A stretch of 64,000 bases of DNA from contig QZLH01000041.1 of the NCBI GenBank assembly GCA_003833135.1, positions 8,473-72,472 of the forward strand, written 5' to 3'. The notes under the pieces were generated by a model that was given only the letters and a program-made list of their open reading frames with translations, ran no database searches and was not told the origin of the DNA. The position numbers and the translations under genes were made by a program. Origin of the DNA: Oehlia diaphana (taxonomy: Eukaryota; Glomeromycota; Glomeromycetes; Glomerales; Glomeraceae). Of this stretch, positions 1 to 64,000 are shown in pieces. Position 1 is the stretch's first letter. Each line of letters starts with the position of its first letter.

Positions 1-509
1 TAGTAAAAAATATTTTATAATAAAATTATTAGTATTAAATAAATACAATTTTATGAATTCCCGAATGTTGAAGTTTCGGTATAAAAAATGCTATCTGAAA
101 CTTATGCAAATATTTAATCGAACTTTTACCAAAAATCATGTGAATCGTAAATCAAAAATTAATCAAAAATCATGTGAATCATAATCGAAAATTAACCGAA
201 ATTTGAACGAGTGGCAGTCTGAGTTGTACAACTCAGTATAAACATTCGGTATAAACATTTGGCCAATTTTGGCCAGATTTTGGACATAATTTGGCCCAAA
301 TTTACCTATCCGAAATTCGACTAAATTGGACTATTTTAACTAGTGCCTTTCCCTCCCTTCGTTTTCCTTTCCCTTCCTTTCCTTTTCCCTTCCTTACCCT
401 TTCCCCTTTCCTTTTGTCACTTATCTCTTTTGAAGGTATATATATACCTTCAAATTTTTACTTTTTTAACAAAATATTTCACTAATATTTTTGTTTTTTT
501 CTTTTTTAG
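1..509. other. Intergenic flank with palindrome and pyrimidine tract
   Basis: No gene is visible. The stretch holds short direct repeats (aatcatgtgaatcgtaa-like, around 136-180), a perfect 18-bp palindrome at 219-236 (CTGAGTTGTACAACTCAG) and a C/T-only run at about 347-415. Two short overlapping open frames over the pyrimidine run are compositional artefacts. Confidence 0.6.
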
Positions 510-2410
510 CTTCAAGACGTCCATTTAAAAGGCTCAGGTGGGCTTCCAAAGAATGGAAAAACCAAGTTTCGTAAGTTAGTACAAAACTTGGTTTATTTTT
601 TTTTATTTTTTTAATTTAATATGAACGATTACTAACCGTTCTTTTTTTACTTTTTTTTTTAGATTTGGCCATTCAGGTGGGCTTTTAAAGTATAGAAATC
701 CCAAAGATTTGTAAGTACGAATTCTTTAGAGTTATTTTTATATTTTTAATATGAACGGTTATTAACCGTTCTTTTTTTTACTTTTTTAGATTTGGCTGTT
801 CAGATGGGCTTCTGAAGAATGGAAAAACTAAGACGAAACTTGGTTTATTTATTTTTTTTTTAATTTAATATGAACGGTTACTAACCATTCTTTTTTTACT
901 TTTTTTTTAGATTCAGCCATTCGGGTAGACTTTCAAAGTATAGAAATCCTAAAGATTCGTAAGTACGAATTCTTTAGAATTTTTTTTATATTTTTAATAT
1001 AAATGGTTACTAACTGTTCTTTTTTTACTTTTTTTTTAGATTCAGCCATTCGGGTGGGCTTTCAAAGAATGGAAAACCCAAGTTTCATAAATACGAAACT
1101 TGGTTTATTTATTTATTTTTTTTTAATTTAATATGAATGGTTACTAACTGTTCTTTTTTTACTTTTTTTTAGATTTAGCCGTTCAGATGGGCTTTCAAAG
1201 AATAGAAAAACTAAGTTTCGTAAATACGAAACTTGGTTTATTTATTTATTTTTTTTTAATTTAATATGAACGGTTACTAACTGTTCTTTTTTTACTTTTT
1301 TTTAGATTTGGCTATTCGGGTGGACTTCTAAAGAATGGAAAAATCAAGTTTCGTAAATACGAAACTTGGTTTATTTATTTATTTTTTTTTAATTTAATAT
1401 GAACGGTTACTAACTGTTCTTTTTTTACTTTTTTTTTAGATTCGGCCGTTCGGGTGGGCTTCTGAAGAATGAAAAAACTAAGTTTCGTAAATATGAAACT
1501 TGGTTTATTTATTTATTTTTTTTTAATTTAATATGAACAGTTACTAACCATTTTTTTACTTTTTGTTAGATTCGGCCATTCAGGTGGGCTTCCAAAGTAT
1601 AGAAACTCTAAAGATTCGTAAGTATGAATTCTTTAAAGTTTTTTTTATATTTTTAATATGAACGGTTATTAACTGTTCTTTTTTTACTTTTTTTATAGGT
1701 TTGGCCATCTGGATGTCTTCTGAAGAATGGAAAAATCAAGTTTTGTAAGTACGAAACTTGGTTTATTTATTTATTTATTTATCTTTTTTAATATTATGAA
1801 TGGCTATTAACTGTTCTTTTTTTACTTTTTTTATAGGTTCGGCCATTCAGATATCTTCTGAAAAATAGAAAAACCAAGTTTCGTAAGTATGAAACTTGGT
1901 TTATTTATTTATTTTTTTATCTTTTTTAACTATTCTTTTCTTTTTTTTTTACAGGTTCGGGTGGACTTCAGACAAACGGAGGAACCAAGATGCGTACTAA
2001 CTAAGATTTGTAGTATGAATCTTAGTTTTTGGAATTTTTTTTATTATTTTGAAATGGTTTACTAACCATTCTTTTCTTATTTTTATAGGTTCAGGTGGAT
2101 TTTCGTCTTTCAAAGGAATGAAAAAAACTAAAGACTTGTATAAATCTTTGTTTTTTTTATTTTTATTTGATATTAATAACAGTTACTAATAACTGTTCTT
2201 TTTTATTTTAGGTTCAGACGGACTTCTGAATTCTGAAGAACAGTAAACCAAGATTCGTAAGTATTCTGAATCTTGGTTTTTTTTCTTATTTTTTTTTAAT
2301 TTATTATTATGAACGGTTACTAACCGTTCTTATTCTTTTTTTATAGGTTCAGGTGGGCTTCTAAAGAATGAAAAAAAACTAAGATTTATAAGTATTACGA
2401 ATCTTAGTAG
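510..2410 (+). repeat. Tandem array of exon-intron-like units (~130 bp, about 15 copies)
   Basis: Each unit reads, on the + strand: a T-rich tract ending in AG; a conserved 45-48 nt block (core GGCCATTCGGGTGGGCTTC); a GTAAGT or GTAAAT donor; about 45 nt of T-rich spacer; a branch-point-like TACTAAC; then about 25-30 nt of pyrimidines and AG. Blocks after AG start at 510, 663, 790, 911, 1040, 1173, 1306, 1440, 1570, 1699, 1837, 1955, 2089, 2212 and 2347. The donor sits in the loop of an inverted repeat (AAGTTTC..GAAACTT) and the branch point inside another (GAACGGTT-act-AACCGTTC). Block lengths of 45, 46, 47 and 48 nt do not keep one reading frame, and the donor is deleted in the unit at 790 and changed to AT in the unit at 1040, so a long repeat protein is unlikely as the sequence stands. 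It could be a noncoding multi-exon transcript, a decayed gene or a satellite. The repeat structure is certain; splicing is inferred. Confidence 0.85.
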
Positions 2411-2700
2411 TTCTTTTTTTTTAAAAAAAAGTAACATTATTATACTGTATTAACGTTTCTATTTCTTTATTTTGTAGGAACTCTGGGACTTTCTTCTCTT
2501 CTTTCCACTCACCCTTCCCTCTTCTCTTTCGTTTTTCTCTGCCATTCCTCTATTTCTTACTTTTGTAGGACGGTTCCTTGGAATTTTCTTCAACTTCAGT
2601 AAGTTTCTTTTGTAGAATCGGTAAGTTTTATTTTTTATTATTAATTTTAGTTTTTTTTAATTAATTTTTTTTTATCTTTTTTTGTAGTTTCAGTTTCCTT
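2411..2700 (+). other. Possible downstream exons of the splice-like array
   Basis: The splice-like pattern continues with unrelated sequence: AG acceptors at about 2476, 2568, 2613 and 2686, and donors GTAAGTTT at about 2599 and GTAAGTTTTA near 2620. These would define very short exons. No convincing reading frame runs through them. This is the likely 3' part of the same transcription unit, if one exists. Confidence 0.3.
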
Positions 2701-2945
2701 ATCCCAGATGATAGGATCGATCAGTTAAGTTTCCTGTAAAAAATCTGATCCGTATTTTATCTTTCCATGTTTTTTTTGTGAATATATCATTTTCATGGAA
2801 TTAATAGCCTTAAATCATGAAAATTTTCGTCTTGATAACACAAATATCCGTGAATGTATCATTTTCACGGAATTTTTACAAAAGACACAGAGAAATAATG
2901 GAAATATTCAGATAAAAATTTTTTATAGGGGTTTCAAAACGATTC
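2700..2945 (+). repeat. Diverged copy of an interspersed repeat (35.1 and 48.0 kb family)
   Basis: The order of motifs (ggaattaatagcctt, then a gtgaatgtatcattttcacgg-like block, then ggaatttttaca, then an ataacgga-like block and ttttataggg) matches the interior of the hAT-type element at 35133-35688 and the copy at 48020-48190. No terminal repeats were found here. The long open frame that overlaps it is not treated as a gene. Confidence 0.5.
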
Positions 2946-3284
2946 ATTTTGAAACTTTTTTTAGTTTTTTTTTTAATTATATTTTTCCGAATTTTTATTT
3001 CAGATTGGACTTGAACTTTATTTTTTTCTTTAAGTATAGTGAGATGACTTTTAACATTCATTTTTTTCAAGATGCAGATCACATGATTGTGAAATTGTGT
3101 ATAATTATTTGAACTGAACTTTTAACTTTTTTTTTATTTATATATATATTAGATAGATGCTAATATACATGTACTGTAGTAAGTATTTTAATAAATTAAT
3201 AAGTTTGAAATTGAAACTAAATTAATAAATAAATATTGAAGAATAAATAAAATTTAGACTTTAAAAAATTTTGTGTCGAATAAT

Positions 3285-3505
3285 CATCTGAAATTTGACG
3301 CTACTATTAGACCTATATTCAACCTAGTCAAATTTAGGTCAAATGGTAGTGTAATGATGGCCAAATTTTTTTCTGAATTTAAGACGATTGGCACCTTAAA
3401 TATGCCTAAAAATTTGACCTCAATTTGACACAGATTAGATCATTATTCGACCTATATTCAACCTAGTCAAATTTAAGTCGAATTGTCCTATTTCGACTAG
3501 TGATA
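3285..3505. repeat. Direct-repeat block, possible MITE remnant
   Basis: Two ~31-bp near-identical copies (core ctatattcaacctagtcaaa) lie at about 3310-3340 and 3448-3478, with several TTTGACCT/AGGTCAAA-type motifs in both orientations between them. The symmetry suggests a miniature element, but no target duplication was seen. Confidence 0.4.
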
Positions 3506-5073
3506 GTACTAATCAAATGGATGGATCTGAATTTATATATAAAAATAGCAGATGACGAATAATTTGTATCTTTATCCAGATTCAATCTGAATAGTTTTGA
3601 ATCAGATAAATCTGCAAATTGGCAGATTGACGAATCAACAGATCACAATATTATCAATGGCAAGATATATCATATATTATAATATTGACCTTGAATATTA
3701 TTTTATATATAAAATATACAGATATTAAATAGGATAATATGATCAAATATTTTAGATAATCTTATAATCTTAAAAAAGACAATTTGTTTAAAGATATATC
3801 TTTATTTATTTCATTAAATATCTATTTTGTATTTTTCCAATTATTCTGATAATATAGTATGATATAAATAAAGTTTTTAGCATTATTAAAAAAGTAAAGA
3901 AAATTCACTTATATTTAAAATTAGAAGATTTATTTTTAATTAATAACCTTCTAAATACAATACCATTTTTTTTAAAAAAAAATAAATAATTTTATAAGTT
4001 ATTGTGTATTATAAATTAATTTATAGTTTTACATTTATGAGGAAAAAGAAAAATGGTAAAGATTAGAGAATAAGAAAAATAAATTCTGAATAAAAAAAAA
4101 GAAACTAAAAAAAATTGGGTTTCAAATTCCAAGACTTTTTAGAAGATAAATATATTCACAAACTAATTCATATACAGTAAATACCAATCTTAAAAGAATA
4201 GATAAAGCTGAACTATACACCAAATCCTTCTGCTTTTTGCACCAGATAATGTTGCAAACTGATGCTTAAAAAAGTTAAAAGAAAATTATAAAAGAGTGTC
4301 TTTATAGTTTATTGAAAATGCAAAAAATATACCAGAAATAGGATCTCTCCATAAACAGTTATTCAAATTAGTATTATATGAAATTCTTCATCAAAAAGGA
4401 GTCTTTCTAATATGTAAATTCATGGATAATAGTAAATTAGGATCTAAAACAACTATTTAGAATTTCTGGAAAAATTTTCTTTGATAACATTAGCAATTCT
4501 ATTTTAAACATTTTAAAAAATTTTTATTAATACAATGCAACATGTAAAAATGAATATAAGAGTTGGGACTTTGCCTGTGATATATAGCATCTATGTATTT
4601 GATGGACTATTATATACAATCATTTCTTAAATAATTTTTTTCATTCTAATTCTTTTATTATTGGGAGACCTGCTGTCTCAATAATTCAAGCTCTGATAAC
4701 ATGATCTATAAAACTATATACTGTACATAATAAAATAAAAAATCACATGTTATAGGGAATTGTATAACTTATTAAGTATATTACAAGTTCCTTAAAGTTC
4801 AAAAAAATAAATAAATAATATTTTATTTAAAATTAGATTATTCTAAAATTTTATAATATTAGATTTTTAAATCTTAGAAAATAGCAGATAGATTTAATCC
4901 TTTTATTATTAAACCATGTAATTCTTGCTATAATATGTATGACTTCTATATATAAATGTACTTTGATGTTAGAATATCTATATGAAATATATATTATAAA
5001 TATTATCTTTGGCCATCAAGTCAAACAATGTATGGTAAAAAAGCCTTCTATGATTTAATACTACTCCCCCCCC
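3506..5073. other. Intergenic, AT-rich
   Basis: No supported gene. Around 3550-3650 there are several CAGATT/AATCTG motifs in both orientations. The rest is AT-rich with stop codons in all frames. The 3' flank of the F-box gene contains a C-run at 5065-5073. Confidence 0.5.
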
Positions 5074-6705
5074 TTATTCTAACCAAGCGGTAAATTCCAT
5101 ATCTTGAGGTTCAACATCACTAAATTGAACATTTTCAATAAATTTTCTTGCATTATTAATAGCATAATAACTTACAAGATAACACCAATTAATTATTAAA
5201 TTTTTTAATTCACCATCAGACTTTTTAACATATTCCGTAATAATATTAATATGTTCATCAATTAATAAAGGACATTCATAAAAACCCAAATATTTAATTT
5301 TTGCGACACAATTATCAAAAAAAGTTTGTAATAATATTGAAGATATTGAAATATTATAAAATACTAAACGATAAACTAATTGAGGCATAATTTTAATTAA
5401 TTTTTTAAATTCTATGATCATATCATCATCATCAAAATCCAATGGAATTCCTTCAGTATCACCACCTTCTAAACATAAATATTCTAAATTTGGACAAGCG
5501 TCTAAAAGTGATAAAAAAGATTCAAAACTTTTATTATCACCTGCTATGAAACAAACTGTAATACCTATTAAATTTTTTGTATAAGGTATCATATCACAAA
5601 ATACTTTTATCATATGATTATTTGGTGTTGCCATTGGTAAAGAAATTCTTTTAAGATTTTCTTGTGAATTCTTGACCATATTAACGATTACATCTGCAGA
5701 AAATCCCTTATATACAGCCATTGCTAATATTTGTAAATTTGAGAAGGATCCTGATGCTAAAGGTTCAATCTTTTCTTCACATAATCCTTCACAATTGAAA
5801 AACCCTAATCGTTTAATATTTGTACATTCAGCTAAAGGTTTTAACGATTCACATTTAAAAAATTGACAACAAAAGAATTGAACGGTATGTAATGTTCCTT
5901 TCTGTACCATCAAAGCTTCCAAAAGATCATAAGATATTCCAAAAAAGTATTCCATAACGAATACCGCACTTCGAAGTCTGAAATCTTTTAACCTCCTTTG
6001 AGATAAAATCAACTTATTTAATGTATCGGTATTAACACTTGTTTCAGTTAATGAAATCCATAATTCTTCAATAGAATGACATACATCAGTAATATTTCTT
6101 AATGAATGACCATCACAACAATAATCAAGATGAAGCGTTTGAAGAAATTTAAATCCACCAATTTCTCCTCCATTATTAAAAGCAAACATTTCATTAAAAT
6201 GATATTCATCCGAATTTGATATCATGGTTCTAATCATGACACTCTTTTTCATGAATAATCTTATAAGCTTATTTGAAAACCATTTCGAACAAAATCCTCT
6301 TTGATGTGGATATGAAATATTTTCCTGTGATACAATTAAATAAGACCATTCATCAATAATTTGACTAATATGAGAACAATCCAATTCTTTTAAATAAATG
6401 GGATAATCAAAAATAAAATTTGATTCTCCTCCAATCAAAGATAATAAATTCCTTCCATCTTTTAGTAACATTCGATCTTCTAAATAATGAGTACCTATTT
6501 CAGATGGTAAGAATTTCAAATAGAGAACTATTAATTTTCTAGTATTTTCTCCTTTGACATATTTAAATGAATTACTCCATAAGATTGGTACAATAATTCG
6601 ACACCATGATCTCTTGACTAACATGCAAGAAAATAATGTTCCCATATCATTTTTTAAAAGATCAAATATATTCTCAAGAATTTCAAATAACAAATGGGAT
6701 GACAT
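5074..6705 (-). CDS. F-box/LRR-type protein, 543 aa
   Basis: This intact single-exon frame encodes a protein whose N-terminus (about residues 1-45; hydrophobic pattern LLFEILENIFDLL, then SCMLVKRSWCRIIVPILW) has the shape of a fungal F-box, the module that binds Skp1 in SCF ubiquitin ligases. The remaining ~480 residues hold irregular leucine-rich repeats (blocks such as LKDFRLRSAVF, NIKRLGFFNCEGL, NLEYLCLEGG, IKYLGFYECPLL), the usual substrate-recognition part. F-box/LRR genes of this size form large families in Rhizophagus. The start ATG at 6705 puts the F-box at the extreme N-terminus as expected. No introns or breaks are seen. The substrate cannot be deduced. Confidence 0.9.
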   Translation of the reverse strand: MSSHLLFEILENIFDLLKNDMGTLFSCMLVKRSWCRIIVPILWSNSFKYVKGENTRKLIVLYLKFLPSEIGTHYLEDRMLLKDGRNLLSLIGGESNFIFDYPIYLKELDCSHISQIIDEWSYLIVSQENISYPHQRGFCSKWFSNKLIRLFMKKSVMIRTMISNSDEYHFNEMFAFNNGGEIGGFKFLQTLHLDYCCDGHSLRNITDVCHSIEELWISLTETSVNTDTLNKLILSQRRLKDFRLRSAVFVMEYFFGISYDLLEALMVQKGTLHTVQFFCCQFFKCESLKPLAECTNIKRLGFFNCEGLCEEKIEPLASGSFSNLQILAMAVYKGFSADVIVNMVKNSQENLKRISLPMATPNNHMIKVFCDMIPYTKNLIGITVCFIAGDNKSFESFLSLLDACPNLEYLCLEGGDTEGIPLDFDDDDMIIEFKKLIKIMPQLVYRLVFYNISISSILLQTFFDNCVAKIKYLGFYECPLLIDEHINIITEYVKKSDGELKNLIINWCYLVSYYAINNARKFIENVQFSDVEPQDMEFTAWLE

Positions 6706-7113
6706 TTTAAGAATAGATTGATTATGAAGTTTTTTTTTTTGTTTAAAATATATATGTATATACAGTATATAATTATTATGGTAATGAAACGGAAAAGAAA
6801 TTCACAATGAACAATGCTTGGAAAATTGGCAATTTATTCCTGGTGGAACTTTTTTTGTTCCACAGTGACGTAAATAATTATTCATGCATTTTTGTGAAAC
6901 TTAAAGGTTTTTTCTCGAAAAAAAAAAAAAAAAAAAAAAATTTTTTCTTTTTTCCATATTTCTTTGTACAAATATGACGAATCCAAAAATCGAACATTCA
7001 ATGAGCGTACGAAATTTGAGAATGTAATTAGCCTAAAAAAATTATTATATTTTTTTTTCTTTTTATTATGATTATTAATTAATTATTAATTATAAATTAG
7101 GAGGTATACAATT
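6706..7113. other. Upstream region of F-box gene, homopolymer tract
   Basis: A run of about 23 A followed by T-rich sequence lies at 6918-6950. This is presumably the 5' region shared by the F-box gene (-) and the small gene at 7114 (+). No clear TATA box. Confidence 0.4.
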
Positions 7114-7404
7114 ATGATAGTAAGCATTCCTTTATTTGCTGTTACAAGTTTTGTATTATTTAAACGAGGTAATTTGAATTTTAATATTATTAGTTATTAT
7201 TATTATTATTATTATTATATATTTTTAATTAACAAATTAATTGTAATAATTATTGAATATGTGTATTATTATTATTATTATTATTATTTAAAAATATTAG
7301 TGGTTAAAGGTGAAGGAAAAAAAAAAATTGAAGTTAATTCCAAAGATCCTCTTACAAAATTAACCGAAAAAATTAAACAACTTGATGAAAAATCTAACAA
7401 ATAA
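7114..7404 (+). CDS. Tiny single-pass membrane protein, two exons, ~52 aa spliced
   Basis: Exon 1 is 7114-7168 and exon 2 is 7301-7404. The 132-bp intron (GTAATT...TTAG) is a multiple of three and lacks stops, so the unspliced frame also reads through, but it would then contain runs of tyrosine from (TAT/ATT)n microsatellites, which argues for splicing. The spliced protein starts with a hydrophobic segment (MIVSIPLFAVTSFVLF) followed by a charged Lys/Glu-rich tail ending KIKQLDEKSNK. This resembles small organelle or ER membrane proteins in general shape. The family is not recognised. A 5' exon further upstream cannot be excluded, because TTAG precedes the ATG closely. Confidence 0.5.
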   Translation: MIVSIPLFAVTSFVLFKRGNLNFNIISYYYYYYYYIFLINKLIVIIIEYVYYYYYYYYLKILVVKGEGKKKIEVNSKDPLTKLTEKIKQLDEKSNK

Positions 7405-8538
7405 AATTATTAATATAAAGATTATAAAAATTGTATTAAGAAAAATAATTTTATGTGTCTATCTAGCTAATAAAACATAAATTGCATCATCGTAAGGATC
7501 CTGTCGATTCTTTCCTTATTCAGTTATCTATTCGACTGTATAAGTATGTTACATAGTCATGTGAAATAATGTGTAAAATCTCATGTGATTAATCGAATAC
7601 TGCACGTGATCGTCATCACGCATGAATGCCAAGAAAAAGCGTAAGCCACAAATTTTACGCGTAAAGATTATACCATTATACCATTATACCATTCATGGAA
7701 TTAAATCTCCGCTTTCCTGAATTTCCGTAATTTGATAATGTTGAGGCGAAGTTGGTTGTCAATCAGAAAAAAAATTTTATATAAGGCAATTTAATCAAAT
7801 TAAGGTTAAAAATGCTTATTTAAAATTCGAAATTTCCATTTATGGTTTAAGATTTTTTACAAAAAGTTTCTATTAATTATATTAATTAATTTTTCCGCTT
7901 ATATATTCATTGTGGCTTACATAAATCAAAGCTCAGTTGAGGTGAATGATCATAATTTAATTAATTTAATTGCGAAAAATATTATATTAATAAATTACTA
8001 TTTATAGTTAAAATATCAAGTTTCAAATAATAAGCTAAAGTTCAAGCCTCATAATAAATTTCCTAAATTTGGTTATGTTTTCCCTCGGAATAATTTAATT
8101 AATATATGTATTAGATATTTCTATAAATACTAGTAATAATAATAAAAATTTCATACTAAGCAAAATTCATCCATAATTAGATAAACCATTATTAAAAAGT
8201 AACAAAAAAAACACAACCGATTAATTTTTCGGGAAGGAAAAATAAAAACAAATTCGGGACTGAGCAAAATTACAAATTAATACGAAGAATTTATTACTTA
8301 TCATTTCCCACGCGGCACGGCCACAGAATGAGGCTTCATGTTGATAAAATGCAAGATTAGTTATTATGAGAATCATGAAATTGAAGCCTTTCGATATTTC
8401 ATCTATTGTATTGAGATTAAATTGATTCAAGATATTTTACTTGTTAAAAATAAATTGCATTTAGATCGAACATATGCTTAGCAAACCTTTGTGTAAAAGG
8501 ATTAGATATAATCATAAGTTAATAAGTTTCGCGACAAA
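7405..8538. other. Intergenic; short 9-bp tandem repeat
   Basis: No gene is supported. A 9-bp tandem repeat (ataccatt) lies at about 7668-7696. From about 8270 onward the sequence is duplicated at 9945-10300 (see the segmental duplication). A short open frame at 8221-8430 (-) lies in the duplicated promoter region and is not conserved in the copy. Confidence 0.5.
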
Positions 8539-8546
8539 TATATAAA
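8539..8546 (+). promoter_or_regulatory. TATA box of the secreted Gly/Tyr-rich gene
   Basis: TATATAAA lies 99 bp before the ATG and is preceded by CGCGACAAA. The duplicated copy keeps the same arrangement (CGCGACAATATATAAATAC at about 10287-10305). Conservation in a degenerated paralog and its distance from the ATG support a core promoter role. Confidence 0.5.
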
Positions 8547-8644
8547 CACTGCTTCAATCCTCCAGAAAATTCACTTCACTTGAAAATAAAGAAAAAAAGA
8601 AAATAAATAAAATCCAATTAAAAACAAAGACAAATAAATCAAAA

Positions 8645-9009
8645 ATGCAAATCAATCTTGTTCTCTTCTTTTTGATCTTATTTACTGTAATCTCTTTGGG
8701 AGCAGCTGTAAGAAATGAAAGAAGAACTATAAACAGACGCTCTCCTGGTTATAGTGGTTATGGTGGTTATGGTGGTTATGATCATCATGATAGTTATGAT
8801 AGTTATGATGATCATGATGATTATGGTCATTACAAACTTAGTAAGTATAATAAAGTCATAATTTAAATATATTATTTATTACTTACCACAAATTTACCGT
8901 ATTTACAGGAAAACGCGGAGACTACGGAGGTTACGACGATTATGACCATTATGACCATTATGACAAATATGACCATTATGACAAATATGACCATTATGAC
9001 CATTACTAA
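8645..9009 (+). CDS. Secreted Gly/Tyr/Asp/His-rich repeat protein, 98 aa
   Basis: Two exons, 8645-8840 and 8909-9009, flank a 68-bp intron (GTAAGT...TTTACAG). The joined codon is AGA. The protein has a clear signal peptide (hydrophobic LVLFFLILFTVISLGA, cleavage near residue 21), a basic linker with dibasic sites (ERR, NRR), a first low-complexity block (SPGYSGYGGYGGYDHHDSYD...), a second basic site LRKR made across the splice junction, and a second block of repeated YDHYD/YDKYD. RR and KR are typical Kex2 cleavage sites, so two repetitive peptides could be released. Alternatively it is a cell-wall or metal-binding (His/Asp) protein. A TATA box lies 99 bp upstream. A decayed duplicate is at 10.5 kb. 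Confidence 0.75.
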
Positions 9010-9944
9010 TTTGATTCCATATTTTTAATTATTATTTCTTTATCAAAAGATATTGTATAATTTTTTTACTTATTTTACGCGTTTATTATTTATTTATTTT
9101 AAATATATTATATATATATATATATAATTTTTTAAACTAGTTTCTTAAATTCTAAAAAATATTAGTTTTTTTTATTAAAATGAAATAAAATAATTTTTTT
9201 ACCGGTAATTTAAAAGATTTTTTTTTTTTCATGATAAAAAAATAATTTTTAATTACGAAAAATAAAAAATAAATTTAATAAATTTTAATTAAAGGGCAAC
9301 TTTGTGAAATTTTAAAAATACAATCCGTAGTATTTCACGTTCATTCAAATGATATTCATACATGCGTCTAAGTTGACGTCTGCCAGAGTTATCTAAAATT
9401 ATTATCGTTACAATTGTCAAATCATAGTCTTGTTCCAATTATGTTATTATTCCTTCTATACATAAAAAATAATGAGAAAATCTGGAAGTAAATCATGCAA
9501 AACAATTTTTTTCAAATAATATTTCAAGGTATAAGTCTTGGCTTAAAATACGTATGCTGTAAGATTATGTTCGATATATTTGATTAGAATAAATTATTCA
9601 TACTAAGAAAGTATGATATACATATTAAGTAAATATATATTATATAAAATACAAAATAAAACACAAAAAAAGATAAAATAAAATAAAATAAAATACAAAA
9701 TCAAAATAACAATAAATAATCTTAACAGTTATTTCTATAATAGAAAATAAAACTGTTAATATATTAATGCATAAAATGCTTTAACGCTTTTAACGCTTAA
9801 GTTTATTAATATTACGAAAATAAAAAAACGCTGACGAAATCCATAAGTAAAGATATAACATTCTTAAAAAAGAAAAGATAATCGATTGATATTTCAGAAA
9901 CATGTAAAAAAATAAAATAATATAAAATAAAATAAAACAAAGCA
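9010..9944. other. Intergenic, AT-rich
   Basis: Contains an (AT)n run at about 9110-9125 and A-rich stretches with aaataaaa repeats at 9660-9700. No gene is visible. Confidence 0.5.
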
Positions 9945-10311
9945 AAATTACAAATTAATTCTTATCTCTCATTTCCCACACGGCCACAAGATTATTATTG
10001 TGAGATAAAATGCAAGATGAAGTTATCGTGAAAATCGTGAAATCGAAGCCTCTCGGTATTCCATAAATTATTTATTACATCTTTCTTTTTATGGAAATTA
10101 AATTGATTCGAATTATTTACTCGTTTTAGAAATAAATTGCATTTGAATCGAGCATTTGCTTAGCCACTTTTACAAAGCCTTTGCAAGTAAGCTAAGCAAT
10201 TTTTTTAATACAAAAACAAAAAAGTTTAAGATTAACCTAAGGGTCGAGGCTGTGTTCATTATGTATTATTAAAAGTTTGTAAGTTCGCGACAATATATAA
10301 ATACTACCGTA

Positions 10312-10438
10312 CCGCACTTCAAAAGATACCCTGGGTATGATATGAAATATTTGGCCTCAGAAGTTATATTGTACCCCGGGTACACCATCTATAGGAAAAG
10401 CTTTTAAAATATGAGACGTATTTCAAAGGGGGATGCGG
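10312..10438. mobile_element. 127-bp MITE with TA target duplication
   Basis: The element is flanked by TA on both sides and its ends are CCGCA...TGCGG. It interrupts the duplicated promoter exactly where the parental copy at 8.55 kb is continuous. The interior has TACCCTGGGTA and TACCCCGGGTA palindromes. The TA target and the CCG-type ends resemble the pogo-like ends at 35972-37448, so it may be a pogo/mariner-type MITE. Confidence 0.6.
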
Positions 10439-10509
10439 TATTTCAACCTCCAAAAATGCTCTTCACTTCGAGGAAAAAGAAAATAAATAGATCCACAAAA
10501 AATAATAAA

Positions 10510-10745
10510 TAACTCAAAAACACAATTCGATCTTGTACCCTTCTCTTTGGTCTTATCTCTTTCGGAACAGACGTAAAAGATGAAAAATTATAAACAGGCG
10601 CTCTCCCAATGGTCATCATCATGGGTGGATATGGAGGATATTAATTACAAGCTTAGTAAGTATAAATAAAGTCCTCACTTTACAATATATCATTTATTAT
10701 AAAATTATCGTATTTGCAGGAAATCGTAAAGATCACGACGACTAA
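10510..10745 (+). pseudogene. Decayed paralog of the secreted Gly/Tyr-rich gene
   Basis: The sequence aligns with 8645-8990: the signal peptide region (attcgatcttgtacccttctc), the NRR-like segment (aaacaggcgctctccc), the GYGGY region, the donor AGTAAGTATAA and the acceptor TTTGCAG followed by GAAATCGTAAAGATC. The initiator context is lost, the hydrophobic segment is frameshifted and the second repeat block collapses to a few codons before TAA. It is a non-functional duplicate. Confidence 0.7.
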
Positions 10746-11645
10746 TATTTTAATTATTTCTTTATACACTAGGAACGGAAAGTCGGAAACCCTTTAAAGG
10801 TTTTATTTCACGTGACGGAAGGACGGACGGACATTTTTGTGAGACCTTCGCATAGAAGTTACACTTTGGACTAAAATAATTTTTTTTTATTATTACAAAA
10901 TAGTAATTTACAAATAATTAATTTCTTGTGTTAATGTTTAAATATATATATTTATTTATTTTGTGCGTTTATTGTTTATTTATATATACAATATATTTAT
11001 TTAATTTAATATAATTTTAATTTAATTTTAATCTGATTTAATTTTATAATTTAATTTATTAATTTTATTATTATTATTTTATATTTGTTATATTTAATTA
11101 GTCTCCTAGCCTCTTTTATTTTATCTAAATTCTTAAAATTTTAGTTATAATTTAAATATCGACCAAATAAATTTAATAAAGACAATCTTGAAATCTTATA
11201 ATAATTCATATCTAAACAAGATCAAAATGTGAAAATAACAATAAATCCCGTTTTTATGTCAGGCAGTTTGATTTAATGTTATTCAATCAAAAAAAAGCGT
11301 TTATTCTTTTCATACACATAAATGAAAAAGTGATAGAAAATTCGAAATAACTTCTTTTATAATTAATTTGTGTTTACAATTACTTTATTTTTTATCTTCA
11401 TAATCATAATAAACTTGCATTGTTTCAGCATATTATTTCTGTCCATCACATATTTATTAATATGAATATTTTATTCTTCTTAATAAGATATGACTTAACA
11501 ACATATATTAGATATATTAGAGGAAAAAAAGAGAAAACTAGACGCACCTATTACAATCAATACATACTTTTGTTACCATTATTACTACGGATTATATAAA
11601 ATATTACCCTCTACCTCGAGAAATGTCCAATTATATGATCTGTGT
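10746..11645. other. Intergenic, AT-rich
   Basis: Nothing gene-like. Holds a CTTTAAAGG-type palindrome near 10792 and low-complexity TTTAATTT repeats at 10995-11100. Confidence 0.5.
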
Positions 11646-12988
11646 TCATCGTTTCACAAAACCATAACTATGTTTACTTTTACTGCCGCCACCACTACTA
11701 TCAATACTACCATTACCACTATTACCAACACTGCTAACACCACTATCATCTATTAATTATATGATAATTAAAATATTAGAATTTAGTTAACATTGATAAA
11801 TATAAATAAAAATAAATAAAATTACATTCTGGACGAGAAGAGCCACTATCATATGCCACTCTTTTGAAATCTCTTCCGTAATTATCTCGATAATAATCAC
11901 ATGAATTGTAACTATTTATGTGCGATCTTTTAACACCTTGTTGTGCATCTATGAAAAGTTCATAAAAAAAAAAAGGTTAAAACACAATAAGTAAGAATTT
12001 GATTTAATTATAACATACTATTATTATGTTGAATTTGAACAGCAACTCAACCTTTTTTATTGTTAAGTAACTTAACAGCAAGTGTACCATTTGATGTTGT
12101 AAGTGTAGAAGGAGATGCTACATTTTTATAATTACCGGAAGATGTGTTTAAACCGTTCATTAACTGAACATTATTACCGATTGCACCTGATGCATTTTGA
12201 ACGAGAGGGATTGATAATTGTTGCAATTGTGATGGTATTGTTCCATTCATGTCAGATAGAAAAACTTGAGTAGTTTGATTATTTGTAATTTGTTTTGGAT
12301 TTTGTTGAGATAGTTGTTGAGAATTATTTTGGTACATAATTACAGGTTGTTGAGTAACTTGTACGTTCTGTAAGCTTTGAGATTTTGAAGAATTTTGAAT
12401 GTACTCTACGTCCTGAACAATAGAAGAATTTTTAGAATTTTAATTTAAGAATTTCATTTACTTTATTAATATTTCTTAATGAGTCTTTTAGTATTTTCGA
12501 TTGTGCTAAGATCATTACACAAGTTTCACTTGTTAAAATAGTTTCAATTTCATGATCTCATTACTTACATTATCCTCGCTATCTTCGTTAGTCTTGTTCG
12601 TTATATCAATCGCAGGTGATGCATCGCTTGTCCCATTTCTTACGCTCGCTTCAGTTAGTCCAGTGGATTGTGGCTTTCGTTGGGTTGAAACTTTTGATGG
12701 TTTAATTTGATGCTGTTCTTTTGGTAAAGTGACAGTACTAGAAAAGAACTTATTTATTACTTTTTTAACTTTTTTAGGATCATTTGGAATATTATCGTAA
12801 GATAACTTTTGTTGTTCCTCGAAAGGAGAAGAGTCAACTATAGTTGCCATAGAAACTCGGATTCCGGGTATATCACTCATATCCTCAACTTGCGTGGGAA
12901 GAATATCTTCTACTATAGGATTAGTTATTGGTTTTACGATAGTAACCATATTATTATTTTTAACATTATCTACTTTAGTTGTTTGCAT
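11646..12988 (-). CDS. Asn/Gln/Ser-rich protein, 4 exons, with one in-frame TGA
   Basis: Exons on the minus strand: 12988-12569, 12412-12019, 11948-11826 and 11749-11646. Introns have GTAAGT, GTATGT and GTAATT donors and all junctions keep frame. Exon 1 is Lys/Thr/Ser-rich. Exon 2 is rich in Gln/Asn (QLSQQNPKQITNNQTTQ). Exon 3 has a Tyr/Arg/Asp patch (DYYRDNYGRDFKR). Exon 4 is a Gly/Ser tail ending HSYGFVKR. Codons stay open through all exons except for one TGA at 12049-12047, 9 codons before the end of exon 2. So it is either a recent pseudogene, an allele or assembly error, a readthrough gene, or a shorter isoform ending there. The first ATG of the open frame is at 12988; the frame is open to about 13055, so an upstream exon is possible. 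The family is not recognised; the composition suggests a disordered nuclear or RNA-associated protein. Confidence 0.55.
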
Positions 12989-13021
12989 ATTTGCAAATTC
13001 TTTTGTAAGAAATTTTTTCAA

Positions 13022-15106
13022 ATTTTGTGTTGTATTTGATGATTGATCTTTTTTTTAAAATGATAAAAAAATTACGCCACATACATTCAAAAATAAGATC
13101 TTATATAATATCACGTGATCTCAATAAAAAATTTTTTTTAATTTAATCTAATCTGGTTAATCGAGACTTTGGATAATGTAGTGATGACATATTCAGGTAA
13201 GATTTTGTTAATGGATATTATTAATATTTTATTTGTATTCTAATAAGAGAAAGGCTTAGAATTAACTAAAAACGTGATTGCTTAATAAATCCCTTCTGGT
13301 TCATATCTGATATAATAATAATTACTAATAGGTCTGACGAAGGTATTTTTCTTGATATATTTAAAGATTATATAGAAAATTTAGAGTATAAAAATAATTA
13401 TTGAATTTTGTAGGTAAATATTTATTATGTAAACTCAAGAAATTCAAGTATTTAATATTATTCCTGACATAATTTGGATAATATTCACTTTTTTGTGTTT
13501 TATATGCGAATATATATATATTGTATATATATATTGTATATATATTCGGAACATTCGGAACTCAAAAATTCAGAAGCGCAATGAAGTAAGTAATTCTAAG
13601 AAGAGGATTATCCAACTCATTCACTTGCTATAAATTTTTAATTGAGAAATCATGTGCGAATGCATATTCATGTAACAATTGTAACATGAATTTTAAATCA
13701 GGTACTTAATTAGATTTATTAAGGTTTAACGATGAAGAAAAATGTAATTGGTAACAATATGAACTGAAGATAGAAATTTATATAGAAAAAAAAATTATGT
13801 ATGTCAGTTTTAAGCCCCTTGACGTTTCTGTGGATTAAATTTTATATGAGCATGCATTAAGCTAAAAAATATTAGTTTAAATTTTATTAATTTATTTATT
13901 TTAATTGGTTTGAATTTTTTTTTTTTTTTAGATATTGCACAGTGATATTAGAGTTTCAAGAATGCATTGTTTAATTTTGGGACAAAGAAAAAATTTTACA
14001 AATCTTAAGATACATTTTATACATTTTATGCATTTTTAGAAAAGAAAATTTTAAAAGATTTTACTTAATAATAAAGAAGAATATTACTCAATATTTTATT
14101 CCGTGAGTATTTTTTCATTATTTAATTTGAAAATACAATATAATTTGATTATTAAAATGATTATAAGATAAGGAAATAACTCTCTTTATTTTTTCTTCTT
14201 TTTTTTCACTAGTTTATTGTTAACTTAAATGTTTTTGAAACCCTTCAACAAACTCTCCCACGGCTCCACCATTGAATTACATCAACAACCGCTAAGTCCG
14301 TTTGCGAAGAAGTATCATGATCATAAGAATTTTTTTGTTTTGATAAGAGTCATAACAATTTATTAATTATTTGATACTTTATTTATAAATTTTTATATCA
14401 TCAATCTCTTTATCAAAAACTTTGTCTTCGACAAGAAAGTGAGAGAGTAAGAATTTTGAAAAGAACCTTTGAAAAAAAAAAAGTAATAAATCATTCCCTT
14501 TTTTGATAATGCCAGCTGGTTTTATTCACATTTAACTGGCATTATGTTAATCCGGCCCTGAAAAAGATGTACTGTATGTGCCGATCACCCTAATAGATCT
14601 GGTTTATAGTAATAAAGTGATATCATTAAAATAGTGCATGTTATTTTTTGACTGCTCAAAGGAATTTTTATAAATTCTATAGTCTAACATAAATATGATA
14701 TTATTCTGTCTCACCATCTTTAATAAATCAAACAGCAAAAGCTGGTATAATCAATATATTAAACTTTTGATAGATCTCCGCCACGGCCGTTTCCTTTGTA
14801 AGTTGTCCAGAAAAAGATATTAAACCACATCACCTCAAAAGTTGATGATCGAAGATATTATTGCTACTGCACAATACATCTGAACTATTACAAAAAAGAA
14901 AATAACTAATACATTTTTTGTAATTATGATACCAAAAGAACCAGAAATGCCCACGACAAAAGATAGAAAATAACGTCGATCTCACCTTTAATTACAATTT
15001 TTAATGATCGTCAGGTACAAAAAATCTTTTTACTGTCTCGTTGGCTCGTTGTATTAGCATTAGGTAGGTTAAACTCTGATAAAATAATCTTTATTTTCAT
15101 ATTCTA
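13022..15106. other. Intergenic with small hairpin
   Basis: No gene is supported. Notable pieces are an (AT)-rich palindromic tract TATATATTGTATATATA at 13509-13552 and an inverted repeat ATAATGCCAG...CTGGCATTAT at about 14505-14546. The region from about 15000 to 15106 resembles the flank at 19430-19527, as expected for duplicated 5' regions of the kinase relics. Confidence 0.4.
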
Positions 15107-16072
15107 TAATGTCTAAAAATATCGAAATCTGAGAACCTGAAAATAAAATGAATGGACTAAATTTTAATTGTGAATAAAAGCCCATTCGGAAAAGTTTTAT
15201 CGTGCGAATTGAAAAGATCAAGACCAATATTTAGCGTTGAAATCTTTTTTAATTCTTAACAATGTTCCTGTGTAAAAAGAATTCGCTCATGAAGTAAAAT
15301 ATCACTATAAAAGAAACAGTATCAATAAATGTAATTTATATTCTTACTTTTTTCTCCAATATATTGTGAATATAACGTTGATTTGGCTAGCTATAGAAAT
15401 TTCATAAGATCGGATGATTATCATAATATAAATTCACAAGAAATTAATAATTAGTTGTTAAATAATCAAAATGACTTAATTCATTCGAATATCTGGATAT
15501 TTTAATTATTTTCGGAACGAAGCTAATAAAAGATCTTAACCAAGTATTTGATTTGTTTGCTATTGCGTTAAAATAATATCATACATTAGCAACGTTTTTT
15601 TGATGATTTTATAAAAAACGTTCCGAAACGGAACGTTTTTTAATTATTAATAAAAAAATATTGCGAAATGTTCTTTTTTATTTACTAATTTATTTGTTAA
15701 AAATTGTTTCGCAACGTTTTTTAACTATTTCAATAAAAAAACGTTGCGAGGGAACGAACCATAAAAAATGAAAAGCTAGCTTTTGATTTAAAATAAGGAG
15801 TAATTATCTAAATTGGTTATTTTTATAATCAAAGTATAGAGATTTAAAATAAGCGGCTTATTTTATGTGAAAAAGCAGCCGATTAATTAGGTACTATTAT
15901 CAATTGTATATACAGTATGTTGTCAATGGTATTAATAGAGATACTTTTAGATTTTCAAACAATCAGCTGAAAGAGAACATCCAGGTGGAATAAAGATCTT
16001 AAGATATTATTATGATAATATAGTGCTAATAAACTAAAGACAATTTGAATTTATATCAGAAAGATATGTTTT
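15107..16072 (+). pseudogene. Kinase-Sel1 pseudogene, first copy
   Basis: It begins with ATGTCTAAAAATATCGAAATC then a stop, matching the start of the intact gene at 53212 (MSSDIEI). It then jumps to the glycine loop and VAIK region (FGKV.. at about 15190-15260), to the linker before the Sel1 repeats (about 15430-15500), and to a Sel1 block at about 15950-16060 (FKQSAE-like). Large internal deletions, stops and a MITE at 15589-15747 make it non-functional. Confidence 0.7.
15589..15747. mobile_element. 159-bp palindromic MITE
   Basis: Perfect 13-bp terminal inverted repeats GCAACGTTTTTTT / AAAAAAACGTTGC bound the element. Inside are two further inverted repeats: AAAAAACGTTCCG-aaa-CGGAACGTTTTTT at 15613-15641 and CGCAACGTTTTTT...AAAAAACGTTGCG at 15710-15748. 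It sits within the Sel1 linker of the pseudogene. No certain target duplication. Confidence 0.65.
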
Positions 16073-16224
16073 CTCACTATAATTAATAATCTTGTTTTTT
16101 ATGTATAAATAGTTATTGCAATAACATGTACAATTTTTGATAACTTTTGATATTTGACGTGATAATTTCAACATCCTTGAATTTTAAATCGTGCCAACTA
16201 TTTATTTATTTGTATGAAGCGTTG

Positions 16225-17130
16225 AAGCGCCATACTGATCAAAAGTCTGGGATTAAACCGGGTGAAAATGGATTAATCCATATTCCACCCCAGATTTCCC
16301 ATATTTTATCCCGGATCTTCTAATATTCTGATCCACCAATAACATCACGTCCAATTATCAAACAGCATCTCGTGTAAACAGAAATTCTTTATTTTAAAGT
16401 CAGAGAAGTTTCTAAATATAAACAAAAAAATCTGATCACATGACTTAAAAACATCGTGATATAATCAACCCAAGGATAAATGTAAGATAAAATCAAATCC
16501 AGGATGAAATACAGATCAAAGCTGGGATTATGAGCCGCCATACTGATCAAAAGTCTGACTAGATCAAACCCTGGATTCATCTGGGATGAAAAATAGATAA
16601 ATCCATATTTATCCCGGATCTGATCCACATTTTATCCCAGATTAATTCCTTAAATTTCACCAAAAATTACATCACACCTAATTATCAAACCCTAGATTAA
16701 ATCCATATTTTTATCCCGAATTTAATCTATATTTTATCCCAGATTATATTTTATTCTTAGACTATAACACAGAAGTTTCTAAGTCATTTAATCAGAATTT
16801 TTTTGTTTATAAGATCATTTTAGAAACTTTTCTTTATAACTTTAAAATAAAAAAAAAATCCTATTGAAGTTTACATGATCATTAATTGATTTCGTAATGT
16901 TGGATTTATATCACCAGGATAAAATCAAATATAGATAAAATCAAATCCGGGATAAAATATAGATTAAATCCAAGATAAAATATGGATTAATCTAGGATAA
17001 AAGATGTATTAATCCAGGGTTTGATAATGTAATTTTTGGTGAATTAATCCGGGATAAAATATGGATCAGATTCAGGAGATCAGATCCAGGATAAAATATG
17101 GGAAGATCCGGGATAAAATATGGATCGACC
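16225..17130. repeat. Foldback element built of GGGATAAA motifs
   Basis: The left half repeats TTTATCCC/ATCCATATTTTATCCC in one orientation (about 16260-16750). The right half repeats GGGATAAAATATGGAT in the opposite orientation (about 16915-17125). The segment CATACTGATCAAAAGTCTG occurs twice in the left half (about 16231 and 16540), so the left arm itself was partly duplicated. The whole region can fold back. No protein is encoded; the short open frame at 16389-16628 (-) is made of the repeats. Confidence 0.75.
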
Positions 17131-17189
17131 TTACATCACTTAATTTAAATCATGCTGCGTGATCAGCAAGGTGCAAACTTGCCGTGTGT

Positions 17190-19143
17190 ACACTAAAGAA
17201 TATTTTAAATATTATGAATACAAATATTTTAGTAATATTCAAAAAATTGGCGAAGGAGGATTCGGAAAAGTTTATCGTGCATATTGGAAAAATCAAGAAC
17301 AACAATTAGCGTTAAATCTTTTCTAACTTGATAACGTTACTATCAAAGAAAACGTTCATGTTTACATAGCGAAGGAATTGTTCATCGTGATTTGGTAAAT
17401 TATTTTAATTCAATAATTATAAAATTTGTTTTTATATTAGTGTTATTGCTCATTTTTGATTATTTTAATGTATAATAGCACTCTGGTAATGTATCAATCC
17501 ATCAAAATACTGTCAAGCTATCCGATTTTGGGTTATCCAAAAGAATTAAATCATCCAACACAAAATCCAAAGTTTTTGGAGTAATTCTTTACGTAGATCC
17601 AAAAAGACTTAATGGACGAAGAAAAATAATAATTCAACACAAATAATTTCATACAATGTAAAGAGCGATATTTACAGTATTGGTAGTATTGGTGTACTGT
17701 TATGGAAGATATCTAGCAATCTCCCTTTCTACTGTAGAATATGGTTTTTATTTGGCTATAGAAATTAAAGAAGTCTTTAAAGAAGATCCTATTCCTGATA
17801 CACCTAAAAATTATTTAAAACTTTATACCGGTAAATAAACTTTTTTCAACATATTATGATTTATACTTATAGAATGTTGGGATGGTGAACCAAATAATCG
17901 TCCAACTATAAATCTATAAATCAAGTGGTAGAAAGGTTAAAAACAATTGTTTCAAAAATAAGTATAATAACAGAAAATCATCAAGTTAAATCGGATTCTT
18001 TATTATTGGATAAACAAGGATTTAATTGAATTGATGTTTCATTTCATGGAGAAATGTCTCAATTTATTCAAAATTATATTTTTTTCTAAATTAAGTATTA
18101 AATGAAGGAAAAGAGGTAGACGGAAATATTTGGGTAATTACTTTAATATAAGTTCACAAGAAATTTTTAATTAGTTATTAAATAGTCAAAATGATTTAAA
18201 TTCTATTTTCTTACTTGGGTAATTATTATGGAATGAAAACCTTAATCAAGCATTTGATATATTAGCACTATTTTATGTTGGAGTATGTTATCAATTTGGT
18301 AATGGAACTATAAAAGATGAAAAGATGGCTTTTGAATATTTGGAAAAGCAGTTAATGAGAATTGTGTAAATAGAATTGGCTATAGTTATGAATATGATAT
18401 AGGAATTAAAAGAGATTTAAGAAGAGCTGCTTATGTATATAAAAAAGCAGGAATAATGTAGCTCATTGTGACCTTGCTTTTATGTATTTAAATGGAAAAA
18501 GGGCTGATGTAAATTATGATAAAGCTTTTGGGTTATTTAAACAATTAGCTGAAGTAAAATATCTAGATGGAATAATTATGCTAGGATATTATTATAAGAA
18601 TGAAATTGGAATAAGTATTACATATCGGCTGATTGGGGAAATTGGACCTTAATTGTTTCCCTAAACTATTAATATTACGTAATCTGATTCTCTAAAAACT
18701 TTCCTTTTTTATGCGTTTAAGCCCCTTTTTACTTATGCAGAATGGCGTCTAACCCTCTTTTTATTACGTATATTATTATGTAAATCACGTCTAACCCATT
18801 GTCCCAAGTACTATGATCCGTCAAAATTATAACAGATGTATTGATGCGAGTATATATATAATAAATGTAAAGTGGTCACCAGAAGTATATTTAAGTGGCG
18901 TAGTTTAATTTATTGGCTGACAATTGATATGACGGTCACTCTTACTGATCGCAAAAATATCCCCCAAAATTTTAGGGACTTCCTCTATCGGCCGACATGA
19001 GTAAGAAAAACATTTGAATTATACCAAAAAGCGTCAGATTTAGGTGATATATTAACTCAGTATAATATATATGAAGAAGGAGATGGAATTGAAAAAAATA
19101 TAAGTCAAGCAATTTATAGGTATGAAAAATCCGCTAAATAAAG
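17190..19143 (+). pseudogene. Kinase-Sel1 pseudogene, second copy
   Basis: It closely matches the intact genes: EYFKYYEYKYFSNIQ, the glycine loop GEGGFGKVYR, then a deletion to EGIVHRDL, the family intron, HSGNV..., DFGL, FGV..YVDPKRL, an APE-region gap, ECWDGEPNNRPT-like sequence and Sel1 repeats from about 18220 to 19140. There are several frameshifts and stops (for example a TAA right after the VAIK region), a deletion of exon 2, and a 369-bp insertion at 18626-18994. It is non-functional but recent enough to be readable. Confidence 0.85.
18626..18994. mobile_element. 369-bp MITE inserted in the kinase-Sel1 pseudogene
   Basis: The ends CGGCTGATTGGGGAA and, reversed, CGGCCGATAGAGGAA form imperfect 15-bp terminal inverted repeats (12/15). 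ACAT flanks both sides (18620-18623 and 18995-18998, with two extra bases on the left). It separates two halves of one Sel1 repeat (ISIT... / ..TFELYQKASDLGD), which proves insertion. The superfamily is unclear. Confidence 0.65.
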
Positions 19144-19527
19144 TTCTCAGGATGCTGTCTTGTTTGTAATACTCGTCGATAAATCACGTGTATTTTAAAT
19201 TAAAAAAATCATTTTCCGATAATGCATTTTGTGTGGGTATTTGGGCAAATCCAGCGAGAGGTATCAAATCACACCACTTCATGATAAAAGTGATTGACGA
19301 TGTTAAACTATTACAGCTTTATTCATCTAGTATTCTTTTTGCAGAAATGCCACGTCAAGATAATTTTAACACACACGCAAAGATTCGGTAATACTAGATT
19401 CGTTTGATTATAATTTCGCATTACCTATCTTTAATTTTGCTGAATGATCGGGTACAAAAATCAGCTCGATATACCATTTTTTTTCTTTAACCCCAAATAA
19501 TCTATCGTCATGTTCCATGATGTCTAA
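19144..19527. other. Spacer between kinase-Sel1 relics
   Basis: An open frame of 67 codons (19188-19391, +) is present but has no recognisable domain. The last ~100 bp resemble the upstream flank of the relic at 15107. Confidence 0.3.
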
Positions 19528-19576
19528 TATCGAAATTTGAGTATCCGAAAATAAAATGAATGAATTTTTGTTAGTA
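19528..19576 (+). pseudogene. Kinase-Sel1 5' end fragment, third copy
   Basis: ATGTCTAATATCGAAATTTG followed by AGTATCCGAAAATAAAATGAATGAA corresponds to the first ~15 codons of the family and carries the same TGA after the sixth codon as the relic at 15107. Nothing of the gene follows. The shared nonsense codon indicates both relics descend from one already dead copy. Confidence 0.55.
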
Positions 19577-19784
19577 CTGTATTTAAAATTATAAATTTAA
19601 AATTATAACATTTATAATAATAGTTTTAGTTACAATAATTTTAATATATATCTAGAAATCTTCACGTCAAGTATGTAAGTTCTTAATCGAATAACTTTAT
19701 TGATTGTTTTTTACAATCAGCCTACTCAGCTGCTATATTCAGTTGTCTAAAGGAATCCGAAGAAACAATGAAACCATCCGTCAT

Positions 19785-19966
19785 TTGCTATTTCTGTATA
19801 TAAAACCGGATCCATCCGTTTGATTAGTACTATTTTATAGTAACGGACCCATTCGGATGAATATCCGGATCATCCGTTATTTACGGATCAGTCATCCGGA
19901 TTTTTATATCCGAATCATCCATTTATTTACGGACCGGATTACGAATCCATCCGGATCGTAATACTA
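19785..19966. mobile_element. hAT-like terminal remnant rich in ATCCG/CGGAT
   Basis: More than ten ATCCG/CGGAT motifs in both orientations occupy this segment. The right end CGGATCGTAATACTA (19952-19966) matches 13 of 15 bases of the right terminal repeat of the hAT-type element at 35133-35688. The left end is uncertain (possibly TAGTAACGGACCC at about 19843). Confidence 0.45.
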
Positions 19967-22304
19967 CGTCTAGGATATTAAATTTATTATATTAGTCTTT
20001 TTTTATGTTGCTGATTTTTCTCGGGCTTACTACAATAATGATCTTAAAATTTTTGTTAGTAATAAAATTGAAATAGGTTTCGTTAAACAAACGTTCTTTT
20101 ATTTGAGTTTCAATTTATATAATTCATTATTTCTTATAAATTAAATTAAATTTTTACATACCGTATAAGTTTGTTTGATGTTAGCAAGTAAAATTAATCG
20201 ATTCATCAAAATTTTGATTATGATTAATCTGAGATGAACCTATAACCTATTTTCATTATTCGATTTTATAGTTAAATAATAAGTTGTGGTAACTATACTT
20301 TCCATTCATAGCTACAGTAAATGTACATCTCTCATTTCATTGTAATGTTCCTTCTGTATTAAACATTGATAGCACAACATACGGCTATAATTTTATCTGT
20401 TATTACACAAAAAATACAAAAAATAATTCCTTTATTGTAGATTTGACAATACGGTTTTGATTGCGTGCTATATAAATGGTATATTTGGAATGAAATTCGG
20501 ATGAATGATCGGCCGATTGGTTACGGGACGCACGGAAAATTTTGATTGCTACTCGAATTTCCCAGAAACTGATTAACTGAATCCGTGATAACCAATCAAA
20601 TTTGATTATCATGTTAAGTATTATGTCCACCTCTCAATTTCTCCATTTCTTTCCAATAATGGCCCGGAAAAATACCATAACCGATTCTCGTATGTTCAAT
20701 GAAACGTGGAGGCAATTGGAATTGGACCTTTCAATCCTTCCAATTCTAATCCTTTCCAATATTCCAATAATTTTTATTCATGTTTATCTTACATACACAC
20801 ATATATATATATATCTCTACAGTATGTAAATCTATGGTATTGGGAACTTCCAATAGAATTTTATTGGTTTGAATGAAATTTGGAAGAATTGGAAGTTTCC
20901 AATAGCTTCCAATCTTTCAGTACACATCACTGCGCACCTCACGCGTTTCGATTTGCCGCGAGTACCCGCCAAATACTCGACATCAAAATTTGCCGAGTGT
21001 CCCGTAACTTATGAAATTGTATAAATTATTGATTAACACTATGGAGGAATTAGTGACGAATTTAGGGTGATTTCAATTTAATGATATCGAACAAATTATA
21101 GATTCTCAATATCAACATCCGAAATTTCTTTGTTCAACGCGTTGGATGAATCTAAACATTTTTTTCTTTATTTGATTTACTTTTGTGATAAACAACATTT
21201 AATGCGTGTAGAATTTACATAATGCTTTTTTTCTTTTTATCGATTTTATTCTCTGCGTAGAAAGCAAAATTTACTGTCGTTTATTTTGCCAGGAAGCTGT
21301 TGTTATTACCAGTATATTGTCGTTTAAAGGAGTATTATCTGCCAATATCTCCGATATCCAATTTACTGCCTTTAGATAATATTATTTATATGAACTTAGT
21401 CTGGTTGGCTACCGTCAACGCATTTGTGATACATAATATTTATCCCGAGCGAAGTTTCATTTTAAAATAACATTCTCTTTTAGCTTTTTTATATTTAATT
21501 GGCGTAACGGCAGATTCCCATTTTTCCTATTTTATGCATGATTCACTGTTAGCATAGTTTAACAAAACTATGTCATATCTAATTATATAGTTTATATATT
21601 AAATTACTATTGATTTTTTCTTGTGATCGACGTATTAACTGTTAAATGAATTTTCTATTTTTATATTCCAACCAATTACCTCTTTCATGTAACAGAACAA
21701 TAAAATTTCGAAAATAATAAGTAATATATTTTCATATTTTCATAAGGAATTATTTTTTTTCTGTTGTATTTTTCGAAAAAGTGAGGTATTATGTTATTTT
21801 TTAAGTTATTGAAGTTATTTATGTATTTTTTAAAATTTTAATATTTTTTTTGAATCCTAATTAAATACAATTTTAATTAAAATCCTGAAATTTGATATCA
21901 TACTAAATTTATATGAGACTATAAATAGTTTGATTTAATTAAAAGCACGCTCCAATGGTTCACGGATCAAGAATTAAGATTTTTCTATACTAGCGGAGTA
22001 ACTGAACAATGTTTCGAACTTGAGTTTAATGCCATAATCAAAGGAAGGATTTTCAAACATTAATGTATCACAAAATAATATATCGTTTATCTTAACCTAT
22101 TTAGTTCATTATTTTATTTTCGGGAGATCTATTGATTTTCTAGCTGAATATAAAAGATATGACCTGAAAAAATAATTTTTATTTTTTCTTTTTCCCTTTG
22201 GACGCGTTAATTTCGCTTTTTTTTTTTTACCTTTGGTAAATATTTTAGACTAATACGTAAAATAAAAAATAATTTAAACAAAGATCTAGGTAATTTAATA
22301 AACA
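19967..22304. other. Intergenic with TTGGAA/TTCCAA-rich segment
   Basis: From 20695 to 20930 there are many TTGGAA/TTCCAA motifs in both orientations, ending in a CAGTGATGTGTACTGAAAG-type end read on the minus strand, suggestive of a miniature transposon; a matching left end was not found. The rest is AT-rich. Short open frames at 20403-20829 overlap on opposite strands and are not supported as genes. Confidence 0.4.
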
Positions 22305-23930
22305 ATGCTATTATCAAAAACTATGCTTTTAAAGGAACAACTCTTAAAAACATACAAATTTAAGGTAAATATTATGTATTCTCGTTTAAAAAAGCTTTAT
22401 TTATTTATTTTTTTTCTTTAATTAATTTAAAATATTTTATATAATAGATCGACAAATTTATATTTCTTTTTGCGATATTAATATTATTACAATTCCTAGT
22501 TATATCATTGTTTCAATCTAAATTATCGTATCGTAATTATGATTTAAATGGACCATTAAATCTTATAAAATCTCGGTGTAAGAATAATGAATTTGCACTA
22601 AATTATAATTATATGAATTATTTCTCTTTTGAAAATTATTTATTTATTGCATATCAATTATTATTGGCTTATTTGGGATTGGATGCGGTAAGTAAAACTT
22701 TTTTATAATGACGATATCAACATTTCGTATTTTAACATCATTGAAACTTTTTTTTGTAGTTATTTAAAGAATATGTGATGCAAATTTTTGTGTATTTTCT
22801 GATGAATATCGGAGGATATGTATATTTAATCGTAAGTCAATTTTTTTGGTGTTTTTTTTTTTAAATAATATTACATATAATCTAACAAACCAATTATATC
22901 ACTTGATCATTCATAGATACAAATGGTTGAGATAGTTCTTTCAATTAAATATCTGAGAGATGAATGTTTAACATCAGCATTGACGCATGAAAATGATATA
23001 TTAGAAAAGTTTAGACTTAATGGTAATCTTACGGACCCTAAAATAATAGGATACGATTTGCCACAATTTATTATATATACATTATTTGTGATAATGGCTG
23101 GTTATTTATCACTTTTGATGTATTTTCGAATTGGAATTAATCATTATTTTCGAAAGAAAATTGGAAATAATGAATTACTTGTATCATCACTTAAGAGACA
23201 ACTCATATTAAAACTTTTTCTAAAGTTTTTTGTATTCTTTTCAATAATTTATTTTGTATTTTGTATTTATTATCTATTAACGTACATCGCTCTTAGGGAT
23301 TATACAATGGGTTTAGTTGTTTTATTATTTTTATTTGTTTTCATTTTGGTACTTCGGTTAGCTCGCGTGACTTTCATTTACGTAAGTATTTATGTTTAGA
23401 GAAATTTCTCATAAAAATTTTCAATTAAATATATATATATTTTTTTCTTCTTCTAGATTGACGAAGAATCCAACCGTGGAATGACACATTCCTCGTATTT
23501 ATGGATTTTCACTTTATTTAATAATATTGTATTATGTATTGTTGGAACTTTACTCATAACTGAAAGATGGTATTTCTTATTACCCTACAGTAAGTTTTAT
23601 TTTTATATTTGTTCATTTTAATTTTGAAAGCCTTTTAAATAATCAATAAATTTATCCTTTTTAATAAGATCTCATATATTTTGGTGTATCATTGACCTCA
23701 TATATATACGTTTTAAAAGTTAAAGAAGATTTCGGGAAAGGATTAAAAGAAGCTAGTAAGTAGTATGATTAATTTAATTAATCAAGTTTAAATCTAATTT
23801 ATTAATATACTAATAATTTTTTTTACTAATAACTTTTTTTTTTTAAAAAAAAAAAGAACAATCAGCTTTAAATGCTTTAAATGATAATGACGAAAATATT
23901 ATTATAGTTACCATAAATGAAAAACAATAA
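22305..23930 (+). CDS. Polytopic membrane protein, tandem paralog 1, 376 aa
   Basis: Seven exons: 22305-22364, 22448-22687, 22760-22831, 22917-23381, 23457-23589, 23669-23755 and 23857-23930. All have GTAAGT/GTAAAT donors and keep frame. The product has about eight hydrophobic helices (for example KFIFLFAILILLQFLVISLF, ENYLFIAYQLLLAYLGL, FIIYTLFVIMAGYLSLLMYF, FFVFFSIIYFVFCIYYLL, LVVLLFLFVFILVLRL) and a short acidic cytosolic-type tail (FGKGLKEA, then ALNDNDEN). There is no classical signal peptide. The downstream gene at 25760 is a paralog with matching exon sizes (72, 133 and 87 nt). The family is not recognised; the layout is compatible with a 7/8-TM receptor-like or transporter-like protein, but no catalytic or transport motif is visible. 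Confidence 0.75.
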
Positions 23931-25759
23931 CAATAATAATATCAAGCCCTCAAGCTTATTATTCAAATTTTATATAAATTATACTGTAGATTTAGTATTT
24001 GATATTCCTTTTTCTTTTACATTAAATTAGAATGGTTACTTTTAAATAAAATATTTATCTATGTGTACACTATATGTAAATATAAATTTAAATTTAAATG
24101 GGGTAGACGATGTTAAGTGTAACCTGGTTCTCGGCGTACCTTTGCCTGATAACGTCCAGAACGACACATATTATCCCGACAACATATTACAAATATCCCG
24201 ACAACATAAAAAAAGAAAATAGACAAAATTTTCCTTTAAATAAAAAATTAAAAATTTAGAATTTTAAATCGAAAAAACAAAATTTAGTTCCATCTATACG
24301 TAATTGATTATGTCTTATACTTTCAGACGGTATATACTAGTACTTCCTTAGAAACGACCACTTATTATAGAAGGTAAAAACACCAATAATAAATTAATAA
24401 ATTCTAGTCGATATAGATATAATATATTATACTTAGGGATAATCGGCCCATGAAATTACCGGTTACCATTCTCTTTTTAATCCCTGCTATGTAATAAAAG
24501 TTATACATAAAAGAAAGATGTTACCTTGTTAATATAAATTTATCTCTTCTAATTGATGTTTTTCTGAAATACTGACGCTATGTTCTTCAATAACGAATCA
24601 TCTTCATTATCGTCATATTTGACACCACTGATAATCTATGGTTAAAACCTTTATTTTGAGTAACGTTGTAAGAACCCAAAACCAAACTTATTGGTATGAC
24701 TTAAATTAATCGTCAAATTAGTTGAGTTGGTGTGTACCATATACAGAGTAGTGATAAATAACACCTCCGGCTCGCATTATAAATTTATAATAATTTTGGC
24801 CAGTTCACACCACTCATCACCTCATCACGAAGAATTATAAGTGTTATGTTCTCCACAATTTATTACGGTAAACTCGGAAGCAGTCTTAAGTACAATATAA
24901 TGGCTTTTTTTTCAAAGATATGATAAAAAGGAAATATTTTTTTTTTTCGTAATTAAAGAAAGGAATGGTTACAAGATGGTACAAATGTGAAAGCTATTGA
25001 TGGTGTCATTGTGAAACCTGAATCCGTCCACAAATAATTATGTAAAATGACGTTACGATCATCCTTTATACTATGCATGCAATTTCGATTGTTGTGCCGA
25101 GAAATCACACACGATATACTTTATTTCAATCGAGATTGAATATAATTGGAAGCTTATAAAATATAAATGGTTATTAAAATAGTGTATCTTAATAGGCAAG
25201 TAAATGACCCATTTATAAATTTTATACCAAAATTACCATTTTTCTATAAATAATTTTCGTATTCATATAATGAATAATAAGACCATTATGTTTAAGATTA
25301 ATCCTAATTTGCAATTATAATTGCATTCGCAAGATATACTCCTTTTGTTGCGGAAATATTAACCGAGAATGTTCTAATCGAAACTCATGAAAGAAAATCA
25401 ATAAAAGAAAAGGTATTCTTTTTCTATCTTCATCTCGGTTAAACAATAACAATGATTCCCTCAGGTTTTCCATAAATTCGAAATTTCATTTGTAATAAGA
25501 ATTTTTCGTTCCCTAAACTGTGCCTCAAACAAGTAAAACTCACTCGAATCAGATGATCTTTTTTTAATTTCCAATTATAGGAATGGCCGGAATAAAGATG
25601 CCGATTAAAAAGGTAATGTGAATATTCTGTATTACATTTTCTAGACTGGTTATATTATGGTTATAGTAAATTTGGCCTAACTTGAGTTGGATTCATAATA
25701 TTTTGTATAAAAAGTGAACAAAATCGAAATCACAGAAAAAAAAAAAAAAATTTTTAATT
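23931..25759. other. Intergenic between tandem membrane protein genes
   Basis: Contains a direct repeat of atcccgacaacat at about 24173-24207. A short possible exon, ATGGCCGGAATAAAGATG...AAAAAG followed by GTAATG (about 25583-25612), could be an alternative first exon of the gene at 25760. No other coding signal. Confidence 0.4.
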
Positions 25760-27677
25760 ATGTGTTTATTAACCGACGAAAGTAAGAAACATATTAAAAA
25801 AAAAGTATGTAATAAAAATAAAATAGAAATCGATGATTTTTTTTACATTGAATAACAAATATGATCATTCCTTTTTTAACTTCTCTTTAATAATTTTAGT
25901 GGAATCGGGTAACTTCCTCAATATGGACAAAATTATTCTCCACAATATTTACCATTCAATTTTGTTTAGTGATATTTTTTCAATCGAGAGTTTTAATGAG
26001 AAATTATTCAATATACAATGATGGTCGCTTTATAGAAGCATATAAATGCGATAAAGAGGAAGACAATTCTGTTTATTATTTATTTGTTTTCTCGGCTATA
26101 CAAAGTTTAGTTTTTATGGTTTTACAATTATATTTAGTATATTTCGGGTTAAATGCGGTAAGAATTTAAGATTTAAATTATCTCGGAATGAGAATAATGT
26201 TACGTAATTATTAAAAAAATTTTTTTTTTTTTTATAGATATTTCACGAGCATATAATACAAATTATTACACTCGTAGCTTTGAATTTTGGAAGCGCAGCA
26301 TATTCTTTGGTAAGTTACATAATATCTGTTATAATCGATTAAAAAAATTTATGTATTTATGTTTAACACTATTTTCTTCTTACTTAAAGGTTCAATTACT
26401 TCAAATCAAAATTCGTGTAGATAGAATACAAAATAATGATAATTGTAATGCAGGATTAACCGGATTCGATATAGATTGGTTAAGAGTAGATTTACCACAA
26501 GTTTTAACATTAACAGCAATTTCAGTTATATCTGCAATCTTAGCAAGTAAATTATATAGACAATTTGGATGGAGTGTTTATAAAAGGATTGGTGGTGATT
26601 TACGAATTCAAAGTAAGTATTTTTCGAAATTATAATTTAAACTTTTAAATTATTTTATTAATTCTATCTTTAATAATTTTAGGAATATATAGGAGTAATT
26701 TGATATTTATAATGTTACTTAAATTGAATCTGTTCTTTTGGATAATATATATAATACCTACAGTAATTGTTGCAGTTAAAATAACTACCTTTAGTGATGG
26801 AAAAGTAGTTGATATGGTATTAATAGCATATCATGGTTTTGCCACTCTACTCGCTTTAATTTTACAAATTTTAGCGTACAGATCTGTAAGTAACTTTTTA
26901 TCTTTTACTTTGCCTTCAATTTCACATTTCTCATAAAAAAAAATATTTTTTTTTCTTGTTTAATTTATTATAGATAAAAAGGGAATCAACGGCAGGAATG
27001 ATAGCATTCACTGTATTATGGACATTAATTGTTGCTGATTATGGTCTATTAATATACGCATTTGTTAGATTATTAATACTTGGATCTTACTTTATGATAA
27101 TATTTAGTAAGTAAATTACATACAGTATAACCTTGATATTTCCTTTTAGACAAAATTATTAATAATGTAACATATTTTTATTTATTTATTTATTTAAATA
27201 GCAAGTGTATTTGTGATAATTGCTTTGGTATGTGAACATGAAATTCTTTTCTAAAAGAAAAAATTAAAGGGATTTAGATATTAACTATACGTGATCTTCC
27301 TTTTTTTAGGCAACATTTGTTTTTTCTATTATAGTAACAGTAAATTTTGGTAGAGGATTAAAAGAACTTGGTAAGTATATAAAAATGCAAATTATTGTTT
27401 TTTTAATTATAATTTTATAATGAATTTCAAATTAATTCGTTCTTTTTTTTTTTTAGTTGAAAATTATAAGGAAAGATTGAGACCGAGACCAACTACTATT
27501 GATATACCAACGTTAAATGTACCACCGGGTACATCAAGTTCATCGGTATATTCTCCTGCTTCTTCAATGTCTCAACAACATCCTCCTACATCTCAATTAA
27601 GTTTAAGTGATAGTACGAGTTATTTAAGTGATGAACAAAAACAACAAAAAGATGATCGTTGGACTATTGATGATTAA
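25760..27677 (+). CDS. Polytopic membrane protein, tandem paralog 2, 413 aa
   Basis: Nine exons: 25760-25804, 25900-26157, 26238-26309, 26390-26612, 26683-26885, 26974-27106, 27202-27227, 27310-27370 and 27457-27677; every junction keeps frame. It aligns with the upstream gene: the shared DLPQ motif, YKRIGG versus FRKKIG, and FGRGLKEL versus FGKGLKEA. About eight hydrophobic helices are followed by a ~75-residue Pro/Ser/Gln-rich hydrophilic tail (SSSVYSPASSMSQQHPP..) that paralog 1 lacks. It has two extra introns relative to paralog 1: exons 7+8 (26+61 nt) equal exon 6 of paralog 1 (87 nt). Exon 1 is the least certain, since ATG at 25583 with a GTAATG donor is an alternative. Function unknown. 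Confidence 0.75.
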
Positions 27678-28459
27678 AAAAAAAAAGTTATTTATTTATT
27701 TAATATTACAAAAAAAAAAACTATATAACTAATATAATTTATTTAATCTTATAAATATTTCCCATTAATTTATCTTAATTTATTAATAATGTAGAAAATG
27801 TAAACATAATTATGTATTATTTATTATATGTATACTATATTATTATAATTCAATATCAATATTATAATCAAGAATTTGCATCTTTATAAGTCATTTTTTC
27901 CTGTTACCAATTAATTTATTTTATTATTTGAAATTGTGCTCAAGAAGAATTTGGGGATAAATCAAGATATAGATGTACCATGTGACAATAATTTAGTTTC
28001 TCATCCCGTGATGTTACTTACTTGCGATACAAAAAAATAAAATAAAAAAGTTGCTGAACATCCAATTGATGTTACTGTTATTTCATTTAAAATTAAAATT
28101 AGAAAAAAATATTTTACAATTCTATAATATATTTTATATGATACTGAAAATTTTGTTTAATTTGGGTCATCACCAAGTCCATCACCATAATTCTAAGAAA
28201 ATAAACGTAGTTTACGTATATAGTATAAACAATACATAATTTTAATTTACTACATTAAAATTTCGAAACAGATGTTAAATTACAATCAAATCTTTCAAGA
28301 GAGATTTAAAAGTTTTTTTTTTTACATGTGAAAGAATAAATACTTATTATCAATGCAAATAAAAATTGTAGAATTTTTTGTTTATATTAAGAACAAAAAA
28401 TTTAATCAATTTATATAAAAGATTATTTGTCCTTTCTCATCATTATAATAATGATGAGG
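27678..28459. other. Intergenic, AT-rich
   Basis: Nothing convincing. A 62-codon open frame at 28051-28239 (+) has no recognisable domain and AT-rich low complexity. Confidence 0.4.
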
Positions 28460-28630
28460 TACTACGGCCCTACCACAAAGTACTTCTTAAGAAGTGCACT
28501 ATGCTCCATCCATAAAATTACGCATATTACCATGGCGTACCATGACCGACCGGTTCTATCGCAGAATTGCAGCAAAAGCTGATACTCACGAACTTACTGA
28601 GAGGAAGAGAAATAAGACCAAATTTAAAGT
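28460..28630 (+). repeat. Interspersed GC-richer repeat, copy 1
   Basis: The sequence from ACTACGGCCCTACCACAAAG to the cgaacttactgag segment is closely similar to 44742-44890. It stands out as GC-richer than its surroundings. This copy has one complete monomer plus a degenerate second one at about 28690-28730 (gcgcctatgtccaatctgtgc). The short frame across it is not treated as a gene. Confidence 0.65.
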
Positions 28631-28730
28631 AGTATATATTAGGTATAGAATTGGTACAAAGTTAGAAATTATTCGTAAATTATAAAATGACATCAAGCGC
28701 CTATGTCCAATCTGTGCATAGAACTATACA

Positions 28731-31017
28731 TCCTCTCCACATCACCACCAGTCCACCACCATCACCATCACCAACACAAGGAATATAATTCGTGAAGCAA
28801 AGGGTAAGGAGCAAAAGAAGACTTTCAATTTTCACCACGCTTTGCATTCATTAGTTGAACACGTCGATGCATGCGAAAATGAAGATGACTTTTCTAATAG
28901 TTTCCGTGTTTTTCCTTTAAGGCTTTTTTGTGAGATCGCCAGAGTGATTTGTTTGACGCAGTGAATATATTCATTATATAAAACGTGTTGCGAAGATGGT
29001 TAACGTTTGAATAATGTGGTCATTGACACCACAAAAGTCTCCTTTAGGTTTCCTTTGTGAGATCACTGAACAATTTGTTTATACAAAACAATGTTGGAAG
29101 GTGATTTCGCGACGCATGTCACTACAAGTTTCTTAAATAAGGTCTACTATTTCTGGATGAGAAAACGGTTATGTACCTTATTATAAAGAAACTTAAATTT
29201 GGTATGTTACTATTGGAAAGATTCCCACTTCATAAGCATTCATTAATTCTCTATTAAATATTATGCTGAAGAGAATGATAAAATTCTTGTTAAGAACTTC
29301 AAGACGAAAATGATAAATTCACTGTGGAACTTGAAAGCTTGAGGATCCATGGTAAAATGAGAGTGAAGAATTATCTATGAGCACCTGGTTCTCTTTACTT
29401 TCATGGTATTGGCGGCGGCAGTGGTGCCGGCGGTGCCGATCTTGCGTCTGCACCTCTCATTCAATACATAATATTAGGCTTACCTCACACGAAGACTTGC
29501 TCACAGATTCTCAGGAGATGTGCAAAAAGTGCGCGAGATGATCAAGTCTTTGGGCTGAATATAAGTCTCTCGAAAGACATGACAAAATCTATATGAACAA
29601 GATGATAAATCTATTGATTTATACTAATGTTTTCCTATTAACTATATATATGTATACGTGTGATCAGTAAAGTTGAGATTATATAAATTTTTTAGGTGTG
29701 AAAAAAAAAATATGCTGACAAGCTTTCACTGTAGCATCAGAAGCATCAAAAGCATCAGAAGGAACCGATTGAAAAATGTTATCTTGTATCTCGCTCTAAA
29801 GAACTGAAACTATCGCTTGTAACAAAGATAAACATCATAGTAAAATTCCTGATCATAAGTCATACCAAGTTCCTGGTTCTATTAAACTACACAAATCAAA
29901 ATAATTTATAAAATTAGAGAATTTAAAGAAGTGAAAGTTACCCAAATTTTGTCTTTAGTAAACCATGATCATAATTCAGATTTTCTTATTATTTGAAATC
30001 ATAATATTTCTAATTTATTGCATTTATATTTTCTTTAATTTCTCGGTAATATTTGTAATGATTTTGCTTTTTGCATTATGATTTTTTTTTCAGTAACGTG
30101 AATAAAATTTTTTAAAATATTATTATTGTACGAAAGGATTTTCCGCAGAAATTACCCGACAATAAATTAAAGTTAGATAATTGAAATGTGCAAAAACTAA
30201 TTTTCACTCGTAAAATCTTTAATCTCAAAATGCATATATCATTTGCGGGCACGCCTCGGTTCGTCCAGAAAGGTATAAAAAAACGTAAAGATGACGTGTT
30301 CAACTATATATGTCTTCAGAGCGTTCTTTTTTCAGTAAATAAAGAAAAGAAACATTAAAATTATCTAATTATTCTTCATATTTACGAGTATACATTCAAA
30401 ATGATTTCGTAGCCCAGTGGAATATTTATACAATCCGTCCGAATGGGACATACTCTATATTCCGTTTTTGTGTTTAGATAGTTTAGATAGTACAGTATAC
30501 CAAGCCACTAACCCTGCGAATCGATTTTCGCCAGTATTTATGAACGGTTCAGGAAATATATTTACCAGATGTTTTTTCCAATAAAGATTAACACTGTTTT
30601 TTGTAAATCTTCATCTGAACTGCATTTAAAAGTTACACGATTATACTATATTAAAATGTACAACCCAAAATGTAGTTATTCTCTAAAATTAAGATAGGAA
30701 TTCATTTATTTTTTTGGTTAGACGCAATTTTGCCGAAAACCGGACTGAAACTTGATAAAACTGATGAATAAAGCTAAAATAAATTGGTTCATTGATCATA
30801 TAGATTCTTGTCTGAATGTTATGAATGACACCTTTTCAAATATTTTTTTATTATTTTTAGATTGGTCATTGTTATTTGATGTAAGCATTATTTCATTACT
30901 ATGATATATATATTTTTAGTACTTCCCCTTTATATTCGCAATTTTGTCTTTTTTTCTGGGAACTATCGGAAGCAACGAGAGTCTTGCAATTTATTCTTTG
31001 CTTTGATTGCTTTGACA
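28731..31017. other. Intergenic with degenerate duplicated blocks
   Basis: Two related blocks at 28910-28995 and 29038-29125 share tttcctttRaggYttYYtttgtgagatc and a tatataaaac-like end, so a short segment was duplicated; no frame is conserved. A GGCGGCGGCAGTGGTGCCGG-like stretch near 29410-29435 and an agcatcaga triplicate at 29732-29760 are local oddities. No gene is supported. Confidence 0.4.
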
Positions 31018-31160
31018 TATAAAAGAAAATAATACTTGTATATTATGTATAGTATAAAAAAAAATAATACTTGTATATTATGTATAGTATAAAAGAAAAT
31101 AATACTTGTATATTTTGTATAGTATAAAAGAAAATAATATTGTATATTTTTGTATTGTAT
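31018..31160. repeat. 35-36 bp minisatellite, four copies
   Basis: The unit aaagaaaataatacttgtatattatgtatagtata is repeated about four times with few changes (starts near 31022, 31057, 31093 and 31129). Purely AT-rich; the open frame on the minus strand is a by-product. Confidence 0.85.
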
Positions 31161-31628
31161 TTTCTTTATCATGAGAAACTTTATAAAAAAAAATCTAAAG
31201 AAATATTAGAAGTGATAGTTTAATATTGTCCTTATCTTGACTTTCTAGAAGAGAATAATAACTTTTTTTTTTTTAAAAAAAAAAAAAAATTTGTTTAGCG
31301 AAAATTTTTAAATCTATAAATAAAAATACTAAATTATACAAATAAATTAAATGTATACAATTATTTTAGCACTGCGTCAAAATTATTAATTTATATACCG
31401 TACCTTTTAGCTATTTTTATAATTTTTGTAAGATACATTTGTTTATAATTATTTGTTTAATCGTTAATCTAAAAATACCTACCAATACATATTCGGACAA
31501 GGAAGTTTTATTAGTCCGATTGACAAGCATTTGTCATACATTATTTAATATAAGTAGTAACAGTATATTTGATTTTCTTTTTTTTTTCTTTCACAAAAAG
31601 AATAAATTTGATTTTTACTTATTTCACT

Positions 31629-33988
31629 ATGCCTGGTGAAACCGAAATACAAGATAGTGAAGATGCGAAAAAATGGATTGATTGGATTGAGGAGGCTATC
31701 GTTAAAGAATATTTTAGATATTATGAATACAAAAATTTTAGTAATATCAAATCAATTGGTCAAGGAGGATTTGGAAAGATATTTCGAGCAAATTGGAATA
31801 ATAATTTGAGTCAGTATTTAGTATTGAAATCTTTTATAGATCTTAGCGAGGCCACAATAAAAGAAGTCGTCCACGAGGTAATTATTTGATGATTGAGTTT
31901 CATTTATTATACGTTATTTAACTTTATTATTATTATTATTATTATTATTTTTATAATCTAGCTTAAACTTCATCGAGATGTACAACATCATCCTAATATT
32001 ATTAGCTTCTGTGGAATTACGAAATATGAGTCAGGTGTTATTAAATATTTAATAAATGTATTATATAAAATATTTTATTACCATAATAAATTTAATAAAG
32101 TTGATTTGCTTATTTAAATTTATTAAATTCATTAGATGATGAGAGCCATTTGAAAAAATATATGTTGGTAATGGAATACGCCGATGGTGGTTCCCTTCGA
32201 AGTTATTTAAAGAATTATTTCACCTGCCTTACATGGGATGATAAATACGGCCTTGCATACCAATTAGTTGGTGCTGTATCATTTTTACATAACGAAGGAA
32301 TTGTACATCGCGATTTGGTAATTCTTTTTTTTTTTATATATATATGTGATATATATGTGTGCGTAATTTAAAGTTGAATATTAATACATATTATTTATAT
32401 AGCATTCTGGAAATGTATTAATCAACCAAAATACCATCAAGTTGGCAGATTTTGGATTATCGAAAAGGATCGAAGCGTCATCCAAATGTCAATCAAATTT
32501 TTTTGGAGTAATTCCTTATATTGATCCAAAAAGATTCGTGAGGGGTGAAGAAATTTATACACTAAACGAAAAAAGTGACGTTTATAGTATTGGCGTACTT
32601 CTCTGGGAGATATCTAGTGGTAAACCACCATTTTATGTTGAGGGTGAACAATATGGTGTTGCTTTGGCTATTAATATTATTCAAGGTCAGAGAGAACACA
32701 TTGTTCCTGGTACACCCGAAGCTTATGTAAAGATTTATACCGGTATATTTAATTACATTTATTAATAATTTTTTTTTTTTTAAAAAAAAAAAAAAAAATT
32801 TGATATTATTTTCATTGCTTTTCAGATTGTTGGAATGATGAACCAGAAGAGCGTCCAACTGCAAATAAAGTATTAGAAAGATTAAAAGCGGTAAACTTAA
32901 ATTTGATAGTATCGGAAGATTATCAAGTGGATCAAATGAATAGTAATAATTCTAGTAAAAATATTAGTAAAAATATTAGTGATGACTTTTCAAGTCGGCA
33001 TGGAAAATTATCTGATTTAATAAACAATTTTGATTTAATTAACACGAATGCCGATATAGATCTTAAGGTGTTGACGAGTAATAACATTATACCAAAAGAT
33101 AAAGATTTAAAAATGGTAGTTGATGGAATAGCACAGTTTATTTTTAAAATAACAAATGAAGGGAAAGAACCAACATTAAGAAAAATACATATCCTTGAAT
33201 ATTTTAATTCTCATAATATAAATTTAAAAGAAATTTATGATTGGTTAATAGAAAATCAAAATGTTACAAATTCAATATTTTTACTTGGATATTTTAATTG
33301 TTTCGGAATTGGAATTGATCAAAATCATGAAAAAGCTTTTCAATATTTTAAAAATCCTTTAATAGAAAATTTTGATTTAACACCATATTATATTGGATTA
33401 TGTTATTTACATGAATATGGTACCAAACAGAATGATAAGTTGGCTTTCGAAAATTTTGAAAAGTCGGCTATAACAAATTGTGCGGCAGGACAGATAAATA
33501 TGGGATTTTGTTATTATACAGGAAGAGGTGTTAAAAAGGATTTAAAGATGGCAGTTAATTGGTATGAACAGGCTGTAAATAACGGAAATATAATGGCAAA
33601 ATATAATCTTGGACTTTTATATTTAAATGGAAATGGTACTAATAAAGATCATAAAAAAGCTTTTGATTTATTTGAACAATCAGCTGAAGGGGAATATTCT
33701 GGTGGTATAACATTATTAGGATATTGTTATGATTTTGGTATAGGAACTGATATCGATAAAAAAAAAGCGTTTGAATTATATTCGATAGCTGCAAATTTGG
33801 GAACTTCTATGGCTCAATGTAATCTTGCGAGATTATATGAAAGAGGGGAAGGAACTACGGAAGATAAAAATGCAGCAATTGAATGGTACAAAAAAGCCGC
33901 AGGACAAGGAGATCAAAGCGCTCAAAATAAATTAAAGAAGCTTTTGAAAACTAAAAATGGAAGAGCAGATGCATGCAAAATTAATTAA
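31629..33988 (+). CDS. Protein kinase with C-terminal Sel1 repeats, 668 aa
   Basis: Five exons: 31629-31877, 31962-32034, 32136-32317, 32403-32742 and 32826-33988. Kinase signatures: glycine loop GQGGFGK (residues 44-50), VAIK-type Lys67 (LVLKSF), HRDL at 165-168 followed by HSGNVLIN, DFG at 184-186, and the DVYSIGVLLWEISSG block, so catalysis looks possible. The C-lobe ends near residue 305 (CWNDEPEERPTANKVLERL). After a linker come about six Sel1 repeats (about 430-655) with consensus A..NLG.LY..G.G...D..KA...Y..AA. Sel1 repeats are scaffolds for protein-protein contacts, so this is likely a cytosolic signalling kinase with a docking tail. The HRDL|HSGN intron is a family hallmark. The start ATG at 31629 is preceded by T-rich sequence. 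Targets unknown. Confidence 0.9.
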
Positions 33989-35124
33989 TTTTATATTTAT
34001 TTTATTTATCTATTTATCTATTTATTTTATTTATATATTTTTTTAATCTTAATGTATTTAAAAGTATGTATTTTTATTATTTTTATTTTTATTTTTTTCA
34101 CAACGCATCCAGTTTGTGTTTTATTTGATTAGATAGATGTATATGTATATAGGTGAATAAATTATTCTATAAATACAAATAAAACTTTATATATCTTTGA
34201 TTGCATTATACCACGAAATGAGAACTTAGAGTAGCATCATTTACGAAACTAACGGACCGCCTAATTCATTTTTCGGACTGGTATGAAATTTTCATACGCA
34301 GTCATATGATGAATTTTTCATATGCAGTTATATAGTTATATCACAACGCAGTTGAAAATCGGAGGTGGCCGTCAAAATTAACGTCGCTATATCAAACTGA
34401 ATCACGTGATTTAAAGTTGGATACACGTCTAATTTTGGCCACTGAAATTTTAATCTTCTGGCTGAATTTTTAATAAATCCCGGTTTCATATACTACAATT
34501 TTTACGTGGTTGATTTTTAGTACTGTATAAGCACCGTTACAAAAAATACACCTTATTGGTTCCATTTGAATATTTAACGTTTAAATTTAATAATTGCTTT
34601 TTACGCACCCTGTACAAAATATATCACTCTATGTTTGGCTGCGGAGTTTTTGACGGTGGAGTTTAGGGATGGATTTGGATTTTGGAAAAGACATTAGACA
34701 ATTTGGACATTCAATTAGACAATTGGACACATATCCAAACAATGTACATATTGTCCAAATCCATAATAATAATTGAAACAAATGCACCAACACTGAGTAC
34801 TAAGGAAGTGATTACTTATTTATTAAATATGTAATATTTATTCAAGTACTGGAAGTCTGGGAGTTCATATTTTTGTGGAGATAAATTTAATGTTTTAGAA
34901 ATCTTTGATATGAAAATTATGAAAATTAATAAAAATGAAAGTTTGAAAGTATATGTAATTTTGAGATTTTTATAGATGACACTTTTATTATTAAACGAAA
35001 GAATTCATCTTATTTTATAATAAAATAACCTATAGATTTCAATTATAATAATTTAATCCATAATAAAATGCAGAATATGTTATATACAGGTGCTAAATAA
35101 CATTTTTTATGAAAAAAAAATTCT
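33989..35124. other. Intergenic with small inverted repeats
   Basis: A region with tggatttggattttgg (about 34672) and ttgtccaaatcc (about 34756), rich in TTGGACA/TGTCCAA motifs between, may be a degenerate MITE of about 100 bp. Otherwise no gene. Confidence 0.4.
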
Positions 35125-35132
35125 GTTCCACG

Positions 35133-35688
35133 TAGAGTTGCGATCCGTCAATCCGCAATAAACACATTTTAGCCATTTTATGAATATTAAGTCAATAAAA
35201 AGAATTTTTTTTTTTTTTTGAGATATCTTATGAATATCTATCAATACATAATATAATAAAAAATTGTCTTCAAAAATAAAAGTAGAGAAAAATTAAAACG
35301 GATTGAAATTCATCCGCTTTTTTATATTCCATTTTTTTCCGTAAAAAGGTTCATATTTCCGGAATTAATAACCTTATATCGCGGAATTTATCGAATTATT
35401 TACATTTACCGTGAATGGATCCGCGAAAGGCTCATTTTTACGGAATTTTTACAGAAATAACGGATAAAATTTTTAATAATTTATAGGGGGCGGCTCGGAT
35501 GAAAAATCAAATAATCAATCCGTTCTTATTTTCTCTTTTTTTTTGTATTAAATAGTAATTTTTTAAACTACTAGATTGTGTATTTAGCAGTCTTAAAATA
35601 TATTAAAAAAAAATTTAATCTTTATTAATTAAATCCGTGTATAATTGCCAAAATGTTCCCTTTCGAATTCATCCGGATCGTAACTCTA
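35133..35688. mobile_element. hAT-type MITE, 556 bp, with 8-bp target duplication
   Basis: Terminal inverted repeats TAGAGTTGCGATCCG (35133-35147) and CGGATCGTAACTCTA (35674-35688) match at 14 of 15 positions. They are flanked by perfect 8-bp direct repeats GTTCCACG (35125-35132 and 35689-35696), the target-site length typical of hAT transposons. No transposase is encoded. The interior is shared with repeats at 2700-2945 and 48020-48190. Confidence 0.85.
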
Positions 35689-36408
35689 GTTCCACGGCGG
35701 TTTGTGTTTAAGCATTAGTTACCATCAAGAAATTATAAAATAATCCAAATTTATTAAAATTATTTGAATGTTTAATCCAAAATACATAAATTTATTATTA
35801 ACGTAATTAGATAACCTCTATCTTATGAGTTGATTTAGTCGTAAAAAACTGATTTCATAAGACCTTAAAGAGAAACCAATTTTTAAAACACCTAAAATTA
35901 TGTAAAATTTAGCATACAGTATTCTTTTAATGATTTTTTTTAAGGATTTTGGAATTGTAAACTAGACAATACCGTATAGCACATCCCCTTTTCCGCGTAC
36001 CCCCATAGTAATATATCCACAAAAAAAAAGTTTTTGATTTAGACCCGGATATAATTCAATTTTTAAATGAGGTAAATTGATATAGACCCGGATATTTTAT
36101 CATTCATAGTATACTTGATTTAACCAATAACTTTATTACTTAATTGCATTACTTAATATATGATAAACTGTTTCGTACCTAATTTAAGAAATTAGTTGAT
36201 TAGTTGCGGTAAAATAATTACCTTTGACTTCAAAGATCTACATCAAACGAGATATTAGGCCACCTGGAATAATAATCATGTATTTTTCCTAAAAAAATTT
36301 CCTAATTCTTAGGAATTTAACACAATCCTAAATTACCCCTGAGAATCACCCTTTTTGGAATGAAAACTGTGGCTTATTATCTTCAAATTAAGTTGGATAT
36401 TGGAAGAA

Positions 36409-36930
36409 NNNNNNNNNNNNNNNNNNNNNNNNNNNNNNNNNNNNNNNNNNNNNNNNNNNNNNNNNNNNNNNNNNNNNNNNNNNNNNNNNNNNNNNNNNNN
36501 NNNNNNNNNNNNNNNNNNNNNNNNNNNNNNNNNNNNNNNNNNNNNNNNNNNNNNNNNNNNNNNNNNNNNNNNNNNNNNNNNNNNNNNNNNNNNNNNNNNN
36601 NNNNNNNNNNNNNNNNNNNNNNNNNNNNNNNNNNNNNNNNNNNNNNNNNNNNNNNNNNNNNNNNNNNNNNNNNNNNNNNNNNNNNNNNNNNNNNNNNNNN
36701 NNNNNNNNNNNNNNNNNNNNNNNNNNNNNNNNNNNNNNNNNNNNNNNNNNNNNNNNNNNNNNNNNNNNNNNNNNNNNNNNNNNNNNNNNNNNNNNNNNNN
36801 NNNNNNNNNNNNNNNNNNNNNNNNNNNNNNNNNNNNNNNNNNNNNNNNNNNNNNNNNNNNNNNNNNNNNNNNNNNNNNNNNNNNNNNNNNNNNNNNNNNN
36901 NNNNNNNNNNNNNNNNNNNNNNNNNNNNNN
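36409..36930. other. Assembly gap (522 N)
   Basis: Run of N. Its position in the loop of a long inverted repeat suggests the assembly failed because of the foldback structure. Confidence 0.99.
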
Positions 36931-37193
36931 ATTTTCTTTTTATAAAAAAAAAACTATGAAACCTATAAATAATAATAACCATTAATATAATTGAATTATT
37001 ATTATTGATAATTTAAAGCATATAAAATAAAAAAATTGTTTGCTCAACAATCGCGACATGATTTTATTTATTGAATTTTTACGTACAAGCCACAGTTTCA
37101 TTCCAAAAAGGGTGATTCTCAGGAGTAAAAAATTTAATTTAGGATTTTGTAAAATTCCTAAGAATTAGGAAATTTTTTTAGAAAAAATACATG

Positions 37194-37290
37194 ATTATCC
37201 TGGAATAATTGCCAAATCGATTCTTTTTTCACGAAATCGTTGCTTAACTGCATCAACTTTGTGTGCAGAAAAGAATACCAACACCAAAAA
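37194..37290 (-). pseudogene. Pogo/Tigger DDE transposase fragment
   Basis: Read on the minus strand, one frame gives FLVLVFFSAHKVDAVKQRF followed by REKRIDLAIIPG and a stop. This matches the region around the second catalytic Asp of pogo/Tigger transposases (family pattern LLVLDSFSAH...IAVIPGG.TS.LQPLDV). The catalytic Asp position is Val here, so the fragment is inactive. It is only about 32 codons long. Confidence 0.65.
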
Positions 37291-37448
37291 GTGTAAAAAA
37301 ATGTAAGATGATCTTGAGATCGGCTGTGTACAGTAATAATATCAAAATACCCTACCGCCCAATATATCCTGCACCTCATAAGAAACCCACGGGTATAATT
37401 CAATTTTTAAATCGCTAGACCCGGGGTATTTTAGGCAGTGCTATACGG

Positions 37449-37879
37449 TAATTTAAAATTTATTTATTATATTAGAATTATATAATAATTTATAAGACTA
37501 ATAGGAAAACGGAAACTGTTGAAATCCGTCGCGTTATTAGTTAACAGCAGTTTAAGTTTATTGGTTTTTTTTATTTTTTTTTTAATGAATTTGTAACAAG
37601 TAAAAAGTGATACATAATCAGGGGTAATTAGTGAGGTGGCGTCAGCGGATGGAAGGAAGAAAAATTCCATGGTTACCACAAAATCGCTAAGTGCTTTCCT
37701 TCGGACAATAATTCAAATCATAAGCGGGAATTTAATTCAGACAATCAATATTTCAAAGTATTGGGCAATTCAAACAAATTATAATGAATGAAATAAGATG
37801 AACATATTCCTGATTGGTTAAGAACTGATTTAAATAATAACACAATTTATATTAAAACTTTGAATATTATGAAAACGTG
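37449..37879. other. Intergenic spacer
   Basis: AT-rich, with a (T)n tract at 37565-37583. No gene is supported; the short minus-strand frame at 37467-37679 is low-complexity. Confidence 0.4.
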
Positions 37880-38042
37880 TTTTTCATGAATTGTGCAGCA
37901 GGGATATTTATAATTGGATTTATAGAATTAAAAGTAGCTGTTTATTACTATAAGAAAGCAGTTAAAATAATTTTGTTTGAAGTGAAGATTATCGGCGAAA
38001 ATTACAAAAAACTTTAAGCGTGTAAGTATGTTAGGAATTGTT

Positions 38043-38534
38043 GGTTTTTTTTTTGCTAACCGCAGTACATTTACAAATTTATTAGAATAATGCTACATAA
38101 AGTGAAAAACCATATAACTAAACTAATATTATTAACTTGTAAATCATTCGTCATTCCGCTATGGAACCCCCACATGTGCACTGTCGGGTGATCATGTTGG
38201 CTAATCAGGTAGGCGACGTTTGAAACGCATCATCTTAGCATGTTGCCAGCGTTGTCTTGGGATACGGACACGGACATTGGACAGTCCCGGACCGGACGGT
38301 CCGGTCCATGTCCGCTATATTTTCATGTCCGGGACATTTTGTCCGCATTAATGCCAGCCGTTTTTCTTTGTTAATTCCGGCCAAAAGATTTTTAAGGTTG
38401 GTTAACAGCTTGTCTGTGTCCGCAGAGTCCGCGGACGCGGACATGGATTTTTTAGTCCGTGTCCACAAAAAATCGCCGGACAATGTCCCATGTACAACAC
38501 TGCTTATGTCTATGCCTGGTAGACCACAAGACCC
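38043..38534. mobile_element. 492-bp insertion with 15-bp direct repeats
   Basis: The 15-bp sequence ATGTTAGGAATTGTT flanks the segment on both sides. A T9 run follows almost directly after the left copy, which on the minus strand would be a 3' poly(A), so the insert could be a retroposed sequence in minus orientation; a long target duplication fits this. Within it is a second element (38247-38502). Confidence 0.5.
38247..38502. mobile_element. 256-bp hAT-like MITE rich in GTCCG motifs
   Basis: Ends CAGCGTTGT and ACAACACTG are inverted repeats (8/9) of the CAGnG type used by many hAT elements. The interior contains more than ten GTCCG/CGGAC motifs in both orientations, including CCGGACCGGACGGTCCGG, and is strikingly GC-rich compared with the flanks. 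Overlapping open frames on both strands result from this symmetry. A clear 8-bp target duplication was not found. Confidence 0.5.
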
Positions 38535-38934
38535 ATGTTAGGAATTGTTATCCTATTGGTTATTACTAGATTACTAGTAAAGAATAATTGAAACTATATC
38601 AATAAAGACGGCAAATTAGGAAACACTGGCCTAGATTTTTATTTTAAGAAGGCAAATTTGATTGAATAATATGTCATTTTTATTAAGAGTGAACCGATCA
38701 TAAAAAAATTTCAATGTAAAATTTCCCTTTATTATTTTATCTTAATCATATGAATTCTTACTTGGTCATAAGTTTAAATTTATCTTAAAGTTTACAAAAA
38801 ATTTTTTTTTTTTGGATATAATATTTAAATGATAATATTTATTTATATCCTGTTATAAAAAGAAAACCACTAATTTTAAAATTTTTAAATATAAATACAA
38901 TTAATTATGTACTTGAACGTTTAAAATAGATATA

Positions 38935-41481
38935 TTATCTGTAATCAATGTTATAAGTCTTACACATTTCTATAGCTTTAGGTTGATTTTGCATGGCAGC
39001 TTCTTTTAAATATCTAGCACCTTTATCTTGATCTTTTTTTACGAAATTACCATTCCAATAAGCACTTCCAATGTTATACATAGCAGTAGAATTCCCTGAG
39101 TTAGCGGACATTTCTAAATACCTAATTGCCTCAGAATAATTAGCAACTTTCCATAAATGCATTCCATATCTTAATTGGGCAGAAGGATTTCCTTTATCAG
39201 CAGTCTCTCTAAATATTTTCAAAGCAAATTTGTGTCTTTCATCTTGATCTAATTGTTGTAATTCAGGAATTTCCGCATAATAATAATAATAACCTAACCA
39301 ATATTTTGCTTCACTATTTGATTCTGAATGATATTTGAAACTTTCCCATGCTAATTGTTTATTTCCATTTGATTTATGTTCTCGAATTGCATCCTCAACA
39401 GAGAGAATTTTGGGAGAAAATGAATTTATCGGTTGATCTATTATTAAATTTTCATCTTCATCAGACATATAAGGAGATTTAGGGATTGGATCAGAATATT
39501 TTTTACTTAATTCATAAAGATTAAAACAAATTTCAGATATTCTAAGACGCCATTCTGGTTCATGTTCCATTGCTATTATAAAAGAATCATATTAATATTA
39601 TATTAATATTTTAAACAAATTAAAATAAGAGATTCTTTAAAATCATTTTACTTACATCTTTTAACTAAATATTTCCAAATTTCAGGTACATCATCCGAAA
39701 GTGGTTCACGATATTTATTACGCACACGCTCTCTAATTCTTATAAGCATTTCCGTATTAACAATATCCGAATGAGGTTTTTTTAATTCAGCAATTTCCCA
39801 CAATAATGCTCCAACACTATAAATAAAAATAAAATAAAAATTAAATTATTATTAATTATTAATTAAATTTTTAATTATTTACCTATAAATTTCACATTTA
39901 GAATCATAAGGAACTTTTTTTCTTTTAATATCATTATTCACTTGTGAATTATTACTTTCATCTTCTATTAATAATTTTTCTGGAGCCATATATCTTACAT
40001 TTTCAATATTATGTGAAATATTTCTTGTAAATTCTGAAAATTTTTTACTTAAACCAAAATTTGCTATTTTAACTTTATGATCCTCATTTACTAAAATATT
40101 AGCAGATTGAATATCATGATGAAGAATCTAAATAAAAAAAAAAAATATTATTAATATTATTATTAAAAAAATAAATTTTTTTTATTATTTGTAAATCTTT
40201 CCTTACTTGACAATCATTAAGATAAGAAACTCCACGACAAATATCCAAAGCAAATCTAATTTTAGTTTTCCAATTCATATTTTCTCTATAATTAGTATAA
40301 TATTCATATAAATTTCCAAAATCCATCCATTCAGTAACTAAATAAAATTTAGAATTTTCTTGAGCAACACCAAAGAATTTTATAATATGATTAGAATTTT
40401 TTAATTCTTTAAGAATATTAACTTGTCTTCTAATTTCAATTTGAGTATTAGAATAATTTAAAGTAGAAGAAGAATTATTAGAAAATTCTTTAAAACAATA
40501 TTCGGAACAATCATTAAATGCTGTACGTTTTTCAATCTTTTTTGATCGGATATCATTAGCTTTTTGAAATTGACCTTCAAGTAATGGTTCTATCTCTTCA
40601 ACAGAATTTGCAAATTCACTTTGATTTTGATTATAACTTTGTTTTCTAAAATCTTTATTCTTTTTAGTAACTATACCAATTCCGTTAAAAAATTCTTCTT
40701 TTGATTGTAAAGTATCAGGAACTCCATGAATATTTATTAATAATTCTGTAAGTTGTCTAATTTCATTTTTAATTACCATTAATTCATTTCTAGATTGTAC
40801 GATAAATGAGAATTTTAAACTATTCATATAACCTTCAAATTCATTTATAAGTTTAGTAAAAGTTTCTTCAATATTATTTGCAAAAAAATATTTTTTAAGC
40901 CTATTTAATTGACTAACATCTCCAATAAAACTTTTAATTCTTTGCATACATTTAATAAAATCTTTAAATAAATTAAGATTTTCTTTTTTAGAAAAGAAAT
41001 TCACATTTTCAGTTTTTCTCATATCTAAATCTTCAACTGCAACTCTAGCACAATTACATCTTTGTAAAAGGAAACTACATATTTCTTTATTATGTTCAGC
41101 TTTTTCATATAATATTACAACTTCTTTTGCTATATCAAAAAATTGCTTTATTAATGGTGCGAATGCTGCGAAATTTTGGGCGACATTTGATGCTCCTTCT
41201 ATTATTGCACAACCTGCTGTTGCTATATTAACTGATAATTCTAATGAACCCACACATGTATCTTCAACACTATTATCTAAACGTAATCTTTTTAATTCTC
41301 TTGATACTTCATGTGCTGTTGTTGTGGATGATGAAGGTGAAGGTAAAGGACTTGCATAATCAATTGCCATAGAAGAATCATTCTCTACAGGAATAATTTC
41401 TATACGAGGATTTTCTATCTCATTTTCGTTACGTCTTTTACCTTTACTAAAAAACTTAATATTTTTTGATATATTTGACAT
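38935..41481 (-). CDS. Helical-bundle (MLKL_NTD-like) + atypical kinase + Sel1-like protein, 772 aa
   Basis: Four exons on the minus strand: 41481-40207, 40127-39883, 39816-39656 and 39572-38935, all in frame. Residues ~1-75 are disordered. Residues ~75-240 are strongly helical (NIATAGCAIIEGASNVAQN, LIKQFFDIAKEVVILYEKAE, RCNCARVAVEDL, FIKCMQRIKSFIGDV), the pattern of four-helix MLKL_NTD/HeLo-like bundles found in animal, plant and fungal cell-death executors. Residues ~310-610 form a kinase fold with no recognisable glycine loop, a possible Lys in YCFKEF, HHD at 428-430 in place of HRD, and NFG at 448-450 in place of DFG, then MAPE and VGALLWEIAE. Loss of the DFG Asp suggests weak or no catalysis. 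The last ~130 residues are Sel1/TPR-like (PSAQLRYGMHLWKVANYSEAIRYLE, NSTAMYNIGSAYWNG). Likely a signalling or execution protein in which the kinase-like part senses or scaffolds. The domain assignment of the helical part is by pattern only. Confidence 0.8.
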
Positions 41482-44400
41482 ATTTTTTTTTTTTAATAAT
41501 AATAATGATAAGTTAGGAAATAAAAAAAGAGAGTTTTTTTTTTAAAAAAAAAAAATTACGGTCATTTATAGAAAATTCCGGAGTTTGTAACCGAAAAGTA
41601 TTACATTGAATAAAAAAGTAATAATATGTTCACTTTGTGCATTCATTCTTAACTTTAATATACAATAAATGAAACGTAAATAGTAATTATTTACTTTTAT
41701 TTCCAAAAGAAATTTCTTAATTCGGTACGGCTTATTTTTCTAGAGAAATGAATTTCAATGTGGTTACACGAATAAACAAAAAAAAAGTGATCGGTCCTAC
41801 AAAAAAAATTAATTAAGAATATTCTCAATCACATTTCTAAGTAGAAATTAATATAGAAATATTATAATGAACTTATCCTTTTTATTTAAGTATAATATTG
41901 TCAGTTAATGTATATATACATATATATATATATATTTTTTGTGCTTTCATCGATTTTTCTATATGGAATATTATTGTAGAACATGATCATTCACTGTTTG
42001 TATTTTAGTCGCTGCGGTAGTGCTGCGGTTCATGTAATGTTCAAATTACGTAATTGATTTGGAGACGGCCGATTTCACGCTTTGATTATTTAAAACTATC
42101 AATTTAAATAAATAATTTAGTTAGGATGTACTGGCAAATGAGAAAGTGAATGAAATTATGAAATTAATATAATGAAGTAAAATGTATCAATTTATTTACT
42201 TTAGTAATTACAAATAAATAATATACTGGCAAATGAGAAAGTATATAAGTAATATAATGAAGTAAAGGTTTAAATAGACATCAAACATATGCGTACAATT
42301 GACGCTAATTCCGAAGAGTAATAGTGCTTATATGAATGTAAGAAATTTAAAAAATTAAAAATAAGATTGAATCAATTCCGTATTATGTATATGAATTCAT
42401 TCCGATTTGGTAGCGGAAGTGTAAAGGCTAACAAACTAAACATTGTCATTATTCGATATGAATGCAGTTTGTCCTTGCTCTAAAGTCTCATGTAACATTT
42501 TGTTTTATTTACTGATTTCGTTTAGTTTATCGATTTTTATAAGTAACGATTTTTGATTGTTATTAGGATTATGTTTTATAATACAATTTGGCAAATAACT
42601 GGAGAAAAAGTTTCTATTGATTATTTTTAATTTTATAAAGTATTGGATCACTCGAATGAAATATTTTCAAAGAAATGATTTGTAAATACTGTTCCTCATT
42701 AATAATGCATTTTAAATAATTTACAATCAATTTTCATACATTATATTTACTAGTATTAATTTATACATAATATTAGTTATATCATATTATTTCCAAATCC
42801 AGTAGCTTTTAGTAATATTTTATTAATATTATTGATTATTTTTACTTGAAATATTAAAATTTTTTTTTCAATAACATTCATATTAAATCCAACAACTGTT
42901 TTATACATTTTTTTATTGGCTGATTTTTATAGTTTAATATAATATAATGCAGTGATTCAGGTGACTGATCAATGATGCTGTTTGTTACAATTTACGGCAA
43001 TTCTAAAATGTAACTCCTTTGGATCATAGATAATTATGCTTTTTAGATTGAGAGTAAAGAGCCAATATTCCGATATTTGTATTTTGAAACTCGCATAAAC
43101 GGTTTATGTCGGCCCGGCTCCGAATCGGAGATCCGGAATTTTTAATATAATGATTTTTTTTTTTAAATAAAAAATAGACAAAGAAAATAATAGGAGAAAA
43201 AAATACGATTCATTAAATTACAATAAAAAAAAACAAAATGAAATGATTTATAATCGGAAAAAAATTATCGATAATTTCCGCAGTATACATATGATTGACA
43301 TAAACCAAAGAAATTTAAAAAAATTTTGTATCTCAAAAAAAAAAGAGATTTAGAAAACGATATTAAAATTTGGTAGAATATGACCCAGTAATATAATAAT
43401 ACATTTTATTAATGTGCAAATATTTTCTTACCAAGAAGGTTCGTTTTTAATATTTTGAATGTGGAAAGAAATAAAAATATACCTTCCGTCTATTTGTGGC
43501 GTAACGAATTCTCCGTTCAGGTGACCTCAGGTGGTTATATCAAGTGTTCGATAAATAATAAATACTCTTGGTATTATATCAGTAAAACTTAATTTTTATA
43601 GAGTTATGTTAAAAATAAAATAACCTCCTAATAAAAAGGACTGAGTTTTATATATATTATATGTATAAGTACTCAAAATTGGTTGATCACGTGAATAGCC
43701 GTGTCACGAAATTGCTATTATTATTTTAAGAAAAAATTATGTAAATTTAAAGGATATTATTAATTAATGCTATAATTTTAACTTTCTAATAATATAATTT
43801 TATTCAGTTTTGTAATTGGTTTTGCGGTTCATTTGGTTCAGTTTTAACCGAAACCATTCCAACTGGGTAATGATATGTGGTTAAAAAATTTTAGTAGAAT
43901 TAGGCTAATCCTGGCCAATTTTGCTAATGATTTATACCCGGGTATTTTAATCTGTGCTATACAGCAATTTTATGAGGTTTCGGTTCGGTCTCTATATTAA
44001 CTTATTTTCTCCTAAGTAGTAGAATCACTTTTTTTACTATAATTATACCATTTTATTTATCACTAAATTATCAGCGTTTAGATTTTTACGTAAAATTAAC
44101 GTAATTTGTAATATACGTTCATTAACCGTTAATTGACTAAATCGTTATAATATCAGACAATACTTTTTTATAACAATTGTATAGCAAACTTTTAAAGGAC
44201 TGTCCAAACTGACCATTAATTATAAAGTAAATAGTTAATCATGATTTCTATATTTTAATTAATATTATTATAGAAAATATGGAGCGGAAATATCGATAGC
44301 CGAGAAGTGATGAAATCGAGAAGAAAATAATCGTTAGGGGGTTGACTTTATTGATGCTTAGCTTATTTTTTATTTATTTAAAAGTTTTATCAACTTGATA

Positions 44401-44735
44401 ATTATATCATATAAGAGTTTAAGAATTTTATTTTAGACGAATATAATTTTGAAAATTACTTGTTCAGACAAAGTGAATTAATAAAAATTAAGAATTGTAA
44501 AAAAAATACATAACAAGTAGTGGTAGAGAGACCAAACAAAATTTTAATAGTAGAAGTTAAACTTCTACTCTTGAAAATTTATTATAAATTTCTATCAGTA
44601 GTCGAAAAGATTCAAGTTGATTACAATTATTAAAAAAAAAAATTTTTTGTACTATAAAAATTGCGGTTGTGCAATAAACAGTTTGTCTGATCTCTACTTG
44701 TCACATATTAATAGAAATCTTATTCATCAGATAAT
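41482..44735. other. Gene-poor AT-rich region
   Basis: Holds a direct repeat (actggcaaatgagaaagt ... taatataatgaagtaaa) at about 42130-42181 and 42224-42267, and several homopolymer runs. A CTCCGAATCGGAG near-palindrome lies around 43120. No coding region is supported. Confidence 0.4.
43935..43972. mobile_element. Solo end of the pogo-like family
   Basis: The segment atacccgggtattttaat then ctgtgctatacag closely matches the right end of the element ending at 37448 (acccggggtattttagg, cagtgctatacgg). No partner end was found nearby, so this is a truncated relic. Confidence 0.5.
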
Positions 44736-44741
44736 GATTAC

Positions 44742-45120
44742 TACTACGGCCCTGCCACAAGGGACTTCCGAAGAAGCGCACTATGCTCCTCCCATAAAAT
44801 TACGCATAGCACCATGCCGTACCACAACCAACCGGTCCTATCGCAGGACTGCAGCAAAAACTGGTACCCACGAGCTTACTAAAAGTAAGCGTCTATGCTC
44901 CAACCCTCGCATAGCACTATACCGCTCCAAGAAAATTCCCAACCAGCCCTACTGTGAGACTGCAGCAACTGAAAGCTGGTACTCACAGGCTTACATAGTA
45001 AGCACGCTATGCTCCCACCCGTGCATAGCATCATGCTGCTCCAACTTAAAGTACCCAATAAACTTACCTTTGGCCCTACTTACCCACTATACCGCTTCTA
45101 AGAGAAATATGAGTTCTGAA
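44742..45120 (+). repeat. Interspersed GC-richer repeat, copy 2, with three monomers
   Basis: Three diverged ~110-bp monomers in tandem (starts near 44775, 44888 and 45002) share CTATGCTCC, GCATAGCA..AT..CCG and the CTGCAGCAA...CTGGTAC.CAC.GGCTTAC segment. The first matches the repeat at 28460. The 185-codon open frame that spans it consists of this repeat and has no domain; it is more likely repeat-derived than a gene. Confidence 0.7.
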
Positions 45121-45299
45121 AAATTAGAAAAAAAAAGAAAGTTGCAAGCTATTCGTTTTGTTATCCAAGCCTAGGACAAGTTAATGCTGAAATAATTCGT
45201 AATGGCTGGTTCACACAAAATTACTTTCCGATGTAACTGTTGATTTTGAAAAATATTTCAAGGAAGTTCGTCAACATAAAAACTTGTGCTTAATGATCT

Positions 45300-45665
45300 C
45301 ACAAATGCACTTCAAGCCCTTAATCTCCACCGAAAATAAGAAAAGACCTAGAAAAAAGAAAACCTGAAAAGAAAGAGTCCTAAAAAAAAGAGAAAATAGA
45401 AAGAGAGACCTAGTAGAAAAAAGAGAAAAAAAAAAAGAGAAGACCTAAAGAAAACGATAAAAAAGAGGAGACCTAAAAAGAAAGACTGTAAAAACAGAGA
45501 AAACCTAAGAAGAAAGTAAGAAAGTCCAAAAAAAAGAGAAACCCCAAGAAGAAAGTCTGAAAAAACGAGAGGACCTAAGAAGGAAGTTCGAAAGAAAGGA
45601 AGAAAGTCCGCAAAAAAGAGAGGACCTAAGTAGAAAGTCCGAAAAAAGAGAGAGGACCTAAAAAA
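45300..45665 (+). repeat. Purine-rich minisatellite
   Basis: Diverged ~30-bp units of the type gagaggacctaagaagaaag then tccgaaaaa repeat about ten times; the strand is almost entirely A/G with periodic CCTA and TCC. It has clear periodicity and no coding potential. Confidence 0.8.
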
Positions 45666-46149
45666 ATAAATATCCTAATATCCTAAATGTAAAATCAAGG
45701 TAGATTTTATACTTTTATACTTTTTTATACTTTTTTTTAAAATACCGATGGAATAAATATAATTACTCATATCATTCATATGAATAAAAATTACTCATGC
45801 GTAAAAAATTACTTATGATATGTATTGCATAATTTTGATATGGGTTTGTCATGAGTATATTCTTGAACATGATTGATAAATAATAATCTTAAACATGGTT
45901 GATATCAGATGAAACTAATAAACCAAGAATATCTTTAACTGATAGGTCTTCTTTTTTTTTAGGTCTTTCTTTATTTTTTCGGTTAAATGACTGATAGGTC
46001 TTCTTTTTTCTTTAGGTCTTTGTTTTTCGATTAAATCTTGACATGATTGAATTTTTCTTTGTTAAGTAACTCATCAGATAAATCTCCTTTTTTTTTACAT
46101 CTTCTTTTAAGTATGTAGGTTGGGAGTGTGGATAGGTGGCATGCTTATT

Positions 46150-46680
46150 TTATGTATTCTCTCGCTCTTTTCTTGCTTTCCCTCTTCCTTTCCCTTTCCC
46201 ACATTCCCTCGTTCTTTCCTCTTTCCCCTCTCCCTCTTTCTCTTTCCCTTCCCTTTTCTTTCCTTTCCCTTTCCTTTCTTTCATCGCTTTCTCCTTTTCC
46301 TTTCCCTTATTCTTCCCTTTCCTCTTTCTCTTTATTTCTTCCTTTTCTCCTTCCCTTATTCACTCGTTCTTTCCTCTTTCCTTTCCTTTCCCTTCTTCCC
46401 CTATTCCTTGCTCTTCCCCTTTCCCTTCTCTCGCTTTCCCTCTTTCCCTTCCCTTTCCTCTCCCTCATTCTCTCTTTCTTTCCCTTTCCCTCTTTCCCTT
46501 ATTCAAATATTTTAGATCGTAAGTAATTTATTATATTTAAATAACATTTACATATACAGTAATTTAAATTAACTAAATTCTTTATTTAAAAATTCCCTTT
46601 CCGCCTTCCCTTCCTTTTCCCTTATTCTTCCCTTTCCTCTTTCTTGCTTCTTCTTCCCTTTCCCTCCCTTTCTCTCTTCC
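46150..46680 (+). repeat. Long pyrimidine (CCCTTT)n-type tract
   Basis: From 46150 to about 46505 the + strand is nearly all C/T in CCCTTTCC-like steps, and a second block lies at 46590-46680. Three long overlapping open frames in three different frames arise from the lack of A/G and are not genes. A similar, shorter tract is at 347-415. Confidence 0.85.
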
Positions 46681-46689
46681 CCCGATCAA

Positions 46690-47629
46690 TGTTGCTGCAC
46701 CTCAACGTTGGTGATCAGGTGACAAGAAGTTTTTTAAAAGACTTTGGCTAAGTCAGCTGACGTATTCTTCAAATATGCCAAAAAAACGATTTGAAAACTG
46801 TGAATAAAATTTTTGAATTTGATAAATAGTTGATTAGTATATTAAGAGAAACTAACGAAAAATCAAATAACAAAAAAAGAAAAGGAATAATATATTTTAA
46901 TGTTTCAATATGCAACTCTTTATCTTATCCGCAACTGTCCAAGCTCAGAACTTTTTTTCGACATTCAACTATTCCCCTTGTTATTATTCGCTCCTTTCGG
47001 TGCTTTCACCTTTCTTTTAGCCTCAAAAGCGATAAATTGAGTACGAATTAAAGTTAAAGTATTCAACAATTTGATCGAAATTATGTGATATCCATATATC
47101 ACGCCGCGTAATCAACCAATATATAGTCCAAAGATTAAATTATAATTTTATTTAAAGTAACGCCGGAATATTAATTGTGCCTGAAGAGCATTATAAATTA
47201 TAGATAGTCTTGCTTTAATTATTCATAGATAAAAAATTTTTAACTGTACATTATACTGGCTAATTATTCGATTTATTTACTGGTTAATTAAACGGAAACT
47301 GTAGAATATAAATTTTGCGTTTACGCTTATTTTATTTAGCCCATTAGAATATTTAAATAGTAATCTGCTGTCTCATTTGCATTATTTAATTACTGCGCCA
47401 TTAACCTTATTTACAGTAAATGAATATTTAATACATTGTGGCCTACTTTCTAAAAAATTTAAATAGATAGTCATTATAGAAATACAGAACTATTTTAAGT
47501 ATTTTGATTAAGTTATTTCTTTTAATTTAATTTTGTACGTTTACTAAAATTTTATTTGATACTGTTGACTATCAGTTGGATTCCAAATTTTTAAATTAAG
47601 ATTTTTAGAATTTGTAAAACTGAAGGTAT
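46690..47629. other. Intergenic
   Basis: AT-rich with no recognisable gene. A 73-codon frame at 46830-47051 (+) has no domain signature. Confidence 0.4.
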
Positions 47630-47635
47630 TTCACT

Positions 47636-47809
47636 AGAAACCTTTGGCACTATCATTCATTACTCCTATTTCTCCTGCACCTTCAGAGGTGCCATCAGCG
47701 ATAGCTCCTGTTAATGTACAAGTAACAACAACTCTTGTACAGCGGATTGCTGCAGATGATGATTCTTCAACATTTATATGGTCAATATATTCTATAAAAT
47801 TATCGCCCA
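47636..47809 (-). pseudogene. Short 58-codon frame, possible 5' end of a transposase-like gene
   Basis: The minus-strand frame starts at an ATG (MGDNFIEYIDHINVEESSSA) and ends at TAG after DSAKGF. It is more GC-rich than its neighbours. About 200 bp upstream (near 48016) there is a CAGAGTTGTAATTACGGCC-type sequence that resembles a transposon end. My inference is a truncated element carrying the first codons of its gene; an unrelated small gene is possible. The family is not recognised. Confidence 0.3.
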
Positions 47810-48019
47810 TATTGTATTAATTTAAATAAATTAAAAATTAAAAAATTTTATAAAAAAAGTCTTACCATCCGTCTCTTTACCTATTGTCTATTGTCTAATC
47901 AACATTTTTTTTGTAAACAGGATTCGATTTTTACTATGTTATTTGTCATGTGATTTTCTCCGATGATTTTCGGCCAAAATATTATTCTTAATTCTGGCCG
48001 TAATTACAACTCTGTAAAA

Positions 48020-48190
48020 AAAGTCTATCCATTTTTTATATTCCATCTTTTTTCCGTAAAAGGCTCATATTTCCGGACTTAATAACCTTATATCACGGAA
48101 TTTATCGAATTATTTACAATCTCCGTGTGGAAGGCTCATTTTTTCAAAGTTTTTACGGAAATAACGGATAAAATTTTTTATAGGGTAGTG
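48020..48190 (+). repeat. Copy of the hAT-MITE interior (35.1 kb family)
   Basis: The order tatattccat, tttttccgtaaaa, ggctcatatttccgga, taataaccttatatc, cggaatttatcgaattattta, ggctcattttt, acggaaataacggataaaatttt and tataggg is the same as at 35320-35490, with about 85 percent identity by eye. Terminal repeats are missing or diverged. Confidence 0.7.
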
Positions 48191-48629
48191 AATTACTTTT
48201 TATTAATACCTATTTCCCGTCCGATTCCGATTCAGATATCTAAGATTCACACGATTTACTTAAAGTACAATCTTGTGTTTATAGATATCATTGTTAGTGA
48301 TCTACAATGCATAAGGTGATGGATATACTTTCAAAAAAAGTAATATTATTAGTATTTTTATACAATTTGTTTACTTAATTTAATAGTGAAACACCAATGA
48401 GAAAAAAGAACTTTGAAAGGCAAAATTCAAAAAATTTTTGCGTATACATACATGTATTATTCCCCTTTTTCAAACCCTCCTCGGCAAACAAAATTATATT
48501 CATAGTAACCTATTCTATAGAGCAATTTTTTCATTTGCTTACATGTCATGTGATTTTAAAGATAAAATTACCATAATTACAGTTTCCCATCTCCGTGAAA
48601 TTGATCATCCAATTATTTACCTAAAACGA
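48191..48629. other. Intergenic
   Basis: An 85-codon open frame (48438-48695, +) runs into the following repeat and is not conserved in the other repeat copies; not supported as a gene. Confidence 0.35.
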
Positions 48630-48760
48630 ATAAGGGGTTCAACGCTGAAAATAGCAAAGGCATTTTTATTTGACAAAACAAGAAATATTAAATGAAAAAA
48701 AAAGAATTCTAGAAGGATGACAGTTTGCAGAATTTTTAATTCATGTTGATAATCATTTTT
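48630..48760 (+). repeat. Interspersed repeat family A, copy 1
   Basis: The block with caacgctgaaaatagc, then tttttatttgacaaaacaag, then aaatattaa and aaaaaaagaattctagaagg is shared with 49840-50000 and 50385-50560. Confidence 0.5.
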
Positions 48761-49839
48761 AATTTTTACTTTTTTTGACCTTAAATAAAACTTGTAGATC
48801 GAGTAAAATTATATATTTCCATTTTAAAAAATTTTCTTAATAATTTTATCAAAATAATTGAATTATATAAATTATTGATTTATGACATCAATGGGTTAAA
48901 AGATTAATTTCAAATCGATCCTTAGACCCATTACAAATTATATTAAAAGATGAGGCCTTGGTTCGTGAACTCTTATTCGCCTTGTGCAAGTAAACGAGAA
49001 AATCAAAACTTGCGATCGTTAATCAATTGAGCCGTGACCACCAATACGTGTATTATTGGCACACACCCGATTTTCGTCACATGCCTCGAAGTCTGGCGCA
49101 TTATCATCGAACAACGTTATATCGTAATCTACAATATAACTAAAAGTGCCAATAGAGCTGGGTACAGATCGGGAACTCGTTCGTACATTTTCAAGTTTCT
49201 GGCCGTGGAAGAAGTGACAACATTAACATTCTCAAAATTTTGTCTATCTTTGATACCTTCGGATCACTTTAATATAATAAATAACCCTACCACTGTTGCC
49301 TTCTTTATGTGTACAACTTTAAATTTGGAGATAACTCAAGTTTTGTGATAACAATTGTCAGTACGCGAAATTGTCAGTACGCGAAAAAATGATTAATACG
49401 GTTCTGTCATTTACTCATTAGGCTGTGATTCTCCGATTCTCAGGGTAATGGTGCTTCAAAATATCGAATTTCATCTCGTCGTCTATAAATAATTTGAAAT
49501 AGATTAGTGCAGTCATTTTGTGGATTTCAAAATTATTCGTCAGGAAAATGTCATATAAAAAACAAATTCATTATTTTTGTCATGTGACACCGGCCGAGTG
49601 AAAAATTTGAAAATTTTTTTTTTTTTTATAAATCTCGGTTATGTAATTGGATTTTTTTTTCATACGAAAAGTTGCGACAAAAAAATATGATAAATGAAAA
49701 TCTTAAATTTTAATTTAACCAATAGAAAATCCTCTGTTATTCGTTAAGTCTAATTGCAGTATCGTTATTATCCATCTAATATTAAACATTGATGCGCAAG
49801 GCGAAGATCCCGTTAATGAAAAATTTGTATTGGAAATAA
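48761..49839. other. Intergenic; short direct duplication
   Basis: A 16-bp direct duplication ttgtcagtacgcgaaa lies at about 49354-49386. A GC-richer 104-codon frame (49034-49348, +) has no recognisable domain and no support from neighbours, so I do not call it a gene. Confidence 0.4.
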
Positions 49840-50000
49840 GTATGACAAAATAAACAAAATAAGCAATCTTCAACTTTTTAAATAACATATAACTTAATAT
49901 AGTTTATTTATTTATTGTTTATCGTTAATACAAGAACGCTAATGAAAAAAAGAATTATGGAAGGCAGATTCTTAAAGATAATACATATTGTTCATTAACT
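49840..50000 (+). repeat. Interspersed repeat family A, copy 2
   Basis: Shares aacaaaataagcaat, then the tttatttatt spacer and aagaacgctaatgaaaaaaa, then attatggaaggc with the copy at 50385-50560. Two copies within 600 bp in the same orientation indicate local duplication. Confidence 0.55.
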
Positions 50001-50149
50001 GATGGTGATCGAAAATACTTGTCCTCCGATTACGCAACACGCATTATGGATTATTTTTTTTTTTAAAAAAAAAAAAAATCAGAATTTAAATGATATATAA
50101 CGTTTATTTACAGTATTTATTTTAACATGTTAATTAATAATTTATTGAG

Positions 50150-50330
50150 TTTCTATGTTTCTATTTTTAGTTTTAGAAAGACTTTCTAATTTATTTTGAG
50201 CCAGATTTTTTACGTTCTATCAGCTTAACTTTTGCAAATTTTATCCATTTTTCCAAGATTGTAATGTTCTTAAATCTGCAGCTTTTTGATATAATTCGAA
50301 GCTGACTTATCAGCGGCCTATACATCTAAG
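50150..50330 (-). pseudogene. Sel1 C-terminal fragment of the kinase family
   Basis: On the minus strand the segment resembles the last part of the neighbouring gene: AADLRT..-like text, a KAADL block (atctgcagctttttgatataattcgaa has the same words as at 51112-51141) and the LAQNKLESLSKTKNRNIET-like end (aatttattttgagcc matches 50971-50985). It is a truncated duplicate of the 3' exon of the gene at 50920-53212. Confidence 0.6.
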
Positions 50331-50384
50331 ATTCGTCTTATTTATTTACTGTAAGACGGCGTCAGGTGGTGGTACAACGCTAAA

Positions 50385-50560
50385 AATATCGTTATTTCAT
50401 AACACTTTTATTTTACAAAACAAGCAATATTAATAACCTTTTTTTAAAAAAAATTATACACTTTATTTATATTTATTATTAAAATAATACACAAGAACGT
50501 CAATGAAAAAATAATTGTGGAAGGAAAATATTCCTTGATGATAATTTATTGTGTGTGACT
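50385..50560 (+). repeat. Interspersed repeat family A, copy 3
   Basis: Shares caacgctaaaaatatcg, tttttattttacaaaacaag, caatattaa, caagaacgtcaatgaaaaaa and attgtggaagg with the copies at 48630 and 49840. The remaining sequence up to 50919 is plain intergenic DNA. Confidence 0.55.
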
Positions 50561-50919
50561 TGTTGAGTTCCGTTCAAATTCAGATAATCACAATTTGAAA
50601 TATCGTAATCACCATCATCACAAGATAAATAAAGAAATTATTTTATTATCATTTTGTAGAAATTTAGTTTTTTAAGTTAAATGTCAGTTTAACTTTTAGT
50701 CCGGAGCAAAAGCAGAGGACTATCTCCGGAGACACAACAGATAACTAAATTTCCTGCCAAGCGTCCTTCCACAAAAATTACCACTATTTCTTTTTTGGAT
50801 AATCCCTTGGCATCATGTTATTTCTCTGAATGCAGTCACGTGCATATTGTGGATCAGCAGTTTGACTAATTAAAAAGTTATAATACACTATTTATTTAAA
50901 ACATTAATTACTTTTTATT

Positions 50920-53212
50920 TTAATTAATTTTACATGAATCCTTTTTTCTGTTCTTAATTTTTGAAATTCTTTTTAATTTATTTTGAGCCTTTTTGTTTCC
51001 ATTTTCAACAGATTTTCTATACCAATGAATTGCTCTACCAATATCTTCTGTAATTCCTTCCCCAATTTTATACATTCTTGCAAGATTATATTGAGCCACA
51101 TTATTCTCTAAATTTGCAGCTTTTTGATATAATTCGAATGCTTTTTGCTTATTAATACTAATTCCAATTCCATTATCATAACAATATCCTAACATTAATA
51201 TTCCGCCTGAATATCCTCCTTCCGCTGATTGCCCAAACAGTTCAAAAGCTTTTATATAATCTTTATCAACACCACTCCCATTTAGATATGAAAGGCCAAG
51301 ATTATATTTAGCCATAATATTTCCATTATCTGCAGCTTTTGTGTACCAATTTACGGCCATTTTTGAATTTTTTTTAACGCCTATTCCGTTAAAATAACAA
51401 GAACCAATACTCATTTGTCCTGCAACAAAATTTTTATTGGCTGATTTTTCAATAAATTTAAAAGCTAATTTTTCATCTTTGTTTGTTCCATATCCATGTA
51501 AATAACATAAACCAATACAATATGATGCTAATATATAATCTTTCACTAAATCGTTGGTAAAACAATTAAATGCTTTTTCATAATTTACGCTTGTTCCAAT
51601 TCCTAGAGAATTAAAATATCCAAGTAAAAAAATAGAATTCGGATTATCTTGATTATTTAACAAAAAATTATACGCTTCTCCTGAATTTATATAATATCCA
51701 TCAAAATAATTAAGAATATATTGTTTTCTCAATTTTGGTTCTTTTCCTTCATTTATTATTTTAGCGATAAATTCTATGATTTTATTGATATCTTCGGAAA
51801 AACTGGTTGGCATCGTAGTCTCTATTTCTCTTGTATCCAAATTATTAAAATTTTCAATAAAATTAGATAATTCTCCAGGTAATGAATTAATCTTGGTCAG
51901 AGAACCACTCGAACCAAAGACTGAGATTGATTCATGATCATCGATTTGATATTGTTCAATTATTTCAGTCATTACACCTGTTTTTGTAATTATCGCATTT
52001 AATCTGTCTACTACTTGATTTATAGTTGGACGATTATCTGGATTCTCATGCCAACACTCTAAAGATATATAAATTTTAATTAGAAAACGTATATCTAATT
52101 TTAACGTATTACTAATTTTAATGTAAAGTATTACTAATTTTAACAATTAAATTTACCTACCAGTATAAATTTTCATATAATCCATGGGTGTACCAGGAAT
52201 GGGTTTTTCTCTACGACCTTGTAAAATTTCTATAGCTAAATCAAGATCATAATGTTCATCTTGGACATAAAAAGGTTGTTGACCGCTAGATATTTCCCAA
52301 AGCAACACACCGATACTATAAACATCACTCTTTTTATTTAGCGAGTTATTATTTTTTTGTTTACCAAATCTTATTGGATCAACGTAAGGAATCATACCAA
52401 ATATTTTTGATTGATTTTTAGATGTTTCACCAATTCTTCTAGACAGTCCAAAATCTGCTAATTTGATGGTTTTTTGATGAATCAACACATTGCCAGAATG
52501 CTGTTAAGATAAATATTATAATAAATATAATAATTATAATAAAATTAATTTTAATTAAAATAAATTACCAAATCACGATGCACAATTTCTTCATTATGCA
52601 AACATGATACTGCGGAAGCCAATTGGTACGCCAATTTGCATTTGTCATCCCAAGTAAGAGTGTTAAAGTTTTTCTTCAAATAGTCTTGAAGAGAACCATC
52701 ATTAGCATATTCCATTACAAACATGTAATTTTTTAATTGAGCTGCATTACTTTCTAGTGAATAAAAGTTTATTAATATTTTGTAAAGTTAAACGATGTTA
52801 TTGATATTTTATCTTACCTGACTCAAGTTTCGTAAGTCCATAAAATTTAATCACATTATCATGAAATTGTATATCTCGTTGTAGTTTTAGCTATAATTAT
52901 TTATATTCATATAAATAATAAATATATTATAATATAAAAATATTTATTATAATTTACCTCGCGAACTATTTCTTTTATAGTGACGTTATCAAAATTATAA
53001 AAAGATTTCAACGCTAAGAATTTATCCGAATTTTTCCATTTCACACGATAAACTTTACCGAATCCTCCAGAACCAACTTCTTGAATATTGTTGAAATATT
53101 CATATTCATAATACTTAAAGTATCCTTTGTCAATAGCTTCTTCAATCCATTCAGCGAATTCATTTTGATTTTTAGTAATTTCCGTATCGTTTATTTCGAT
53201 ATCACTAGACAT
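50920..53212 (-). CDS. Protein kinase with C-terminal Sel1 repeats, 663 aa
   Basis: Five exons on the minus strand: 53212-52958, 52890-52818, 52753-52569, 52500-52161 and 52058-50920. Sizes 73 and 340 nt and all phases are identical to the gene at 31629. Glycine loop GSGGFGK (47-53), Lys69 (LALKSF), HRDL at 168-171, HSGNVLI, DFG at 187-189, then FGMIPYVDP and DVYSIGVLLWEISSG. The C-lobe ends with ECWHENPDNRPTINQVVDRL. Six Sel1 repeats (about 425-650; for example AKYNLGLSYLNGSGVDKDYIKAFELF) follow. All catalytic residues are present. The start ATG at 53212 matches the 5' ends kept in the relics at 15107 and 19528. Nearest neighbour is the Kelch gene, same strand. Probable cytosolic signalling kinase; target unknown. 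Confidence 0.9.
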
Positions 53213-53640
53213 AGCGGAATAAGATTTTATTTTATTACGTAAAATAATAATTCTTAAATAAATTTTTTTTTTTTTGGAGGTTTATTATTGATAATTAATA
53301 GAGTTATGCTAAACAAAACAAATAACAAATAATCATGAAGGTTTATTTTATTTGTCCATAAGTACAACATATTAAAAAAAAATCCTATTTTTAGTACTTT
53401 AGTTGAAGTGTACAAAATATTGTTTTACGCCATTCAACAAAAAAAGCAAATTCATTGGACGATCTTATTCTACTCTATATAATCACATTTTATATTGTGA
53501 TTGTATAAAGAAACGATTATATGGAGGTTATGGGAACTTTATTTCAGAATATTAAATAAGCTATAATCAATTAATTTATTACATGTATAGAAAATTATTT
53601 AGATGGAAATATAAAGAAAAGAAAATAAAGAATTCATAAT
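53213..53640. other. Spacer between kinase-Sel1 and Kelch genes
   Basis: This is the promoter side of the kinase-Sel1 gene and the 3' side of the Kelch gene. AT-rich, no distinct motif recognised. Confidence 0.4.
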
Positions 53641-55080
53641 TTAATTAAAATCATCAACCGCAATTTTAGAACGTTCTCGTTGGCTGTTTCTTTTTCTTTT
53701 TTTATAAAATCTATAACTAAAGAAACTTACTAATATACTAAAAATAACCGCTACAATACTTGCGATACTAGCGTCAATAATTTTATTAACACCATTACCG
53801 TCTCCGATTGATTTATTTGGTTTGAAATCTGTTACCCATCTATAAGTTGATTTATCGGATAAATCAAGTAAATATATTCCTGAATCAGGTTGATTATCAT
53901 CATTTAATATACCAAAGGCAATAATCATGAAATTATCATAAAAGCAAGCAGTATGATAGGACTTCGGTTTCGGTTTATCCTTAACTTCTGGTATCGACCA
54001 TTCATATTTTGTTGTATCTAACACTGCCAAATCACTTGGGAATGCAGTGTCTTTTGCACCGCCATATACAATTATTCTTCCGTCTGCTGGTACTATTAAA
54101 TTGAATATTATTTTTATAAAAAGGTTCAATTTATTACTTTTGTAAAATATTGATTATAATGTTGGTTGAAATTTACCTAGAATTGCCGAGAAACCTGATC
54201 TGTGCACTACATTATCACCTTTAGTTGTCTAAGCAAATAAAATATAGTTTAATTAAACAATATAAATAAAACGAATTGTAATTGTAATCATATATACCTT
54301 TATATCCCATTCATTGGAATTTATATTATATCGTGTTATCTTTTAAAAAAAAATAATCAAATAAATAAATGCATATTACTTCAAAAACACGCACAAATTG
54401 ATTATTACACATACATTTTTCAGAAAAACGTCTCTAGTGTCAGTACTATTACTATGTCCACCAATATACAAGATATATCCATCTAACAATAAAATAGTGG
54501 AAAAACAACAGATTTGCAGAGGAGCAGATATAATTTGTTGCCAACTTAATTGATTATTATTGGTATCAAGTATCCACATGTCATTAAGAGGGTTGTATGT
54601 ATCATTTCTGCCACCAAAATAATAAATTCTTCCTGTAGAATCATTAGCAACTACACCATTTTGTATTCTATGTACTGGTGAAGTAGTTCCGGCTATAGGA
54701 GGGTTTGTCCATTTATCTGAATTAATACTATATTGATAAACAAGACTTGTTTTATCACTAACCATAAGACAACCAAATAGATATATCATGTTGTTTGTTG
54801 TAACTGCATTACACCATGCATTTGGTGCTAATCCATTATCGTTTAATTGTTTGTATTGAAGTGTGTCCAGATTCTTCGTTGAAAAAGGGTTAGAGAGGTC
54901 AAGATAAAAGAAATCTGATAGCGATTTACCTTTATGATTAAAACCTCCTATGAAGTACCATTTTGAACCAATTAATATTGATGCATGTCGAAATCTTGAC
55001 TTTGGATTATACATAGTATATGTTAAGGAAGCTTTATATAATAAAATAAATATTAGAAGATAATTATGAAATTTAATCAT
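53641..55080 (-). CDS. Kelch-repeat single-pass membrane protein, 403 aa
   Basis: Four exons on the minus strand: 55080-54415, 54339-54298, 54228-54177 and 54092-53641, in frame. An N-terminal signal peptide (FHNYLLIFILLYKASLTYT) is followed by Kelch-type repeats with the GG pattern (RFRHASILIGSKWYFIGG, NAVTTNNMIYLFG, RIYYFGGRND, GYILYIGGHSN, GRIIVYGGAKDTAF), which would fold into a beta-propeller. A transmembrane helix near residues 360-382 (IASIVAVIFSILVSFFSYRF) and a short basic tail (KKRKRNSQRERSK) complete a type I topology. Such Kelch proteins form a large family in Rhizophagus; a cell-surface or secretory-pathway binding role is likely. No frameshifts. Confidence 0.85.
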
Positions 55081-55393
55081 TTTGGTTATCTAATATTTTA
55101 AAATATTGTAATGAGAAAATAACTCCCTTTCACCTTATCGTCAATTTATAATGTATCATTGTGTATCATCGGGATCATCCGCGAGATTATAAAATATGGC
55201 ACGCCGACTCGGACACAAAGAAACTTAAATAAGAAAATAAGAACTAAAATTTTGATCAACATTGTATACAGTGGTAATGATTATCAGTTATAAACTTGCA
55301 ACTTTAAATATTGTCCCTTCCTGCTTTTTGTAAATGGCTTAGTTGTGAACAATTCCTAAGTTCATTAAAGCGTTTATTATTTCCTTATCCAAT
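55081..55393. promoter_or_regulatory. Divergent promoter region
   Basis: The Kelch gene (-) and the secreted protein gene (+) start 313 bp apart, back to back, so both promoters must lie here. No clear TATA box is seen. The pairing of two secretory-pathway genes might allow shared control; this is inference. Confidence 0.4.
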
Positions 55394-56382
55394 ATGTCAA
55401 AATATATTCTTCTTTTTCGGCTATTTGTATTCCTAAACTGCGTTTTCCAAATTCTTGGTCAGATTTCTTATGATTTACCCGGTAAATTGAGAAAGCTACA
55501 ATTTTGTTTTATCTCATCTAGACTAAATAAATTCTTTATTATTAGCGGGATGGTTTCCCGACGGAAATACACAATATGACATGGGAGTCGATTATGCGAC
55601 ATTTTATGAGAAAGCTGTAAGAAATTTTTTTAAAAAAATATATAAAAAAAAACTCGTTTTTAAAGTTTTCATGCTAACAAGAGCTCTTATTTCGAATAGC
55701 CCAGTGGTTTTTTAAAATCACGCCCAAACACTATTAATAGTTTAAATCCAAATCCGTATGGTCTTCTGGTGCAAACGTTTATTCCTAGTAATTATTTAGG
55801 ACAACAAATTCGATTGATATGTTTCATAAAATATAGTGTAATAATTTATTAATGGCTTTTTCAAAAAAAAAAAAAAAAAGAACGCTAATGTTGTCTTTTA
55901 TTTTCAGAATGTCTCAACATCGATGGGTTTGTTTATACAAGTTCATAGCGTAAATGGTGGATTTGATAATACGGCCAATAAAAACGCCATAATCAATGGT
56001 AGTTGATGTTCAGTAATTATTTTCTAATTATTTGTTGTATAAGATTTATCAAGTTTTTTATTTATAGGCTCTGGTGATTGGACAAAACTTGAAAGTGTTG
56101 TAAATGTTCCTGAAGACACTGTCTTAATTAGTTTTGGTGCTATATTAAATGGTAAATATTTCCTTATCTTGGCTTCTTTGAACACAAAATAGTTATTAAA
56201 ATTATCGATATTTCATCTTTTTAGGTAAAGGAGTTGTTTGGCTCGACAAATGCAATTTTGAAATCGTAGAACCACCGGATGAGTCAGTGTCTTTTCCCGT
56301 TCCCACATCTGATCCTAATGTTGATAATTGGGGATTATCTACTCATCCAATAAATCTTGATTTCTCGCCTGACTCATTTTAA
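55394..56382 (+). CDS. Small secreted protein with bacterial-like jelly-roll domain, 209 aa
   Basis: Six exons: 55394-55481, 55546-55616, 55700-55837, 55908-55998, 56068-56151 and 56225-56382, all in frame. A signal peptide (ILLFRLFVFLNCVFQILGQ, cleavage near 23) precedes a ~160-residue beta-rich domain: AGWFPDGNTQYDMGVDYATF, SGFLKSRP, YGLLVQTFIPSNYLGQQIRL, STSMGLFIQVHSVNG, GSGDWTKLESVVNVPEDTVL, GAILNGKGVVWLDKCNFEIV. The pattern of YRG..VR-like, G(T)DW..Y..V.DVP and G.G.VW.D...FE.V resembles a domain I know from bacterial proteins (some fused to transcription regulators) with a carbohydrate-binding-module-like sandwich fold. The acidic, Pro-rich tail ends DFSPDSF. No catalytic residues are evident. 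It may bind sugars or other ligands outside the cell. Exon 3's acceptor was chosen because it alone keeps the frame open. Confidence 0.7.
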
Positions 56383-57198
56383 ATCGGGTCGGGATTAATA
56401 ATTTTAGTGGGTTATGATCATGATATTGTCGTAACTCGTAATAATCTGAAATGCATAAAAACATAGCTTACAAATTATAAAAATGTCGGTTATTATTTGT
56501 CAAATCTACTTCATAAAATACAATTATTTGATTAAATAATTCACAATATGCTATCCTACAAATGCAAGAATTCATTATTTTATTTGTCGTTTATGATACA
56601 GCATATCAGTTATATGACGACCAAATCTACTACCCCAAACACTCTAACCTAAGTCCTTTTATCTAAGTCTCGATTGCGGGAAGGAAAAGGGAGTCCCTGT
56701 ATCATTAGATTTTCAGAAATGTATTGATCATATGATAGAAATAGTTGTCTTAGACTTTTACTTCATCTAACACCTTACTATCTGAAGAATACTTAAAAAG
56801 TTGTTTAATATCCGCGGAGATTACCCTGTTCCTCAGATACACCTTTACATTAGGATCATACTTTACGCCGGAACATATAATGGTAAATCAATTAATCTAT
56901 TAAAAGCAGGATCATCCAATACTCAAGATATCGTGTCAAACACTCAATGCCAGCAATTATAAAGGGTTTATTATATAAAATTATAATCTTGCTTTATACT
57001 GTAATACATATTAATTATACCGATTCTTAAAAATTAAAGACGGTCGAAATCCTCAAAAGATTTATTATATGCAGTGTTAGAAGGCAGTAAAATTTAAATA
57101 ATTTATATAAAATAGAATCTTCTAATTTCTCAGTAATATAAAATTGACTTTTTTAGTCTCTACTCCTAACAATCCCTTCAAAATAATGATATATATCA
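56383..57198. other. Intergenic between convergent genes
   Basis: The 3' ends of the secreted protein gene (+) and the aminotransferase gene (-) face each other here. No gene is supported. Confidence 0.5.
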
Positions 57199-58975
57199 TT
57201 ATTTTCCGGAATAACCTAATTCTTTCAAACTATCAGTTAAAGCTGAGATAACAGTATCCAAATGTTTGCGTTCTGGTTCAGTCACACTGATTCCCATATG
57301 CCTAAAAATTAAAAAAAAAATAAAATAATTAAATAACTTTTTTTAAGTTGTTAAAAAAAATAAAAGTATATTGCAGTATTACAGTACATACCCAACCCTA
57401 AAATATTTTGTAGCGATAGCTCTATGTAAACCACCAGCAATAACAACATTATGTGAAGCTACTTTTTGAAGTAAATCAGCGGGTTGAATACCCTCAGGAT
57501 AATAAATAGCCGTCATTCCATTAGCAGCAGCTTCCCTATTCTTAGGAAGCTAATTAAAAGTTAAAAGAAATTTTTAATACTATTATGATCATTATAATCG
57601 ACGTAAACACGCGATAAATTAAAAAAGTTATATATATTTACAAATTTTAATCCCAAAGAATCCAAAGCATCTTTAATCCTATTACTAGCTTTTTTATGTT
57701 GTTCAAATCTTGTTTCAAGTGGAATTGAAGTTATTTGTTTTAAACTTGTATTTAATGCATAAATTAATTGTACTGGAGGAGTAGCGAAATACATTCCCTT
57801 ACGAGATTCATAAGCATTCATAACTAATGTTAAAATATAAAAGAGTTAAATAAATTGTATAACGAAATGTAGAGATATGAAAAAAAAGTAAATTTTATAC
57901 TTGGAAGCCAATGAGCCCAGGACGCATAATAACTTGGAATTGGTGCTTTACGATTTTTGAAGACTTCCTATAAAATAAAAATAATGTAAATTAAAAATTT
58001 AAATCATTTAAAAGAGAGAAAACAAAAACTATTAAACACAAACTTACAATAGCACGTTCACTTGCAACTAAAATTGACAGACCAGGAGGAACACCAAGAG
58101 CTTTTTGACTTGCGGTTAAAGCGACATCAATACCCCATTCATCAAAACGAAGTTCTTCACAACCAACAGAACAAACTCCATCAACAATAATTAAAGTATT
58201 TGGAGATTGTTTTTTAACTACTTCTGATATTCCTTTAACATCCGCTAATACTCCCGTTGAAGTATCAACATGAGTAATAGTAATAATTTTATACGATTTA
58301 TCTGATATAGCATCAGATACTTCTTGAATAGTTGTACGTTCTCCAATTTCTGATTTAACCTGAGTCACCTTTGCTCCATACACCTTAAGGCTTTTAAATT
58401 TTTTATCAAATTTGATTAAGAAAAATTTTAGTCAGAAAAAATTGAAGAAAAAAATTTTTTTTTTTAAAACACATACCACTCGGAGAAAGAATCACCAAAA
58501 TATCCAGTATTTAATACTAAAGCATCTTCACCAGGTTCAACCAAATTTGATGATACCATATCCCACCCTAAAGTACCAGATCCAGATACAACGAATGGTT
58601 GACCTTTTTCTGTTAAGAATACTTTACGCAAAAGTTGAATACTTTCACCAAATACTGGAATAAAAGCTGGTGATACATGAGAAGTTGCTAGTGTTGACAT
58701 CGACGTCAAAACATCTTCATGAAACTCTACGGGGCCTGATATAATTAAATTCAAAAAATGTTAATATTTTAAAATTTTTTATATCATTAAAAAGATAATA
58801 AAAAAATTTTACCAGGTATCATGCATAATTTATGATCTTTTTGAGAGGACATTATAGAAAAAGGTCTAATCGTTTGAATAAAATATTTATTATTTTTATT
58901 TACATAAGAAAAATGACGAAAATTTATCAATTTAGAAGAAACAATATGAAGTTGTCGTTGAAGTGCATTTATCAT
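57199..58975 (-). CDS. Alanine-glyoxylate / serine-pyruvate aminotransferase, 424 aa
   Basis: Seven exons on the minus strand: 58975-58813, 58735-58477, 58390-58048, 57967-57901, 57823-57642, 57549-57392 and 57301-57199, all in frame. This is a class V (fold type I) PLP aminotransferase that converts glyoxylate to glycine using alanine or serine. Motifs: MIPGPVEFHEDVL, the SGSGTLGWDMVSSNL cofactor loop, HVDTSTGV, IIVDGVCSVG (Asp211), the PLP lysine in TASQKALG (Lys237), and the C-terminal IAGGLHRAIATKYFRVGHMG. Residues 1-41 are basic and hydroxylated with no acids (MINALQRQLHIVSSKLINF..), a mitochondrial-type presequence; an in-frame Met42 (MSSQKDHKL) would give a 383-residue form close to the usual family length. 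The C-terminus YSGK is not a peroxisomal PTS1. Confidence 0.93.
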
Positions 58976-60532
58976 TTAACATTAAAAAAAGAAAAAAAAA
59001 AAAGATTGGTTTTTTTTTTATTTATAATTCTCGTAGGACAAGTTGGATTTATTTGTTCATGATTCTCTATCAATCCAGATGAGATATAAGTGTGACGATC
59101 AAGTGGTACAAATGCTATTTTATTAAGTATAGTGAAGCATCTATTTAAAGGAAAAGGAGAGGTGTTCTAAAAGCTAATAGAGCTAGAGCAATAAATAAGT
59201 TTAGATTATCGGGTATATTGTGAATTGAAACGGTTAGTTCGGAATTATTTCGCGTCGCACAAATAAACTTGCTTGTTTTGATGTTTAAAAAACATTAAAA
59301 AATTATTTTTTTAATACATTGGATACTTTATTTATTTTTTACACTATTTAAAAGTTCAAATTTCATTCAAAACACAAATTTAAAGAATATAGACTCGCAC
59401 GATCTTGAGAAAACACTAATTCTGGCCAGCACTATAATCAAAGATGCTCAGGCTTAAACAAAAAATTTTATAAATATTCTACTTTTATTCGTGTGCTTTT
59501 GTAAATAAATATACGATGTAGTTAGTAATATAATAAATTCCTATTATGAAAAATAAGTAGTTTTATCACTCTTACTATCGTGAAATCCAACATGAACGAT
59601 AAATAAATCGATTAAATTCAAATTAAAATTATCAACATCTGTTGCTACAATATCTTACTTGATTAAGCTCTTCAAACGAGATCCAAGCCATTATTTAAAA
59701 GTTCGTCCATTGATTAATTTTGTCTGGAATTATATTTACCGCATAACATTTATTATGGACACTACAAAAGCTAATAAAGCTTAGCCATTAAGTTAATGAA
59801 AGCAATTTATAACAGTTTCAAGTATATAATTACCTCTATTAAATCAATTTCATCCTTTTTAGAACATGCATAAATTAATGTATCTTATCGAGATGCAAAA
59901 TCTTAGTTCGATAATATAATCTTACTTGGCTTTCGTTCATGAACAATATCAAACAAATAAATTTTGTCATATTCTTTAAAAAGAAAAAAACTTAACTGTT
60001 AATATAAATTAGAAAAAGGCAATTGATTTTTATACACAAGCAGAATTTTATTAATCGCATTATTAAAATCTTGCTACTTTATCATTAATATATTAATGAC
60101 AAAGTAACACAAATCCGTGCTGTTAATTTTCATATAATGCGATTTATTATATATACCGACTTGATGGATTGACTGACGGCAAACAAGTTATGTGTTATTA
60201 CGTATATTTTGAAAGAACATATACGTGCATTAGTGTATTGGTCAATTCATATATAGAAAGATAAATTTGCGGACTTTCGCAATCGAACATAGTAAATTAA
60301 AATTTTTTTTTTATTAGTAACGCAATATAGATTATATAATTAAATAAAAGAAATACCTAGTTGATAATGATGCTAAGTACACACATAGTAAATTATAATA
60401 ATTAGATCCCATTCCTATAATAAATTTATTATAATCGAATGACGTGATTACGCAAAAATATTTTTTTCTTGTAAAATTATTTCTGTTAATAACTTCAATA
60501 ATAGTTTCCAAATTATTAAATATATACTTTTA
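58976..60532. other. Intergenic upstream of the aminotransferase
   Basis: Promoter side of the aminotransferase gene; A-rich tract at 58983-59003 directly upstream of the ATG. The remainder is AT-rich with no supported gene. Confidence 0.4.
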
Positions 60533-60534
60533 TA

Positions 60535-62399
60535 CCGTATTCTCCGGATTATAAGCACCGCTCAATTTTAAGCATCACCCCGACCTTATCTTTAGGAAAA
60601 AAACTTGAAAAATAAATTTACATTTATATTTTATTTTTAAAAAACAATATCTTCATCTTCAAATTCATCTAGAATCGCTATTTTTATCTACAATTTCCCT
60701 TTAATTTCATCAATTTCCTCGCCTTCAGTGTAAATTGACCCAAACTCATCCAAGTATTCCATTTTTCGCGAAGTTTGTCCTTGAACGGCTTATTAAGGCA
60801 AACATCATGTGGTTGAACAACAAATGTCGCCAAATCAGTATTATTTTTAACTGGTTAACAGAAAACTTTATTAACGATTTTAGAGATTATATACATGTTA
60901 CTAATTTGATTTTAAGTTAAACCTAAAAATTAACTACACAATAATACTAAATTAGATACTTAGAACGTAATAATAAATTAAAACATTCCCAATAAACCAC
61001 AAAAACTTACTCTATTAATAGGGCAAATAAAAGAAAACAATTTTAAAACGAAAGAAAAATGAAAAATAGTAATAAAAACTATACTTAATAACCCGAATAA
61101 CATGTATTATAAAATCCAAAGGTTTCTTAATAAAATATATACTAGCTTTTACACGCGATGATTGCAAAGATATACTTCTATTATTTACTGAATACCTATA
61201 ACCAGCTCCCCCTACTCATCTTATTTATCTTTAACCTTTTTTCTTTTCTTATCTGTAAATCACATCTTTCATTCCAAATTAATTTCGTTTCGTCATAACA
61301 AAAATTCAAAAAGGAGGTGGATACTTTGATTTTATCCTTTACATTCATCTTGACCGCATCCATTAAGAATTCAGATAATTTCAAAGGAAAAACTCCCTTG
61401 ATAATATCGATAAACGTTCAAACTATATTATCAACTAACAATCTTCCAAAGATTTCGTTGTTGAATAATTTTTTAATTCTGTTTCGTCAACAGAATATTG
61501 ATCGTCCGCATGCGCTTTGACTGCTAAATCAGTATTATCATTGAGTGCATGAGTGCAGTATTTTAATAGCATCCGTCTTATGACTATCCATAAGAAGTGA
61601 TTTTCTTTTATTGATTTATTTTTTCCTTTACCAAACTTTATTAAACTACGTTTTCATTCCAGATATCCTTTTGGATGCATCAATACAATAAATTTCAGAA
61701 GGTAAATTATTTGGCATTTGTTTATCTTTAAAAATAACGTTAGGTGGTAATTTGGTAAATTTCCAACCATATCAAAATAAATCGGTGTTTCCGATTTGAT
61801 CGAGTTCATATTCAAATTGTTTCCGTTTTTTAATAATAAACCGTTGAAATTCCAGAAGTTTGTCATTAAGATGAGCAGAAAGTTTTTGGTCAATTTTTGT
61901 TTTACGTCGCATAAATAACCCACTCCTTTTAAGAAACCATAAAACCAATGTTTAATTTCCACCATTTGGATATGGGTGAACTGTTTTATTCAAATTTCTT
62001 TCGAAATTTAACCATGTTAGGAGTTATTGCAATACCATCCATTCGAAATTCTAATACCCATGTCTTTAAACTTTCTTCAACTTCAGGAAATCGTGCTTTT
62101 CTTCCTGCATCAATACGCCGATTTTTTCCTTTTGTTGATTTGAGCTTTTCTTCCTGTTTTTTCTAACGAGAAATCATCGAATGATCAATAGTAAAATTAA
62201 TTTGCAGCTGCTCTTTGACCACGAAGATTAAAACTTTAAGTTTTCACTGGCAGAATAGATGAACGTTGAATTTTTGGCATCGCGTGTTGAGAAGAAAAAT
62301 AGTGTTCACGACTTCGCGTAGTATTGAAAAAATAGGTAATGATAGGTTTAGTAAGATTTTCCCCTTAAGAAAGTGGTGCTTATAATCCGGAGAATACAG
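60535..62399 (-). mobile_element. Tigger/pogo DNA transposon, 1.87 kb, degenerate
   Basis: Terminal inverted repeats of 25 bp (60535-60559 and 62375-62399; common core GTATTCTCCGGATTATAAGC) differ at one position and are flanked by TA on both sides, the pogo/mariner target. The minus strand carries a decayed DDE transposase between the ends. Both terminal repeats are well kept although the gene is broken, so it could still be cross-mobilised. Confidence 0.85.
60720..62280 (-). pseudogene. Broken Tigger/pogo-type transposase
   Basis: Starting near an ATG at 62280 (MPKIQRSS), recognisable blocks appear in order but in different frames: FLKRSGLF and RRKTKID.. (about 61900), KLSAHLNDKLLEFQRFIIKK (about 61840), SETPIYFDMVGN (about 61775; the family has a catalytic Asp in DETP.YFDM, here Ser), DETKLIWNE (about 61280), and DLATFVVQPHDVCLNKPFKD followed by LREKWNTW (60740-60835). 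Stops and frameshifts are numerous. The DDE catalytic triad is not intact. Confidence 0.8.
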
Positions 62400-62401
62400 T
62401 A

Positions 62402-64000
62402 TTCTTTAATAATTTATCTACATATTTGTATGATTACTTTAATCAAATTTACTGCAATTGTTTTCGTGAAAGTTTCTGAATATCTGTAATATTATTAATT
62501 TAAAACTAATGATCTTAAATAATTTCAACAACTTTTAAATAAACTTTCAAATAATCTTGATCAGTGAAATTATCCGATTCAGTTGGATAAATACCGAAAA
62601 TAATTCTAGAATGAATAATCTTTCAAGGCTTCTGTAGCATAGAATACATCATACTATATATTTTGTTCTAGTCTTCTAGTATTCTATATCAATTCTCACT
62701 TTTTATCTTAAATTATTGCATTTACAATTTTCTAACGAAATATTATCATAAGTTCTACTTTAAGCCTTAATACTATATTTCTTTTATACTATGATATTTA
62801 TACCATTTATATAGATGATACTTTTTAAATTTTTAATATTATCTTCCTATTTAACCAATTCTTCTATTAATTTGAACCTTATATATGTGCTTTTTTAGTA
62901 TTAAATGTTTTCGTATCCAAGAAACTGTCCCAAATTATTAATGCTATATATAATCATACTTTCTTTTATAATAAAATGTGGTTATATTCTTCATCGACAG
63001 AAAAGACATTCTCGACTTTATTATTGATATTTCAACAGTAATAATTTTAGCTGCGGTATTTGACAGCTAAAAAAATAATGATGATATTTAGTCACTTCAC
63101 ACAAAATAAAATATTGCCAAAACAAGGCTTTTTCCTGATTATTAGAAAGTAGTTACGAATATTGTTCTGTATGTCAATAATATCTTGTCCAAGGATTCAT
63201 CCGCCTAAAAATGTAGGATGCGTCAATCCGGATTGGCCGGATTACGGATCAATTACGTGCAAACATTAAATTTCACTCCGATTTTTATTATAGCCGTGCT
63301 GTTCATAAATTAATATATTATAAATGTAATCGTAATGCAATGTCGTTTAATCGATATTTAAATTTGCCTTTTTTATCTAAGTCATTTATTATCATTTTCT
63401 TTTGGATAATGGTTGTAAAAACTTTTAATTTATTATAAATATAAAAATGTTTTGTCCGGAGTTAGCTTAATCAAGATCAATATTCAAAAGCTTTGACGAA
63501 AGTTCTACGGTACGGTAAGCTGGGGTATGCGGTCAACTAATTAAATCAAAACTATATGTGGACCCCTATAAATTTTACTATTAAAGATTTTCTGGATTAA
63601 ACTATTGATTAACTCCGTCTTATAATAAATTCCATACTAAATTGATATGTTTTTATACTTCCATAAAATTAAACCCTTCCTATCATTTACACCCCAAATT
63701 CCATAAAAATATTTTAAATCACTGTCTCTTTCATGTGACAGTTTGTTTTTTCCAAAAAAGATTTTTCGTGTCCCGAAAATAAATAAAGTAACACTTTTAG
63801 ACGTATCTGCACAAGGAAAAATTTTCTCCTTAGTGTTTTTCAAAAAAAGTGAAACTGCTACATTATCTTCAAGTTATTGGGTGTTTATTTGAATTTTCAT
63901 ATTTTTCAAATGCTAATTAAATGTAAAGTTTTCGAACTTTTAAAATTTCGGATTTTTTAACGGTAATGCTTCCCCTTTCACGTAATCGCCACTAACTAAT
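62402..64000. other. Intergenic; hAT-like end near 63.2 kb
   Basis: The segment 63190-63255 (gcgtcaatccggattggcc, ggattacggatcaattacg) resembles the subterminal ATCCG-rich part of the hAT-type element at 35133 (gatccgtcaatccgc). No supported gene; a 68-codon frame at 63637-63843 (-) lacks features. Confidence 0.4.

What the first reader, a model, noticed from the sequence alone, without database searches (positions are those of the whole stretch)
510..2410. Satellite-like array in which every unit is an exon plus an intron
About 15 units of ~130 bp each contain an acceptor AG after a pyrimidine tract, a 45-48 nt conserved block, a GTAAGT/GTAAAT donor and a TACTAAC-type branch point at the right spacing. 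A transcript could be spliced into a chain of near-identical 47-nt mini-exons. I know of no described family like this. It could be a noncoding RNA, an eroded repeat-protein gene or a splicing-dependent regulatory locus.
Basis: partly seen in the sequence, partly recalled or inferred. Interest (0 to 1): 0.75.

Follow-up and report, generated by a model that had tools for sequence, protein, structure and literature searches.

The report
Jumping genes packed with repeated mini-introns
A root-symbiotic fungus carries dozens of related cut-and-paste transposons built largely of a chain of tiny exon-plus-intron units, most with the splice donor and the branch point in hairpins; no transcript data were at hand to show that these introns are really spliced.

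Summary
In detail: 15 units of ~130 bp at 510-2410, each with acceptor and branch point and a 41-61 nt block; 14 keep a donor (12 GT, 2 AT), one lost it. It is not a lone satellite. Matching units occur at about 53 places in the same ~109 Mb Rhizophagus-like genome (20 read), and where ends could be compared the arrays form the body of terminal-inverted-repeat DNA transposons: family A (this window) with CACTAGT..ACTAGTG ends and 3-bp duplications (EnSpm/CACTA type), family B with CATC..GATG ends and 2-bp duplications (PlavakaB-like), and a third family C. A and B share leader and array although their ends are unrelated. New here: donor and branch point each tend to lie at a hairpin (118 of 168 donors against 13% in shuffles; 130 of 179 branch points against 23%), with different stems in different units and covariation in the donor stem. 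Exon lengths are not multiples of three and no frame holds across copies, so noncoding is favoured. Existing copies decay at CpG without clear selection on donors; the youngest copy read has GT at all 12 donors. Splicing is inferred, not shown; function is unknown.

The parts
300..345 (+). probable end of another, adjacent CACTA-like element (AACTAGTG at 338-345); it stops where homology to other array elements begins, so the 5' end of this copy is cut off or interrupted
   Evidence: short matches (19-22 bp, 82-90%, E 5e-4 to 6e-3) to family A ends; homology of the array element to other copies starts at window 346-348
346..435 (+). CT-rich block (promoter-like) and first exon, cut at its 5' side
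   Evidence: shared with L033-L037
429..454 (+). donor hairpin of the first intron (GTATAT at 436-441 inside TTTGAAGGTATATATATACCTTCAAA)
   Evidence: fold z = -5.0, 0 of 300 shuffles as low; coordinates
468..495 (+). branch-point hairpin of the first intron (ACTAAT 481-486); acceptor AG 508-509
   Evidence: fold z = -3.4, 5 of 300 shuffles as low
510..2403 (+). array of 15 exon+intron units; exon starts 510, 663, 790 (no donor), 911, 1040, 1173, 1306, 1440, 1570, 1699, 1837, 1955, 2089, 2212, 2347
1208..1239 (+). example donor hairpin AAACTAAGTTTCGT(AAAT)ACGAAACTTGGTTT spanning exon end and intron start
   Evidence: general tests
1268..1286 (+). example branch-point hairpin GAACGGTTACTAACTGTTC
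   Evidence: general test
2478..2687 (+). tail with further acceptor- and donor-like sites (donors 2599, 2621; acceptor 2686-2687)
   Evidence: ~79-80% alignments through window 2733 to L033, L035, L037
2688..3502 (+). tail and subterminal region, ending in the 3' terminal inverted repeat TCCTATTTCGACTAGTG (3486-3502)
   Evidence: from window 2931 on 92-94% identical to L033, L035, L037 over 214-577 bp; terminus

Best explanation
Cargo-carrying, non-autonomous TIR DNA transposons (EnSpm/CACTA-type A, PlavakaB-like B, and a third family C) that share one transcription unit: CT-rich promoter, first exon, roughly 7-18 tandem mini-exon/mini-intron units and a tail. They are moved in trans by Plavaka/EnSpm transposases encoded elsewhere. 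Array length changes by gain and loss of whole units. In a young copy the transcript could be spliced unit by unit into a noncoding chain of ~25-65 nt mini-exons. Each donor and each branch point is held in a local hairpin; my best guess is that these hairpins make every intron a locally defined, slow or conditional splicing unit, so that many near-identical sites are paired with their neighbours and not skipped. After insertion copies are probably methylated and decay at CpG, donors included. Shown: transposon ends, splice-signal grammar, hairpins. Inferred: transposition in trans, transcription, methylation, splicing, noncoding product, purpose of the hairpins.
For: Dispersal: 127 matches at 31 places by my count (40 of 122 candidates scored) and 22 further places (40 of 138 scored); 20 of these 53 were read. 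Sharp element ends and TIRs. Target duplications: 2 bp in 6 of 7 family B elements with both ends read (AT, CT, TT, GA, AT, TC; C1163 TA/CA fails), 3 bp in 2 of 2 family A (TAT; TAA if the end base is read as changed). Published PlavakaB (CATCA..TGATG, 2-3 bp) and EnSpm (CAC..GTG, 3 bp) features are close (PMC12730594, passages). An end 77% identical over 173 bp to family B lies ~2.3 kb from a Plavaka transposase match on C530. Hairpins: best stem centred within 5 nt of the donor in 118/168 against 13% of shuffles, branch 130/179 against 23%; stem scores above the shuffled 99% in 61/168 and 53/179. Stem score 10.75 at 106 array donors against 4.4 at 142 GTAAGT/GTAAAT sites elsewhere in the window (72/106 above the background 99%); branch 7.6 (149) against 4.0 (329 TAYTAA sites). 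Donor stem: 85.9% of cells paired against 72.4% shuffled, 49 two-sided changes against 19.5, 0/500 each. First introns, which differ in sequence between A, B and C, have donor hairpins in 4 of 4 copies folded (z -3.4 to -5.0). In L041 12 of 12 donors and 11 of 12 branch points, listed by hand, fold as strong hairpins with at least five different donor stems.
Against: No transcript evidence at all. Decayed donors went CG to CA (GT lost) 24 times and to TG (GT kept) 34 times, not different from 1:1 (p 0.24); against other CpG sites of the unit the ratio TG:CA is higher than at the exon start (p 0.0006), lower than at the other stem arm (p 0.04) and like both branch arms, so there is no clear selection on donors in existing copies. 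In the donor stem the number of pairs with a two-sided change is not significant (7 against 5.3, 46/500), and two inherited stem classes supply much of the covariation. Within the main branch-hairpin type there is no covariation beyond shuffles. Of four first-intron branch hairpins, one (L044) is not significant and one (L043) weak; one L041 branch point has lost an arm and keeps 4 pairs (z -2.3). Hairpins that bury GU and the branch point should hinder splicing. No autonomous element carrying an array was found. Palindromes also occur upstream of the array in family C without splice sites clear to the eye.
Confidence: 0.58

Rival explanations
1. Palindrome array inside a transposon that works at the DNA level (transposase or other protein binding, as subterminal repeats of CACTA elements do), or is kept palindromic by template-switch repair; the splice-like signals are incidental or unused.
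For: Palindromes also lie upstream of the array in family C and at the start of the shared leader in A and B; no clear selection on donors; mutual correction of arms would mimic covariation (inference).
Against: Donor, branch point, T-tract and AG occur in constant order and spacing (the parser used these signals, so this is not independent), and in first introns that differ in sequence; sharp exon/intron base composition.
Confidence: 0.22
2. Eroded multi-mini-exon protein gene (repeat protein of ~15 aa per exon) carried by the transposon.
For: Spliced exons of the youngest copy L041 (12 exons) have stops by frame [8,0,5] (exon-order permutation p 0.03; TAA/TAG only p 0.28); the window copy with unit 3 skipped has [11,15,3], the 3 all TGA, TAA/TAG [9,12,0] (p 0.004); L042 TAA/TAG p 0.05.
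Against: Exon lengths mod 3 are 0/1/2 in 44/39/58 of 141; homologous exons would be read in all three frames, and in different frames in L041 and the window. With unit 3 included the answer depends on its original length, which is inferred: at 47 nt, as in its neighbours, no frame is open (TAA/TAG 11/3/8); with 43 or 45 letters one frame keeps 1 or 0. L033, L037, L050 and C1458 are not open. 19 chains were tested, several of them incomplete, so the best p is weak after correction.
Confidence: 0.1
3. Small-RNA unit: tandem spliced-leader-like or intron-hosted small RNA genes (in spliced-leader RNAs, recalled, the donor is also paired with the leader exon).
For: Donor paired with the upstream exon; short units in tandem; second hairpin downstream.
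Against: Each unit has its own branch point and acceptor, not expected of a leader gene; no Rfam match in the window. An Sm-type site was not searched for by a tool.
Confidence: 0.05
4. Plain local satellite, as an ordinary tandem repeat.
For: Head-to-tail array with ~130-bp period.
Against: Leader, array and tail recur at many loci with sharp TIR ends and target-site duplications.
Confidence: 0.02

Closest known systems
PlavakaB DNA transposons (CMCT clade; PMC12730594, passages)
   Same: Family B ends CATC..GATG and 2-bp duplications; end similar to one near a Plavaka transposase match
   Different: Fifth base at the 5' end is G, not A, in 6 of 7; no transposase seen in array copies; interior is an exon-intron array; the window's own element (A) has other ends
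EnSpm/CACTA DNA transposons (PMC12730594, passages)
   Same: Family A ends CACTAGT..ACTAGTG and 3-bp duplications
   Different: No transposase match on the window's contig; array cargo shared with family B
Pack-type (gene-capturing) CACTA elements (recalled)
   Same: A transcription unit carried between TIRs
   Different: Parent gene not sought; the same cargo in two unrelated end types; cargo is an array of variable length
Introner-like elements and stwintrons of fungi (PMC9024468, passages; introners from search-listing abstracts and recall)
   Same: Repeated introns with strong hairpins; in the stwintron model internal donor and branch elements also mask each other
   Different: There the mobile unit is the intron, placed in host genes; here it is a TIR element in which exon plus intron repeat together
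SP7-like effector genes of Rhizophagus (PMC11333574, passages)
   Same: Glomeromycotina-specific tandem-repeat genes
   Different: One conserved intron before the first repeat and protein-coding repeats
Tandem snoRNA host genes (recalled)
   Same: Noncoding tandem exon-intron units
   Different: No Rfam family match in the window; mobile by TIRs

Membership tests
PlavakaB (family B) | termini CATCA..TGATG | tested here: inconclusive
   of 7 elements with both ends read, 4 keep CATC and GATG (C4, C12, C398, C23), 3 have changed bases there (C85, C661, C1163); 5' fifth base is A in 1 and G in 6; 3' TGATG exact in 5 of 7; published termini. Close but not exact
PlavakaB (family B) | 2-3 bp target-site duplication | tested here: met
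   2 bp in 6 of 7 elements with both ends
PlavakaB (family B) | Plavaka transposase in the element | tested here: inconclusive
   none of 24 PF18759 matches lies in an array copy read here; a B-like end on C530 lies ~2.3 kb from one; the other end was not read
EnSpm/CACTA (family A, window) | termini CAC..GTG | tested here: met
   L035 at both ends; L037 with C>T and G>A; L034 5' end; L036 5' end CAT; window 3' end. Window 5' end missing
EnSpm/CACTA (family A, window) | 3-bp target-site duplication | tested here: met
   TAT (L035), TAA (L037, end base taken as changed), 2 of 2 with both ends; window copy not testable
EnSpm/CACTA (family A, window) | DDE transposase | tested here: not met
   no PF02992 match on C41 among 28; so non-autonomous at best, not a full member by coding content
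Introner-like element | mobile unit is a single intron inserted in host exons | tested here: not met
   boundaries of the mobile unit are TIRs outside the array
Stwintron | an intron nested in a splice element of another | tested here: not met
   units lie head to tail, not nested
SP7-like effector | single conserved intron before coding repeats, secreted protein | tested here: not met
   intron in every unit; published structure; signal peptide not tested
Known structured RNA | Rfam match | tested here: not met
   0 matches at gathering threshold in the window
Pack-type gene capture | identifiable parent gene outside transposons | not tested
   33 of the ~53 places were not read

The most novel reading that the evidence does not exclude
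A noncoding, multiply spliced 'mini-exon chain' RNA gene has been taken up by at least two and probably three unrelated transposon families because it helps them: its dozens of hairpin-guarded donors and branch points act on the spliceosome (as a decoy, a licensing signal or a splicing-dependent protection against silencing), a class of transposon cargo that I found in none of my ten literature searches.
Probability: 0.2. Interest if true: 0.88.

Novelty: new variant of a known kind. Interest (0 to 1): 0.62.

Why it matters
If the arrays are spliced, this would be a natural library of hundreds of related introns with donor and branch point in hairpins, at all stages of decay, in one genome: a direct system for asking how local RNA structure sets splice-site choice among near-identical sites, and why different transposons carry the same intron-dense cargo. 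It may also account for some of the unclassified repeats of Rhizophagus (two thirds of its transposable elements remained unclassified, PMC11075540, abstract); whether these elements are among them was not checked.

Tried and rejected
Coding: in-silico splicing in three frames with exon-order permutations; no frame conserved across copies; two copies with long open chains remain as an oddity. SP7 effector family: passages read, gene structure does not fit. Autonomous element with array: a 3217-aa open frame next to the array on C1458 proved to be a run of N; a transposase fragment ~550 bp downstream of the tail there may belong to a neighbour. RNAalifold on the donor alignment gave no pairs, probably because loop lengths vary; I then counted a stem that I named. 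A first pair count of the branch hairpin was out of register (42.6% paired, no support) and was redone on one loop type (91% paired, no covariation beyond shuffles). The hand-picked fold windows are centred on the hairpins and so flatter the z-scores; I also left one L041 branch point out of that list and folded it afterwards (4 pairs, z -2.3). Searches are the fair tests. Rows dropped before counts: L040 (99.96% identical to L041) and L039 (3 units) from the unit set; 11 of 179 units without a recognised donor. For one search, 133 distinct donor windows were reduced to 69 drawn at random (at most four per copy), of which I chose 38 that looked alignable, which favours the main stem type. The A-B leader match (70% over 181 bp) is partly CT-rich sequence searched without a low-complexity filter. 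Literature: ten searches listed no report of such arrays; four papers were opened, passages or outline only; most subscription papers are not held.

Full report
What was checked. The window begins at base 8473 of contig C41 of a 108.8-Mb, 1672-contig assembly. Reading 510-2410 and searching it with tandem-repeat, repeat and profile tools gives 15 head-to-tail units. Unit 3 lost its donor; two other donors read AT instead of GT.

It is a transposon. A single unit finds 127 matches, at 31 places by my count, and a unit-rich stretch of a third family adds 22 places. In these searches only 40 of 122 and 40 of 138 candidates were scored, so about 53 is a lower bound on matching places; but only 20 of them were read (window, L033-L050, L071), and some of the others rest on a single short match. 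Comparing the first 19 with their flanks, homology stops sharply where ends are present. Profile hits per array are 7-18, except 3 in L039. Family A (window, L033-L037) ends in CACTAGTC..GACTAGTG with 3-bp target duplications in the two copies where both ends are present; family B (L038, L042-L044, L046-L050) ends in CATCRGGAAATTTTTT..AAAAAATTTCCYGATG with 2-bp duplications in 6 of 7 copies with both ends (three of the seven lie outside L033-L050 and were read only at or near their ends). These are close to the ends reported for EnSpm and PlavakaB elements (PMC12730594, passages); PlavakaB is given as CATCA, while six of seven copies here have G in the fifth place. End patterns with up to 3 mismatches occur 49 times (B 5'), 68 times (B 3', partly the same places), 4 times (A 5') and 10 times (A 3'). 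The genome holds 24 Plavaka and 28 Transposase_21 matches at E <= 0.001. One B-like end (77% over 173 bp) lies about 2.3 kb from a Plavaka match, which makes a Plavaka transposase the likely mover of B. Copies at C1163 and C398 sit inside other array copies, to judge by their flanks. Family C (L041, L045, C1458) has its own leader, tail and, by eye, subterminal repeats; its ends were not settled.

The window copy. Its 3' end is at 3502. Its 5' end is missing: homology to the other copies starts at 346-348, directly after an ACTAGTG-type end at 338-345 with short matches to family A ends, as if another CACTA-like element lay against the CT-rich block.

One cassette, several carriers. Families A and B share the array and a leader: a palindrome of the form AGTTTAAAAAAGGATCATCCTTTTTTAAACT in A, with an insert in B, followed by a CT-rich block (70% over 181 bp). 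Their terminal and subterminal parts gave no such match. The CT-rich blocks of C match only weakly, as CT-rich sequence would.

Splice grammar. In 179 units from 18 copies (L040 dropped as a duplicate of L041, L039 dropped) the order acceptor, exon, donor, T-rich tract, branch point, T-tract, acceptor is constant: median exon 46, intron 85, branch A to AG 26 nt. The units were parsed with these signals, so their presence in parsed units is not an independent test; the base composition (exon T 27%, intron T 51%) and the first introns, which follow the same rules in differing sequence, are better evidence.

Hairpins. The donor lies at the top of, or directly beside, a long hairpin that usually pairs the exon end with the intron start, and the branch point lies in the loop of a second hairpin. 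Best stems centre within 5 nt of the donor in 118 of 168 units against 13% in shuffles, and within 4 nt of the branch point in 130 of 179 against 23%. 142 GTAAGT/GTAAAT sites elsewhere in the window have a median stem score of 4.4, 106 array donors 10.75; 329 TAYTAA sites 4.0, 149 array branch points 7.6. On 38 selected donor stems 85.9% of cells pair against 72.4% shuffled, with 49 two-sided changes against 19.5, while the number of pairs with such a change (7 against 5.3) is not significant. The branch hairpin does not covary within its main type, but different stems occur at other branch points of the youngest copy, where 11 of 12 are strong and one has lost an arm. Of four first-intron branch points folded, two are clear, one weak and one not significant. 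Template-switch correction of palindromes could produce much of this without selection; I cannot exclude it.

Coding or not. Exon lengths are 0, 1, 2 modulo 3 in 44, 39 and 58 of 141. In-silico spliced chains are open in L041 ([8,0,5] stops by frame) and nearly so in the window ([11,15,3], unit 3 skipped) but not in L033, L037, L050 or C1458; with unit 3 included the window's frame depends on the length assumed for it and closes at the 47 nt of its neighbours. I favour noncoding.

Age and selection. CpG content of the arrays runs from 0.48 to 2.24 of expectation over 18 copies. L041 on C679 is the youngest by this measure; GT stands at 8 of 8 parsed donors and at all 12 that I listed by hand. 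Decayed donors went CG to TG 34 times and to CA 24 times; compared with four other CpG sites of the unit the ratio lies between them. So present copies show no clear selection for splicing; the signals look as if set in active ancestors.

What is not known. No RNA data could be searched. Whether the unit is transcribed, spliced, useful to the transposon or to the fungus is open. A curated study of R. irregularis transposable elements (PMC11075540; passages; outline and abstract) names Plavaka and CMC families and has no occurrence of 'intron', 'splic' or 'tandem' in its main text.

Noticed in passing
window 300-345: An ACTAGTG-type CACTA end abuts the truncated 5' side of the array element, suggesting that one element inserted into or next to the leader of the other.
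   Followed up: partly
L040 1-2562 and L041 4522-7083 (array orientation; contigs C821, C679): Two contigs carry the youngest array copy, 99.96% identical over 2562 bp: recent duplication or haplotype redundancy of the assembly.
   Followed up: no
L071 (C1458:9400-12400): A family C array is followed about 550 bp beyond its tail by a Transposase_21 fragment; the 3217-aa open frame reported there is a run of N.
   Followed up: partly
L041 (array orientation 4522-4800), L045 3680-4350: Upstream of the first array exon family C has alternating palindromes (AATCGGAACGTTGGCTAACGTTCCGATT and AACGAAACGTTTTTTACGTTTCGT types) without splice sites clear to the eye.
   Followed up: no
window and L041 spliced exon chains: Two copies have an unexpectedly open spliced chain (permutation p 0.004 and 0.03 among 19 chains) although frames are not conserved; unexplained.
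   Followed up: yes
window 46150-46500: About 350 bp of CT-rich sequence like the leaders of the array elements; the unit profile finds no array there.
   Followed up: partly
window 16696-17123: Palindromic ~22-bp repeats (AATCCAGGATAAAATATGGATT type) in several copies, perhaps subterminal repeats of another element.
   Followed up: no
C101:67841-85005: A pair of inverted family-B-like ends 17 kb apart, possibly a large or nested element.
   Followed up: no
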